Below the pieces are notes generated by a model. It saw only the letters and a program-made list of their open reading frames with translations. It ran no database searches and was not told the origin of the DNA. A DNA stretch of 64,000 nt from Apoderus coryli (Eukaryota; Arthropoda; Insecta; Coleoptera; Attelabidae). This document shows, piece after piece, positions 1 to 64,000 of this stretch. The DNA is taken from NCBI GenBank assembly GCA_911728435.2, contig OU452207.1:11760182-11824181 (forward strand), in the 5' to 3' direction. Numbering within the stretch: the first letter of the stretch is position 1; the number at the start of each line of letters is the position of its first letter. The translations under genes and the position numbers were made by a program.

Positions 1-65
1 AATTTCATACGTAGTTTTCATTTGATGAAACCTGTCTACAAAATTCATGTTCTTACTATAATCTA

Positions 66-948
66 TCAGAATGGTCGGACAAGTAACATCCTTTTTTGAC
101 CCATCCTTTTCCATTTTTTATACGGTACTGGTCTCTTTGGGATTGTGGTAATTGCTCCAAAAATTAACGATCCTTTTATCCTTTCACTTAAAAAAGGTGA
201 TACCGTCATTATTTGTTGAATATAAATAATCTTCTTGCTTAAGACTCTTTTCTTTTCTGGGATTCTGGGAAGATATTTTCGGTTCGCAGTCACAGTGTAC
301 CACAAGAGAAAATTTTTCTTTCTTTTAAGGCGATTATTAGCAAGTCATAAGAATTGAAGAAATTGTCAAAGAATAGCAATTGGTTTGTGTTTTCAAGGCC
401 TTCAGTAAGTTTAAGGACGACTTCCTCCCAGGGATTGCCCAACGTAATCCTTGCCTTCTAGACAAATCAAAATCAAACATGTACGCGTGTTCGTCTGCGA
501 GTGTGCAAACTTTATAACCGCGTTTCTTAGGTTTTTTCGGTAAATAATGTTTCATGGTACTGCGTCCTTTAAATTTTATCATGGATTCATCACTAGCGAT
601 AGATTTGGAAAGGAAGTAAATTTTTTTTAAATTGACTTTTCAGTTTTTCGAGAAAGGGCCTGATTTTTTAAATTTTGTACAAATCTGGATTTTCTGTTTT
701 AGGCATTTGTTGATTGTTATTTAAATTAATCTATTTACGGGCATGAATTGAGAAATGTATTCGTTATGCATGTCTTCCTCATTGGACCAATAATCTCTAT
801 AACTTGGTAATGGCTTAATTTCCATTAGCAGATTAAGTCCTAGAAAGCATTTTATTTCTTTTACAGTAGTAGGATTATATTTTTTATTTATTCGTTGATA
901 TTGCTGTTGCGCATATAAGTTCGTCTGGAATGTCATATCTTCGAACAT
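66..948 (-). pseudogene. piggyBac transposase fragment (copy 1)
   Basis: Three minus-strand stretches (948-721, 582-337 and 305-66, in different frames) read as consecutive parts of a piggyBac-type DDE transposase. The first has the CFLGLNLLMEIK core near the start of the DDE_Tnp_1_7 domain. The second has KGRSTMKHYLPKKP, the segment that in this family follows the conserved DEXM and contains the MKPKKRG-type signature. The third continues into the region before the third catalytic acidic residue. Transposases of this family cut and paste DNA at TTAA sites in the nucleus. Here the gene is broken by at least two frame changes, is cut by the window start, and lacks an obvious C-terminal zinc finger, so it is a dead copy. 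Its upstream edge abuts a Penelope-like fragment at about 950. Confidence 0.8.
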
Positions 949-954
949 TAGTAT

Positions 955-1246
955 TAAGCAGTGTAGCCTTATTACAAATGTGTAATAGTTTTACGTTATT
1001 ATCAACATTAAAAGAATGGTCTAGAATTATGATATGGTTAGCTATTGCAGACTTGCTATCAATACAGGTATAATTTCCTTCTTGAGATTTAGTAATAATT
1101 TTGTAATGTTCATCTATTCTGGTTTTTATAGCACATCTAGATTGGCCAATGTATTGTGCAGAACATCCTAATGTATTACACGCGTATACACCAGATTTCT
1201 CAGTCCATGGTGATCTGCCTTTGCTGTTATTTAAGAGGATTCTCAA
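955..1246 (-). pseudogene. Penelope-like element, GIY-YIG endonuclease fragment
   Basis: The minus-strand reading contains SGVYACNTLGCSAQYIGQS, then TRIDEHY and AIANHII, which match the order of the GIY-YIG nuclease signature (GVY...YIG, R, H, N) as it occurs at the C terminus of Penelope-like retroelements. The nuclease nicks the target to prime reverse transcription. The reading ends around 950 where piggyBac sequence begins, so the fragment has lost its 3' end. Nothing of the reverse transcriptase is visible upstream (above 1246). A second, longer relative lies at 10415-11071. Confidence 0.75.
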
Positions 1247-1249
1247 AAT

Positions 1250-2033
1250 GCGTTAGATGGCAGTTAAACCCTGATATGGAAATCTAACCCCAAAAATTAA
1301 TTACAAATACTAAAAAAATACCACTGTACACATAATTACAAACAAATAGAAAGAAAGAAAAAAATAATAACTATTAAATACCTATATCGTCGGCCTAATT
1401 TTAAATCCCCGTAACTCAAATTTGCATAATTTTTACAGGGGATCGAAAAAACCGCCCATTTCAAAAGTGAAGTCAAATCAGCACATACTATTACCTTAAA
1501 ATAAAAATATTAATGCTGAAAAAAACTTTAAATTGATACGTTTTGCGAAAATTTTCAAAAATGTTTGTAATAAAAGACTTACGAGGTTTTAAGAATACAA
1601 AATGCTAAATTTTTTAGACATACGAGTTTTTATTAAAAATGAATCTTAAGACATCTTACATACACTTACACTAATGAAAAATATCATATATATTTCTAAA
1701 ATGTTAACAAACAAAACAAAATGTTTTCAAAATTCAACAAACTATGTGTCTTTATGTGGTAGCTGGTCCTAAAAAAAATGATAATCTTGTTCAAGAACAC
1801 CCTTTAACTTCTGCAAATTATCAATTTTTTATGTATTTTTAATGGCTCTTTATAAAGATTAGGTACCGTATAACGGGGTTATTTTGGAAATTTTTCATAG
1901 TGTTTTACTTATACCTTAAAACTGGTTGCAAGAATATTTTGAATTAATGGTGGTTTGGATAGTGCCCTATGAAAGCTACATTACGCGTAGGAAAGACAGA
2001 CCCTCTACATTGCGCGGGGGTCAATATATTTTT
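1250..2033. other. AT-rich gap, nothing recognised
   Basis: No reading frame or repeat that I can recognise on either strand in this stretch. It holds several A/T homopolymer runs only. Confidence 0.5.
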
Positions 2034-3154
2034 TTAAAAGGGTGTCCAAAATAACCGCGTGGGTCGAGATATTATTTTACCGATATAATGGGGAACGACA
2101 TTATTATTGCCTGCATACCTCACAATAACCCATTCACCCATAACTGGTTCTCTGTTAGGCCTATTAGAACTTTTTTTCATAAAAATAGGAAGGTCTTCAC
2201 TATTCAGACTAATGGCATCAGACACATCACAATCTGATGAATCTGCCAATTCTAAATTGGATTCTTTCGTGTTATCGTCCTCACTAGAACATGGAATAAC
2301 TTGCTTTCGCTTTCTTTTAAATGGAGATTTTATTCGATGTTTCGAAGAGACAGTTTTTAAATTGGAGGTGGATGGTAAGGTCCTTTGCAGACACGCTTTT
2401 GCCAGGTTGAACCTCTACTCTTTTGCGTCTCTGTCTTTGTGTGGCATTGGACTCTGACCCACCCCGCATTTCACTTCACATTTCTAATACCACATTTGAA
2501 ATTATCGAAGGGGTATTTACTTCTGTTGACTGAGGTAGCCTACCTTTAGGCTCAGATGGATTGAATGGATATAGCCCAGTCTTTTTAAATCCTGAAATCA
2601 CGTTCTGAGAACCTTTGCCACTTTCAGTAATTTTTACATGAAGTTTTTGTAGGAGTTGTGGAAACACATCCTTTGAAAGTGATGGAAGTTTACGTCCTTC
2701 TTTTTCCTTCCACTCGGTGAGGATCTGACGCCAATAATTCTTAAGTGGCGCATAGAATGCAACATCTAAGGGCTGCATGATATGTGTAGCATTGCTTGGT
2801 AGACAGATAAAAGCTATTTGCATTTTTTCACAAGTCTTCAGTCCTGAGAGAAATGGGATGACAAATTGTCCTCTATTAAAAACTGAAAAAAAGAAACATG
2901 TTTTAACTTGTTAGCGAGACATCTTTTCACAGGCGTTATAAATAAATTACCTTTTGACCCTCTTTTCCTCTAAAGAATGGAACCACTACAGAGAAAAACC
3001 AATCTTTAAAACACACCATATCGAACCATCCGCTTTTGGATCGATTATACCTGGTACCCTCGGGTCCTCCGACAGTCCACGTGTCCCACATATTTTCAGC
3101 CTTGTACACTACATACACAGGCAGAAGCTGTCCATCAGCCGTTCCTGAGTACAT
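2034..3154 (-). pseudogene. Tigger/pogo-type DDE transposase relic
   Basis: Minus strand, in pieces. 3154-2936 reads like the middle of the DDE_1 superfamily catalytic domain (PVYVVYKAENMWDTWTVGGP, then SGWFDMVCFKDWFF). 2823-2476 gives the classic jerky/Tigger stretch (CLPSNATHIMQPLDVAFYAP, then LKNYWRQIL and GFKKTGLYPFNP). 2249-2034 is a C-terminal tail (GEWVIVRYAG...HYIGKI) of the kind found at the end of insect DDE_1 elements. The pieces are separated by stops and frame changes, and the N-terminal helix-turn-helix is not visible, so this is a decayed cut-and-paste element. Terminal repeats were not identified. Confidence 0.75.
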
Positions 3155-3589
3155 TAAACTGATGGCAGTTTTGGTGGAATTTATAATTACACAGCGGTGT
3201 TTTAACGAGATTAATAAATATTCGTATCTCTAGAAATGGGTCAGATATATTTAAAATCTATATATCAACTGTTTCACTTTTCAATATAATATCTTATTGA
3301 AATTTTTTTAAGTGTTTACATTTAAGTTTTGACAGAAGGACAAATTGTGGAATTTGTTTGACATATATGTCATTATTTGAAAGTCTCTTATGTGTAATTC
3401 TTTATTTATATTATTTATCAGATATCTACTTATACACATTGAAGTAAGTTATTAATTATATTATCTTGGTTTTGAAGTTTTAAAAGTACCTGCCTATATA
3501 AATTGTTAAAGAACTTTTTCAATATGTCTAGCGAAGAAGAGCTATAATGTGTACCTCTCCTGAGATTAGGGAATTAAATTGCAGTCGTA

Positions 3590-3706
3590 GAAAAAGTATA
3601 GTCTGTAACACGTGAGGAATCAGCTATTCTGGGCTCGGGTGACAAATTTCCACTCGTTCAGAATATGCCACATTCCTCACTTGTTACAGAATATACTATT
3701 TCGTAT
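3590..3706. repeat. short foldback (imperfect inverted repeat)
   Basis: About 44 bp on the left (…gtctgtaacacgtgaggaat…) is repeated inverted on the right (…attcctcacttgttacaga…) around a spacer of about 27 bp. Identity of the arms is roughly 80 percent by eye. Confidence 0.6.
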
Positions 3707-3718
3707 GAAGGAGATGAC

Positions 3719-4088
3719 AAAGATTCGGGTTTTCACGAAGACAATAATAATATGTTATTAGACAGCGATGAAGAAATTAAAATTTTGGTTTTTGAAAATA
3801 TGGACGAACATGTGATACAAGTGAAAAATTTTTAGCTTTAAGGAAATATTTTTACATATTGCTGATATACAGACAATTATAACTTTAGATGGATATTTTT
3901 TAAGAAATACAATATTTGAATTACAGTCTTATAATTTTAATAATTTTTATCATAGTTTTTTAACGATGTTTAAATTAGATTCGGATTTTGAGAAGGTTTT
4001 TGTATTATTTTGTAATATAGTTAATATCTCAAAAGAAGATTTGTTGTATTTAAAAGAAAAATTGTTTAATCACTTAAGTTTATTATAA
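3719..4088 (+). pseudogene. unrecognised ORF remnant, acidic then hydrophobic
   Basis: Two plus-strand stretches. 3719-3835 encodes an acidic segment ending MDEHVIQVKNF and a stop. From about 3820 another frame runs to a stop at 4088 and encodes about 86 residues rich in aromatic residues (includes LDGYFLRNTIFELQSYNFNN and KEDLLYLKEKLFNHL). There is no ATG close to the beginning of the second stretch. AATAAA follows at 4090. I do not recognise the family. It sits tail-to-tail with the polymerase relic at 4250-7047 and could be a gene of that element or an unrelated remnant. Confidence 0.35.
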
Positions 4089-4249
4089 TAAATAAAAGAA
4101 TAAATATTTGTGATTTTTTTATTTATTTAATTATTATTATTATTACAACCAACAACAAACACAACAGTAACAATACAGAGTAGCTTAAATTTATACAATA
4201 GCTAATTACTATACTGAGTAGAGTAGCTTAAAACCTAAAGTGTGTGGTG

Positions 4250-7047
4250 TTATTCTATAATTGAGTAATGTCCCCACGGGAGAGTATCGTGTGAATTAGT
4301 TAATATATATCGCTTATCATCGAAATGACTTAAACATAATTTATTCTGTTCTATACTAAATACATCATTGTTGAAAGAAGTGATAGTTCTCTGTATTTCA
4401 CATTTTTCTTTTTTATCATTTAAGCAAGCTAAATAGTCCTCAAATGTTATTTTATTTTTTACATTTTTCTTCACTCCTTTTGATTTTTTTGTACACTTTA
4501 AACCACCCAACCCATCTTCTATCAAAAAGGAGTACATTTTTGATCTTAAATCTCTACCATATATCCTATTGGTGAATCGTCAGCAATATCGGTTACATCA
4601 ATATTTGTGTCAACCCATTTAAAACCACCATAGGGAAGGAGTTGACTCACCGCCCATCCATATAAGTTATTAACATCAAAATACATTATATACTTTGATG
4701 CTAATAATGGGTTATAATTAGACATGTATTTGTTATTCGCTTTGGAATACCTATTACAAGTCTGGCTTATTCCACCTTTAATTCGTCGCTCTATAAATAG
4801 CAGAATGTCAGCATCTTGCAGTAACTCAAGACTACACCGCGTATGTTTAAGCATGCAACTCCATGTGTAGCCTGGAAGAGTATAGTATCATGCCTGATCT
4901 AAACCATATGTCTTAAACCGTAATAGTCGAAAATTTTCAAATATATCAGCTAAAAGTAAAATATCTGTCTTTAAATATATGTTTGAGTATTGTTCTAAAA
5001 TCTGAATATTAAATACTTTCCAGTCTGCGCATGTCTATATTTATGTTCACTTATATTACAATCATTTAATTTGTTATAGAATTGATTGATTGGTAGTAAG
5101 GATGTTTCTTTAAGCCTATCCATAGAATCCATATAATCGTAAGGAAAAACACCTTTCTTTGTTAATAGCAAAAATTCTTCATGTGACAAATGTGAAAATT
5201 CTTTCTTTAAATTTGAAAGTTCGTTTAGACTTAGAGTTGAGGCAAGTTCATCGAGAGATGCTGCTAAAAATCTAAATGAATCTATAAATCTAAATTCAAT
5301 ATCATTATTTTTATTGTATTGTTTGAAAGAAATGTATCTCTCCTTGTTCACTGGTAATACTGTGAGCTTCCGACTCTTTTCAGCTAGTTTTTCAATTATA
5401 AATTTTAAGTCATAACTACTACCATTATGATAGACTATAGGTATCATGAATTGCTTTTTAAAATTTAAATTGCAAACCTGAACACGAACAACAATATCTT
5501 TTTCTTTGATATTTTCCTCACAAATATGACATTCTTTAATATTTAGAGTCGAAACATTTTCAATCGTTGGTACAATATTTTTGATTTTTGAAAAAATAAA
5601 TTCCGACAATAATTCTAATTCATTTACAAACCATTGCACACAATCTACACCTGTATATAACTTGTAATGTGATAATGTATCATCATATGAACATTTTAAA
5701 TAAAAACCAATACTATATGCGTTATGCTTCTGATAACGTCGGGTGCTTGTCTGCAATTTTGTATCGTTATATGGTGTTAAAATTGATTCAATGTCACTGT
5801 AAATGATAAACGGCACTTTTTTCACAATCAATTGAGTGTATTTCAAATTTATTCTTATCCTGAAAATAACACAGACATCGGTCGCAAATAACACTTTTTA
5901 TGCTTATTCTTATTTAGTTGAGAGGATATAAGCCGCGATAAATTCTTAATCCAAACATAATGATAATTAATAGGTTCATTATCTTCATCATTACATTCAT
6001 CACCTTCATGATTTTTTGATTTGGGAAAATATTTATTTAGTACTATTAATAAATTTACATGTTTCTCCAATTTAGCTTTTGTTAAATGAATAGGTATTGT
6101 ATTAAAAAAAACATGTTCCGACATTTCTAAACCATACACATTAATAGAGATGATATTTAATTTTTCAAACCTCGGAATGTTTTTAATTTTAACAGGAAAT
6201 TCAATGTTAGTGAAATCTAAAATCGCAGAATAATGAGGATATGAGAAACACGATCAGAATTTTTGGCTACTGGATGTAAGGCTGAAATAACTGCCCATGC
6301 AAAACAAGCAGTATCTGTGTTTTTAACATTAATACAAGCACTTTTATTTGCAATAGGTAGTTTAATAAATGAAGAAGCATTAGTTCTTATTGTAAATTTG
6401 TTCATATTTACTTCTAAAAATATGATTTTATGCAATGACCATCCGCTCAGTTTTTCTTGAAATTCCTCACTTTAATTTAGAATTTTATGCGATTTTCCCT
6501 AAACCACGTTTGAAGATCTGTACTATTGTTAATAAGAGAGTTTTTTTGTGTGAAAATATTTAAAATCTAGTACTTCTTCAGTTCTGGTTTGTTTTATGTA
6601 TTCGCCGCAGAATGTTGTATTAACCTTTAACATTTCGTGTTCTTTTAAAACCTTATTAAGTCTACTTTTAATGGGAAAAAATGCATCTTGCAAAAATTTT
6701 AATATATCTTTATGCTTCAAATTAATAACCACTCCATTTCTAATACGACTGTTAAATGCACATTGCACTTCTTCCCATCTAACTCTATCACTTCTTTTTT
6801 CTTTAAAACCTGCCCCTCTTTTATTTGATAATAATAAAATGAAGCGTTTAAAATGTTCTATACTATTTTGCAACTGATTTCCAAGACTCAAATTAAATTG
6901 TTTGACGCATTTGACGTAATTTTTTAAAAGAATATCTAATAAAAAATTTGGCATGATTTATCCATTTCAATTTTATTTGATCATCTGCATTTAATAATTT
7001 TGGTAGCATCATATCGAACACTTTTTGTTTACTAATAATACATTCCA
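4250..7047 (-). pseudogene. protein-primed-type family B DNA polymerase, copy 1 (DNA_pol_B_2), virus-like element
   Basis: Read from 7047 down, successive frames give the N-terminal part of a polymerase typical of virus-like elements in arthropod genomes. Seen are a RWEEVQCAFNSRIRNG block (about 6790-6720), an ACINVKN...CFAWAVISAL block (6345-6280), a HYVWIKNLSRLISSQLNK segment followed by zinc-binding-like Cys residues (5970-5880), and the exonuclease motifs Exo I YSDIES (about 5800), Exo II YHNGSSYDLKFI (5420) and Exo III FIDSFRFLAASLDELAST (5290). Then comes polymerase motif A, FDVNNLYGWAVSQ (4680-4640). Motifs B and C are missing: the reading passes at about 4545 straight to a C-terminal block (KNKITFEDYLACL, KRYILTNSHDTLPWGHY). 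That deletion and five or more frame breaks make it non-functional. Two further copies occur at 43.9-51.1 kb. Confidence 0.8.
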
Positions 7048-7153
7048 TATTTAATTGTTACTAATTTAGATGTTGATTGTAGTGGTATACTAAAATAAAA
7101 CCGTTCTAAATTAACATTTTAAATATAAACTTTTACGATGTTTAATTTACCTT

Positions 7154-7456
7154 TTATTGAATTATTTCAAATATTGCCGCTGTATTGGGCATACCCACTT
7201 CTTTTTCTCCCTTGTACACGACTTTATACTTCTTCTTTTCGAATTCTTTTATTTTGTTGGTCAAGAGTGGAGTCATGCGTTTTGGTAAAAATACGTAAAT
7301 CTCATCTTCTAACTCAAGCAGAACAGTGTCTCCAAATTTTGTGTTCCTTAATGCTGCCTTTTTTATTTGATAAGGTCGGTTTATTTCAAGATCGCTTAAT
7401 TTGCTTGTATCTGGTAATTCTGCCAAAGCAGTAGCATTAATTGTTTTACGATCCAT
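7154..7456 (-). CDS. small conserved ORF beside the polymerase, possible ssDNA-binding (OB-like) protein
   Basis: A 100-residue ORF with an ATG at 7456 and a stop at 7154, open throughout. It lies about 110 bp upstream of the start of polymerase copy 1, on the same strand. It has alternating hydrophobic and charged strand-like segments (RPYQIKKAALRNTKFGDTVL, then LELEDEIYVFLPKRM, KYKVVYKGEK and a C-terminal IFEIIQ). This pattern, and its length, fit a small beta-barrel (OB-fold-like) protein; a role in coating single-stranded DNA during replication is my inference, not a demonstrated function. The C-terminal half of a homologue is present in the same order and strand beside polymerase copy 3 (50985-51140), so the gene pair belongs together. 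Whether this copy is expressed cannot be told from sequence. Confidence 0.6.
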   Translation of the reverse strand: MDRKTINATALAELPDTSKLSDLEINRPYQIKKAALRNTKFGDTVLLELEDEIYVFLPKRMTPLLTNKIKEFEKKKYKVVYKGEKEVGMPNTAAIFEIIQ

Positions 7457-7656
7457 GATTCTAAAATATTTTTAGAATCATAAAGTCTCACACAAATGAT
7501 TTCAATAAAAAAAATAAATAAAGAAATAATTAATAAATAAAATACTTACTCAGGTCGATTGATGTGTGTCTTTAATAAATTAATCAAGCAAACCCCTGTA
7601 TTTATACAATTTTTTACTTTTGGAATTTCTCACGCTCACCATATTCGAATAATATA

Positions 7657-7870
7657 CAGTGTGTCCTGCGGTGATCACACATTAGAATATTTGAGAAACT
7701 ACTTTAAATTGAATTGTAGGATATCAGCTGTCGCATTATCTTAATAGATTATTTGTATTGTAGGACATGATTTGTTATGTGCTACAATACAAATATTGAA
7801 ATTTTTTAAAATTCAATTTAAAGTAGTCTCTGAAATATGCTAATGAGTGGTCATCGTAGGGCACACACTG
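7657..7870. mobile_element. 214-bp MITE with about 60-bp terminal inverted repeats and TA flanks
   Basis: The left end cagtgtgtcctgcggtgatc and the inverted right end (cagtgtgtgccctacgatga on the other strand) match over about 60 bp at roughly 85 percent. Both ends are bordered by TA (7655-7656 and 7871-7872), as expected for the Tc1/mariner superfamily. There is no coding capacity. Confidence 0.75.
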
Positions 7871-8305
7871 TATGTAACACGATGATGAACTGAACAAAAA
7901 TAATAATATCTTCCCATGGGTTCTATTTTGCTAATATTCCAGAAATTTATATAATACACACACACACAATTAGCTAACCACAAAAAAATATTTTGAAAAA
8001 GTTGTTTTTTGTCTTTACTATAATAATATTTTGGATAACAAGCCATGCTAATTTTTTTTTATCCTTACTGCTATCATTGTTTCAAACCAATAAATATATT
8101 TTATTCCCAAGCTAATCAATTTATTTACGTGTATTATTTACTTCGTCAATGTTCTATGTAAGCAAGCAAACCAGCAACTATTTTTATTTAAGTCGAGAAC
8201 TTGTTGTTGTTGAATTTTTAACGCATCAGAAGTTAAATAAGTTTTTTTTGAAAAAAAAAAAAAAAAGATAATACTAATACGCGTATAGTCTTAAAAATTT
8301 ACATA

Positions 8306-8808
8306 ATGTCTAATGGTCAAAATGAGTTAAGTGATATTGATCTTCAAGACTTCTCAGAAAGTATGCTAATAGAAGGTGAGAATAGTGAAATTGACTGTGA
8401 AAATAACTCCGTTCTAGACTTGTTAGACATTATTTCTATAAGCGATAGTAATAGCGAAAATGATGATGATAATGGTTATTTAGAAACATTTCATGGTAAT
8501 AACCATCAAATGAAATACTGCGTTTTCAGACGATGTAATTTATGTAGTACTTATGAACGATTATGGATCTTCATAACGGAGGAAACACCTCCTTTTATGT
8601 ACTGGGCAATTGCAGCTGCGAATTCTGTGCGCTCTTGATGGAGCTGCAACGCTGGGATGATAACTGCGGAAGTACAGTTATTAACAAATATGAATCAGTG
8701 GGTAAAACGAACATAGAATTGGAAGAAGCAATGCTATGGACAAATCAAAAGAAGGAATGGATGCAAAAAGCAAAGGAAACAATAGAAGAATTAGACAAAA
8801 TTCAATAA
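8306..8808 (+). CDS. unrecognised acidic ORF with a frame change
   Basis: An ATG at 8306 opens a 110-residue frame that is strongly acidic (DLLDIISISDSNSENDDDNG) and ends at 8638. An overlapping frame, 8563-8808, continues with CSCEFCALLMELQRWDD and a lysine/glutamate-rich helical C terminus (MQKAKETIEELDKIQ). The two overlap by 75 bp and probably represent one gene with a frameshift near 8560-8630, or two exons. I recognise no domain; acidic N termini are common in transposase and DNA-binding adaptor proteins. A run of 16 A residues precedes it at about 8250. Confidence 0.35.
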
Positions 8809-8930
8809 ATTTAATTTGTAAGGAGTTTTTTTTATAAATTTTGCGTTAAATCATAAGAGTACTGATTTTTGTAATTATTGCAAGTCTTACACACTAAACT
8901 GTAATTAAATTGATTTAAGTGCTTTAGTTT

Positions 8931-9395
8931 GTGTTTGGCGACATCTAGTTTTAAACTTTAGTTTGTGCTATTTGTAGACATCCTGTATATACATGCTACG
9001 TATCATCTTATGTCATCAAGATTTATTTAAATCTTTTAATTTGTTTTGGTGGTAAATTTTAACTCTATACACGTATTACTATTATCTTTTTTTCAAAATG
9101 TATTTGTTTAGCACCTACCTTCTTATATTATCAATAAATTTATTTATCTACAACTGTCATGTAATAGGTACGATTTGACACTATTTTGTCATATGACGTA
9201 TATTACCGCACTAGTGCGTTTTTGAATACATTACCGCACTAGTGCGATAATAAGAATGATCAAAAATTTAATACCAAAATTAACGATTTATTTTAATTTT
9301 ATGAAATAATCCATTCTAAGAGGAGCGATGATTAAAATTAAACGACGTCTGCTCCACAAAACAAACATATTTATATTTTAAAAACTTCGAGGCAC
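8931..9395. repeat. intergenic stretch with a duplicated palindrome
   Basis: attaccgcactagtgcg occurs at 9202-9218 and again at 9230-9246 (28-bp period); its gcactagtgc part is self-complementary. A segment tgtgt(t)tggcgacatctagtttt at about 8930 recurs near 46640, so it is part of a dispersed repeat. No gene is visible. Confidence 0.5.
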
Positions 9396-9404
9396 ATCGC
9401 CTAA

Positions 9405-9449
9405 GTCAGTCAGACATGTTTCGAGAAAAAACTTCTCATCATCAGTGAC
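9405..9449 (-). ncRNA. hammerhead-like motif, type I with minimal stem III, in PLE 3' region
   Basis: On the minus strand, read from 9449, the order is GTCA, then CTGATGA (9445-9439), one extra T, a stem II GAGAA/TTCTC with a T-rich loop (9437-9423), GAAA (9422-9419), a minimal stem III of C-G around AT, the triplet GTC (9415-9413) and TGAC (9412-9409). TGAC pairs with the first GTCA to make a 4-bp stem I. These are the conserved boxes of a hammerhead ribozyme in the arrangement known from Penelope-like elements. The unpaired T before stem II departs from consensus, so activity is uncertain. It lies about 1 kb downstream of the PLE ORF at 10415-11071 on the same strand, which is where PLE repeats carry such ribozymes. 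Confidence 0.5.
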
Positions 9450-10414
9450 AATCAAGTACAAGGTTTCATTTTCCTTAATATAACATATTCTAAAATAAGA
9501 AATAAGTAAGTTTTATAATGTGTACAACAGTTTGAGCAATAGATGTTTCTTACCATTTTGTGAAAAAAGGGGTTATGTGGATATTTTATATAAGTAACAT
9601 AAACTCAATGCACTACATTATATGAAAAGTAAAATAAAACTTTGGAATTTAACATAAACTTAAATAATAACTTATTATTAATGGCATAATGCCTTTATTT
9701 ATATTGAAAGTGTTTCTTTTTGTTTATCATTATTGATTTTCAAGAAATTTTAAGAAAATTTTAAGTTGTTTTCAACATTTTTAGCAACTAATGGTAAATG
9801 ACAAATGTCAATTGTTGAGGTTATGTTTATACAGATTCTTCTTAAATCTAGTTGTTGTTGAAACCAGATCATCCTTTTACAATATCACGAACAATAATTG
9901 AAGCGAAATGATTAAATTGTGTTGTTATGTTGTAGACTGAGATTTATAATTCAATTTTGTTTGAAAAATGAATAGGGTTGTGGTTATTATGAAAGATCAC
10001 CTTGTTAATTGAAATATGTATTCAACGATAAAGAGGAAATTATTGATTATAGGATATGAAGTGAGGTGAGGTTTTAAGTAGTTGAGGGTTAGCAAGTGAG
10101 TAAGATGTAATTGAGGAAAAATTCAAATTAAATTTTAGTGGTGGTAGTTGTATGTAGTGTTCGAAAACGTTGTAATGGGACTTGTATATTGAGTAGAATT
10201 TGTGTTTGTTGCTGTGACTCAACTATTAAAGAATACAGTAATTGGTAGAAAAGAAATTTTTGGGTTATGTAGGGATAGGTGTTGACACTTGAAGGTTAGG
10301 CGTTAGATATTTTGATATGTTTTGATTGAGGTTAGGATATTGATTTTAAAATTTTGTAAAGTAATAAAGTAACGAATTTTAAAGGGATTTGATTTGTATT
10401 ATTTAGGTATTACA
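9450..10414 (-). other. probable 3' region of the Penelope-like element
   Basis: This stretch is AT-rich and non-coding. It lies between the end of the PLE reading frame and the hammerhead-like motif, and probably belongs to the same 5'-truncated PLE insertion. No terminal boundaries could be set. Confidence 0.35.
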
Positions 10415-11071
10415 TTAAAAGTTAAAGAATGGAATACAATCGAACTCTAACTGATCGTTAACAAAGTTGTAGTTGGGGTCACGTTTGTGTAAATTAATTT
10501 CAAGGGATTCCAGTACGTTAAGTAATGTGCTTTTGGAACAGGTGTGAAGTATTTTGGTATTAGTTTCTATGTTGAAAGAATGATGTTGATTGATAACGTG
10601 GTTGGCGAAAGAAGAGTTACTATTGATATCATCTTGGTTTTCTTGTGTTACTTTATCAATAATTTTGAGATGTTCTTTAATTCTTGTTTCGAAACTGCGA
10701 CCTGTTTGTCCGATATAAACTGTGTTACAAATATCAAATCCACATTGCAAGAGATAGACACCTGATTTATTTAACCAATGGGTACTGGATTTGCTATTGT
10801 CTAAGAATTTGCCAATAGTGTGGTTAGTTTTGAAGCAGATTTGTATGTTGTACATGGCAAAGAGTTTTTTGATGGAATACATGAATGGTGCGACATATGT
10901 GATAGGGAAGTACCTAATATCATTGTTGTTTGAAGGAGAGGTAAGACAATTAAAGGTGTTTCTTATCGTATGTTTATAATATATCTTGTTAATTGTAGGT
11001 ATAGGATAATGATTTGATTTAGCTAAGTGATGTATGTGTGCTAACTCAGAATTAAAGTTTTCAAGAGACAT
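10415..11071 (-). pseudogene. Penelope-like element C-terminal ORF with GIY-YIG endonuclease
   Basis: A 218-residue open frame. Residues 1-100 form the linker typical of Penelope-like polyproteins (ends CFKTNHTIGKFLDNSK). Residues from about 105 hold the GIY-YIG nuclease: SGVYLLQCGF, VYIGQTGRSFETRIKEH, then SSFANHVINQHHSF, giving the family's GVY/YIG, Arg, His and Asn landmarks. The C terminus has the common ILHTCSKSTLLNVLESLEI helix. The reverse transcriptase that should precede it is absent: beyond about 11100 the sequence changes character. The copy is therefore 5'-truncated, the usual outcome of target-primed reverse transcription, and non-autonomous. It is in better condition than the relative at 955-1246. 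Confidence 0.8.
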
Positions 11072-11151
11072 GGGGATATGGAAAAGGCGGATTTATTTTA
11101 AGTTGAATGAACAAAAATCTATAAAAATGAGCTCAATTATTAATTAGTTAA

Positions 11152-11337
11152 TTAATTATATGTAATTAACTTAAATTCTCGAGACACCTTTGTTTTGGTA
11201 TTTGGTATAGTAATTTGATAGCATATTCCTTGATCTTTCATATTTTCAATCAACATATTTGTTAGCTCTTCCCGCCGACAAGCGCCAGCCAAACCAAATA
11301 TCAATATAACCTTAAAATAAATATTATATGAATACAC
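11152..11337 (-). pseudogene. tyrosine recombinase fragment (Crypton-like)
   Basis: A 61-residue minus-strand frame reads LIFGLAGACRREELTNMLIE followed by a beta-strand segment and NTKTKVSREFKL. This matches the box I region of tyrosine recombinases, where the Arg in ACRREEL is the first catalytic residue; the wording is that of recombinases carried by Crypton-like elements in insects. The box II (HxxR) and the catalytic Tyr are not visible, so it is only a fragment. It sits between the PLE and the truncated end of Gypsy element 1. Confidence 0.6.
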
Positions 11338-11573
11338 CTTTTTATAATCTACACAAGAGTCTTACCTACCTTCATGCACAAATATTTCTCATTGTCCGCT
11401 AAAGTATTCTGTGTGAGATTGACTATTATTTTTGAGTGTTATTAATAAATTGTTTGTTTGACTTTTGATAGAGTGAAATTCAGAGATTAGGGGATTTAAT
11501 CGAATTTTTGGATGAATGTCGAGTAGTTAGAAATCATTTTGGCGGTGCCTTTCTTGATAGGCAATAGGCCCGG

Positions 11574-14441
11574 ATGGTCATTGAGGTCATGGATTTTTAT
11601 GTCGGCTGCGAAGATGGGCCAGGTCCATCTGCAATAATAGGAATTATTTTAGTCTCATTTATGTGCGTGATTTCTTTTTGTTTTGTTTTCGGATTTTCGA
11701 TTTCAATTTTGCTGTTTTCTAATAACTTGGTGACTGCAAAAGGTCCTAGAAATTTACTCTTTGTTTTTCCCGATCTTGGGTCTGACTTCTTATAAACTTG
11801 AGAGCCTATCTGTATTTCAACTTCTGATTTATTTCGATTGATTTTGTCGATTATCTTTTGTTTGGTTTTTAAGGATGTTTAATTTGTCAAATAAGGCTTT
11901 TGTGTTGTTTTTGTGGTTGTGTAGATATTCGGTGTAAACGTGGGTTGGAATAAGATTCATCGGATCTCTGGAATCTGTATGACCTAAAACTAGTTCTTGT
12001 GGGGTAAAATTTGTACTAGAGTGAATGGTATTATTATACGCGATTATAGCATAGGGCATTAAATTTGTTATGTCTGAGTAGGGGTCTTTTTCTCGAAGTA
12101 TTCGTATATGTTCAATTAAGGTGGAATGTAAACGCTCCACAGGGGAATTGGATTCGTGGTGATTTGCGGTGGTAAAGTGTATTTTAATATTGTGTGATTT
12201 GAGAAGTGATTCTACAACTTCATTCTTAAATTCAGTACCATTATCAGAGACTATACATTTTGGGACTCCTACAAATGAAAAATATCTTTTATTATATTTT
12301 GAAAATTTGTCAATTATAGTCAAAAATTTATTTTTTTCAGCAATTAGTGTGTCTATGTGAACGATTTCAAAAGGTTTACTAGGGGTTTCTGTAAGAATAA
12401 GCGGCTGGTCAAGCGGCTTCCTATTGTATTTTGTTCTCTGGCAAACACAATTATTTATGAAATTTGTAACGTCATTTTTAAGAGATTTCCAGTAGTAGTT
12501 GGCCTTTAAAAATTTTAAGGTTTCTTCGATGCCCCGATGGTTGGTTTTACCGTCGTGTTTGTGTTTGATAATAAGGGTTCTTTCTTCTCTTTCCACATTA
12601 TTAACTAATTTTGTACATTCTATCAATTTACTATTTCTAAATGTGTTGATCATAACTTCTTGAATAAGTGGTCTAAGTTCCCTAGAAAGGAAATAAATAT
12701 ATGTGGTTTTGTTGGTTAAGTATTCCCTAAGAAATTTTGTAATTTTTTCTAAATTTGCAGGAACAGTAGCATGGATTATTTTATTTCCGTCGAATTCTTG
12801 ATTTGTTATTTTAACATAAGCAGAGATTATATTAATTTTGGGTTTGGTTTCAAGTTTTTTGAGTGTGTTGGTGACGTCCTCAAGACTTAAAGCATTTGGA
12901 TCATAAGTTTCATCTAGAAATTTTGTAATGTCATTATCTATATCACCAGGAAAGTTAATTAATGATTCGTTTTCTATTGCATTTAATTGAATACGAGATA
13001 AGGCATCAGCGTTTGTATTCTGGCTTCCCTTTTTATAAATTATTTCGTAGTCGTACTCCTCTAATCGGAGTCTCCATCGAACTAATTTGCTACTAGGTTC
13101 TTTTAAGTTAAACAACCAAACTAAAGGTCTATGGTCGGTGTAGATTTTGAATTTCTTGCCGTAAAGATAGGGTCGAAAATATTTGCATGCCCAAACTATT
13201 CCGAGTAACTCCTTTTCAATTGTCGAGTACCGTTGTTCCGTGTCGTTTAAAGTGCGTGATGCGTAAGCGATAGGGTGGTCTTTGGGAGGTTCCCCTTGTG
13301 AGAGTACAGCGCCCAGTGCTATATTCGAGGCGTCTGTTGTCAGTACAAATGGTTTAGAAAAATCTGGGTATTTAAGTATAGGAGCGTTAATTAGAAGACT
13401 TTTCAGGTGGTTAAAGGATTGTATAAATTCTGGGGAATGTCTAACTTTTGCGCCTTTCTTCAAACAGAGAGTGAGAGGTTTTGAGATTTTGGCAAAATCT
13501 TTGATGAATCTACGGTAGTATCCTGCTAGTCCGAGAAAGGATTTAATATCTTTTTGGGTTTGAGGAATCGGAAAGTGTTTAACAGCGTGTATTTTGTCGG
13601 GGTTTGGTTTTACTCCATCGTTGGTGACTTTATGTCCTAAATATGCTACTTCCTTGTGTAAGAATTCACATTTGTCCAGTTGTACTTTAAAATTTGAGCT
13701 TCGTGGTCTATCGAAAACAGATTTTAGACGGTCAATATGTTCTTGTAGCGATGTGGAAAATATAATGATGTCGTCAAGATACACAAGGCAGTTTTCATTT
13801 TGGAGGCCGCGTAGAACGTTATTCATAGCTTTTTGGAAGGTAGACGGGGCGTTTTTGAGTCCAAATGGCATGCGTCGAAATTCGTAGTGTCCTGTGTCGG
13901 TTGAAAATGCAGTTTTAGAGATTTCCGTGGGATCCATTTCGATTTGGTGGAACCCATTGGCCAGGATGTCAGAAATTTGTGGAAGTGGAAACTTTTGATC
14001 GATAGTTTTTTCGTTCATTTTCCTGTAGTCTATGACCACTCTCCATTTGCGGTTACCAGATGCATCTAGCTTTTTGGGCACCACCCAAATAGGCCTGCTC
14101 CAGGGGGAATTTGATTCTTGAATGATATTATTTTCCAGCATTTTAGATATTTGTGATTGGACTTTTTGTTTGTGAACATGTGGATATCTGTAGGTCTTTG
14201 TAAATATCGGTGTTTCATCAGTTAAATCAATTTTGTGTTTTATTTGGTTTGTGAAGGCTAAAGGTATATTTTCACAGTAGAATATGTCTCTGTATTGAAA
14301 GCAAATATTTCTGATAGCTTTGTATTCCTCGAGGTTGCAGTGATTTAAGCGCAAATGTTTCATGTTTTCTTTTTGTAGGTTGTCGATATGGTCATTGTAC
14401 TGCTCGTTTGTTTCCATTTTTTCAAAAAAATTAACTTCCAC
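11574..14441 (-). pseudogene. pol: Gypsy element 1 Pol: reverse transcriptase, RNase H, integrase
   Basis: An 870-residue open frame (14441-11829) with the integrase C terminus continuing in another frame to about 11574. RT has [27 protein letters not shown] and the YLDDIIIFS box (about residue 220). RNase H has TTDASNIALGAVLSQ and YTDHRPLVWLF. Integrase shows the Zn-binding H/H/C/C region, HIDTL, SDNGTEF and SPVERLHSTLIEH. A C-terminal GPF-type module (KFLGPFAVTKLLEN) lies past the frameshift. Compared with element 3, an in-frame gap of 14 residues at about 13955 (…SDIL/ANGFHQI…) removes RT motif A with its catalytic Asp, and another gap after IDKFSKY removes about 15-20 integrase residues. 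The protein cannot be active despite the long open frame. Confidence 0.85.
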
Positions 14442-14535
14442 TTGTCAATATTAACAGGATTTAGTATGTTAATTTTGACTGGATGTTCACTTAAATTAGT
14501 AATCATTGTTATCGCGAATGAATTTGAAATGTTGA

Positions 14536-15128
14536 CTAAAGCTTCAGGCATTTCCGCCATTCCAAATTTTGAATAAACGGCATCGGAATTTTAGAAATTC
14601 CGATGCCGTTTGATTTATTTACTGGTATTTTTACTTGTTGAGATGTACGTGGTGGTATAACTGTTTCAAATGAAAAAGGTTCATCAATTTTTTGTAGGGT
14701 TTTGTTTTCTTGGTAAAGAGGTATTGTACTATTTTTAGATTGTAAAGTAGAGTTTTCCACGTTTATGAATGCGTTAACATGTTTGATGAAATCATAACCT
14801 AAGAAGAATGTTAAGGTTTTTGGTTGGTATTCGTAGAATTGGGAAAATTTTGAGAGTTGATAGGAGTGTCTTCATACATTTGGTCTTCATATTGTTGAAC
14901 ATAATCATTTTCTGTCGAATAATGATACTCATAATCGTTCGGGTATTCGTATTGATTGTCATACCAGGTAGATTCGTATGGATTTATTGATTGCTCGGTA
15001 GTATTTGAAGAGAGAATTTCGTTGATTGGGTGAGAATCGGTAGTTTTGTCGTGAATTTCTTCCGATATTATGTTGTGTAGGTGGGATGGTGGTTGTCTTA
15101 CAATGGTGTTGCCGGATGACGTATCCAT
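14536..15128 (-). pseudogene. Gypsy element 1 gag-pol junction / protease region
   Basis: Frames 15128-14811 (acidic, Tyr-rich linker with repeated YEYP-like units) and 14760-14536 (contains PRTSQQVKIPVNKSNGIGIS) occupy the place of the protease and its C-terminal extension. No D-T/S-G active-site triplet is visible in either frame, whereas elements 2 and 3 have one. The protease core appears deleted or scrambled near 14770-14830. Confidence 0.55.
14575..14611. repeat. perfect 16-bp hairpin inside element 1
   Basis: aaacggcatcggaatt (14575-14590) and its exact reverse complement (14596-14611) flank a 5-base loop. It lies in the coding stretch NGIGISKIPMPF, in a place where the related element 3 has no such inverted repeat. 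Confidence 0.8.
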
Positions 15129-15377
15129 CGGTTGCAGTCTATTTCTATTTTATGTGCGATACACGAATAACCATTAGCAATATAATTTGATTGGACAATC
15201 GATGAGGTTGCTTGTCTTTTAATGCCACGATTAAAATCATTAAATTGAGGCCTAGGTTGATTATTGTAGTTTTGTTGGAAGGGTCTTTGAATCAGATTTG
15301 GCCTATTATAGAAGGCATTTGGCCTGTATTGTGGGAAATGCGGTCTGAACTGTGGGGGATATGGCCCAGATGGAAAA

Positions 15378-16121
15378 CTATTGGGGAAAGGTCGGATTTT
15401 GACGTGTAAACTGTGGTATAGACAAATTTTGTTGTATTGGTCTTTGTGGGTTGTTAGGAAAGCGAGATGTGTTATTAGATTGCATTTGTTGAGAATTTAC
15501 AGTTTTCGATAAATTGTCGTTACGGTTTTTATAATAAATGAAATTTTCTTCTTGTGCAAAACTCATGGCTTGTTCAAGAGAATTTGGATTTTTAAGACGA
15601 ACAACAAGTTGCATATGATAATTTAAACCGTTGATTAATGTTTTTAATATTAAATTGCCATATTCTTGAATTCTTAAAACTTTAATTGCCCTTTCCTCAG
15701 TACCCATGTTAATTTTAGAAAAAAGTAAACTTCTAGCGTCCTGTAATTGTATTCCGAATTGTTGAGGACTTTCGTTTCTTTCTGGTTTTAAGGTTAGGAT
15801 ATCTTGAATTAAACATTCGACTGATCTTTTATCGGCGAATGTTTCAATTATTGCGTTTTTCAATAAATTCCATGTATTTAATTCTACACGCGAAGCTATT
15901 AAGTCTGCTGCTCTACCAACTAGTTTACCAACAATAGTATCAAATATACAATTATTAATCGGTGCGTCTTGATTTGTCCTATCTCTGTGATTATTAAAGA
16001 AATTTTCGCATGCATTTATAAAACGATTGATTTGCTTAGAATTACCGTCAAACAGTGGTATGTTATCGGCTTGATAACGAATAAGAGCGTAATTAGGATT
16101 AGCCATTACGTTTTCTAACAA
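15378..16121 (-). pseudogene. gag: Gypsy element 1 Gag
   Basis: A 247-residue frame with the pattern of errantivirus Gag: IPLFDGNSKQINRFINACE near residue 18, GRAADLIASR, WNLLKNAIIETFADKRSVEC, then a repeat of helix segments (QFGIQLQDARSLL, LKTLINGLNYHMQLVVR, NPNSLEQAMSFAQEE). It is equivalent block by block to the Gag of element 3 (62661-63485). The C terminus is Gln/Asn/Pro-rich and runs on in another frame to about 15200 with (R/P)F-rich repeats. Gag assembles the particle that packages the element RNA. No zinc knuckle is seen, as is usual for errantiviruses. The frame is open, but the element as a whole is dead. Confidence 0.8.
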
Positions 16122-16480
16122 GGTTTCAGTTAGATTGAGTTTTTCAAAATTATTAAGAAGGTCTTCCAGATTTAAGAAGAAACAGAAATATACAATAAGG
16201 ATAGGATAATGAATTTCTCGACTTACAGTAATATTGTGAAGATTTTCATTCCTTAATCTACTCCAATAGGACGAGCGATGCTGTCTCTTCCCTGGAATCG
16301 TACCTATGAACTTCTTGGACTATGTGGAAGTTCGTACCAATAGGACTGTGGGACGATGCTGTTCCCGTTTCCCTGGCCGTGAGCCAAATTTTACCAATGC
16401 GATAAATGTTCAAAATTGCCACAAATCTTTAAAACGAACCGGTAATTTTATGTGCGATACACGAATAACCGTTAGCAAAA

Positions 16481-16497
16481 TCCTCCTGACTGCGCCA
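16481..16497 (-). other. primer-binding site of Gypsy element 1 (tRNA-Ser type)
   Basis: The minus strand reads TGGCGCAGTCAGGAGGA directly after the LTR end. The first ten bases would pair with the 3' end of a serine tRNA (…GACTGCGCCA), the primer known for the 17.6/297 group. Confidence 0.7.
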
Positions 16498-16780
16498 ATT
16501 ATAAGTTTGAAAACTCAAAATTTATAAAAAAAAATATTTTATTTCAATTCGACAATGGTTACAATAAGACTATCTTAAATTTACATTTGGTTATATTTAT
16601 AACAATAGTGTGAGAGCAGAGTTACAATTCTTACAGGAATATTAATAAGCATTATAATGACAAAACTGCTGAGTTGCTATTCTCACGGGAATATAACTAG
16701 AGTTACAATTCTTACAAGAATATGACTAAGCACTATCTATGACAAAACTGCTGAGATGCTATTCTCACGGGAATATTACT
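16498..16780 (-). repeat. probable 5' LTR of Gypsy element 1
   Basis: The right-hand LTR of a minus-strand element: on the minus strand it would start AGTAATATTCC at 16780 and end …CAAACTTATAAT at 16498, next to the primer-binding site. An AGT start fits the errantivirus rule. The start is inferred, because the second LTR is missing and cannot be compared. Confidence 0.5.
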
Positions 16781-16782
16781 AG
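16620..16782. repeat. 81-bp tandem duplication in the LTR (U3 side)
   Basis: Two copies, starting at 16620 and 16701, each beginning agttacaattcttacaggaa-like and ending near gctattctcacgggaatat. They differ at a handful of positions. Confidence 0.8.
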
Positions 16783-17119
16783 AGAAATAGTTGTTCAAAT
16801 AATGTGTTTGATAAAAACAAATTCAACGAACGTTCGAATTGTGCTATTTCGAATTCTATTAGATAATAATCAAAAGGATCTATATAATTTACTTACTGAA
16901 TACTCTGTACAAAAAATTTTAACTTCTTCATTGTATTTGTTTCCTAGAACGGTTACTTTTACGTGGTGTGGTAACCAACAAAATCGAGTACTGCTTTGGT
17001 TAGTTCAACTTCATGATAGAAAAGCTAGCTTTAACGAACAATTTTTAAAAGTGTCATCAGTAAAATCACTTAAAGAATTGTCCGAGCCACACAAAAAACA
17101 CTTTTTAGCCATTTTTTAG
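16739..17119 (+). CDS. unrecognised ORF overlapping the LTR edge
   Basis: A 126-residue frame from an ATG at 16739. The first 14 residues come from the LTR duplication, so the ATG is not reliable. From about 16785 the translation contains IVLFRILLDNNQKDLYNLLT, TFTWCGNQQNRVLLWL and a Lys/Ser-rich end (VKSLKELSEPHKKHFLAIF). It may be the remainder of a host or TE gene into which element 1 inserted. I recognise no family. Confidence 0.3.
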   Translation: MTKLLRCYSHGNITREIVVQIMCLIKTNSTNVRIVLFRILLDNNQKDLYNLLTEYSVQKILTSSLYLFPRTVTFTWCGNQQNRVLLWLVQLHDRKASFNEQFLKVSSVKSLKELSEPHKKHFLAIF

Positions 17120-17690
17120 CACAACGATACAGAATAACACGTGTTTTCGATGCAATATAATATTAGTCATTAGCTACTCCAAAATAACACGCACTATTTA
17201 CTATATGAAGGGTAGTAGAGGTACCTCTACCCTCCATAGTTTACACACCGAGCATGCGCACTTTCTACTATTCAGGGTCCCATCACAAGCGACTGCGATG
17301 TTGGGTCCTTTATTATTACACAGTATACTTACCTCGGATCTCTCTGTCACACATTTCCACGCGCGTTGAAATTAAAATCTTTAAAATTCGCAAACCCCTA
17401 ATAGGACCGGAATTTTCGCAGACAACCATATATCAACGTGTTCGCAATTAAACAGCGCTTATGATGCTTATATCTAGTTTGTCTTAAAGTTTCCTAATAG
17501 TTAATCGACGTAAAGCTGCAGTAAGTTCTTTGTTTATTCTTTTAATTTCTCAGACTACAGACCTTTTTGTTTTTAAGTTAATTTCAGTAAAGATAGAGTT
17601 TGGTTCTTTTTATAATTTATTAATATTTCGAATAGTCGAACTAATGTATGTTATGATTGTCAGAATACAATTATAATTAAAGTTTTGTAC

Positions 17691-18230
17691 GGAAATTAAT
17701 ATAATTATTCGTAGTTATATTAATTTACTTATTTCACGTTGTACAGTTTCACAGATCAATTTTTTCCTTCTTGATTTTCAGTTTCTTTTAATTGTTTTAT
17801 TCATTTTATTTATTCATATTTATGTTCTTTTATTGTTATTCATTTTTATTATTTATTAATTAAATTTAGTTGTTTTCAGCCCAAACCTTTGTGTTTTTAT
17901 TTCAAGTAAAGCTTCTACTTAAAGAAAGCTGCAGATCTATCTTAGTTAAACAGAAGAGTCATTTAATTACTTTTGCTTTTAAATAAATACGAGTGTTAAA
18001 ATTAAGTGTGACAAGCAGTGATCCACAGTCATAAAAGGTTTTTTTTTATACAGAATAATAAAGTTGATATTCTTCGTTTGTTCTTTCTATAATTAAAACT
18101 TGAAGTACACGCCGCTGGTAAGCTTGTAATCGAACCAGTGTACAATTTGAATAGCATATCGGATTCACTTGGACTGAGCTTTTAATTAGTACTCTTTCTA
18201 GGTGTAAACAATACCCGCAAATTTAAATTG
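17691..18230. repeat. diverged relative of the 55.8-56.7 kb foldback element
   Basis: Shares with 56110-56660 several landmarks in matching order or inverted: attaatataattattcg…, the stretch around ttgttattcatttttatt…tagttgttttcagccc (present in 56110-56330 on the opposite strand), agtgatcca, gatattcttcgtttgtt, tgaatagcatat(c/t)ggattca and aatacccgc. Only one arm is evident here. Confidence 0.5.
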
Positions 18231-18299
18231 TCACATCCTCATATAAACTTTATCAGTACGTTGTGAGCCTTGTACACAAGTTTACCTTTGGCCTGAACT

Positions 18300-19341
18300 G
18301 AATATATATTTAATTTTTGGCTGGGCTGGTAGTAACTCGAACCATTTTCGCTTAGAAGAGGTTGAAAATTTTTGAACAAAAAATGTTGTACTGGCTACGA
18401 GTGAGACGACTGAAAATGTTATTTTTGATAAATCTATGTACAATAATTATTATTGTATGTAACTTTCAAAATCATTTACTGATTTAATAAATAAGAGCAG
18501 ACGTGGGTCATAATTATCTCAACTAAACTAAACGATTTCTTAGAGGTTCTGATAATGTGTCATTTATGCGATAAATTTAAAATTTTTCCCCCATGAGGTG
18601 ACGTACTAACGAGGGTTTTAAGGTCAAAATCTGGGATATTTTTTCCGGTCACTTCCATATAATGAAATCATCCTATGCGTGGGAACAGTAATAATAGTGC
18701 TCTCAGATTCGGTTTCAAACTGATCTGAGATAATAGATACTGAAGATATAGTACCATCACCCATACCACTACTACTACATCGTCCTGATACCGAGTGGAC
18801 TAAAATAATAATAATTATTGTAATTTTAACGCATTAGAGTAACGAGACTAACATTCAGTAAATTACTATTATCGGCATACCCATAATGTCAAAATTTTGT
18901 GATTTTAATTCATCTCTTTTTTGAATAAATTTCATTCTTGTTCCGATATTGGGAATCAATTCACGCAACATATCGTCCGTCAATTGTCGAATATTTTCTA
19001 TATTAATATCGTTTTAAAAAATAATATTTTTAATATATATTGTTTTGACTTTTTTTAACATAATTAATATAAATCATAGGTACCTATTATGCTTTCTTGC
19101 AAAAACATATGTCATTGTACCGGGTGTCCACGCAACGTGAACTAGCCCCTGATCTCGAAAACAAAAAGATTTACGGAATAAAGTTTTATATGAAAGTTGA
19201 TTCGTAATTAGTGTGTATTATTGCTTTGTAATAATAAAGTATACAGGGTGTGTCAATTTGGAGTTAACAATATCAAATTCTTTATTTTCTATTGACCATA
19301 CCATTGTTTTTTACAAATTAAAATTACCCTAAAAACCCTTA
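18300..19341. other. no gene recognised
   Basis: AT-rich, many short stops on both strands. A motif atacagggtgtgtcaatttgg at about 19240 resembles the terminal motif of DNA-transposon remnants (compare acagtgtgtcc at 7656), but no partner end was found. Confidence 0.4.
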
Positions 19342-20477
19342 TTATGATAGCGTAATTATATTTTTCTCTGCTGAGCGAGGATACCTTGCACGGGGATTAC
19401 TGAAATATCCGCGTCTGTAATTTCCTCTAAATCGTCCGCGATATTCGTTACGATTATTATTATTATAGTTATAATTCTTATTATTGTTAGAATAAAAACC
19501 TCTACCTCTATTGTTTCGTTGGCTACCTAAATTATTAAAGTTTCTAGCTCTATTATTAACATATAGAATGCTATTAGCCCCATATGCCGACGAACTTGTA
19601 GCCACGAATTTTGTCAGAACGTCCGGCATTGTTGAAAAATTGCCCGCTTCTATTAGTGTACGAGCATATCGCTAGTAATAAATAAATAATAAATTATTTT
19701 ATCGATTGTTCAATGATTATCGATAAACCATTAATTGCTGGGGCGCACAAGTGCCGCGCATAATTTTTCGTTCTTGACAGTTTTGAATAGATAGATCGGG
19801 GAGAAGAAATAATAACGTTCGCAGAAAGTTGGCCGTCCTTTTTATTTAAACAAAAAGTTATATGTACCTTAAAATTACTATTGGAGTTACTGTGACAAAA
19901 TATATACCTAATAATTGTGTGAAAGTGGAGAACATTGGAGTGACAGTAGATTGGATTACAACGGGGCCCCGCAACAGAACTGCAGAATTAAAAGGTAGGC
20001 CACGTTAATTTTAATCGCGTCGCTCTATTATCTTAACAGAAAAAAATTGGAATTTAAATATTGAACTTGTGCAACCTACTAATACAGTCCATTAAAAAAA
20101 ATAGTTAATCATTGCATTTACTATACAATTAGCATACGAGCCCTTTCGTTGTTAGAATTTTGACAGAGCGCTTTAGCATCAGCAGTATACGTTTCCCCTA
20201 CATCGTATGGCACCCCTTCAGATATATATGCTCTTTCTTAACTGCTAGATCTTCAACTTCAGACGCAAACGATGTAGCGTCATTAGCATTTTGCCTGCAG
20301 TTTTGTTAATTTTGCTGCTAAAAGTCTTGAACTTTCACATTTTATACTTATTTTTAGCTTATTTATTATACCTTCTATTGTATTTTCAATTGTAATTAAA
20401 TCGCGTGCTTTTCCCGTTAATGTAGTTTTTATATAGGCTGCCGCGTTGATTTCATTATTAGCGGAGAGGTTTTTCAT
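19342..20477 (-). pseudogene. LTR-retrotransposon Gag fragment split by an insertion
   Basis: The minus frame 20477-20283 carries YIKTTLTGKARDLITIENTI and SSRLLAAKLTKLQAK, a helical capsid-like Gag segment. The same protein goes on to about 20130 in nearby frames (ISEGVPYDVGETYTADAKAL). After the insertion it resumes at about 19665 and runs as 19629-19342 with MPDVLTKFVATSSSAYG followed by an Arg/Gly/Asn-rich tail (RGRGFYSNNNKNYNYNNNN, RGRFRGNYRRGYF) typical of nucleic-acid-binding Gag C termini. No pol is adjacent. The lineage (Gypsy, Pao or other) cannot be settled here. Confidence 0.55.
19666..20127 (-). mobile_element. about 460-bp insertion in the Gag fragment, retroposon-like
   Basis: It splits the Gag reading at a near-identical 14-base direct repeat, attagtgtacgagc (19652-19665) and attagcatacgagc (20128-20141, two mismatches), read as a target duplication. 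The left end carries a (TAA/TAAA)-rich tract (agtaataaataaataataaa), so in minus orientation it ends in an A/T-rich tail as LINE or SINE copies do. The interior is non-coding and includes an acggggccccgcaacagaac segment. Confidence 0.5.
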
Positions 20478-20702
20478 TCTACTGAATCTAAGAATGATCT
20501 TAAATTTTCGTGACTACCGTTAAACTGGTACTCTATACACTCTTCAAAATATCATCACTCTGGTGACTAAATATTAGTCACCACAGCATATTTTTTTAGT
20601 GAAATCGGTCTCAACTGAAACTTAAGTTGCCATAACAAAAAAGACTTTTCGACCTTAACAGTTTCCACAACTAAATACAGAATGGCTATTTTATATCTAT
20701 AA

Positions 20703-21753
20703 TTATTTTAAGATATTTATATAATTCCCAATATAGACTACCAACTTGAACATATTCGCCACACAGAAAGGAAAACCATTCACAAAACATAACATTTCAA
20801 ATGCTGAAAGTGGTAACTTTGTTTTTTTATTAAAATCACTTGGCAAATGACATGGCCAATTCCCCAATTGATTGAATTCAAATTCAAATACTTTTAATCT
20901 GTAGTTCAAATTTTGCATGGAAATATATTTTTCAACAAATATAAAATTATCTAATATTAAAAGAAAATCTTTGTGATATACACCTTCTAAAAGGATCTAC
21001 AGTTAGATTTTGACTTACATCAAAAGTATTAAACATATTGAAAACGCAAGTTTCTTTAATTCCTGTAAGCGAACTGTCACTCTTTGTGTCATTATTATAT
21101 TCAATTGAAGTTCGCAGTTTGCTATCGTCTTGTGAACAAGAAGTATGGGTGTCTAACTTATGCATTTTACAAATTCTACAAAAATAATTAGATACAAAAC
21201 TTTCGTTAAAGCCTAATAGACTATTTAATCCTAAATTGTTTCCCAAAACTAATGTCAATGCAAAATATATTGTCTCATGTTTTGACTCAATTTGTATATC
21301 TATACCAGTGTTTTCAAGAAATAAAAGCTCATTTATCAATCTGTTTAAAACAGCTTTGGTTCCAAAACATTTCCTATCATCTGTATGCAACAAGAGTACT
21401 AAAAAAAATGTTGCTCAGCTTCGTTGCATGTTGCGGTGGTAAACATGGCAAGGAAGCGTAAACAACACCTAACTTATGAACCCCAGCATGTGAACCTAAT
21501 GCATTACCAATTTCATAGTCGTCAAAATAAATTAATAGTGGTAACACTCAAGTTTCATTTTCCAGGTTTAAAAGATAACTTTTGACTTCATTATAAACAT
21601 TTTTATTTCCAAAAAATGTTTTGAGTTGTAACGATACAAATTGGCCTGGGAATGCCACAGTTTTATATAATACTCCATTTTTGGTGCGAACATCACACAA
21701 TGTTTCTCCGATATTAAAAGATTCGGGTCAAATGAAGCTATCAGACTTTTCAA
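20703..21753 (-). pseudogene. TE-family protein relic (widespread uncharacterised invertebrate family)
   Basis: Minus strand. 21393-20947 reads LFLENTGIDIQ, then YFALTLVLGNNLGLNSLLGF, NESFVSNYFCRICKMHKLD and SLTGIKETCVFN. 20918-20703 continues with NQLGNWPCHLPSDF and LPLSAFEMLCFV. These blocks in this order are known to me from a large family of repeated, uncharacterised proteins in arthropods and cnidarians that looks transposon-borne; I cannot name a superfamily with confidence. The C-X2-C near NYFCRIC suggests a zinc site. 21753-21568 may be an earlier part. Stops separate the segments. Other pieces of the same family occur at 55610-55813 and 56667-56800. Confidence 0.5.
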
Positions 21754-21759
21754 TTCGTT

Positions 21760-22762
21760 TCATCCTTTTATATTCTGTTTTATAGTGTTTAAAAGGGTCT
21801 TTAAGTATTGCTAATAGTTCAGTATTTTATCAAGTGAAACATTGTCTCCTAATCAGTTTAAAACAAATTTTTGATTGACTGTGGGTATACTAAATAGGTC
21901 AGAAAGATAATATATGATCAATTGAATATAACTTTTAGGCAAATGAGGAAGGGTAGAAAGTTTAGAAATAAATAAAAGTAATTATTTATCAAATATTTCC
22001 TCAAATTGTTTCACTGTGTGCCGAAATCTCAGTGGTCTATAGGGTAGGTCAAATAAATAGGCGAAGGTATATGGCACCGGAATTCGACGTTGTTTTTATT
22101 AAAATTCTATGCAGGTTAGTTGACAATCTAAATTACAAAAAAAAAGAGAACATATTATGTAGCAGACGCTTTTGTAAAAGTTATAAGTACTCTTTTTAAC
22201 AACAATACATTTTTGAAAAATACATGAATATACAAAAACAGTTCAAAAACACCTACACCTCACCTAAATGCCAGGTAATAACCATTAAAAAATGATTTAC
22301 GCACACTAGCACCAAAGGGCATAAAAAATTGCAACTTAAACATAACTATTTCGAGTAGAATTTTAATTTTTATGTAAAATGATATGCTCTGCATGTAACG
22401 TTTATTTTGCTAGTTTTTAGTTACTTTATTCGCATTTAAAAATGGTGCATAAATTTGATTCGTTTTCTACCTACTACTGAAAAGAAGTTGATTGTTTTCG
22501 TAAATTCAATGATGTTCGTTCCTTTCGCAATCATTGTAATTTAAAACATAGTTAATAATATACTTACCGGATTAAGTTCGCCTTTAATAGAATCTGCTGA
22601 TATCCTAAACACTAATAATGAGGAGAGTGTGAATTACAACGTGGATGTAATTGCTAGTTCAACTGATGATCAGAAAAAAGATGAATTTACAGTTGAAACA
22701 AATAGAAGATAATTTTCTTTATTGAAATAAAAATATAAATATATGGCACCGCGACTATTCGG
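21760..22762. other. no gene recognised
   Basis: AT-rich, with no long frame on either strand. The stretch around 22590-22700 shows a short acidic reading, too short to assign. Confidence 0.35.
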
Positions 22763-22940
22763 TAGATAGCAACATCTGTGCAGTTGTTTAAATATAATTC
22801 CACTTAAAAAAACTATATACATGCACCGATCTAGTTCCAGTCGTTATAACGACTGGAACTAGGTCGGGGCAGGCAAGTACATGTATATAGTATTTTTAAG
22901 TGGAATTATATTTAAACAAATGCACAGATGTTGCTATCTA
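22763..22940. repeat. 178-bp near-perfect palindrome (foldback)
   Basis: Left arm tagatagcaacatctgtgca…ttaaatataattccactt…ctatatacatg and right arm catgtatatag…aagtggaattatatttaa…tgcacagatgttgctatcta are reverse complements with a few indels. The centre is tagttccagtcgttataacgactggaacta, an uninterrupted palindrome with no loop. There is no coding content. Confidence 0.85.
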
Positions 22941-23040
22941 AATTCTACTCGAAACAGAATTTATATTACTTCCATACTAATTTGGGTAAGATCAAACGCA
23001 CTGAGCTGAACTGTTTGTCAAATTTTGTTTTAATTCCAAA

Positions 23041-23650
23041 CAAGCCTTGTTGAATAATCAGGCACACTTGCTCCGCAAAGATGGGTACAATGCATTCACC
23101 ACATGAATTATCTTAAATGTTGTTTCTATAGCTTTTAGAGGTTTTTCTTTTATTGCCTCAATAGAACTTTCAAGGTCATCAAGCACCTGGCAAATAATGG
23201 TAGGCTTTGGAAGACATAACTGGGATGAATTGATGTATTTAATTCATTAAAATTGAGGAGCAACACAGAGCATGTTCGTGTTTAATTGCTTTTTTACCAA
23301 TTGAGAACTAGATACCCTTAAAAACTTGTTTTTCCAGATACCAAAATTTCCAATCTAAATACAATGAGGCTTCTACATTTTTTTTATTATACCACCTCAA
23401 GATATTCCACAAATAGATTAAAATTAAAAATACCTACTTTAACATTCATAAAAAAGCCTTCTTCAATTTCTGCTTTAATATATTCATTTATGGGTATGTT
23501 CTGTAACAGGTCTCTCTTTTTTTTGTAACTCTGTTTCCATCTCTTTTCGATGACTTGAAATAGTTCATTATTATGTCTGAGCCATTCATATGCCTCATCG
23601 ACTATATTTTCATACTCCTTATCTAAAATTAGAGAGTAAACATATTGCAT
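23041..23650 (-). pseudogene. unrecognised protein relic in two pieces
   Basis: Minus strand 23650-23387 gives an alpha-helical, charged stretch (YEWLRHNNELFQVIEKRWKQ…INEYIKAEIEEGFF). Lower down, 23220-23041 gives PKPTIICQVLDDLESSIEAI and IETTFKIIHVVNALYPSL. Both resemble parts of insect repeat-encoded proteins but I cannot name the family. They sit downstream of the env relic of Gypsy element 2. Confidence 0.3.
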
Positions 23651-23753
23651 TACAAATTGAATTAATATTTTTATTATTTTGAGATATACGGTATATCATG
23701 ATTAGTGATGTGATAAAGTTAAACGTCGATCTCCGTACAAAAACTAAATATTA

Positions 23754-25411
23754 ATTAAACAAACGTAACTTGATAAGTTATGGAGATTTCAGCGTTGATT
23801 TCCCAGGTTTGACACTGCTCTGGGGTTTCGCCATTCATAAATTTAAGTGTACATTCGTCTGGTGACACAGGACTTTTTTGACAATAGTAAACGTCTTCCA
23901 ATCTTCTTCTTTTTGGAATTGTGCGTTGGTTGCCGTTTGTGCCAAATAAGGATATTTTGGGGTATACATTTTGTGGCTTTGGATAATAGGATATAGATGG
24001 AAGTATTTAAGAACTTCGGTTTGTAAAATAGGAACGTGAATAGCAAAAATTAGTTTTAAATTTGAAATGGTCACTTGTGTGCCTAAAAACTGATAATAGG
24101 TTATTATATTTGTAAAAGTTGGAATTTCATCTTTCCCGTAGAGTTTACCTAAATAATTTATCATTTCCTTAACTTCATAGCTCGATATGGATGATAATTA
24201 TAAGGGTAGAACGTAAGCCTTAAAAACCTACTTAATATAATAAGTACTCACGTTGCGGCTTTACTGTCTAGTATATGCTGGCCATCCTTTTCTCCACTTT
24301 CTCCACTCCAAAACCACAGTCCAAATCACATACACATATACATACAACACAGTTTGCGATTATAAATATGTAATTCAATAAGAATTAGCGAACAATTAAA
24401 AACTTTAAGGTAAACCAAAGCAGCGGGTGCCAACGGTTCAGCGGTTTTTCTAAGAATGTGTAAAAATATGAAAAATGTCTCTCGCGGTGCGCTTGCGCGA
24501 TAAGTAAGATTCTTAAGGCATATTTACACGGCACAACGACACATTAAGAAATTGAATTAATTAAAACTAAATGACAAGAGCATTCAGTAATTGGAATACT
24601 TAAGTAATTAGGAAATATAGAATGGTTATTATGATGAAATAAGCATTAAATTAAAACTAAGGAAATATAACAATAACAATACAAAAAAATAGCTGTGGAC
24701 GCGACAGTAATCATTAACATCTTTAATACTAGATTCAACTGTAGTTTGAAACCTTGTTAAATCTTGTTCAAGTTTTTCTTGATTGTTATACAATATTTGG
24801 ATTGTTTTATTATAATGATTAATTAGATCTTTTGACAAAGAAATTTGTAAGTTTACTTCATGTGCTAAGTCCTTTTGGTTTTGTTCTAAATTATATATAG
24901 CATTATTATATTTTTCTTCGTCTTCAGAATCTAAAGTACCGAATAGCCATTTGTGAACGTTACCTACAACATTTAATAAACCTCTTTTCCTGCGACGTTG
25001 TATATTAAATGAAGGAAATATATTTTCAAGTTTTTTCTTTGTAGTTTCAGTTAGGAATTCTGTACGTTTAAGCATGTTTTCAGCTAAGCCATGATATGAA
25101 ATTGGATTTGAAGCATTTACAACTATAATACTATTCTTAACTAAAATAGAGTTTTCCCTTAATTTATTTATTTGCTTAATGATATTACTAAAATCTAAAT
25201 AATAAAGAAAAGTATGTTTGGTATAAACTAAACGTGAACTTCCCAATTCAATTGGAAGTATTAAATTGTTAATTGGGGTAATGTTTATGTCATCCGTTAC
25301 TGGTGTGACTGATGTCAGCGCTTGAAGTACCAGGTAAAGGATTATGAGCTTTATTGTCTTCTGGGTCACCCTGTAAAGATTGTTTAGTATTATTACGGGG
25401 TTTCCTCGCAT
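23754..25411 (-). pseudogene. env: Gypsy element 2 envelope-like protein, interrupted
   Basis: Frame 25411-24629 (260 residues). A hydrophobic segment TIKLIILYLVLQALTSVTPV near residues 19-38 looks like a signal peptide. A basic furin-type site RRRKR precedes GLLNVVGNVHKWLFGTLD, the fusion-peptide-like start typical of errantivirus/baculovirus F-type envelopes. A long coiled-coil helix follows. The frame is lost after about 24720 in a sequence that does not look like env (24180-24620). Env-like reading resumes at 24164-23835 (LKLIFAIHVPILQTEVLKYF) and ends near 23754 with Cys residues but no membrane anchor. Such proteins are single-pass membrane glycoproteins that mediate membrane fusion. 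This copy is inactive. Confidence 0.7.
24170..24625. other. sequence of unknown origin inside the env relic
   Basis: About 450 bp without env-like reading between the two env pieces. It includes a short GC-richer palindromic patch, tctcgcggtgcgcttgcgcga, at about 24480. Probably an insertion; no flanking duplication was found. Confidence 0.35.
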
Positions 25412-26766
25412 TAATTTTGTGATATGTGCCAGAGTTAGTTTTTAACTTCATGTCAGACTGGCTTAAAGGTTTGGTCTTTTTAAATTTTGGTAATTTCTTG
25501 TCTCTTTCTTTTGTTTTTATATATATAGTGTCTTCGTTTGAATAGTCGGGGTTCATCGTGATTTTCGTTTAACTTTGTAATAATTTTAGTTTTTGTTTTT
25601 TCGTTTCGATCTTTAATAGTTTCATATAGTTTTTTCGTTAATTGTTTATGGTCTTGAACGTATGAAGATATAATTAAATGATCATTTAAGTCGAATGGAT
25701 TGGGATTACTTTATTATATCGAATGGTGTAAATTTTGTCACGCTCTGTATTGAATTGTTATAACTTGGTATAGCGTATTTCATTATTTGTTCTGTTGAAA
25801 ATTGTTTATTTTCTTCGCGTATGCAGCGAATATGCTCGATTAGACTAGAATGAATTCGTTCTACCGGGGAGTTGGAATTACTATTTTTGGCTGTTGTAAT
25901 TTACAAAAATTTTCTAGATCATAATTTTTAAATTCACTGCCATTGTCAGTGGTGATTTTATAAGGTAATGCATGATGTGAAATAAAATTTAATAAAGATT
26001 CAACAACAGATGTTCCAGTTGTCGATTTTATTTTATATGCTTGACCATATCTGGAAAAAGAATCTATAATTGTCAAATGATTCGTTTGCTATTTTGAAAA
26101 CATCCATGTGATCAAATGGTTTTGAAGAAGTAGGTGTTAAATTAAATTTAGTTACTGGTGGGTTTCGATCGTATTTATTTTTGAGGAAAGTTTCACAATT
26201 ATTTGATTATATTGATAAAAGTTTCGATATCTTTATTCATTTTCGGCCTGTAAGATCTAGAACTTTAAAGCTGCTTTTACTTCGTTGATTCCGCGATGTC
26301 CTGTTTTGTAAACATGATGATATTTAATTATGTTATTTTGTTCTTCTACTGTCACTACATCGTTTAACATCTTTGTACACTGTACAAGTTTAAAAGATTA
26401 ATTTTTAAAGTACTTTTGAAGGGTTAATGTAAAGAGTTCAGGAGGAAAATGCTTTTGAAAGTATAAAGCATAGTTTTGTTTAAGGTTGAGATATTCTTTT
26501 GCAAAATTTACAATGTTTTGTTCGATATTACTTTTTTGAAATGTTACGAAGTATCTAGTATTTTCAAAAATTTTCTCTTTTCGAACTTGTGTATTCAATG
26601 TGTCGCCACACGTCATTATTATTTGATTTTTATAAACATTTAATGATCTTTCAGATATTGGGATATTAAAATTAGGGTGTTCTAGTGCAGTGTGAACAGT
26701 TTCTAAATCAGATTCATTATTAGGTCGTAATTCGATATTAGGTGGTCTTATCTGTATATCAGACAA
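25290..26766 (-). pseudogene. Gypsy element 2 integrase region
   Basis: 26766-26398 is the spacer between RNase H and integrase (SDIQIRPPNIELRPNN, shared in wording with element 3, then helices). 26076-25861 has the integrase core (TIIDSFSRYGQAYKI, then TTDNGSEFKN carrying the second catalytic Asp). 25556-25290 is the basic C-terminal tail of Pol. The His/Cys zinc region (about 26340-26200) is frameshifted and the Glu-containing segment near 25840 is out of frame, so the enzyme is dead. Confidence 0.7.
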
Positions 26767-26939
26767 AATATTTATTTTATTCTTGTTACTATTTTTAGGG
26801 TTTAAATTATCTGGTCCTAAGATTTGTGGTAAATCTTCGTCGTTAATTTCTGGAAGGATATCTATATTAGAGAGTGCTTTACTTATTTCTTGTTCGAAAT
26901 CTCCTATGTTAACAACAACTGATTCATTTTCTAAAGCAT

Positions 26940-28455
26940 TTAATTAATCACTAGGGGGATTTCTAGAGAGAAAGTCTGCTACTTGGTTCTTTTTACCTTC
27001 TTTATAATGCAAAGTGTAATCAAACTCTTCAATCATTAGACGCCATCGAATTAATCTTGAATTTGGTTCCTTAAGAGAGAATAGCCATTGAAGAGGTTTG
27101 TGATCAGTATAAATTTGAAATTTTCGGCCAAATAAATAAAGGTCTAAAGTATTTACAGCTCCAAACGATAGCTAATAACTCTTTCTCTATCGTTGAGTAA
27201 TTTATTTCTGCGGGGTTGAGAGTTCTTGACGCATAACATATAGGGTGTCCATTTTGGGATAGAACTGATCCTATAGCATAGTTAGATGCATCTGTTGTAA
27301 GTTCAAACGGTTTTTCGAAATCGGGATAAGTTAAGATAGGTTCTGATGTTAAAATTTGTTTACATGTTAAAAAGCTATTAACGTATTCTGGAGTCATTAT
27401 CACTTTTTCATTCTTTTTTAAACATTGAGTTAATGGTTTGGTTATTTTGGCAAAGTTTTTAATGAATTTTCGATAATATCCTAATATTCCTAAAAATGAT
27501 TTTATCTCCTTTTGAGTTTTTGGTATTTTGTGTTTTTTGATAATTTCAATTTTCTTAGGGTTCGGTTTTATTCCTTCTGGGGTAATTACATGTCCTAAAA
27601 ATTCTACTTGTTTTTGGAAAAATCTGCTTTTATCTAATTGGATTTTTAAATTAACGTCTAGTAATTTTGAAAATACTAATTTGAAATTTTGTATGTGTTC
27701 TTGTAGTCCAGTACTGAAAATTATGATGTCATCCATGTACACCGTGCAAACTTTTGTTTTGTAGGTCTTTCAATACGTCATCCATTAAGCGTTGAAACGT
27801 GGAAGGGGCGTTTTTTAATCCAAACGGCATTCTGAGATATTCATAATGTCCATTTTCCACTGTGAAAGCGGTATTTTCAATTGAACAAGGGCTTATTTCC
27901 AGCTGATGAAATCCACTTGCGAGGTCAATTACAGAAAAGTAATTTGATCTTCCAAGTTTATCTAGTATTTCGTTTATATTAGGTATGTATAAAAGGGTAT
28001 CGATAAGATTTAGTATGAATTGGTATTTCATCTGTAGTTTTAATTTCATGTTTAACTTTTGAGGTAAATGTAAGTTTATCGCCTGGGTTGAAGAAAATAT
28101 CCTGATATTCCTTACAAAGTTTAATAATAGCTGCTCTTTCTTCTGAGTTCATATGATTAGTGCGAATTAGGTTTTCGATTTGTATATTATTATTTTTAGT
28201 TCCCAAAAAAGAGTTTCCTTGAATAGGTTCAAAAGTAAATATTTCATAATTGTTGTTTTCAAAAGGAATAACGGGTATTGGTTTTTCTAAAGTTATAGAC
28301 ATTGCATGATCATTACAATTTTTAATTTCTATGAAAGCATAACCGTCTTGTGCTGTTGTTAATGATTGAGGTATATATAACTCATCAATGTAAGTCTCAT
28401 TAATTAATATGTCGCCTTGATATATATTTACAGGTAATTTTTTTAACTCTTTCAT
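26940..28455 (-). pseudogene. Gypsy element 2 reverse transcriptase and RNase H
   Basis: 28455-27979 holds the N-terminal lead ([18 protein letters not shown] and [11 protein letters not shown]). 28049-27729 has the RT core with [16 protein letters not shown], so motif A keeps its Asp, and [15 protein letters not shown]. 27742-27104 has [14 protein letters not shown] (the YLDD-type box reads YMDD here) and RNase H ([38 protein letters not shown]). The VIDYRK part between the lead and motif A appears shortened at about 28000. At least three frame changes are present. Confidence 0.8.
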
Positions 28456-28860
28456 TAGCTTCTACGGTAAAAGAGAAAGTGACATCTGTGGGTTCTCTAT
28501 ATTTAAAAGGAATTTCATTAAAGTCGTTAACTAGTCTTTGATTTGTAAGATCGATGTTTAAATTTAAATTTTTCATATCTTCTAATCCTATTACTCCATC
28601 AAAGAAGTCATGAAAATCAGAAAGAATTTTTATCAGTTTTAAATTCAGAAAATGCAGGAACTGAAGCTTGATAAAGAATATCTTTGCTTCCTAAGGGTGT
28701 TTTGATTGTTGATTTGCAATGCAAATTTGCAATTGCAATTATTATTGATCTTGAACTGCCAGTGTCTATAAGTAATTTAATTTTAGGTTTTTTTATTTCT
28801 CTATAAGGTAATGAATTACTGGAAGATATATTAATTTCTGTTAAGTTGTATATTTTGGAG
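28456..28860 (-). pseudogene. Gypsy element 2 aspartic protease
   Basis: The minus frame near 28775 reads KIKLLIDTGSSRSII, containing the D-T-G catalytic triplet of retroviral-type proteases, followed by a frame with stops near 28630 and 28590. The protease would release Gag and Pol products inside the particle. This copy is broken. Confidence 0.65.
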
Positions 28861-30276
28861 TTTGAGTTAACTGAAAATTTTCATCTTCATTATTCTTCTC
28901 AATTTCTAATTCTGATTGCTCTGGTAAAGATGTATCAGAGATTTCGTAAGTTTGTTCGTAATTTACAGGGGTGGTTTTATAATAATTATACTGATTCATT
29001 TGATAATTGCTGGGTTCCTTAAAATAACTTTCAGTGTTTGTTTCGGGGTATTGATCAAATGGATATTGATCAGATTCATGATGGAAAAGTTCCTCAACTA
29101 AAATGTTGGAAGGTTGATTGGGTTGTCTTTGGAAATAATTTTGATTTCCTTTTTTGAAGTATTGATTAAACATTCTATTTTGGGTGTTTGTTGTCGGATT
29201 TCTTGAAGTTGTCGACATTGGTTCGGGCTTAGGTAATTGATTTGGTAAATAAATTTGGGTTTGAAAACGTTTTGTGGTTGACCAAATACTTCTCGATTAG
29301 TTGAATACCTTGTATTTGGGTTTGGTATAGGTCTAACGTTTATTGGTTGACTTGGAAATACTGGTTTTGTTGAAAAGTGTTGATTTGTGTTATTAGGGAT
29401 GTTAAAGTTGCGATTTGCAAATTATTGAAATTTTGAGGTCTCTGAAATCCTGAATTTTGGAAAGGTTGATAGTACGAGGGTTGAATGTTTTGATTTTGAA
29501 TAGATATCTTTGGACGAATTAATTGATTAGACTGATTTTGAGATTTGTGGTCGAAATTTAAATTACCATACAATCTTTCGAAATTTTCAAATTCTGTTAC
29601 GTACGCCATTGCGTCCTCTAAAGACTCGGGTTTCTTAATGTGCATGTTATTTCTGAGAACACCAGTGCAACCTGCTATAAATGTGTTTAATGCTGTTTTA
29701 TCACAATGTACAATTTGCCATACTTTTGCTTCGTGTGTTAAATCTGTGTCATTGCTAATTCTTTGAACTACCTGACTGCGTAATAACTGTAATCTACTAC
29801 CAAAATTTATTAAATGTTCATTTTTATAAGGGCGTGTTCTTGTTAATTCTTGGAATAAACAATCCAAATCTCTTCTGTCTGAGAAACATTGTTTAAGGGC
29901 ATTTTTAAGAAGATCCCAATTGTTTAATTCCATGCGGTTGCCGACCATTGCTTCCGCTTTTCCTACTAACTTGTCTTGAATACATTCTAGTATTAAACCG
30001 TTAATTTCTGGATTATTAAATACAGAATATGTTAAAACTAAGTTGTCACAACGAGAGATAAATTTATTCAGTCAATTAGTATCTCCATCGTAAGGGCGAA
30101 TATTATTTAGACTTGATCTACATAAATCCCAATTTATTTCTCTTTGCTGTTGAACTTGATTTGTATTAGGCTCTACTATTTTCCAAACTAAGTGTACTGT
30201 TTTCTGATATATTATTTGTTTCTTCAAATGATAAATTACTTAAGAGGTTTGCTACGTCTTCTAACAAATCTGTCAT
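28841..30276 (-). pseudogene. gag: Gypsy element 2 Gag
   Basis: 29948-29340 gives the capsid part (WDLLKNALKQCFSDRRDLDC, FGSRLQLLRSQVVQRIS, TFIAGCTGVLRNNMHIKKPE, SLEDAMAYVTEFENFERLYG). 29218-28841 gives the Asn/Gln/Tyr-rich tail with FxQYP-like repeats. The N-terminal part (from about 30276) is in another frame with stops near 30070. An in-frame stretch TDLLEDVANLLSNL lies at 30276-30235, directly beside the LINE insertion that separates it from the upstream leader at 31075-31285. Confidence 0.7.
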
Positions 30277-31075
30277 GTGATTTTTCTTTGACCTTTGTTC
30301 CACATATAACTTCAATGGTCTCAAGGTCTCTGAAGGTTCTTGGCTTCATTAAACGTTGCTCACGGGAGTTCACATATGTCGATTATCTGAGGCTTCTTTA
30401 CACAAGTTTGGTCATACCGTGCCTTGAGTATGCGTCGGCTGTCTGGTCTCCACATTATACTGTGCATCTAGTAAAAATTGAGCAGGTACAGCACAAATTT
30501 CTTAGATACCTAGCCTAGAAACTGCACATAGACTTTATTTTTGAGAATCATTTTGAATTATATGCCGACTTAGAGTCCTACCTTGGCATTGACACGCTGG
30601 CTGATCGACGACAGAGACATGATTTGATTTTATTGTATGACCTTATAAATGGAAGGTTGAATTGTCCCGATCTTTTGGGCAAGATTGGAATTCATGTTCC
30701 ATATCGTGCAACGCGTACGAGGAGTATGTTTCACCAGACACATTCCAGAACAAATTATGGTTGCAATTCATTTTAGGCGCGCTCAATGCGTCTCGCCAAT
30801 GACAGTGAAGAGACACTGGATTTTTTTGTCCCGAGAAATACCTTTTTGGGTTCAGTAGGGCACCTCTTTGATAATTGATACGTTGTGTTGTACCATATTG
30901 CTTTATAAATAGTGAAGTATTGATCGTGTTGATTATTATTATCCATTTTATTTGTGATTGATTTTTATTTGACATTTTTCGATTGTCTAATTCTTTTGAA
31001 GTGTTTTATTGTAGAACTATTTATATGTATTGTAATTTTGTATAAAATGGGCGTTTGCCCGTAAATAAATAAATT
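30277..31075 (+). mobile_element. 5'-truncated LINE (Jockey/CR1-group) inserted in gag
   Basis: The plus-strand reading LTFVPHITSMVSRSLKVLGF, CSREFTYVDYLRLLYTSLV and CLEYASAVWSPHY is the region just downstream of the RT core in Jockey-like LINEs. Further on come LGIDTLADRRQRHDLI and HDLINGR-like text. It ends in gggcgtttgcccgtaaataaataaatt, a terminal hairpin (gggc…gccc) plus an (aaat)n tail. Gag of element 2 continues on both sides (31075 upward, 30276 downward), so this copy landed in an existing element. A clear target duplication was not found. Confidence 0.75.
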
Positions 31076-31285
31076 ATCCAAAGAATTCCTAGATGATTCT
31101 AAAGTTTGAGTGAACTGATTAAATAATTGAACTATATTATCGCAAATTTCTTTTCTAACGGCCTCTGAATTAGGTGCATTCTTTTTTAATGCTCTTCTCG
31201 TCTGATTTAATAAATTTGACTTAATTTGTAGCAAGCTTAAATTCAAGTTTTCGTTACAAGTTTGCATCAAAAGCAACAACAACAT
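31075..31285 (-). pseudogene. Gypsy element 2 Gag leader (N-terminal piece)
   Basis: The minus frame from 31285 reads a Leu-rich start and then KSNLLNQTRRALKKNAP, SEAVRKEICDNIVQLFNQF and TLESSRNSLDNL before meeting the LINE tail. It is the helical N terminus of Gag cut off from the rest by the insertion at 30277-31075. Confidence 0.5.
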
Positions 31286-31289
31286 AACT

Positions 31290-32016
31290 TCGATGCTTCC
31301 AAAAGGTTACTAAAATTGTTTTTCGAATCCGTTATTAACCAAAGAATGTTAGTTTTATTAAACCGCACTATCGCGAACACTAGCAAATGAGGGTGCGAAA
31401 TTACGCAACTGCTTCTTCATATTTCGTATATGAATTGTGAAAATTTTAATAATTAAATTAATTAACATAACCGTCAACATATTATATATAATATTATTTT
31501 TAACGAACGTTCTCTTCGTTTACTATAAAGTTAGAATTAACTGAACCGTTTTCGGTTAGATCTTGGTTTTTCGATTGGGTTTTTCCCATGATATATAAAT
31601 ACACTTATTACATTAATTTTGAAAAGGGATATTATTTGATATGTTTACACAATTTTTTTTTTAACTGTTTTTTTTAGAAGGATCGCCATGTGGTATGTTT
31701 TATGGTTGCTGAAGTAAAACTCTGGTTGTTGCAGTTTAATCACATGTTACCCGCCGTATATAATATTAGTATGTACTATTTTATCCTGACTATTCAAATT
31801 ATATTGTTTCTATCCATTTTGGAAAGTTATGTATCACATCAGCAATTATTAGCTTCCTTACAGGGTGTACTAAGTTAGGTTCTACACTTGTAGGATATTT
31901 TACAATTATTATAATGTTTATCAAAGATTTAATTCTGTTAATTGTGGTCAACTCATAATAAATATTTAATGTAATCTAAAATAATGTGTCATTTGTTTCT
32001 TAACCATTGATACATA
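31290..32016. other. possible leader/LTR of element 2, otherwise unassigned
   Basis: Short palindromes (gaacgttctcttcgtt…, gaaccgttttcggttag) and AT-rich sequence. No primer-binding site or duplicated LTR could be matched elsewhere in the window. Confidence 0.3.
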
Positions 32017-32298
32017 ATGAGTTCGTCGTTGTATACGTTGACCGCCAACGAGTCTGCTTTGTCAACAAAAATTTATCCACCTATTATTCTGGCTGAGGAT
32101 AAAACTTATGTTTTAATTGATTTTGTTACATTTAATACGATTCCGAATGTGGACAAGACAAACAACAAATTTTACATCAGCAATGAGAGTATAGTAATAC
32201 CTGAGGGAGCATATCAAATTACTAAAATTCAAAATATATTTCTAATAAAGTGGATGAAATTTGTACAGACAGTGATGATGATGACAAAATTGAATTAA
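32017..32298 (+). CDS. small ORF resembling a virus-like-element structural protein N terminus
   Basis: An ATG at 32017 opens 93 residues: MSSSLYTLTANESALSTKIY, then a strand-rich segment with IGL-type wording (LIDFVTFNTIPNVDKTNNKF and IPEGAYQITKIQN). Short proteins with the pattern 'NSIPN…NNKFY…IPEG.Y' occur in insect genomes and are, to my knowledge, linked with the virus-like elements that encode the polymerase seen elsewhere here. A role as a minor capsid or fibre-type protein is inference only. The frame ends early after ITKIQN, where the sequence shifts (FLIKWMKF…), so a frameshift near 32235 is likely and the gene is probably truncated. Confidence 0.4.
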   Translation: MSSSLYTLTANESALSTKIYPPIILAEDKTYVLIDFVTFNTIPNVDKTNNKFYISNESIVIPEGAYQITKIQNIFLIKWMKFVQTVMMMTKLN

Positions 32299-32381
32299 AA
32301 ATGCAAACGAAATTCAACACATTACATTTATTTCAACAACCCTAATACGTTTGTTCAGGCTGCGGTCGTTACTAGCTGGCG

Positions 32382-32567
32382 TTGTCTGGTTCCTCGGCGG
32401 TTTATTCTTTTGATCTGTACAGACATTTGGCCGAAAAAAAAATTACGCCGGCTCATGCCGCCGTCATTCGGTTGACGCAAGCGCAACTTTTTAAGCAACC
32501 TACCAGGCAACTCAACCCGGCGGCACAGGACGCCGGGCTAGTACAATTTGGTGTAGTCCCGCCATAA
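32382..32567 (+). CDS. GC-rich ORF of unknown function
   Basis: An open stretch of about 61 codons without an ATG at its beginning, encoding YSFDLYRHLAEKKITPAHAA, then VIRLTQAQLFKQPTRQLNPA and ending LVQFGVVPP. It is much richer in G+C than its surroundings (for example gccggctcatgccgccgtc), and it reads like a real protein C terminus. It directly follows the ORF at 32017-32298 and precedes, on the other strand, a Gypsy gag. It may be another gene of the virus-like element. I recognise no domain. Confidence 0.35.
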   Translation: MSGSSAVYSFDLYRHLAEKKITPAHAAVIRLTQAQLFKQPTRQLNPAAQDAGLVQFGVVPP

Positions 32568-32579
32568 TATGACCCAACT

Positions 32580-32990
32580 TGGAACATTTGAAGCACTTCC
32601 ATTTCACGGCTGGACAGTTGTCTTTTGGATGGACACGCCCACATTTGAACATTGTTTACCTGGTGCCCCTTTACTGGGTACTGTGATGTTAGGTTTGTTT
32701 CCATACTTACTACACTTACTATTATTATAGAAGTTATTTTTTAGAAGTTTCTTCTGAATACCTTCCGACTTGATACCACATACGAATAGATCACGCAGGC
32801 CATCTTCTAAAAACTGACCAAAATTGCAGCTACTCGCCAACTTGCGTAGTTCAACAATATACTCAGCAATAGATTGTTCCGGTTTCTGGCTACATCGGTT
32901 AAATACAAATCGTTCATATATCTCTGACACTGGCGGAGAATAATGCTTTAACAACTTTTGCTTAATTTCTTCATAGGTAACCTCATTCAT
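32580..32990 (-). pseudogene. Gag C-terminal part of a third Gypsy lineage (K02A2.6-like), zinc knuckles present
   Basis: The minus frame 32990-32604 reads EVTYEEIKQKLLKHYSPP, FVFNRCSQKPEQSIAEYI, ELRKLASSCNFGQFLED and LRDLFVCGIKSEGIQKKLL, typical of the capsid C-terminal domain of this Gypsy branch. Two CCHC-type motifs follow at about 32650-32590, in a shifted frame (CGRVHPKDNC and CFKCSKLGHIMAG). The N-terminal part of the same protein lies beyond a LINE at 37290-37497. Confidence 0.75.
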
Positions 32991-33351
32991 AAATTTTCTA
33001 GTATATTAATAGGTATATATATTAATTGCTCTCTGAATAATAGGCTTTTAATGTCTGTTTTAGTGGTTTTTAATATATAAATTTTATATGGGCATGTTGG
33101 TAAAAATTTGATGTTTTTCGTGTAATTGTTTGAAAAAAGATTAGTGACTAATATTAATTAATTTGAAGTGTGAAATAAAATCTGATTAAATTTATCAACG
33201 GTTAAAGATAATAATTGTAGGTATTCAGTGCCTATTGAAATTCCCACATATCGCTTTTTAAAATACAGATTGATGAAATTCGAATTGATTTTATATTTTT
33301 TGCCTTCTTGGAATACTTTGTATACGGGGGCATTTCTGAATATTTGGAATA

Positions 33352-34279
33352 ATGTCGCAACGTGACAATTTGTGTGGAACATGTAATCAACAAATAACCA
33401 GAAAACAATACTCAGTACTATGTTTTGCCTGTGAGCGTTGGAGCCACATTAAATGTGTGGATGTTGCTGTAGAGCAGGTGAAATACTTTGAGAACGAACT
33501 TAAAAAGAGGAATAGTGATCGCTGGGAATGTCCGTCATGCTTAAGGGACATCATTTCGCGCTCCCAAGTCTCCCGCAAATCTTTGTCCGGCCATGTGCTC
33601 GACACCGCATCAGCGGGTGCTATACCGTCAGCGTCGGTTTGCGTTACGTTGGAGGATATTATGTGTAAACTCAACCAGATGCAGTTGTCATATGACAATC
33701 TTCTAGGAAAATTTAATGACCAACTGGAAATGAATGAAACTCTTAGAGTTGAAGTCACAAGTCTGAAGAATCGATTGAACGTTTTGGAAGCTCGAGCGAC
33801 TGCCAATGACACTGAAACTAATGAAGCTGAGATCTTCCGTGAGTACCCTGAAATGGAGAAACGTAAAAATAATTTGGTTCTGTTTGGCAAGACTGAGGTG
33901 AATGATGAGGGTGTGAAGGGTAGTTGGTGTACTCCAGGCAATTTGCCCTAGCTTCGATGTGACTGGTATTGAAGAAGTAATCCGATTAGGTCGTCGACCT
34001 GAAAATGCGACACGTCCACGACCGATCCAAGTTAGATTGAGGGATGTCAATCTTGTATCTATCGTGTTGCGTCAATCATACAAATTGAAAAGTAGTCAGC
34101 ATTTCAAACATCTTGCTGTGAGCTCGGACAAGACACCAAAACAACGATCCTATTATAAAAAAATTAGACAAAATCTTATGGAGCGGAAAAGGTCAGGTGA
34201 AACAAATATAAGAATTAAGTATCAACAGGGTATTCCTGTGATTGTTTCGACTGCTCAAGTTGAGGAGCATTTAAACTGA
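33352..34279 (+). pseudogene. LINE ORF1 with PHD zinc finger
   Basis: An ATG at 33352. Residues 7-63 form a Cys4-His-Cys3 PHD finger (CGTCNQQITRKQYSVLCFAC, ERWSHIKCVD, WECPSC). From about residue 100 a coiled coil follows (LGKFNDQLEMNETLRVEVTS, LKNRLNVLEA). The frame breaks at about 33945 and continues at 33959-34279 with IEEVIRLGRRPENATRPRPI and a basic segment (KLKSSQHFKHLAVSSDKTPK), which is the C-terminal RNA-binding part seen in such ORF1 proteins. ORF1 products coat element RNA. A PHD in place of zinc knuckles is known for some CR1-group LINEs; what histone or partner it binds is unknown. Confidence 0.75.
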
Positions 34280-34389
34280 TGGCCTTGCCTGACAGAAGTA
34301 ATGTGGATGAACAGACAAATGATGTATCCTTTCTTAATAGAGGTGGAGTAAGTAGTATTGTCCCTACCACGACATATTTTGTGTTTATC

Positions 34390-37147
34390 AAAATGTTAGA
34401 GGTTTGAACACTAAATTAGACACCCTGGTGTCATCGTTGAGCGGTTCCGAGTATGATATGGTAATACTTACTGAGACGTGGCTGCATGGTGACGTAAATG
34501 ATGCTGAACTCTTTTCTTCTGACTATCAAGTTTTTAGGAGGGATAGAATGTATGAAATAAACAATCAGGATAGGGGAGGGGGAATATTGTTGGGAATTAA
34601 AAATAGAATTAAGGCTCAGAAAATAAATAATTCCTATTTTGACACACATTTTCCTAGGATAGATTTTCTTGTTTGTAAGTGTTTTATACAATTTGAGGTT
34701 TATTTTGTTCTTATTGTCTATATTCCTCCAACAATACCAGTTGATGTATTTGAAATGTTTTTGAATTCCGTTGAACTTGATTTTTTACACAGTAATAAAA
34801 TTTTATTTATAGGGGATTTTAATTTAAGCTCATATGTTAATATGAATGTAAATAATATCATGATGGTGAATTTCCAAAATTTTTATGACTTAGTTCAATA
34901 TAATAATGTACTTAATGTAAATAATCGTGTGTTAGATTTAGTTTTGTCAAATGCTGTCTGTACTGTTGGTCGAGAGGAGTGCCCTCTTGTCCCTGAGGAC
35001 AATCACCATCCTTGTCTAAATATTTCTTTTTCAAAATTGTTTAACAAGAAGCATACATTTAGATCTACCAAGGAACACAAAACATACAACTTTAAGAGGG
35101 CTGATTTTCGGTCGCTATATCACTCTTTACGAAATGGAGAATGTTGATCGGGCTGTTGACGAATTTTATAAAGTATTTTATTCTTTGATTGACTCTCATG
35201 TGCCAACTTACAAGAATTTATCTCGTCGTTTTCCGAAATGGTATACGTCATCAATCATAAGAAATATTAAGCTAAAGGAAAAATGTCTTAGGAAGTATAA
35301 GAGGAATAGTGACCAGTATTATTTACAGGAATTTAAAAGGCTTAGGTTAGCAATAAAAATAGAAACTAGAGTTGCTTATGATAATTATATTGATAAGGTT
35401 CAGAATGATATAGCAAGTGAACCTAGGGAGTTTTGGAGATATTTTCAGTCGAAGAAGAATCCCAGGAGTAATGATGTATAGTGATATAGAAATTAATGAT
35501 CCACAATAGTGAATACTTTTGCCAGCTTTTTTGAGAGTGTGTATATGTGTTCGTCAGGATCACGGTCTGATTCACAAGTTTTACCGTGCGTGGACCCGGT
35601 CAGCATTGGGAGCGTTATGGAGAATGAAATTATTTTGGCGGGTAAAAAATTAAAAAACAAATTAACATCTGGGCCTGATGGTATACCATCGTTTTTGGTC
35701 AAAGACTGTGTTCCGGTGCTTGTTGCTCCATTATGTTTTATTTTCAATTTATCATTAAAAAGTAACACATTTTCAGTTCAATGGAAGAAGTCTAGGGTGG
35801 TTCCTGTATTTAAGTCGGGTGATAGGCCAGTGGTTGACAACTACAGACCCATATCCATTCTGTCCAATTTCTGTAAACTGTTTGAGTGTGTGTTATTTGA
35901 TCGCATATATATGTCCGTCCGAGATAAAATTACATCGATGCAACATGGTCTCATGTTAATGAGATCTACCACTAGTAATCTGGCATTAAGGACTCAAAAT
36001 ATTTCAGAGGTGATTGATAAGGGCGGCCAGATGGATGTGATATACACGGACTTCGCGAAAGCGTTTGATAGGGTGGATCATGGGATATTGCTGCAGAAAT
36101 TGGACCAATTTGGTTTTGTTACGGACTTAAGCATTTTTTTTTAATTCATAGCTTTCGAATCGAGAGCAGATTGTATCATATAATCGATCCAGGTCATTGA
36201 CATATCGCTCACTTTCAGGTGTTCCTCAGGATTCTAACTTGGGTCCATTGTTGTTCTTGTTGTTCGTAAATGATTTGGTTAACAAACTGAATTGTGGCAA
36301 GTTATTGTTCGCGGATGATTTGAAGATTTCCTTTGAAACTGAGAGGATTGATGACTGTGATGAGCTTCAAGCTGATTTGGATCATGTGTTGGAATGGTGT
36401 CGGGAAAATAATATTGAATTAAATCCAACAAAATGCAAGAGTATGACATTTACAAAGAAAAAAAGTAAAATTCAGCATATGTATAGAGTGGGTAGGACAG
36501 TAATATCTTCCGTTGATTCTGTGGTTGATCTTCGAATTATTTTTGATCCAGGACTTGGTTTCGTGGATCACATCTTGACCAAAGTAACGGAGGCCAAAAA
36601 AACATATGGTTTTATAGTTAGAAATACCAGAAGCTTTAATAATGTTAGTTCATTGATGGTTCTATATAATGCTTACATTCGTTCTAAGCTTGAGTATGGT
36701 TCATTGGTTTGGTATCCCTTTTATAATACGCATAAAACTACAGTTGAAAAATCCAACGTAGATTCTTGAAATTTTTAATGTTTGAAGAGGAAGGAATTTA
36801 TCCTGAAAGGGGTATCGACTATACCATACAGGTCATTCACATATCGATTTAATTTGCAAAGCTTGGAGACAAGAAGAATTCGAAATTCAATTGTATTCTT
36901 ATATAAGCTTCTGCATGGTAAAATAGATTGTCCTGATATGCTTGGAAAAGTAAATGTTAGTGTTCCAAGAATGGAGGGTCGATATAGTCAAACTTTACAC
37001 ATTGACAGAGCAAGGACGAATGTGCTTCTACGTTCTCCTATTAGTATAATGTGTGCTAACTACAATTGTATTTGCGCGCACTGTGATATCTTCGATTCGG
37101 GTTTGAGTGAAGTTATAGGATATGCCACTGAACACTTTAATGATTGA
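34390..37147 (+). pseudogene. LINE ORF2: AP-type endonuclease and reverse transcriptase
   Basis: Endonuclease (34400-35147): VRGLNTKLDTL, YDMVILTETWL (catalytic Glu), GGGILLGIKN, FIGDFNLSS (catalytic Asp region). A stretch NHHPCLNISF follows where SDH-type motifs lie. RT (35134-36769): SGPDGIPSFLVKDC, YRPISILSNFCKLFE, YTDFAKAFDRVDHG (motif A), GVPQDSNLGPLLFLLFVNDL (a Gly-to-Asp change in the usual QGS) and LLFADDLKIS (FADD box). The C-terminal segment is 36782-37147. Breaks occur near 35140, 35482-35508, 36144 and 36769. The enzyme nicks the target and copies its RNA in place; this copy is dead but fairly young, since frames remain long. Confidence 0.85.
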
Positions 37148-37289
37148 ATTGTTATTATGGGTTTTGAATTATTGTTATTTTTTTTTATCTGTATTGGCTA
37201 GTGTATTATTTGTATTAATTTAAGATATTTGTCCCGTAAAGGGTTTGTAAACTGTTGGGCAAATAAATGCTATTATTATTATTTGGCTT

Positions 37290-37497
37290 TCGTGGAGCAA
37301 CCAGATTCTTAAGTACTTGATATACCTCGGTGCCTACCAACGTAATGAATAATGATACCTTCATTTCGCTTTCCACCACGTTTATTTTAAATAGGTGCTC
37401 AAAAATTGTTCGATATACGTATCGAATTGTACCCCTTCCGCACTTTTAAAAGGTTCGATGGTACCGATTAAAGCCATTATTACTTGAATTTAACTAT
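37290..37497 (-). pseudogene. Gag N terminus of the third Gypsy lineage
   Basis: The minus strand from an ATG at about 37485 reads ALIGTIEPFKSAEGVQFDTY and later LFITLVGTEVYQVLKNLVAP, typical of K02A2.6-like Gag N termini, with one stop and frame change at about 37395. It joins in sense with 32990 downward once the LINE is disregarded. Confidence 0.7.
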
Positions 37498-37578
37498 TTA
37501 ACCAAAACTAAGAACGACTTTCACACGTGTTATACCTCATAACCTCAATCAAAATTTTTACTTTAATTATCACCGTTA

Positions 37579-37586
37579 CGTCGCCA
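37579..37586 (-). other. probable primer-binding site of the third Gypsy element
   Basis: The minus strand reads TTGGCGACGTAACGG just upstream of gag; TGGCGAC is a common primer-binding start in this branch. If right, the LTR lies to the right (from about 37587), but its end and partner were not found. Confidence 0.4.
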
Positions 37587-37589
37587 ATT

Positions 37590-38290
37590 TAATATTATGT
37601 ATGTAGATAAAGAAAAGAGCGAGAGGGTTCTTGATATACAATATATTGTATAGAAAGTATATTAATAATTAAGTTCGTTGCAGGTATAAAACGATATAAA
37701 ACTTTGTGACTCTAATACTTAGCATGTAGTCTAAATTATACAACCCTTTGAACTACTTAAGTTGTCTAATCTAACTAACTGTCAATCATGTAGATGTGTC
37801 TAGAAAAACACTCATCTAAGGTTGCCATATTTTAGCCAAACCCGCATGTATTATAACCATAAATAACAACACTGACGACAACCCAACTTAAAGGTACTGA
37901 AAATGGCAACAACTTATGTAGAAGTGGGGTTGAGAAAACAAGTGAACCATATTTCATGCGGTCTGACAGACCGCACTACGGTGGTTAAGGGGTAATAATA
38001 TTTTGGATAATGGATTTAGTCGTTGCGATTCAATATTGATATTGAAATGATAATGGATCTTTTCTCTCAAAAAAAAAACCCTCTTTTACCAGCGCCGGAA
38101 TTTGCGAAGCAAACTAGAGTGTAATATAATATTTGCAAAATAGGTAATATACCGGGGTGACAAACGTATGGAAACAGCAAAATAACTTTCGCAAAATGTA
38201 TTTTGGAATAAAAAAGTTTCAAACAAAAGTTTTAACTCTATTGGTCCCATTGGCCATGAGCTTCCAAAGTCAGGGTTATTTTTTATTACG
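37590..38290. other. possible LTR of the third Gypsy element, then unassigned
   Basis: AT-rich, no coding. The first 300 bp could be the 5' LTR of the minus-strand Gypsy whose gag was split by the LINE; a partner LTR is not in the window. Confidence 0.3.
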
Positions 38291-38692
38291 GATTTGGAAA
38301 GAGTGAAAAATTTTACCTTGACCACCATCTTCAAGGTCATATCAAGGCCAAGTTGGTTTTACAGTTTACGCCAAATTTGGTATACGGGAGTTTTGGAGTC
38401 GCTACGAATCTGAAATCAATTTTTGTTCGGCTTGATCTTTCAATTTTCAAATAATAATTCAGATTGGTAACCAGCAACCCCAAAAACAAACATGTTTTGG
38501 TTTTTTTATGTTTTTCCGTCCTTTTGGATTTAGGAAATTGCAAAACTGATTTTAGATTCGTGATCAGCGACCCCAAAAACTCCAACATACCAAATTTGGC
38601 GTAAACTGTAAAAAAATAACTTGGCCTTGACCTTGGAGGTCGTGATCAAGATCATGTCGAAGTTAAAACTTCCCGCTCTTTCCAAACTGGCG
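38291..38692. repeat. about 400-bp foldback element
   Basis: Left arm (gatttggaaagagtgaaaaa…ccttgaccaccatcttcaag…ccaagttggttttacagttt…acgccaaatttggtat…) is repeated inverted on the right (…ataccaaatttggcgtaaac…taacttggccttgaccttgg…gctctttccaaa). Arms are about 170 bp around a central spacer of about 60 bp. It looks like a MITE or other palindromic transposon. Two ORF-like readings across it are by-products of the symmetry. Confidence 0.75.
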
Positions 38693-38699
38693 TTTTCTC

Positions 38700-40545
38700 A
38701 CTCTCACTAGAATACTAGAAACCAAGTAGGCGGGGTGCTGCACTGTCGCTAATGCCATAGGCTATCGTACGATGGAAGAGACGTCACACGCTCATAAAAG
38801 ACTGAGGCCAAATTTCAAACTTTGGAAAACCATAACACCGTTATCTGAAAAGATAATACACTTGTGATATTTGCGTGGAAAATGGAAACTTCCTATTTCT
38901 TTTTTATTTTTATTTAAGTACTTACATAAATTGTAAACCAACGGTTAATTAGTTGTAGCTATTTAGTTAATTTTTTTGTATCCCCGACTCCTGCCCCTTG
39001 TGACGTTTTATCCTCGTTAAGTAAATTTAAAGTAAATGAAAGAACTTAATCACGAGAACGCCACCTCTCGGTTATTCTACCTCAGGGTCGTTACCAAGAC
39101 TAATCAAACATAACGAACTGACAGACTCGAACACCGGCTTCACCTGGACGTAATATAATAAAGATCTCAAGTCTGTACTGTTAATTATAAATAACGTTTG
39201 TTCTTTTCAGTTGTTAGTACGTAGCCTTGTCCTTCATCCAAACCCGATACATGTCACTCTGTCCAATCCAGGCGTCTTGTGTGCTCCGGCAACGATACAT
39301 ATCGCAAATTAATAATTAGAAATAAGTTACGTTATGTCCGGTCTTTCCCGGCTTATCGTCCAAATAGCTTTGGTTAAATGAAAGATCACCTCCATGTTCA
39401 CTCTATTTATTTAAACAATAATTTGCAAAATAAATTAATGACAACCACCACATATCCAACTTATTTACTTGTAGATTTTACTTACTTTAAATATTAAATG
39501 ACAAAGTGGGTGGCTTGAAGCAATTACTTGAAGCTTACACTATTACATAAGGTTAATTTCATATGTGTAAGTTCACAATCAACAGAGGTTCCTTCATATT
39601 TATTAAATTCAATTTCAAAAGCAAGAGAACATCTAGTTCTCATAAACAAATTTAATTAATAGAATGTGGACAGGGAAATCATTTACTTAACTCTTATTAC
39701 TAGGTTGATAACTCAAAAGAAAATATTCTTAACAAAAATGTTACTTATGTTCATAAAATCGTTCACTTCTTCGTCTTTTGCAACACGTCAGCACCCAGAC
39801 AGAGTGTCACAGTAAATCGGCGGCTAACGGCTTGGTTCGGTCTCTGGTGTTCCCGAGCAGGCGATTTTTCCCATAGGAAAATATCGAATTACTTTTTAAA
39901 TCATCCACACTTCGATTTTCGTTCCCAGAAAAACAACATTAACCAAACAGTAACAATTGTCAAGTCAAAAATCAATTTTGACAATATGACATTTACACTT
40001 GTCGACCTACGACTAGTTTGCAATCTAGATGCACATAGACTACAATCGACAGATTCAAAAATTCAACAGGTATATATATGGAACCAACGCAAATAATATC
40101 AACTGGTTTCAACAGTTGTAAAACTATTCTTTATCATTAAAATATTATAACCTGAAATACAGTATCGAAGAATAAATTAACGGCAGGATCGACAGCTGAT
40201 TTGCTGGAAGAAGCGTAGCACGGATTCATAGGGACTCCGACGGTAACGTATGACCCCTTCTAAAAAGACGAACCTTTGACAACACTCACTGCAAATAGAT
40301 ATGCAAGTACTTAAAGAACATTTCACTGTTCACACATATGGAAGTTTGAGTGATAACATATGATTTAGGATTTCAATTATTTAATTTTCAAAAATAAGGT
40401 TATGTTTACGTTTTGGAATTACCATCACTGAAAACTCAAGTAACTATTAGAAACAATTTGAAAAGGTAAGTTGAAATAGAATTATTTTAATGCGATATGT
40501 TTTTTAACTAGTTTAACGATTTATTTACATTATTTGTTCTTCAGG
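38700..40545. other. no gene recognised
   Basis: No coding stretch I can support. Several stretches of ordinary AT-rich intergenic sequence. Confidence 0.4.
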
Positions 40546-40858
40546 TACAAGCAGAAAATCCAAGAGTAATAAACGAAACAATACCAAGGTATTCAACAGA
40601 ACAAGCTACAGGTAAGCAACTACAGACACTGTAATCATGTTAGTGCTTATGTAATTCTGTTTATTCTTTCCAGAAAAATGATATACGACCTCTCAATTCT
40701 CCAAGTTTAATACAAGTAATCGAAAACTGATCAACCTATTGCATGAAAACAATACGTATAGTGTACCTCAGGTAGAATCACCAGAAAGTTACCTTTCTCA
40801 GACTATCCACAAGATGAAAGTAAATATCCAAATTTTTATAAAATTAATGACAATAAAG
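40546..40858 (+). pseudogene. possible host-gene exons with a small intron
   Basis: ttgttcttcag precedes a 60-70 bp open segment (VQAENPRVINETIPRYSTEQ) that ends acag/gtaagc. A 61-bp intron ends in ttctttccag, followed by KNDIRPLNSPSLIQVIEN and a stop. An overlapping frame goes on (LLHENNTYSVPQVESPESYL) to a donor-like aaa/gtgagta at 40858. The splice signals are good, but the second exon has a stop, so either a frameshift or a decayed gene is present. Family not recognised. Confidence 0.35.
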
Positions 40859-41157
40859 TGAGTATTTTAAAATAATTGTAGAAGCTTTTGTTGTGAGTAA
40901 ATGAACCGTAACACCCTCGATGTAACCCACTATCGATGTGTTTACTAGGTGCTCAGACAGTTGTGCTTTGGTGGTTAGAAAGTTAGTTGGTTTATTGACA
41001 ATTTCTTTAGTGCACTACAGTATAGAGTGTATGAAATACACCGCGCGGGTAGCTATGTAATTAATATTAACTGCCATTTAGGACTCTTATTTGATCATAA
41101 AATTAGTGTTTATGTTGATTGTTGGATATTTTTATCATTTTAGGGACAAAGTAAAAA

Positions 41158-42722
41158 ATAAAAAACGTCAACAAATTGACACCAGCGGAATTAGAGGAAC
41201 TGGCTCAAGTAATTTGCGACTCTGATTCAGAAGAAGAATTACACGACGACGATGCTGATACTTCTTCTGAAGAGCACATAGCGGACACTGAACATGATTC
41301 CGCATCAGAAATCGAAGGTAACGTGTCTTTACGTATTACGTCCGATGACAGAAAATGTTGGAAATAGCAGTTACTTTGTTGCCAAAGATATTCTGACTAG
41401 ATGGAACAAAAATGCCCTAAAAAGCAAATTCAGTAAAGTGAACGCTAAAAGTTTTGTGAAAATCTTTCCCGGTGCCAAAAAAGTACATAACTGAATGCAC
41501 GAATCTACACATTTCCAATGTTAGGTCTCAAATTATGAGAGAACGTGACGCTAAAGACGTATCAAAATCAGAAATGCAAGCATTCATTAGTTTGCTATTG
41601 TTATCGGGGTATAAGAAGCAAAATCATACCCACTTTTTGGAAGTCTGGACCACAGATGGTACCGGGTCTGGAATTTTTCGGGCATGTATGAGAAACAGAT
41701 TCCTGCTTATACTTGCCGTTATCCGATTTGATGATAAAAGTACAAGGAACGCAAGAAAAAAGATAGATAAGTTGGCTGCAATAAGATGGGTCATAGATAA
41801 ATTCGTAGAGAATTGCAAGAACAACTACACTGTGGGCGAATTTTTCACAATTGATGAAATGTTGATACCTTTCCGTGTGATGCAAAAATGTTTTATGTGT
41901 CGAATTTTGAAGTTTATTGTGGAAAGCAACCCGAAGGTCCCTACAACATGCCAAATAGACTGCGATTGTTGAAAGAAGTGAAAGGTAGTGATCGGAATTT
42001 GACGTGTGATAATTGGTATTCAAGTTATCCGCTAGCGAAAGAATTGTTGAAAGATAAAATTACTATGATTGGGACTATGAAAAAAAAAAAAATGCGAAAT
42101 ACCGCCTGAATTTTTGCCCCATAAAAGTAGATCTGTGAAATTTTCGTTGTTTGGATTCCAGAAAAACGTAACATTGGTTTCCTATGTACCGAAAACAAAT
42201 AAAGCTGTCGTATTGATCTCAACAATGCACGAGGAAGGAGATATAGATCCAGTTTCGAGGAAGCCTCATATAATCTTAGAATATAACACCACCAAAGGAG
42301 GAGTTAGTTGATACGGTTGATAGAATATGTGGCACATACTCAGTATCAAGAAGAACAAGACGATGGCCTTTGGTTATATTCTTCCAACTGTTGAACATCG
42401 CAGGAATCAATGGACAACTGCTCTATAATGCAACGCATGTCGATTCAGCTTATAAGCACAGAAGAGAATTTTTGAACATGCCAGCATACAGTCGTTGCCA
42501 AGTGACATTAAATGTTTCCTGGCAAAACACAAAAGAACAGCAGAAGACACCAGTGAAGAGCCACCTTCAAAAATACGAGCGAGGTGTTTCATTTGCGACA
42601 GGAAAAAAATTCGAGTCACGACGATCATCTGCGAAAGTTGCAATAGGTCAGTTTGCAAACAACATATGACAACAGTTGTTACATGCGATTCTTGCAAATA
42701 TGGCGAAGCAAGCAGCAACTAA
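41158..42722 (+). pseudogene. piggyBac transposase (copy 2), nearly complete but broken
   Basis: An acidic N terminus (DSDSEEELHDDDADTSSEE), then 41472-41972 with SEMQAFISLLLLSGYKK, HFLEVWTTDGTG, VIRFDDKSTRNARKKIDKLA and GEFFTIDEMLIPFR (first catalytic Asp region). A deletion of about 50 codons follows PFR. 41888-42109 has FYVSNFEVYCGKQPEGPYNM and RNLTCDNWYSSYPLAKEL (second Asp region). 42114-42311 holds VVLISTMHEEG. 42495-42722 ends with the Cys/His cross-brace finger (CFICDRKK, CESCNRSVCKQH, CDSC). The order is complete, but there are at least four frame breaks. Copies at both ends of a gcgggtagcta repeat (about 41045 and 42930) may mark the element ends. Different from copy 1 at 66-948. 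Confidence 0.8.
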
Positions 42723-42844
42723 GACAAACTAAGGTTTTCATTCTAAGAGTTTTTTTTTTCTTGATGATTTCTTTGTTGAAAATTGCGTGTTTGATCGAGA
42801 ATTATATTATTTTTTGTTATTTTTCAATAAAACATTATAACTAA

Positions 42845-43558
42845 ATCAAGGCAACATGTTTTCTTATCCCTATACTTTGATTGCACCCAATATCACGTTC
42901 ATAAATGTCGTGTACATAATACACCACGCGGGTAGCTAAGCGAGATTCTGAAGCGCGGGTGGTGGTGGTATGTTATTTAAAAAAATCCCGATGGCAGCCA
43001 GTCGGAAAAGTAGATTTTTGATTTATGTATTTTTTATTTATACTTAGTCTACCACTGACACCCACTATTAATAAACAAATAATGGAATATTCTGACATTC
43101 GTCAAATATAAGCAAAGTATCATATTGACAGTTATTTTAACTGAAATACCCATTATACTATAATACATACGTAAGTACGGTCTTATTGTTATTTCACAGG
43201 TGTTTATTTGTCAAAATAATTACAGGTATAGCGGGTGATGATATTTTTTTTATTTTTTGTTACTTTATATTGACTTACATTTACTTAAATATGCCAGCGA
43301 TGAAAAAACTCTCCAAATAAATATTGTAGAGATTTAAGTGCTCTATCATTTGATATGTAACATCGGTATTTTCTATTAACAACGAAAAAAATATGATTTT
43401 TTTAAAACTTTGACAGGCCGCCATTCTGAAATTAGCTCTCCGATTTCAATCGCCAACGAACTCACGCGATTCCATGACCTAACCGATTTTTTAACCAAAT
43501 TTTGTTTCGATTGGTCAAAAAATGCGGTCTAGACCGTGACGCAAAGTTTCTATATCCC
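42845..43558. other. no gene recognised
   Basis: Non-coding. Includes acaccacgcgggtagctaag (42918 on), echoing acaccgcgcgggtagctatg near 41038 upstream of the piggyBac. Confidence 0.4.
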
Positions 43559-43592
43559 ATATATATATATATATATATATATAGATATATAA
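43559..43592. repeat. (TA)n microsatellite
   Basis: About 34 bp of alternating TA with one interrupting G. Confidence 0.9.
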
Positions 43593-43861
43593 ACTTTTGA
43601 GCTGAGGTCATTTTTAGGATCCAGGGGTCATAAAATGAAGTACTGCATAAAAATTTTTCAAAATTTCGGTTGTGTCGATCTCCTGAATAGTTAGATTTTT
43701 TTTAAAAATCTACTAAAAATATATAATAATTTGAGGTGTAGCGTATATCCATTTAGTTATTAAACTCACAGTTAAATACCAATACGTGATTAAAAACGTT
43801 TAACCTTAACAACATATTTATAAAACATCATCCCCAAAAAATCGATTTATTGTATTTTTTA

Positions 43862-44205
43862 GAACAAAAAATAACAGTAGAAGAACTAAAAATTATTAAA
43901 AGGCATCACCTAGAGAAACTATTTAGAGATGTTCCAATAGCAACACAAATAATATTCGAGCGTCACTTGGAAATATGGAGAAAAAGCACTGGGAATCCAC
44001 TTGATAGCACGCTACAAAATGAGTTTCATTTTATAAACCAGCCCAGCTCACCATTCTGTTTATTTTCTCCATATCCGTACTCACGGCCTGAAACTCCAGA
44101 TCTTGGTGCAAAAATAAGTCTGTCTGAGATTTTGACTACGAAAAGGGGCAATAATAATAGAAATATGAACATGCACAGACTGTTTGGCGAATTGAATATT
44201 GAAAA
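43862..44205 (+). pseudogene. exon-like fragment, possible SAM-like domain
   Basis: Preceded by a good acceptor (ttgtattttttag, ending at 43861). The translation starts EQKITVEELKIIKRHHLEKL, FRDVPIATQIIFERHLEIWR, a helical pattern like the small SAM-like modules at the N terminus of many insect repeat-associated proteins. It then becomes Ser/Pro-rich and low-complexity (SPFCLFSPYPYSRPETPD). At about 44205-44220 it passes into DNA polymerase sequence, so the exon is cut by the virus-like element. I cannot name the gene. Confidence 0.35.
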
Positions 44206-44209
44206 TTCA

Positions 44210-45167
44210 GAACAATATGGCAATTTGTATTTGTGATATTCTACTTCTGACTGACATATTTGAAAATTTTCGTACCTTGGGACTTAAGACTACTGGACTT
44301 GATCCGGCCTGGAGTTACACACTTCCAGGCTACAGTTGGAATTGTATGTTGAAATATACAAACTGTAAAATAGAAGTATTAAGAGACGTGTATATGTTAT
44401 TGTTTGTTGAAAGAGGGATCAGAGGCGGCGTTATTAATTGTTCAATTCGTTATTCAAGAGCTAACAATAAGTATATGGAAGAGTATGATGCTTCCAAACC
44501 ATCAAAATACATACTATATTTTGACGTTAATAATTTATACGGTTGGGCTGTGTCCCAGTATTTACCGTATGGCGGCTTTGAATGGGTTGACACAAATATT
44601 GATGTCACCGCAATACCTTATGATTCGCTTACTGAATATATGTTAGAGGTTGATCTCGAGTATCCAGAAGGACTACACGACCCACATAAAGATTTTTCAT
44701 TTTGCGCTCAACACTCAATACCTCTACAATCTAAATTACCTAAACTGATGACGACTTTATGGGACCAAACGCGCTATGTAATTCTCTATAGGAATCTTAA
44801 GCAGGCATTAGACAATGAACTAATATTAAAAAAAGTATATAGGGTGTTACAATTCAAACAATCGACATGGCTTAAGGATTGTACTGACTTAAATACACAA
44901 CTACGTACAAAGGCAATCACGACATTTGCCAAAAATATATGTTCAAATTGGCCAATAACGCCGTATTCGGCAAATCCATGGATTCAATTTGATCAACATC
45001 GAAAGGTACTGTTGACAAAATGGGAGGGGCGATATTGCGCTAACAATTATATCGCTTCGCCAAACTTTCATAGTTTTATTTTCAATGAGAATCTCATTGC
45101 AGTTGAAAACAAACATATTATGGAATATGTGTATATATGGATATTACTTGTTAACAATCTAAATTGA
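44210..45167 (+). pseudogene. family B DNA polymerase copy 2, palm part on the plus strand
   Basis: Reading starts at ICDILLLTDIFENFRTLGLK and includes SYTLPGYSWNCMLKYT, GIRGGVINCSIRYSRANNKY, FDVNNLYGWAVSQYLPYGGF (motif A, about 44520), YVILYRNLKQALDNELILKK and LLTKWEGRYCANNYIASPNF. The segment around 44936-44990 reads as motif B (KLANNAVFGK) only in another frame, so a pair of compensating frameshifts is present. The reading ends at 45167 before the DTDS-type motif C. It covers exactly the part deleted from copy 1. Family polymerases of this kind replicate linear viral or transposon genomes; this one is inactive. Confidence 0.8.
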
Positions 45168-45169
45168 GC

Positions 45170-46521
45170 ATTTGTGAGATGTGAAAATTCCTCTTTATTT
45201 AATGTTGAGGCCAATTCATCGAGCGAAGCTGCCAAAAATCGAAAAGAATCTATAAATCTAAATTTTACATAATTATTTTTATATATCTGGTGGAAGAAAT
45301 ATATCTCTCTTTATTAACAGGTAAAACATAAATTTTCCTACTATTTTCAGCAAGTTTTTCTATAATGAATGTCTGATCATAATTTCTCCCATTATGAAAT
45401 ACAATTGGAACTACAAATTACCAGACTGAAACCGCAAAACTCCCCCGTAAAATGATTGTTGGCCGACCAACTATATCTTTTGGATTAATTTTTTTCTCAT
45501 AAATATAACATGCTGCAGTTGAAATATTTCAAGCATAGGTATAATATCTTTGATTTTTGAATTAATCTATTCTGATAAAGATTCTAATTCATTTACAAAC
45601 CACTCTGTACACTCGGCACCTGTATATGACTTGTAAACCGATAAATTATTATCGTAAGTGCACTTAAAATATTAACCAACACTATATGCTTTATGTTTCT
45701 GATAACACATTGTTTCTGTTATAAATTTGGTATCGTTATATGGTTCTAAAATATATTCGAGGTCACTATAAATAATAAATGGAGCCTTTTCATTAAAAAT
45801 ATGATTATTTAATTTTACAATTGTGTCTTTTAGAAATGAAATGTTACAGTGATTTAATTTTTCACAATCAGTGCAATATGCTTCTAATTTATTCTGATCT
45901 TGAAAATAACAAAACACCGATCGCAAAGAAATTTGCTAATTTTATGTTTATTCAGTTGAGAAGATACAAGACGCGATAAATCCTTAATCCACACATAATG
46001 ATATTCTATGGTCTCATCATCATCATTACTTTCATGACCAATATCATCGTTTTTTTGCGGTGAAAAATATTTATTTTGAACAATTAGCAAATTAACATGT
46101 TTTACTCTTTGTTAAATAAATAGGTATAGTGTTAAAAAACCTTGTTCTGTCATTTCTAAAGTGTAAACATTAACAGAGATTATATTTAATTTTTCAAATT
46201 TTGGAATATCCCAAACTGGAATCTCTATATTATTAAAATTTAATTTTGTTGAATAATGTGGATATGAAGAAACACGATCTGAACTAATATTAGAAGGATA
46301 TAATGCGGACGTCACTGCCCAAGCGACGCACGCCTCATCATCGTTTTTGACGTTGATGCAAGTTTTCTTGTTATGAATACTTTTAGGTAGTGGAATAAAT
46401 GAAGAAGTAGCCGATCTAATAGAAAATTTGTTGATATTGACTTCCAAAAATATAATTCTATGTAAAGCCCACCCGCTGTCTTTTTCTTGAAACCGCAAAC
46501 CACCGGAAACGGATCAGACAT
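45170..46521 (-). pseudogene. family B DNA polymerase copy 2, N-terminal and exonuclease part on the minus strand
   Basis: From 46521 downward: SGWALHRIIFLEVNINKFSI, KKTCINVKNDDEACVAWAV, IEYHYVWIKDLSRLVSSQL (46050-45960), Exo I YSDLEYILEPYNDTK (45770), an Exo II area near 45400 and Exo III-like FRFLAASLDELAS (about 45200). It is the N-terminal half of the same protein as 44210-45167 but on the opposite strand, meeting it head to head at about 45168. That means an inversion or two independent pieces. Several stops are present. Confidence 0.75.
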
Positions 46522-46529
46522 AGCAACCT

Positions 46530-47140
46530 ATAGACAAACATTCTGCTATTATTAATATTGTTTAATAATATATAATATTTTAATACAAGTACAACATTCC
46601 ACCGGAAATCTATATCCACAACATTCTATATTTATAAAAGAATGTGTTTTGGCGACATCTAGTTTTTGTTGGTAGTACGCCGAGCGAACAACAATTCACT
46701 ATATCGACTGCTTAGGAGGTCACTGACCCCATAAAGCACAGCCATCAACACATAGATCCGCCGATACTCCCTTTAGCGGGACGCCTATATTAGAAATGGG
46801 CGTGTTTAACAAAACAAGACGTATTTTCGAGAGTTTGTCAGCACTTTCACCAGACGGCCGTTTCGTCGATCCACATCAGTGGTGATCAGTTAGTAGTTGA
46901 CAGCCAAACTCTCGTAAAAAATGTGGTATATACCCCACACAGTACAGAGATGTAAAAGTATATATTTAGCTAAGGTCTCATGACAACCGCGACGATATTT
47001 CAGATGTTAATACTTAAATGAAATTGTATTTTCTATAGGCATATTTTAAATTTATATATTTAAGTTTCCAATATTCTGTACTTTATAATGTTATATTCAA
47101 ATGCTAAATCAAAATTCTATTACTTTCCCACACAGGAATT
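46530..47140. other. unassigned insertion between polymerase copies
   Basis: Non-coding. Contains gtgttttggcgacatctagt (near 46640; compare 8930) and a tract of moderately GC-rich sequence (46700-46900: cgccgatactccctttagcg…, ccagacggccgtttcgtcga) that could be part of a retroelement leader. The motif ctttcccacacagg at 47133 echoes ctttcccgcacaggg at 47853. Confidence 0.35.
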
Positions 47141-48285
47141 ACTGCTATCATTCCTTTCTTTTGGAAAATATTTACTCTGGATTATTATAAATTAACATAT
47201 TTGAGTAGTTTATTTTTTGCTATATAAACAGGTACTGTTGGAAAAGAGCGTCTATTATTTACGTCTAAACCATATACGTTAACCGGGATCATATTTAATT
47301 TTTCAAATTGCGAAATGTGTGTTATTTTAACTGGAAATTCCATATTGGTGAAATCTAGTTTAGAAGAATAATGAGGATAGGAAGAGACACGATTGACATA
47401 CTGGAAATAAAGCGCTGATTACGCTCCATGCAAAACAGCCGGTATCATAGTTTTTAATTTTAACACAAGCCTCTGCTTGTAATACTGTCAGGTAGCTTAA
47501 CGAAAGTAGAAGCCCCTGGTCTCATAATAAATTAATTAATATTTATTTCTAAAAACACAATTTTATTTAATGACCAACCACTGTTCTTTTCTTGGAAGTC
47601 CTCAACCTTATTTAAAATTTTATCAATGCAATTTTCTGTAAACCAATTTTGAAGATTTGTTCCGCTATCGATGATTTCGGTCTTAGTATGAATATATTTA
47701 AAATCCAATACATCTTCAGTTGTGGATTTTTTAATAAATTCCACACAAAATGTTGTATTTACTTTTATCATTTTATGTTGTTTTAATATATTTTTAATTA
47801 CACGAGTAAAAGGGAAAAATGTCATTCAAAAATTGTAATATATCTTTATTTTACTTTCCCGCACAGGGCAAGTATTGTGAACGCGCTAAAAAATTTTTTT
47901 GAGATAAGACCGATATAACCGTTTCGAAGTTCCCTGAGACGATTAAGACCATTTCCAGATGGAAGTCTGTCTGTGTGTATGTATGTGTAGCGCTTTAACC
48001 AATTTTGGTATATCAGTTTGAGGCAGCCATTAGATTTTGGTTGAAATCGCTTAAGCCCTGGGATAGGGGTGGAAGTGATACATCATTTTAAAGAATTTTT
48101 TATGCTTTACAGCGATAGGTCACTTTTGATATTTGCCCTCATAATTCTCGAGAAAATTTTGTTTAAAATTTCATCATGTAGGTACTTGAGTACCTACTTT
48201 ATAACACATCGATAGAGCGTTTGCTTCGCATGTTTATATATATTATCATTGTACCATATTGTTTATATATGTATATAGTTAAGTG

Positions 48286-48542
48286 TCTGTGATGGATTAT
48301 GTGACTATGAATAAAACTTGTTTAAAAATTTGAATTTGCTTCGCATGTGGAAGGTTATGGATATTTTTTTTTTTATTTTTGAGTAAAGTAGTTAATTTGT
48401 TACGTTAGTTTATTGGAATTAATGAAAATCATACAATTATAATAATAATTATTATTAAAATTCTGTTTCGTTACGCAGGTCATATATTTTTGATTATATT
48501 AGGTATATCATGTCGGGAAAGTTTTGGGGCGACACAACCGAT
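48286..48542 (+). repeat. dispersed repeat, copy A (about 260 bp)
   Basis: Shares about 85-90 percent identity by eye with 51142-51416, from tctgtgatg to gttttggggcgacacaaccgat. This copy interrupts polymerase copy 3. Confidence 0.75.
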
Positions 48543-48740
48543 CATTTCGTATACGACTATTAAATGCAGATTGTACATTTTCCAACTTAATTCTATCACT
48601 TCTTTTTTCTTCTAAACCTGCTCCTTGTTTACTTGATAGTAATAAAACGAAACGTTTAAAATGTTGAATACTACTTTGTAATTTTTTTCTAAGACCTAAA
48701 TGTAAATCAGTTTGTTGTAATTCTCGCAATTGATTTGAAC

Positions 48741-48753
48741 ACAATTTGATAAA
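48741..48753. repeat. left 13-bp target-site duplication of the ribozyme array
   Basis: acaatttgataaa, identical to 50716-50728. Outside the two copies the polymerase relic continues in register on both sides (…NHAKFFIK-like on the right, QLRELQQTD on the left). Confidence 0.85.
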
Positions 48754-49240
48754 CTTCAATATGTTTGTGATTCTTTGCCTTTCGGCAGAACTTGCACTAT
48801 GGTGTGTTCGAGATATCAATATCTCTACCATATGTTCGCACAAGTATCACGGATTGAAATTTAAACGAAAAACGCTGTCTCGCGGTGTTCCGCGACTGAA
48901 GAGACGAATCGAAGTGATACTTGTGCGAACATATGGTAGAGATATTGATATCTCGAACACACCATAGTGCAAGTTCTGCCGAAAGGCAAAGAATCACAAA
49001 CATATTGAAGTTTGAGCACGGCACCGGAAGGGAATATAGTCGCAAGACATATTCAACCAACCTTCAGGAAAGCCTAGCACATATCTGTGCAATACAGACG
49101 CATGTTTTCGCAACACTTCTCCGCTACTTCCTTGGATGTGACCAACCAAGGAACGTCTTTCGACGTGTGTTTTCACGCATGTTCGAAGTGACACTACTTC
49201 TTATGATTTTTCAGATCACAAGACCGTCTAACTACACCAA

Positions 49241-49292
49241 TGCTATATGGCTTCCTAGCCATACTGATGAGAACTGTCCGAGTTCGAAAGCA
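49241..49292 (+). ncRNA. type III hammerhead ribozyme, unit 1
   Basis: The parts in order are: TGC (stem III, 49241-49243); TA, which with the preceding C makes the CUA cleavage triplet, cut after A49245; TATGGCT/AGCCATA (stem I, 7 perfect pairs, loop TCCT, 49246-49263); CTGATGA (49264-49270); GAACT/AGTTC (stem II, 5 perfect pairs, loop GTCCG, 49271-49285); GAAA (49286-49289); GCA (stem III, 49290-49292). All 13 core positions match consensus. Stem III has only 3 pairs plus the core A-U, so the monomer may be weak and a dimeric fold may help. Confidence 0.85.
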
Positions 49293-49843
49293 GATAGAAT
49301 TTCCATCCCCCAATGTGTAACTCCATTGTTACACGCAACAGAAAATTGTTCAAGGCATTTGCCAAGTTCGTTTTCTATACACCAACTGGAAATATCCAGC
49401 CAGTCAAAGTTTTGCACTTTCTGTTGGAGAAGACATAATTCTACTGTTTCGACTTCGATTCGTCTCTTCAGTCGCGGAACACCACGAGACAGCGTTTTTC
49501 GTTTAAATTTCAATCCGTGATACTTGTGCGAACATATGGTAGAGATATTGATATCTCGAACACACCATAGTGCAAGTTCTGCCGAAAGGCAAAGAATCAC
49601 AAACATATTGAAGTTTGAGCACGGCACCGGAAGGGAATATAGTCGCAAGACATATTCAACCAACCTTCAGGAAAGCCTAGCACATATCTGTGCAATACAG
49701 ACGCATGTTTTCGCAACACTTCTCCGCTACTTCCTTGGATGTGACCAACCAAGGAACGTCTTTCGACGTGTGTTTTCACGCATGTTCGAAGTGACACTAC
49801 TTCTTATGATTTTTCAGATCACAAGACCGTCTAACTACACCAA

Positions 49844-49895
49844 TGCTATATGGCTTCCTAGCCATACTGATGAGAACTGTCTGAGTTCGAAAGCA
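49844..49895 (+). ncRNA. type III hammerhead ribozyme, unit 2
   Basis: Same as unit 1 except that the stem II loop reads GTCTG in place of GTCCG. The change is in the loop, and every paired or core base is kept. Confidence 0.85.
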
Positions 49896-50446
49896 GATAG
49901 AATTTCCATCCCCCAATGTGTAACTCCATTGTTACACGCAACAGAAAATTGTTCAAGGCATTTGCCAAGTTCGTTTTCTATACACCAACTGGAAATATCC
50001 AGCCAGTCAAAGTTTTGCACTTTCTGTTGGAGAAGACATAATTCTACTGTTTCGACTTCGATTCGTCTCTTCAGTCGCGGAACACCACGAGACAGCGTTT
50101 TTCGTTTAAATTTCAATCCGTGATACTTGTGCGAACATATGGTAGAGATATTGATATCTCGAACACACCATAGTGCAAGTTCTGCCGAAAGGCAAAGAAT
50201 CACAAACATATTGAAGTTTGAGCACGGCACCGGAAGGGAATATAGTCGCAAGACATATTCAACCAACCTTCAGGAAAGCCTAGCACATATCTGTGCAATA
50301 CAGACGCATGTTTTCGCAACACTTCTCCGCTACTTCCTTGGATGTGACCAACCAAGGAACGTCTTTCGACGTGTGTTTTCACGCATGTTCGAAGTGACAC
50401 TACTTCTTATGATTTTTCAGATCACAAGACCGTCTAACTACACCAA

Positions 50447-50498
50447 TGCTATATGGCTTCCTAGCCATACTGATGAGAACTGTCCGAGTTCGAAAGCA
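50447..50498 (+). ncRNA. type III hammerhead ribozyme, unit 3
   Basis: Identical to unit 1 in all core, stem and loop bases. Confidence 0.85.
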
Positions 50499-50715
50499 GA
50501 TAGAATTTCCATCCCCCAATGTGTAACTCCATTGTTACACGCAACAGAAAATTGTTCAAGGCATTTGCCAAGTTCGTTTTCTATACACCAACTGGAAATA
50601 TCCAGCCAGTCAAAGTTTTGCACTTTCTGTTGGAGAAGACATAATTCTACTGTTTCGACTTCGATTCGTCTCTTCAGTCGCGGAACACCGCGAGACAGCG
50701 TTTTTCGTTTAAATT

Positions 50716-50728
50716 ACAATTTGATAAA
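50716..50728. repeat. right 13-bp target-site duplication of the ribozyme array
   Basis: acaatttgataaa, identical to 48741-48753. Confidence 0.85.
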
Positions 50729-50846
50729 GAATTTAGCATCATTTTTCCATTTAGTTTTGTGTTTTCATTTAGTAATTTTGGCAACATGTTATCAAAACAT
50801 TTTGTTTTTTTACTATATTTTCGAAAATGGCTTCCATGTTTTATAA
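50716..50846 (-). pseudogene. family B DNA polymerase copy 3, extreme N terminus
   Basis: The minus reading from about 50815 (DNMLPKLLNENTK and related frames) parallels the first 40 residues of copy 1 (7047-6955: VFDMMLPKLLNADDQIKLK). It is separated from the rest of copy 3 by the ribozyme array. An upstream ATG (50830) gives EAIFENIVKKQNV. Confidence 0.6.
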
Positions 50847-50984
50847 TTAAATATATATAACCAATTTTAATTAAACTATACTTATAATTCCTCGTTTGTA
50901 ATAATTATACTATGCTATTGTTGCTAATCCACTGTAAAAAAAATTGAAATAACTTTTTGTATATAAAATTGAACAAATTTAAAA

Positions 50985-51140
50985 TACCTTATTCAGTATT
51001 ATTTCGAATATCGAAGCGGTTTGAGGCATGCCAATGTCTTTTTACCCTTTATAGATAATTTTGTATTTTCTTGTACTAAACTGATGTAAATTTCCGATTA
51101 ATACTGGTGTCATTCGCTTTGGAAAAAAAACATTCATTCA
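50985..51140 (-). pseudogene. C-terminal half of the small polymerase-linked ORF (second copy)
   Basis: The minus strand reads FPKRMTPVLIGNLHQFSTRK, YKIIYKG and SIFEII-like text with a frame change at about 51045. It aligns with residues about 55-100 of the ORF at 7154-7456 (FLPKRMTPLLTNKIKEF, KYKVVYKGEK, IFEIIQ). The N-terminal half is replaced by the dispersed repeat starting at 51142. Same strand and order relative to the polymerase as in copy 1. Confidence 0.65.
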
Positions 51141-51141
51141 A

Positions 51142-51416
51142 TCTGTGATGTATTATGTGACTGTGATGAATAAAACTTTGTTGAAATAATTTGAATTTGC
51201 TTCGCATGCGGAAGGTTATGTGTTCGAGTCCCAGCTCTGGCAATATTTTGTTTTTAATTTTTGAATAAAGTAGTTATTTGTTACGTTAGATTATTGCAAA
51301 TAATGAATATCATACAATTATAATAATAATTATTAAAATTCTCTTTCGTTAGGCAGGTCATATATTTTTGATTATATTATATCTTGTTGGGAGAGTTTTG
51401 GGGCGACACAACCGAT
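51142..51416 (+). repeat. dispersed repeat, copy B, with a tRNA B-box-like segment
   Basis: Homologous to 48286-48542, same orientation. Contains ggttatgtgttcgagtccca, which resembles a RNA polymerase III B box; the A box is not obvious. Could be a SINE or a fragment of a longer element. Confidence 0.65.
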
Positions 51417-51664
51417 TTTTTTTAAAAACGAAAGTGGTTTTTAATCCAGCTATATTACAGGATGAAATGTGTTTTCGATTTTATATAAATATCAAGTTTT
51501 TTAAATATTATTTATCAATTGAATCGTAAAAGTTTAAGTTAATAACATAACATTTGTAGCAAATAATATTAATTAGTCAAACTTAGTGATACATTTGAAA
51601 TATAGTGATTAGAAAACATAATGCGTGACGAGTATTATAGTACTCAAAAGTTTACTCCTAAAAC

Positions 51665-51934
51665 TTGAAAGAATGGAGAAATGTCACTTGTGTGCAAGGA
51701 TTTCGTGTAGAAAATAAGAGATTTCTTCACAAAGAACTTGTTGTATTCGATGGAGAGATTTCACATTGTATTTTTAAACCGTCTTTTGGAATGAAACGTT
51801 TATCTGCAGAGGTTCAACGTCAGAATATATGGTTAATGCATGACCATCATTGTATACCTTTGGATCCTAGATACACTGAGGTACATTACTTTGAAAAAAT
51901 AATAAAAGTATCATATTTACGTAAAGGGTCATGA
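51665..51934 (+). CDS. unrecognised ORF of a type found with virus-like elements
   Basis: Open for about 89 codons; there is no ATG at its very start and the first internal ATG is at 51674. It encodes VQGFRVENKRFLHKELVVFD, HCIFKPSFGMKRLSAEVQRQ and WLMHDHHCIPLDPRYTEVHY. Proteins with this QGF…KEL…FDG…H..F.PP…HH layout recur in insect and cnidarian genomes; I have no function to offer. It resembles the beginning of an RNase H-like or nuclease fold only loosely. It stops at 51934, probably a fragment. Confidence 0.4.
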   Translation: MKEWRNVTCVQGFRVENKRFLHKELVVFDGEISHCIFKPSFGMKRLSAEVQRQNIWLMHDHHCIPLDPRYTEVHYFEKIIKVSYLRKGS

Positions 51935-52728
51935 AAAATATATTTTAAGAAATGTATTAATTAATTTGAGATTATTATTTTCTACTAATGTTATGTTAAA
52001 CTGTCTATTATTAAAAGAATTGATTTTCCATTCCTAATTTACAAAGTATGCTAAAAGAAATGTGTCCGAGCGTATTCTGACTCCGTGTAGAAAACTACAT
52101 GTAAAAGTGTTTTTTTTTTGTGACACAAATGACGGGAGTTAATTCTAATTAATACGTGTTTTACCTTCATGTCTACAACGTACACCAAACTTGTCTTATT
52201 ATCGGCATTCTTGTTACAAATGTATAAAAAATGTTCCACATTCTATACTAAAAAAAAAACTCATTTTACTGTCATGTCTACAACGTATACCAACTTTCAA
52301 ACATATTGGGTGTAAGGTATAGCGCGCTAAGCCTATCGTTTGTAAATAAACATCACGTCCATTGCCTACAGCACTCAGTTTGTAGGTCGGAGAGCTGGGT
52401 TCGTAGGTTGAGTTAGAATGGTACCACAGACGTTAATTTGACTAGTCAGTTGACCTACGGTATTTGTTTATTTAAATGGGCGCCACCTGGCTTATTAAGA
52501 AAGCTCTTTTTTGTTCCACAAGGAAAAACACAATGACAAAATAAGATATAAAAATTAGGTCACTAACGTTATCAAACCCTAGCGCAGAGAAATTAGAACA
52601 ATCACTAAAATTAATATGTACAAAAGTTTATATTACTGTCAGACCCCTGGTCATGGTCAGGAGTTACACTCTTCACTATTACGAAAGTAAATCAGAAATC
52701 GGTAAACTTAATAAATAATAAGCCGAAA

Positions 52729-52822
52729 GTAACAGGTACTAAATATTTAAATTGTAGTCTCAAAATTATTAATATGTAACAGGCACTAAATACTTAAATT
52801 GTAGTGTCAAAATTATTAATAT
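52729..52822. repeat. 47-bp tandem duplication
   Basis: gtaacaggtactaaatattt… at 52729-52775 repeats at 52776-52822 with three or four differences. Confidence 0.85.
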
Positions 52823-53550
52823 GCTGCGTCAAATAATTCACATCTAGTTGGCGTCATATTAAACGTGACCAAAGTTAAAAATATTCCTATATCAATTACA
52901 ACAAACATTAAGAGGTGTGCACTTTGGTTAACCAGAGCATACAAGCTTTCTTTGACAAACTAATCAAAATATCAAGTGAATTTACAAATTCTAGGACATA
53001 TTCATCTAAATAAGTATATATCATATTACCACTCCAAATTAAATATGCAGATTATTTGTTTTAAAGTAAACGGAAGTATAAAAGTAGTCGGCTAACGCCG
53101 AAGATCTTGCAAACACAAGTTAAATATATATGTACGGATGATTGCGTTAAATATGTAAGGATACAGTCATATTAGCATACAGGTCTGTCGGAAAGACAAC
53201 ACATTGCCCTTCGATCTTTAAGAGCACGTAGTCTTCTCAGAGATACCACTAGTGAAAGCCTTTCTCCTTAAATTAAAACATGTTAAATATATATATAAAA
53301 AAAAACGAGGAAGACCTTCCTCCTTAGCTTAACTTAAATTCAATACATACCTTCAAAAACTCTGACCTAATGGCAAATCTGGCCCTGAGAAGAAGCTTGA
53401 AGATTTAAAGTCTTAAATGATTTTTATTCCAGTAGCAAACTTTTTTTGCTACATTTCTAATATTCTATATGGATGAAATTCCTAGCCTTTTAAATTCCCT
53501 GATATATTAGTCAGTAACTACTTTGGTTATTAAAATGGTTAGGGCGTGAG

Positions 53551-53614
53551 ATAGGCCACTTTTTGATGTAACATAGATAGATAGATAGATAGGCCACTTT
53601 TTGATGTAACATAG
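53551..53614. repeat. 26-bp direct repeat around a (GATA)n tract
   Basis: ataggccactttttgatgta plus acatag occurs at 53551-53576 and 53589-53614, with a gatagatagata tract between. Confidence 0.85.
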
Positions 53615-53942
53615 AGAAATAAATTTAAATTGTAGCTAAGTACTTAAGACCTACTGATTACTGTTGTTTTTCTAGCCCTGAGGAAGAAAATAAAATGATT
53701 TTCGAAAGCTCGGTATAAGCAGAAAACAGTTTCTCTGTCAATATCACAACAGCCTATACCCCAAATATTTTGTTTCGAAGTATATAGTATAACTGTAAGT
53801 ACTAGTTACAATTAGTTTGATTAAAAAACCAAAAATTGAAAATACTCGCTTCGTACTACATCGATATAAATAGAACAGCAGATAAGCAGTAAAACCACTA
53901 CGCGCGTTGTCTTGAAAAAGACAGATATACTCAGTCAACTAG

Positions 53943-55186
53943 ATGGATAAGAAGAAAACCGTTACAAAAATGAATGTTACAGAAACCGCAGGTTCTGACT
54001 ACAGAAACTGCGAAAATACTATCATCAACCATTCAGAAAATATTACCACACCACAAACATATTTAAATGCAGTAAACAAACCAGTCCCACCAAAATTTCC
54101 ACAAAAAGATCAAGTCATAAACTGCAACTCACAAGACTACATATACCAAATTGGAAGAATCATTGGTCCAAAGAACATACTATTGTCATCCCGCATATCA
54201 AACAATAGAATATGCACATATCTAGATAGTAAAACACAGCAAACAGCTTCATGGATAAACACGGCAAAATCACCATTAATCAAGAAATTATATCGATAAG
54301 AAGATTAATAACACCAACACAACGTCTCATTCTGTCAAATGTTTGCCCGACAATCCCACATACAAATATTGAAGAGGAACTCAAAAAACTAAACATGAAA
54401 CTTGTGTCTCCAATAACATTTTTGAGAGTTGGTGTAACTGATACAGAATACAGCCACATAATGAGCTTCACAAGACAGGTATACATCACTCCTCAGGATG
54501 TCTTACCAGAATCACTAGAAATAACGTTCGATTCAACCGACTACAGAATTTCAGATCAACAATCCTGCTTTAAATGTAAAAAACAAGGACACATCGCATC
54601 AAACTGTCCCAACCACGAACGCAGCAATGAAGAACAAACAACGCTAACCAACTCTAATACAATGAACGATGAAACCGCAGAGAAACATGAAGAAGGAGTA
54701 CAACAAAACACGTATAAACGAACACATTCCAAAATACAAACACCTCCAATAACAGAAAGCGACACATCTACTTCCTTTGCATCCACTTCAGCTGATAATT
54801 TGACTAAACCTACAACTTCAATAGTGCTTAAAAGACTTAAACAAAATCCAAAAGAAAAATCTACCCCAAACAAGAAAAAAACAGAAGAACTTTTAAAACC
54901 AGCAAAGGAATACTTAGACTCAGGGCCAAGCGCACTTAATTTCAAACAATTAGTAGATATGATGGAAAATGTGTACGGATCACCTGACGTCGTTAGCGTA
55001 GTCAGATGTTCTACGGAAAATCTATCAGATATAAATATTCTACTACACCAAATTTACCCCTATTAAAAAGATCGAAGCATAAAATCGAGACTTACAAAGT
55101 TCAAGAAAAAAATTAACAATGAACTTAACATAGAAATATCTGATTCTGAAAGCACATCCAGTGAAATCTCGCAAGAACACCAGTAA
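53943..55186 (+). pseudogene. orphan LINE ORF1 (Gag-like) with CCHC zinc knuckle
   Basis: An ATG at 53943; the reading includes QTYLNAVNKPVPPKFPQK, GPKNILLSSRISNNRICTYL, then after a frameshift at about 54255 IRRLITPTQRLILSNVCPTI, LVSPITFLRVGVTDTEYSHI and SFTRQVYITPQ. A single CCHC knuckle, CFKCKKQGHIASNC, is at about 54570-54610. A Ser/Thr/Lys-rich linker and a helical C terminus follow. A stop at 55064 interrupts the frame, which continues to 55186. The protein matches ORF1 of I/R1-like LINEs of insects as I know them. No endonuclease or reverse transcriptase follows; after 55200 the sequence is short ORF-less DNA, so either ORF2 was lost or the copy was internally deleted. Confidence 0.65.
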
Positions 55187-55399
55187 CCCCAGAAAGTTAC
55201 CGAATGTTTCAAACAAAACAAAAAAAAACAAAATCTTACTACTACCGCCTCATATAGTAGCGATCATCATCCTATCAAACTAAGTGATCCACTAACCAAC
55301 ACCACCATACCATTCAAAAAATGCAAAAATTAAAACAGCAAACTGGACGCTATTTCAGCAAATAATAGAAAACAATATAAATGATTTGTGAAAATTAAA

Positions 55400-55475
55400 A
55401 ATAACGTATAATGTATTGTAAAATGTAATGTATAACGTAATGGATAATGTAACATAAAATGTAATGTATAAATAC
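55400..55475 (+). repeat. degenerate taatgta repeat tract
   Basis: Repeats of the type aatgtaatgtataacgtaat over about 70 bp, after the orphan ORF1; possibly the 3' tail of that LINE. Confidence 0.55.
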
Positions 55476-55609
55476 AAAGCGTACCCTTTAGAGTCTGTGA
55501 TGTTCAAACAAATCTTAGATCATGGGCTGTGTTTAATAATATATGTCATCAAGAACTCAGCTCTTTATTTGAAATAATAAATCAACGTATACCACACATT
55601 CTACCCAAA

Positions 55610-55813
55610 CACACAAGAACGCTTTTAAAAACATCATTATTGGCATAATGGGTTTGAGATAACATTAAGAAAAGTTTTAAATAAAATCCCTAGTGTACCT
55701 AAAAATATTTCTGTTTATTAATGTTGATGGTTTACCAATGTTTCGTAGCAGCAGAAATGAATTTTGGCCTATTATTTTTAATATCCATAAGTTTCCTTGT
55801 ATAAGACCGCAGA
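55610..55813 (+). pseudogene. TE-family protein fragment, left of the foldback
   Basis: The plus strand reads LPKHTRTLLKT, EITLRKVLNKIPSVPKNIS and INVDGLPMFRSSRNEFWPII, then KFPCIRPQI. The INVDGLP-F-S signature belongs to the same family as 20703-21753. The reading stops at 55813 where a foldback starts and continues at 56667. One stop at about 55650. Confidence 0.55.
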
Positions 55814-56666
55814 TTGTAACCATTTTGAAATCAGCGGGTATTATGTACATTCAGTAAGAATACTAATTTTATAGCTCAAACCAAATGAATCCCAATATGC
55901 TATTCCAAATTGTTACGGTTCGATTCAAGTTTTACGAGCGGTTTCAAATAAAGAAGAACAAACAAAGAATATCAACTTGAAAAATAACAGAACCAAATTA
56001 TTAAATGAAAGAAACAAACAACTAAAATAAGCTTTATTAATTTGTATTAAAGTAATGCAAAATTACTCACCATTATAATTCTGGATCACTTGTATTTAAA
56101 AGAAAATATTTAATTGGTTGACCCTTTTGTCAATAATTTATCGAAAACTAATTAGAAATAAAACGCATAATTTCGGGCTAAAAACAACTAATTTAATAAT
56201 TAAAACTAATAAAGAAAATGAATAACAACAAGAAATAAATATGTATAAATTAAAAAAAAAAGATAAAACAATTAAGAGATAATGAAAATTTAGAAGAAAA
56301 TCTTCGTTATTACTTGTACTACTTAAAAATCGGAAAATTAATATAATTACGAATAATTATATTAATTTCTATACGAAACTTTAAATACAAGTGATCCAGA
56401 ATTATAATGGTGAGTAATTTTGCATTCCTTTAATACAGATTAATAAAGCTTATTTTAGTTGTTTGTTTCTTTCATTTAATAATTTGATTCTGTTATTATT
56501 CGAGTAGATATTCTTTGTTTGTTGTTCTTTATTTGAAACCGCTCGTAAAACTTGAATCGAACCGTAACAATTTGGAATAGCATATTGGGATTCATTTGGT
56601 TTGAGCTATAACATTAGTATTCTTACTGAATGTACATAATACCCGCTAATTTCAAAATGGTTACAA
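55814..56666. mobile_element. 853-bp foldback transposon with about 285-bp arms
   Basis: Left arm ttgtaaccattttgaaatca…gcgggtattatgtacattca…tgttacggttcgattcaagt…caaaattactcaccattata (55814-56100) is inverted on the right (56383-56666), about 90 percent by eye. The spacer (about 280 bp) is AT-rich and non-coding. It interrupts an open reading frame that resumes to its right, so it is an insertion. A single-armed relative is at 17691-18230. Confidence 0.8.
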
Positions 56667-56800
56667 GATAATTGGCATATATTGCAGACAAGGAAAACCT
56701 TCAGATCTAAGTGGGTACTTACAACCTTTCATAGAAGAAGCCAAAATTTTATTCAATGAAGTCATGATTGTTAATGAGATGAAAATTAATTTAAGATTGT
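56667..56800 (+). pseudogene. TE-family protein fragment, right of the foldback
   Basis: The plus strand reads IIGIYCRQGKPSDLSGYLQP and FIEEAKILFNEVMIVNEMKI, which in this family directly follow the FPCIRPQI segment left of the foldback. Ends near 56800 with a stop. Confidence 0.55.
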
Positions 56801-56975
56801 GATGCTTCATATAAGTTGCATAATCATGTAATTACTACTTTACTTAAGAATTTGAAATACTTCTTTTTTTTTTGTTTAGTGAGTAAGTAACTACTACAAA
56901 TTGTATTAAGTTGTGTTTGATTTTGCATTGCATACATATTGTTTGGTTTTTTGATTTGATAGCCAAACTGTCGCC

Positions 56976-57190
56976 AGTTTTGTGTTCTTTTTGGCCAAAA
57001 GGATTTTTAAAAAACAACTTTACAATTTTTGGAAATTAAATTGACTTTATTAAATACAATATATGTTTCTTATTATAGAGTAAATGAATAAGTGAGTCTA
57101 ACAGATAAAACACTACTTGTTAGGTTCACACGATAACTCGTGGGAAAGTGCTGATACAGGGCGTCACTTCTTAAGTTTACACATATAACT
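56976..57190 (-). repeat. 3' LTR of element 3 (215 bp)
   Basis: On the minus strand it begins AGTTATATGTG at 57190, just after the polypurine tract, and ends …AACACAAAACT at 56976, giving AGT…ACT inverted ends. 56976-57109 is identical to 63867-64000. Confidence 0.85.
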
Positions 57191-57202
57191 CCTCCATCCT
57201 TA
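57191..57202 (-). other. polypurine tract of element 3
   Basis: The minus strand reads TAAGGATGGAGG, including the env stop codon TAA, immediately before the 3' LTR. It is the usual start of plus-strand DNA synthesis. Confidence 0.7.
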
Positions 57203-58897
57203 AATACAAATCCTAGGGTTAGGGTTTGTTAACTCAATGTCCGGAGTTCCCGTTGAAGTTGTATTCTTGGGACGACTTTTGGAGTGCCATTTCTTCTTGT
57301 AAAAGTAATGCATTGTCCATATTAATAATATTGCAATCATTATGTATATGATGATCGTCCAAAAACTTATTGTTTGGAAGTGAACTATCGGGTTATTAAT
57401 TGAATTAATTTTGTTTTGTTGAATTTCTAAAGCACTCTGAATATTTTTTACGTCATCGAGATTAACACTTTCTAATTTTATAGGTTTAAAGTTAATATTA
57501 GCATCGGATATTGTTATATTATTAATTATTAGTTTTGGGAGTTCAATCAATTTAAAGTCGTTTTTCATGTTTTCGTAGTTTTTTAGTTTTATATTATTTA
57601 TTGTTATTTCACATTCTTTATTTAATTCTAACACATAAGAGCCATTAAGTGGAATATTGTCTTTACTATTACTACATTTTTGAATGGCTATGGTATTTAG
57701 TGGCGTAACAATTATCCATTTGTTTTTTTCTAGTTTCTGAATTTTTAGATTATTTATTGACACAAGGGTTTGTTGACAGTTTGTTAGTCTTTTTAGGTAT
57801 CTTAGCATTTGAATTTCACAAGGATTATCTTCATTAACGATTTTCACTGTGTTGATTTCTTCGCAGAGATGTTCTTCTGGTGTGATTTCTTGGCATTTTA
57901 TGTCAAATAAGGCGTACGAGTCTTCATTGAGGATAAGGTACTTGGTTTTTGGGAATATGGTTTTATATGTGTGGTTATTATGTGGAACAGGAAGGGCGTA
58001 CAAATGAAAGTAGTTATAGTTTTCCTTTTCTACTATTGGAACTTGTAAAATGAATACAATTTTGTTATTTTTATTATAGCATTTGACGTCGATTATTTTT
58101 TCGAAAAATAAGAGATTGTCCATAGTTGGTTCAAAAGGTAGTTTGTTCTGGTCTAGACGTTTATTGATTAAGTAGATTTCATATAAGAGTTCACGTGGGT
58201 CTATTATAGAATTGTGAAAAATATTTAATTTTGAAAATGTTACGGCAGTTTCTATTTTTTCTAATACATTACAAATTATTTGGAATTGACTGGTTATTTG
58301 CGTCAAAACCATATGAATTAGAAAATAATTGTGAGTCTCAATTTCAGCGATTTCAATTTTCTTTATGACATTTTCGATTTGTTTTATTCTTAGTGTTAGG
58401 TAAAACTGATTATGTGTTAGGTTTTGAATATTTTGTTGAAAGGTATCAATAGATTTTTGTAATAATGTGATTTGATCGCTTACTATAGTTTTTATTTTCT
58501 TTTGATTATTTTCTAATTGCGATATAGCTTTGTCATATCTTTCGGCGTCTTCTTGGTCTAGGTTTCCTGTTAAAGATTTAATAACTGTGCCCATGCTATC
58601 AATGAGTCCTCGTTTGTGTATTTTATAATGTGTGGGTAGTAGTTGTCTTATTTGTAAATATATATGTTGTTCTAAGCTATTGATAATGTTGTAAGAATTG
58701 TGAAACTCTTTTTGATACTTACTAGTAATAGAATCGTTTGATTCTAGTGTGTCTTTAATTGTCTTGAATTGATTGCAAAGTAAAGAATATTCATTAATAA
58801 TAGCTGATATGTCGAAAATTTGAATAAATGACCAATGATCTATTTTATTTTGAGCGTTTCCTAACTTTAGGGGAAGTAATCCAGGATTATCATTCAT
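57200..58897 (-). CDS. env: envelope-like fusion glycoprotein of element 3
   Basis: 565 codons, open throughout. It opens with an ATG that overlaps the pol stop in ATGA. A basic cleavage-type site (HKR before GLIDSMGTVIKSLTGNLD, about residues 93-112) sets off the fusion-peptide-like start of the transmembrane subunit, followed by long heptad-rich helices (QLENNQKKIKTIV…). Near the C terminus a membrane anchor, FWTIIIYIMIAILLIWTMHY, precedes a short basic tail. This is the layout of the errantivirus and baculovirus F-type envelope family, which mediates low-pH or receptor-triggered fusion at the cell surface. There is no signal peptide after the ATG. An acceptor-like TTGTTACAG at 58952-58944 in the env frame suggests that the real start comes from a spliced upstream exon, as for gypsy env. 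Confidence 0.85.
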   Translation of the reverse strand: MNDNPGLLPLKLGNAQNKIDHWSFIQIFDISAIINEYSLLCNQFKTIKDTLESNDSITSKYQKEFHNSYNIINSLEQHIYLQIRQLLPTHYKIHKRGLIDSMGTVIKSLTGNLDQEDAERYDKAISQLENNQKKIKTIVSDQITLLQKSIDTFQQNIQNLTHNQFYLTLRIKQIENVIKKIEIAEIETHNYFLIHMVLTQITSQFQIICNVLEKIETAVTFSKLNIFHNSIIDPRELLYEIYLINKRLDQNKLPFEPTMDNLLFFEKIIDVKCYNKNNKIVFILQVPIVEKENYNYFHLYALPVPHNNHTYKTIFPKTKYLILNEDSYALFDIKCQEITPEEHLCEEINTVKIVNEDNPCEIQMLRYLKRLTNCQQTLVSINNLKIQKLEKNKWIIVTPLNTIAIQKCSNSKDNIPLNGSYVLELNKECEITINNIKLKNYENMKNDFKLIELPKLIINNITISDANINFKPIKLESVNLDDVKNIQSALEIQQNKINSINNPIVHFQTISFWTIIIYIMIAILLIWTMHYFYKKKWHSKSRPKNTTSTGTPDIELTNPNPRICI

Positions 58898-61800
58898 TGA
58901 GTAGTATTTGGGGAGTTCTGCTCCGTGTGTTCCGATGAGGAACCTGTAACAATATTAGGAGGACGTTTTAATTCCTTTATATGTATTATTTCGGATTTAT
59001 TTTTGTTTGTTATTTCGACACGATTTCTTTTGAGAATTCTAGTTATTGTATATGGACCTAAAAACTTATTGTGTTTTTTACCGCGGATTGATATTGGGTT
59101 TTGTTTAAATACTCTTTGACCTATTTTAAATTGTGTATTCTCGTTTCCAAATGTATTGTGTTTAGAGATAATTTTTTCTTTGATTGCTTTTTGATTGTCT
59201 GAGACATTTCGATAAATGTGGTCTAATTTTTGTTTATGATTTTCAGCGTAGTCTGAATAAAATTTTTCTGGGATAAATATTTCATCAGGGTTTCTGGAAT
59301 TTGTGTGTCCGAATGTAAGTTCAAACGGTGTATATTTTGTAGAGCTGTGTATAGAATTATTGTATGCAATTAAAGCGTAGTCCATGAGGTTTTGGTTTTC
59401 ATTGGGGAAAGTTTCTTTTAGGAGTCGGAGATGCTCGATTAATGTCGAATGGAATCTTTCGATTGCTCCGTTTGATTCGTGATGTTGTGGTGTTGTGAAA
59501 TGTACGTTTATTTTATGTAGCTTTAAGATTTCTTTGACAGTAAAATTATCGAATTCTGTGCCTTTATCTACGATTATTTTTTGGGGTATTCCGAAATGTG
59601 TAAAATATTTTATTAGAGCTTCGCTGACATTAATTGCAGTTTTTCCGTCAACTAAAATTGCTTGTCCGAATTTTGTAAAAGAGTCTAGAAGTGTTAAATA
59701 TGTTCTTCTATCATAGAAAAATAAATCGATATGTATAATTTCAAAAGGTTTACTAGGAGTTTCTGTTAGAACTAGTGGTGTATAGGGTGGTTTTCTACCG
59801 TATTTTGCGCGTTGACATATTTCGCATGCATTAATGTAATTTGAGACGTCATTTTTCATATTTTTCCAATAATAGTTTGTTTTAATTCGTTCTAAGGTTT
59901 CATTTATTCCTCGATGGTTTGTCTTAGATGTATGGTGAACATTTACCAACATAAGTTGCTCTTCTTTTTCAATTACCGTATGTACTTGTTTTAAGCATCT
60001 AATTAGTTTAGGTCCTTTTTCAAAAAAGTGTTCTAAATATACTTTAGTAAAATTTTTATATAGTTGATCAGAATGGAAATATAAATGATATACTTTTTCT
60101 GATACTATATATTCTTTAAAGAATTTTAAAATAAGGTTTTCATTATTATGAGAAGGGATTTTGACAGTGATAATTTTATTGTTTGCGTAATTTGAATGCT
60201 TTATGTCAAGTTTGTAGTGAGTGTTTGGATATACAATTATTTGATTTGCTTTGTTGTTAATTATATCATCATAAATTGGGATTCCTTGGTTTGTGGTTTC
60301 ATTAAATGTACTGTGCTGTGTTGTCGAGATAGAATTTCTAGGTGGTCGTACTTGTATGTCCGATAATATATTTATTTTGGGGTTTCGTTTACTTTGATTT
60401 GAAGTGCTAGGTTGGGGATCAATTTCTGAGTTTTCAGTTCCTATAAATTTTATTTCTTCTGAAAGTTTCCGAAGATATTCAAGTGTGTCTTGATTTATAT
60501 CGCCAGGGTTATTGATTAAAGATTCATTTTCAAGAGCATTAATTTGTATTCGTGAAAGTGCGTCTGCATTGGTATTAGATTTTCCTGGTTTATATACAAT
60601 ATCATAATCATATTCCTCAAGTTTCAAGCGCCATCTAATTAATTTAGAATTTGGTTCTTTAAGTTTAAAAAGCCAAATGAGGGGTCGATGATCGGTATAA
60701 ATAGTGAATTTTCTGCCAAATAAATATGGTCTAAAATATTTGCAAGCCCAAACTATTGCTAGCAATTCTTTTTCTATGGTACTATAACGAGTTTCAGATT
60801 CATTTAAAGTTCTAGAAGCGAAAGCTACTGGTTTGTCAGATCCAAGTTTTCCTTGAGATAAGACGGCACCAAGGGCAACGTTCGAAGCGTCAGTGGTAAG
60901 TATAAAATTTTGTGTAAAGTCGGGATATTGTAAAATTGGTGAATTTATTAACAAATTTTTACAAGTGTTAAATGCAGAAATAAATTTATTATCATGAATG
61001 ATTTTCGAATCTTTTTTTAAGCATTGTGTAAGAGGTTTTGTTATGTTAGCGAAATCTTTTATAAATTTTCGATAGTATCCTATGAGTCCTAAGAAGCTTT
61101 TTATGTCTTTCTGAGTTTTTGGTAAAGGAAAATGTTTTATAACGTCAATTTTGTCTGGGTTAGGTTTTACTCCGTCACGTGTTATTTTGTGTCCTAAATA
61201 TGCGACTTCATGATGTAAAAATTCGGATTTGTCAAGTTGTACTTTAAGGTTAGATTTCCGAAGTCTGTCGAATATGTTTCTAAGTCTTTCTACATGTTCT
61301 TGTAAAGATGTACTGAATATGATGATATCGTCTAGATAGACTACACAAATTTCATTTTGTAGGCCACGAAGTACATTATCCATTACTCTCTGGAAGGTAC
61401 TAGGTGCGTTCTTCAAACCGAAGGGCATCCTTTTAATTTCATAGTGTCCGTTTTCTGTAGAGAATGCTGTTTTGGGTGTGTCTTGGGGTTCCATTTCAAT
61501 TTGGTGGAATCCATTTGCAAGATCAAGGGTACTGAAATACATACTTTTTCCGAGTTTGTCCAATATGTCATTTATGTTAGGTAGAAGGTATTTGTCATTA
61601 ATCGTTTTTTCATTAAGTTTCCGGTAGTCAATTACCAATCTCCATTTACGTTTTCCGGAGGCGTCTAGTTTTTTCGGTACAATCCAAATAGGACTGGAAT
61701 AAGGTGAAATGCTATCTTGTATAATGCCTTGGTCTAACATATTCTGAATTTGTGTTCTTACTTCTGTTTTATGGATTTCCGGGTATTGATAACTTTTGGT

Positions 61801-62622
61801 AAAAATTGGTGTTTCGTCTGTCAGATTTATTTTGTGTCGTATTTGATTTGTAAATGTTAAAGGGATTTTGTCACAGTAAAATATGTCACGATATTCGAAA
61901 CAGAGTTTACGAATAGCTTCTCGTTCTTCAGGGTTGCAGTGACTTAGTCTTAAATTTTTTAAGTTTTCTTTTTGAGCTTTGTCCATGTTAGTGTCGAGGT
62001 CTATATCAGTTTCCATTTTGTCTATAAAATTTATGTCACCTATATTGAATATTTCTATATCTAATGGTTCTTTAATATTTAATTCTACATCATGTTCATT
62101 AGCATTAATAATGGTTGTTATAGCGAAGTTATTTTTTATATTTACAAGAGCTCTAGGGGTTTCCACTTTATCTAAAAATTTACAATATTCGAGATATCCA
62201 ATTTGATCTGTATTTGTTTTTAAATTAGAGCTTTTAATTGGTATTTGAACGATTTGTTTAGTTCTAGCTGGAATATTAAGTGTATATATTTCTTTTAGTG
62301 TTGTTTCAGGTGTTGATGAATTTTGATTTTCTTTTGAGTCAAAAATTAAAGGAATCTGTGCATGAGGTGTTCTTAACAGTTTAGAATTTATATCAACAGT
62401 TGCTTTGAGTTGTTTTAATAAATCTATCCCTATTAATCCATCATATTTATCACTAAAATTAAATAAATAAAATTTGTGATATTCTTTGGAATTAAAAATT
62501 TTAAAAATTGGAATTTCAATAACTTCATTATGGTATGAGATATTGTGTGCGGTTTGTACATTAAAATCTTCATTGAAAATAAATTTTCGGTAAAAAGTAT
62601 ATGCTAATTGGGGATTAATCAT
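58894..62622 (-). CDS. pol: Pol of element 3: protease, reverse transcriptase, RNase H, integrase
   Basis: 1242 codons from the first ATG; the true product is made by -1 frameshifting from gag at about 62676, so the protease active site (FLIDTGSTRS, 62655-62625) lies just before this ATG. RT: KWRLVIDYRKLNEKTI, YFSTLDLANGFHQIEME (motif A Asp), [24 protein letters not shown] (about residue 428). RNase H: LTTDASNVALGAVLSQ (about 576), [23 protein letters not shown]. Integrase: H/H and CEICQ zinc ligands (about 892-935), catalytic IHIDLF (964), VDKGTEF (1015, where SDNGTEF is usual) and NGAIERFHSTL (1054), then a GPY module (KFLGPYTITRIL). No stop or frameshift. All expected catalytic residues are present, so it could be enzymatically active. 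Confidence 0.9.
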   Translation of the reverse strand: MINPQLAYTFYRKFIFNEDFNVQTAHNISYHNEVIEIPIFKIFNSKEYHKFYLFNFSDKYDGLIGIDLLKQLKATVDINSKLLRTPHAQIPLIFDSKENQNSSTPETTLKEIYTLNIPARTKQIVQIPIKSSNLKTNTDQIGYLEYCKFLDKVETPRALVNIKNNFAITTIINANEHDVELNIKEPLDIEIFNIGDINFIDKMETDIDLDTNMDKAQKENLKNLRLSHCNPEEREAIRKLCFEYRDIFYCDKIPLTFTNQIRHKINLTDETPIFTKSYQYPEIHKTEVRTQIQNMLDQGIIQDSISPYSSPIWIVPKKLDASGKRKWRLVIDYRKLNEKTINDKYLLPNINDILDKLGKSMYFSTLDLANGFHQIEMEPQDTPKTAFSTENGHYEIKRMPFGLKNAPSTFQRVMDNVLRGLQNEICVVYLDDIIIFSTSLQEHVERLRNIFDRLRKSNLKVQLDKSEFLHHEVAYLGHKITRDGVKPNPDKIDVIKHFPLPKTQKDIKSFLGLIGYYRKFIKDFANITKPLTQCLKKDSKIIHDNKFISAFNTCKNLLINSPILQYPDFTQNFILTTDASNVALGAVLSQGKLGSDKPVAFASRTLNESETRYSTIEKELLAIVWACKYFRPYLFGRKFTIYTDHRPLIWLFKLKEPNSKLIRWRLKLEEYDYDIVYKPGKSNTNADALSRIQINALENESLINNPGDINQDTLEYLRKLSEEIKFIGTENSEIDPQPSTSNQSKRNPKINILSDIQVRPPRNSISTTQHSTFNETTNQGIPIYDDIINNKANQIIVYPNTHYKLDIKHSNYANNKIITVKIPSHNNENLILKFFKEYIVSEKVYHLYFHSDQLYKNFTKVYLEHFFEKGPKLIRCLKQVHTVIEKEEQLMLVNVHHTSKTNHRGINETLERIKTNYYWKNMKNDVSNYINACEICQRAKYGRKPPYTPLVLTETPSKPFEIIHIDLFFYDRRTYLTLLDSFTKFGQAILVDGKTAINVSEALIKYFTHFGIPQKIIVDKGTEFDNFTVKEILKLHKINVHFTTPQHHESNGAIERFHSTLIEHLRLLKETFPNENQNLMDYALIAYNNSIHSSTKYTPFELTFGHTNSRNPDEIFIPEKFYSDYAENHKQKLDHIYRNVSDNQKAIKEKIISKHNTFGNENTQFKIGQRVFKQNPISIRGKKHNKFLGPYTITRILKRNRVEITNKNKSEIIHIKELKRPPNIVTGSSSEHTEQNSPNTTQ
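58944..58952 (-). promoter_or_regulatory. candidate splice acceptor for env mRNA
   Basis: The minus strand reads TTGTTACAG followed by GTTCC, inside the end of pol. After it the env frame is open and runs into the annotated ATG at 58897. In gypsy-type elements env is made from a spliced RNA. The donor was not located. Confidence 0.4.
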
Positions 62623-62660
62623 ACTGCGTGTGCTTCCGGTATCTATTAAAAATCTAGCGT

Positions 62661-63485
62661 TTAAACGTGGTATAAAAATATAAGGTAAGTTGGATTTGGA
62701 AAAGGATTTTGTGGACGTGGTTGTGGTGTATTGTTGTGTGCGGGTGTAATTCTGTATGCAGGTTTAAAAGAAGTCTGAGTGTTTAAATAATTGCTGCGAT
62801 TTTGACTATAAAGAAAATTTTCTTCTTCAATTAAAATTGACATTGCTTTTTCTAAAGTATCGGGATTTCTTAGACGAACATTATTTTGAATTTGACCATT
62901 TAGACCACGGATGAAAGTCTTAAGTGCCAAATCGTCGTAATTTTTAATTTTTAAAGTTTTTTCTTGAATACTAATTTCTTGAATAGTATTTAATTTGCTT
63001 ATTAACAAACTACGTGCGTCCTGACATCTCATTCCGAAATTATATGGAGTTTCATTTTTATTTGGTCTTAGCACAATTAAATCCTGAACAAGACAATCTA
63101 TGTTACGTTGGTCTCCGAAAGATAAGTTAAGTGCATCTTTTATAGCTGCCCAGGATCTGAGTTCGGTCCTGGAACCTATGAGACTTAATGCTCTGCCTGA
63201 TAATTTACTAGTGATAGCTCTCAACATAAAATTATTCAATGTAATATTATTCGGATCGTAAAAATTTGTAATAAGACATTCACAATTATCCAAAAATATT
63301 TGTAATGTATGCGGATTTCCATCAAAGGTAGGTATAGTATCCACGTATAATCTTAAAAGCTGGTAATTTACAGTTTGTTGCGTCATTGTGTTTTCCTGAG
63401 AACTAACTTCACGATAGGTTGTAAAAGAGTTAGAAAGTTGTTCTACTAAATTGTCGATATCGTTAGATGTAATAGGATTTGTCAT
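62661..63485 (-). CDS. gag: Gag of element 3
   Basis: 274 codons from an ATG at 63485. Landmarks are TIPTFDGNPHTLQIFLDNCE (about residue 50), SKLSGRALSLIGSRTELRSW, FGDQRNIDCLVQDLIVLRP, NFGMRCQDARSLLISKLN, LALKTFIRGLNGQIQNNVRL and NPDTLEKAMSILIEEENFLY. A short Asn/Pro-rich end follows. It matches element 1 Gag block by block. Gag forms the particle; there is no zinc knuckle, as in related insect errantiviruses. The stop TAA is at 62663-62661, just past a slippery stretch that connects it to pol. Intact. Confidence 0.85.
   Translation of the reverse strand: MTNPITSNDIDNLVEQLSNSFTTYREVSSQENTMTQQTVNYQLLRLYVDTIPTFDGNPHTLQIFLDNCECLITNFYDPNNITLNNFMLRAITSKLSGRALSLIGSRTELRSWAAIKDALNLSFGDQRNIDCLVQDLIVLRPNKNETPYNFGMRCQDARSLLISKLNTIQEISIQEKTLKIKNYDDLALKTFIRGLNGQIQNNVRLRNPDTLEKAMSILIEEENFLYSQNRSNYLNTQTSFKPAYRITPAHNNTPQPRPQNPFPNPTYLIFLYHV
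62673..62679 (-). promoter_or_regulatory. candidate -1 frameshift site between gag and pol
   Basis: The minus strand reads ATTTTTA. The gag codons TTT TTA here can slip back by one base, which enters the pol frame that runs on into the protease active site. The gag stop lies 10 bases further. A -1 shift is what the frame arithmetic requires; the heptamer is near, not exactly, the X-XXY-YYZ rule. Confidence 0.6.
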
Positions 63486-63850
63486 GTATAGTCACAAAAA
63501 TTAAATAAAATTGTAGAAAAAGAAACTTATTAACTAGGAATAAGGAAAAATTACTTACAGGAGAGTGAATTGGATTATCATCTAGTTTTTGGTTTTTGAC
63601 TAAGCCTAAGTCAAAGATGGCGATGCTGTCCTTCTTTGAGTCCTTAATTCTAATTCCAAGAATTTGGCGATTTTGTCCTTGTGTGGTTGAGGAGTTCGGC
63701 GATTTTGTCCTTGATCCTCTTAATTTCCTTGGAAAGTCGAGTTTTTCCAATCCAGATTTGCCACTCGCGAACTTAGCCGTTCAATACGGAACTTGCTTTT
63801 CTCGAACTCGATTTTGTAGTTACGCTAATGAAAAACCCGTTTTCGCGATC
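63486..63850 (-). other. untranslated leader of element 3
   Basis: Sequence between the primer-binding site and gag. Two related stretches, gcgattttgtcctt(g/t)… at 63668 and 63699, are near-repeats. It probably holds the packaging signal and the env splice donor, neither of which can be pinpointed. Confidence 0.5.
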
Positions 63851-63852
63851 CT

Positions 63853-63867
63853 TTACCGACTGCGCCA
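63853..63867 (-). other. primer-binding site of element 3 (tRNA-Ser type)
   Basis: The minus strand reads TGGCGCAGTCGGTAA directly after the LTR end. Twelve bases would pair with the 3' end of a serine tRNA. Its first T may be shared with the last LTR base. Confidence 0.8.
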
Positions 63868-64000
63868 GTTTTGTGTTCTTTTTGGCCAAAAGGATTTTTA
63901 AAAAACAACTTTACAATTTTTGGAAATTAAATTGACTTTATTAAATACAATATATGTTTCTTATTATAGAGTAAATGAATAAGTGAGTCTAACAGATAAA
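63867..64000 (-). repeat. 5' LTR of element 3, cut by the window end
   Basis: The 134 bases are identical to 56976-57109, the 3' LTR. By comparison with the 3' LTR about 81 more bases lie beyond the window. Confidence 0.9.

Follow-up and report, generated by a model that had tools for sequence, protein, structure and literature searches.

Animal retrozymes without long terminal repeats (LTRs) are described as tandem repeats of 150–450 bp that carry type I hammerhead ribozymes, and Penelope-like elements (PLEs) are suspected of moving them (PMC7229834, PMC7761336). In the published account of these repeats, no conserved motif reveals the mobilising element (PMC7761336). Work on PLEs themselves has outlined a distinctive mode of insertion. 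A purified lizard PLE is reported to cut and extend both strands of AT-rich DNA in vitro, starting at two internal sites that define a tail (PMC11167929), and head-to-head PLEs with short duplications have been described in rotifers (PMC3846280). Type III hammerheads have been reported from dipteran and termite genomes, and delta-like circular RNAs of toad and termite are described as carrying them on both genomic and antigenomic strands (PMC7936874).

The present analysis concerns a 603-bp repeat in the beetle Apoderus coryli. It is centered on a 64,000-nucleotide stretch of DNA, hereafter the window (C16:11760182–11824181 in a 428-Mb assembly of 129 contigs). Judged from sequence, the best reading of the repeat is a non-autonomous retrozyme that is mobilised by PLEs and bears type III hammerheads on both strands, to which we assign a probability of about 0.77. 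The features discussed below are collected in Table 1.

Table 1. Coordinates in the window of the 603-bp insertion, its hammerheads and termini, and a PLE fragment.
Feature	Position	Strand	Remarks
C-terminal part of a GIY-YIG PLE, candidate type of mobilising enzyme	10418–11071	−	PLE/GIY-YIG reading by eye
Left target site duplication	48741–48753		13 bp, identical to 50716–50728; 0 of 40 shifted controls equal
Inverted arm	48754–48915	−	Unit positions about 539–700, minus orientation; outer end is the tailed terminus (unit position ~97)
Forward arm	48914–50715	+	Spans 1802 nt (2.99 units); tailless terminus at its outer end, unit position ~596
Plus type III hammerhead, unit 1	49242–49292	+	Predicted cut after A49245; RF00008 12.6 bits
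Minus type III hammerhead, unit 1	49443–49491	−	GUC site, H17 at 49488; RF00008 23.5 bits
Terminus motif TCGTTTAAATTTC	49499–49511	+	Matches TCGTTTAATTTC of PLE copies L036 and L037 save one extra base
Hairpin	49505–49616	+	10-bp base (AAATTTCAAT with ATTGAAGTTT) contains both family termini; tail about 104 nt
Plus hammerhead, unit 2	49845–49895	+	Predicted cut after 49848; descriptor match
Minus hammerhead, unit 2	50046–50094	−	H17 at 50091; descriptor match
Plus hammerhead, unit 3	50448–50498	+	H17, the predicted cut, at 50451; descriptor match
Minus hammerhead, unit 3	50649–50697	−	H17 at 50694; descriptor match
Right target site duplication	50716–50728		13 bp, identical to 48741–48753

The initial annotation had described positions 48754–50715 as a tandem of three forward 603-bp units. 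This span coincides exactly with a single insertion, composed of an inverted and a forward arm and flanked by 13-bp direct duplications of the target site (ACAATTTGATAAA). The two arms have 2 nt in common at their junction. With position 1 of the unit set at 48914, the tandem period is exactly 603, as indicated by 16 mismatches at lag 603 (48900–50115) against 873–922 at ten other lags tried; this test and the 1802-nt forward stretch confirm the three units. The copies had also been said to differ at a single position, located in a loop. The C/T difference at 49882 does fall in loop II, but a second variable site had been missed, which reads A at 49484, A at 50087, and G at 50690. On the minus strand, this variant corresponds to a stem I pair, G-U or G-C, of a second hammerhead described below. 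The site is polymorphic (A/A/G) along the array and the inverted arm has G (48883), such that first-copied segments carry G and inner units A. Since units 1 and 2 both have A where the inverted arm has G, fold-back copying of either unit is a disfavoured origin for the arm.

The window as a whole looks eukaryotic, and probably arthropod, in its composition and mobile elements. The surroundings of the insertion contain further repetitive DNA. A diverged direct repeat lies on either side of it (48324–48547 and 51185–51421), about 2.87 kb apart and 89–94% identical in pieces. Other mobile elements in the window include a LINE with endonuclease and reverse transcriptase pieces (33352–37147; PF00078, with the endonuclease recognised by its relatives) and a Gypsy-type retrotransposon (57200–63485), in which pol was assigned by Pfam and a gag-like and an envelope-like third ORF by eye. 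A transposase piece of the DDE_Tnp_1_7 family (PF13843) at 41472–41969 is presumably of the piggyBac type.

A type III hammerhead with a stem I of 7 bp and a stem II of 5 bp had been proposed for each forward unit, and a descriptor search recovered it in all three, with a stem III of 3 bp plus an A-U closing pair. The same descriptor identified a second type III hammerhead per unit on the minus strand, with a GUC cut site, CTGAAGA, and GAAA. This ribozyme is present in every unit of the array in the window and was absent from the earlier account. In 100 dinucleotide shuffles of the window, searched on both strands, a loose descriptor produced 7 matches, none as good as the observed hammerhead. 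Among 20000 shuffles of the unit, a hammerhead-like fold occurred on either strand in 10 and on both strands in none.

The Rfam comparison that the initial annotation had suggested gave a divided outcome. RF00008 (Hammerhead_3) matches both ribozymes on short stretches of 81 and 76 bases, with 23.5 bits for the minus hammerhead (E 0.0019 over 4227 families) and 12.6 bits for the plus hammerhead (E 2.5), both of which lie below the gathering score of 48.5. Neither hammerhead was found at the gathering score, nor at E 10 on 2301 bases, where the sole match was a miRNA hairpin. Six pieces were also folded alone. The complete hammerhead formed in two of them, both from the plus strand and 51 nt long, while in a 65-nt plus piece stem III was lost and the other two stems formed. 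A competing helix appeared beside stems I and II in two minus pieces of 49 nt, in which stem III is cut short, and a 68-nt minus piece adopted a different fold in which the hammerhead was not recovered. On the basis of fold and core, both ribozymes are assigned to type III and are predicted to cleave themselves.

The unit belongs to a dispersed family. A 301-bp piece of it occurs in at least 47 places in the genome, grouped into at least 26 loci including the window (best 40 of 394 candidates scored), and a piece of the tail adds at least 15 further loci (44 rows; best 40 of 118 candidates scored). Counts of arms, ends, and duplications cover the 26 loci, namely the window and 25 further loci. 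Two arms are present at 19 loci, always minus then plus, and one arm at 7. Target duplications of 11–17 bp (11–14 bp in 13 of 14) flank 14 of the 26 loci, two of them with one mismatch, and 0 of 40 shifted controls reach any of these; the remaining 12 loci have no duplication above control. Dispersed copies with target duplications, for which the initial annotation had proposed a search, are supported by these sequences.

All 14 loci with duplications are head-to-head and possess the same two outer ends, at unit positions ~90–100 (...CATATTGAA) and ~590–601 (...CGTTTAA). The spread of these positions arises because some bases are shared with the target. Each of the two-armed loci without a duplication (L011, L023, L028, L029, and L033) has at least one end away from both fixed points, and the ends of the one-armed loci L030 and L031 also lie away from them. 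Inner junctions occur at scattered positions. A possible cluster close to where the plus hammerhead would cut (positions 326, 327, 337, and 337) comprised too few cases to claim and was dropped. Seven of the 14 duplication-flanked loci have an arm exceeding 603 nt, up to 1802 nt in the window and 2078 nt (~3.4 units) in L022, which implies a circular or multimeric template. No 3′ tail repeat or poly(A) was found at the ends of the copies, which have two fixed ends instead of a single 3′ end. Likewise, no LTR layout was found in the family, and its duplications measure 11–17 bp, not 4 bp. Many copies carry indels, and identities down to 81–88% suggest a long residence as a genomic family.

This mode of insertion recurs among the PLEs of the same genome. 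The C-terminus of the PLE in the window has at least 150 matches in the genome (best 150 of 2865 candidates scored), and Pfam at 1e-3 returned no match for the 10418–11071 piece. Within the 150 scored matches, neighbour pairs at distances of up to 10 kb comprise 28 minus-plus (head-to-head), 9 minus-minus, and 3 plus-plus pairs, and no plus-minus (tail-to-tail) pair. Four head-to-head PLE loci were checked, and all four display a duplication (12, 13, 13, and 13 bp), one tailless end (...CGTTTRATTTATA), and one end with a tail of ~40 nt (...CATAAAA). The insertion mode of the 603-bp family is PLE-like in the same respects: head-to-head, with a short duplication, one tailless end, and one tailed end (~104 nt).

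The termini provide a further, more limited, connection. The terminus motif sits at the tailless end of the unit, with full matches only at 49499, at 50102, and in the inverted arm (minus strand); a score of 11/12 is reached at ten places on the plus strand of the window, the third unit among them. The PLE ends were already known when this motif was picked, and their more common form is CGTTTGATTTAT, not the TCGTTTAATTTC of L036 and L037. Apart from the motif, a blastn comparison of the unit with 20 PLE loci to E 5 revealed no shared sequence, and the tailed ends of unit and PLEs show no resemblance. The hammerhead descriptor found none in the 20 PLE loci, although it may miss forms without helix III. 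In the single-sequence fold, the 10-bp hairpin base is paired, placing both start sites opposite each other in the element. In the RNAalifold consensus of 10 rows (10 distinct rows out of 16 copies), the upper hairpin is paired and the 10-bp base unpaired; in 2 of these rows a U-A pair is replaced by A-U, the one double change of this alignment, whose covariation term is unfavourable overall. Three PLE pieces that were folded have the tailless site in a hairpin loop, whereas in the 603-bp unit it lies at the hairpin base.

The PLE copies at 10418–11071 of the window and at C16:11757997–11758650 lie 12.6 kb apart, and both are 100% identical to the query protein. Their ends and the bases beyond are identical over the 80 bases compared, which possibly reflects a local duplication at the left edge of the window.

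At the level of sequence, the family thus combines two predicted ribozyme folds, fixed termini, a head-to-head structure, target duplications, and arms longer than one unit. It also has a layout common to PLEs of the same genome, together with one shared terminus motif. The original proposal of a retrozyme-like element inserted by the reverse transcriptase of another element gains support from the duplications, the fixed ends, and the PLE layout and motif; what it had overlooked is that the inverted arm recurs across the family, that both termini are fixed, and that there is a match to the ends of PLEs.

Divergence among copies adds information on templates and age. The pooled per-site difference is 0.0099 within loci (53 pairs), a figure to which the window copy (W), L010, and L022 contribute 9441 of 13376 sites, versus 0.0552 between loci (1528 pairs). 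In L022, five overlapping segments are 0.3% apart and the nearest other locus differs by 2.3%, as if one template had been copied repeatedly. In L020 (3376–4304), the two arms are 6.8% apart, more than the 3.6% that separates them from the nearest other locus, as if each DNA end had received an RNA template of its own. In several old loci, the diversity inside equals that outside. Single-template copying is not general across loci. W, L009, and L010 differ from each other by less than 0.5%, and some insertions are therefore recent.

Constraint is uneven between the two ribozymes. Substitutions per site amount to 21/1261 in the plus hammerhead, 66/1248 in the minus hammerhead, and 588/10691 in the remainder. 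By substitution, the plus hammerhead is the slowest-changing 51-nt segment of the unit (9 of 603 segments are as low, with starts at 49242–49250), and the minus hammerhead overall changes at a rate like the rest, with no slowing. Gaps number 37/1261, 17/1248, and 188/10691, respectively, and the plus hammerhead has no deficit of deletions. One stem I pair of the minus hammerhead has changed on both sides, from C-G to U-A, in 6 of the 20 aligned rows; these rows come from 4 loci and probably represent one or a few events (alignment A2: 20 of 21 distinct rows of 47 copies, with one truncated row dropped). The pairs of the plus hammerhead show no double change. Alignment A3 retains 12 of 15 distinct rows of 38 copies, three with large deletions having been dropped.

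Hammerheads on both strands are also what an animal retroviroid would possess, that is, a viroid- or zeta-like RNA replicating from RNA to RNA by a symmetric rolling circle, with both strands cutting themselves and a DNA phase gained by repeated capture through PLE enzymes. If true, this reading would connect viroid-like agents and retrotransposons through a living intermediate; we consider it unlikely. Sub-lineages at scattered loci would agree with it, as would a unit length of 603 (3 × 201) with one long sense ORF. Each unit contains one stop in the sense frame and four in antisense, and a 200-codon open run is unusual (9 of 5000 shuffles), with a frame of at most one stop in 5 of 5000. The sense frame shows fewer locus-level changes at codon position 2 (254/181/247), but distinct changes are spread evenly across the three codon positions (105/97/105) and new sense stops are as frequent as expected without constraint (17 observed versus 15.2). 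A coding zeta-like agent was rejected on these grounds: the zeta-virus reading fails on coding because the ORFs are without constraint on stop codons. Similarly, the circle is strongly self-paired (z −6.8 plus and −5.2 minus; 10 control stretches −1.3 to 1.4), but its minimum-energy fold is branched, with 12 and 16 hairpins, and not rod-like; 105 of 194 pairs (plus) and 89 of 204 (minus) lie on the longest path. The ORF pieces have no relatives among 5.8 billion proteins or in the viral contigs, phages, and prokaryote contigs searched, and one piece searched against the PDB had none. Pfam returned no family above cutoff for them (two weak matches lie below), with neither reverse transcriptase nor GIY-YIG. 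The long residence suggested by copy identities of 81–88% also speaks against this reading.

Mobilisation of a short element by a LINE, with the inverted arm as ordinary twin priming, would account for the 13-bp duplication and 5′ inversion of the window copy, and an element with endonuclease and reverse transcriptase pieces is at hand in the window (33352–37147). Across the family, this account becomes very improbable. Two arms are found at 19 of the 26 loci, among them all 14 that have duplications, the copies lack a 3′ tail repeat or poly(A), and the insertion layout is common to PLEs of the same genome; ordinary twin priming is disfavoured in particular by the fixation of both outer ends in those 14 loci. 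Satellite DNA carrying a hammerhead by chance would suit the tandem units of the window and the ~3.4-unit arm of L022, but scattered copies that have fixed ends and are flanked by target duplications reduce its probability to almost nil.

For the preferred reading, a PLE-mobilised retrozyme, the following course can be envisaged. The plus hammerhead would cut transcripts of tandem copies to 603-nt monomers, which would then be closed to circles; the minus hammerhead could likewise cleave antisense transcripts. A hairpin in the RNA would serve as binding site for the reverse transcriptase/endonuclease of a PLE, which would cut AT-rich DNA with a stagger of 11–17 bp (11–14 in 13 of 14). Both ends of the DNA would prime cDNA synthesis, which would begin at two fixed sites facing each other at the hairpin base, and the two cDNAs would run along or round the RNA before being joined head-to-head. 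Cleavage, RNA circles, and a PLE as the source of the enzyme are what we infer from these features. Reverse transcription round a circle would be expected to leave arms like those observed, which start at fixed sites, reach 3.4 units, and are near-identical within L010 and L022.

Four features suggest the involvement of PLE enzymes, namely the target duplications, the pair of fixed termini, the head-to-head arrangement, and the terminal motif in common, and the PLE hypothesis set out in PMC7229834 therefore becomes testable. The presence of hammerheads on both strands suggests that antisense RNA also matters. Elsewhere, such an arrangement is known from viroid-like infectious RNAs, including some plant viroids. 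The open-licence literature searched yielded no description of an animal genomic element that carries hammerheads on both of its strands.

Compared with metazoan retrozymes as described in PMC7229834 and PMC7761336, the 603-bp family likewise consists of small non-coding units that each contain a hammerhead, with a GC content below 50%, target duplications longer than 4 bp, and PLEs in the same genome. It differs in its 603-bp unit, type III hammerheads on both strands, head-to-head structure (tandem in some copies), and PLE-like end. With PLEs, it shares head-to-head insertion, AT-rich targets, short duplications, tailless and tailed ends, and start sites inside the RNA, as these are reported in PMC11167929 and PMC3846280. 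Unlike them, the unit has no reverse transcriptase or GIY-YIG ORF, for which 603 nt would be too short. PLE hammerheads are described as minimal type I, whereas those of the unit are type III, and the tail measures about 104 nt in contrast to the 30–40 nt given for PLEs. The pDo500 satellite of Dolichopoda is likewise an insect repeat (about 500 bp) with a conserved hammerhead; it makes up about 5% of the genome of one species, and its description in PMC2837043 mentions neither inverted insertions nor a minus-strand hammerhead. Plant LTR retrozymes have two LTRs, a tRNA primer site, and 4-bp duplications, while the present family lacks an LTR layout and has duplications of 11–17 bp.

The zeta viruses, a name that reportedly originates from the Serratus paper, and the retroviroid-like CarSV of carnation, which has hammerheads of both polarities, complete the comparison. 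Like zeta viruses (324–789 nt), the unit bears hammerheads in both orientations and has a length that is a multiple of 3; unlike them, as characterised in PMC11721086 by sense and antisense ORFs without stops and by a rod, it has no endless ORF pair, is branched, and forms a genomic family. CarSV is a small hammerhead RNA with a DNA counterpart (PMC9608096), and the 603-bp unit has DNA copies and predicted hammerheads on its two strands. CarSV DNA is reported in a pararetrovirus and in the host plant genome (PMC9608096), whereas the 603-bp unit occurs as PLE-type insertions in an animal genome.
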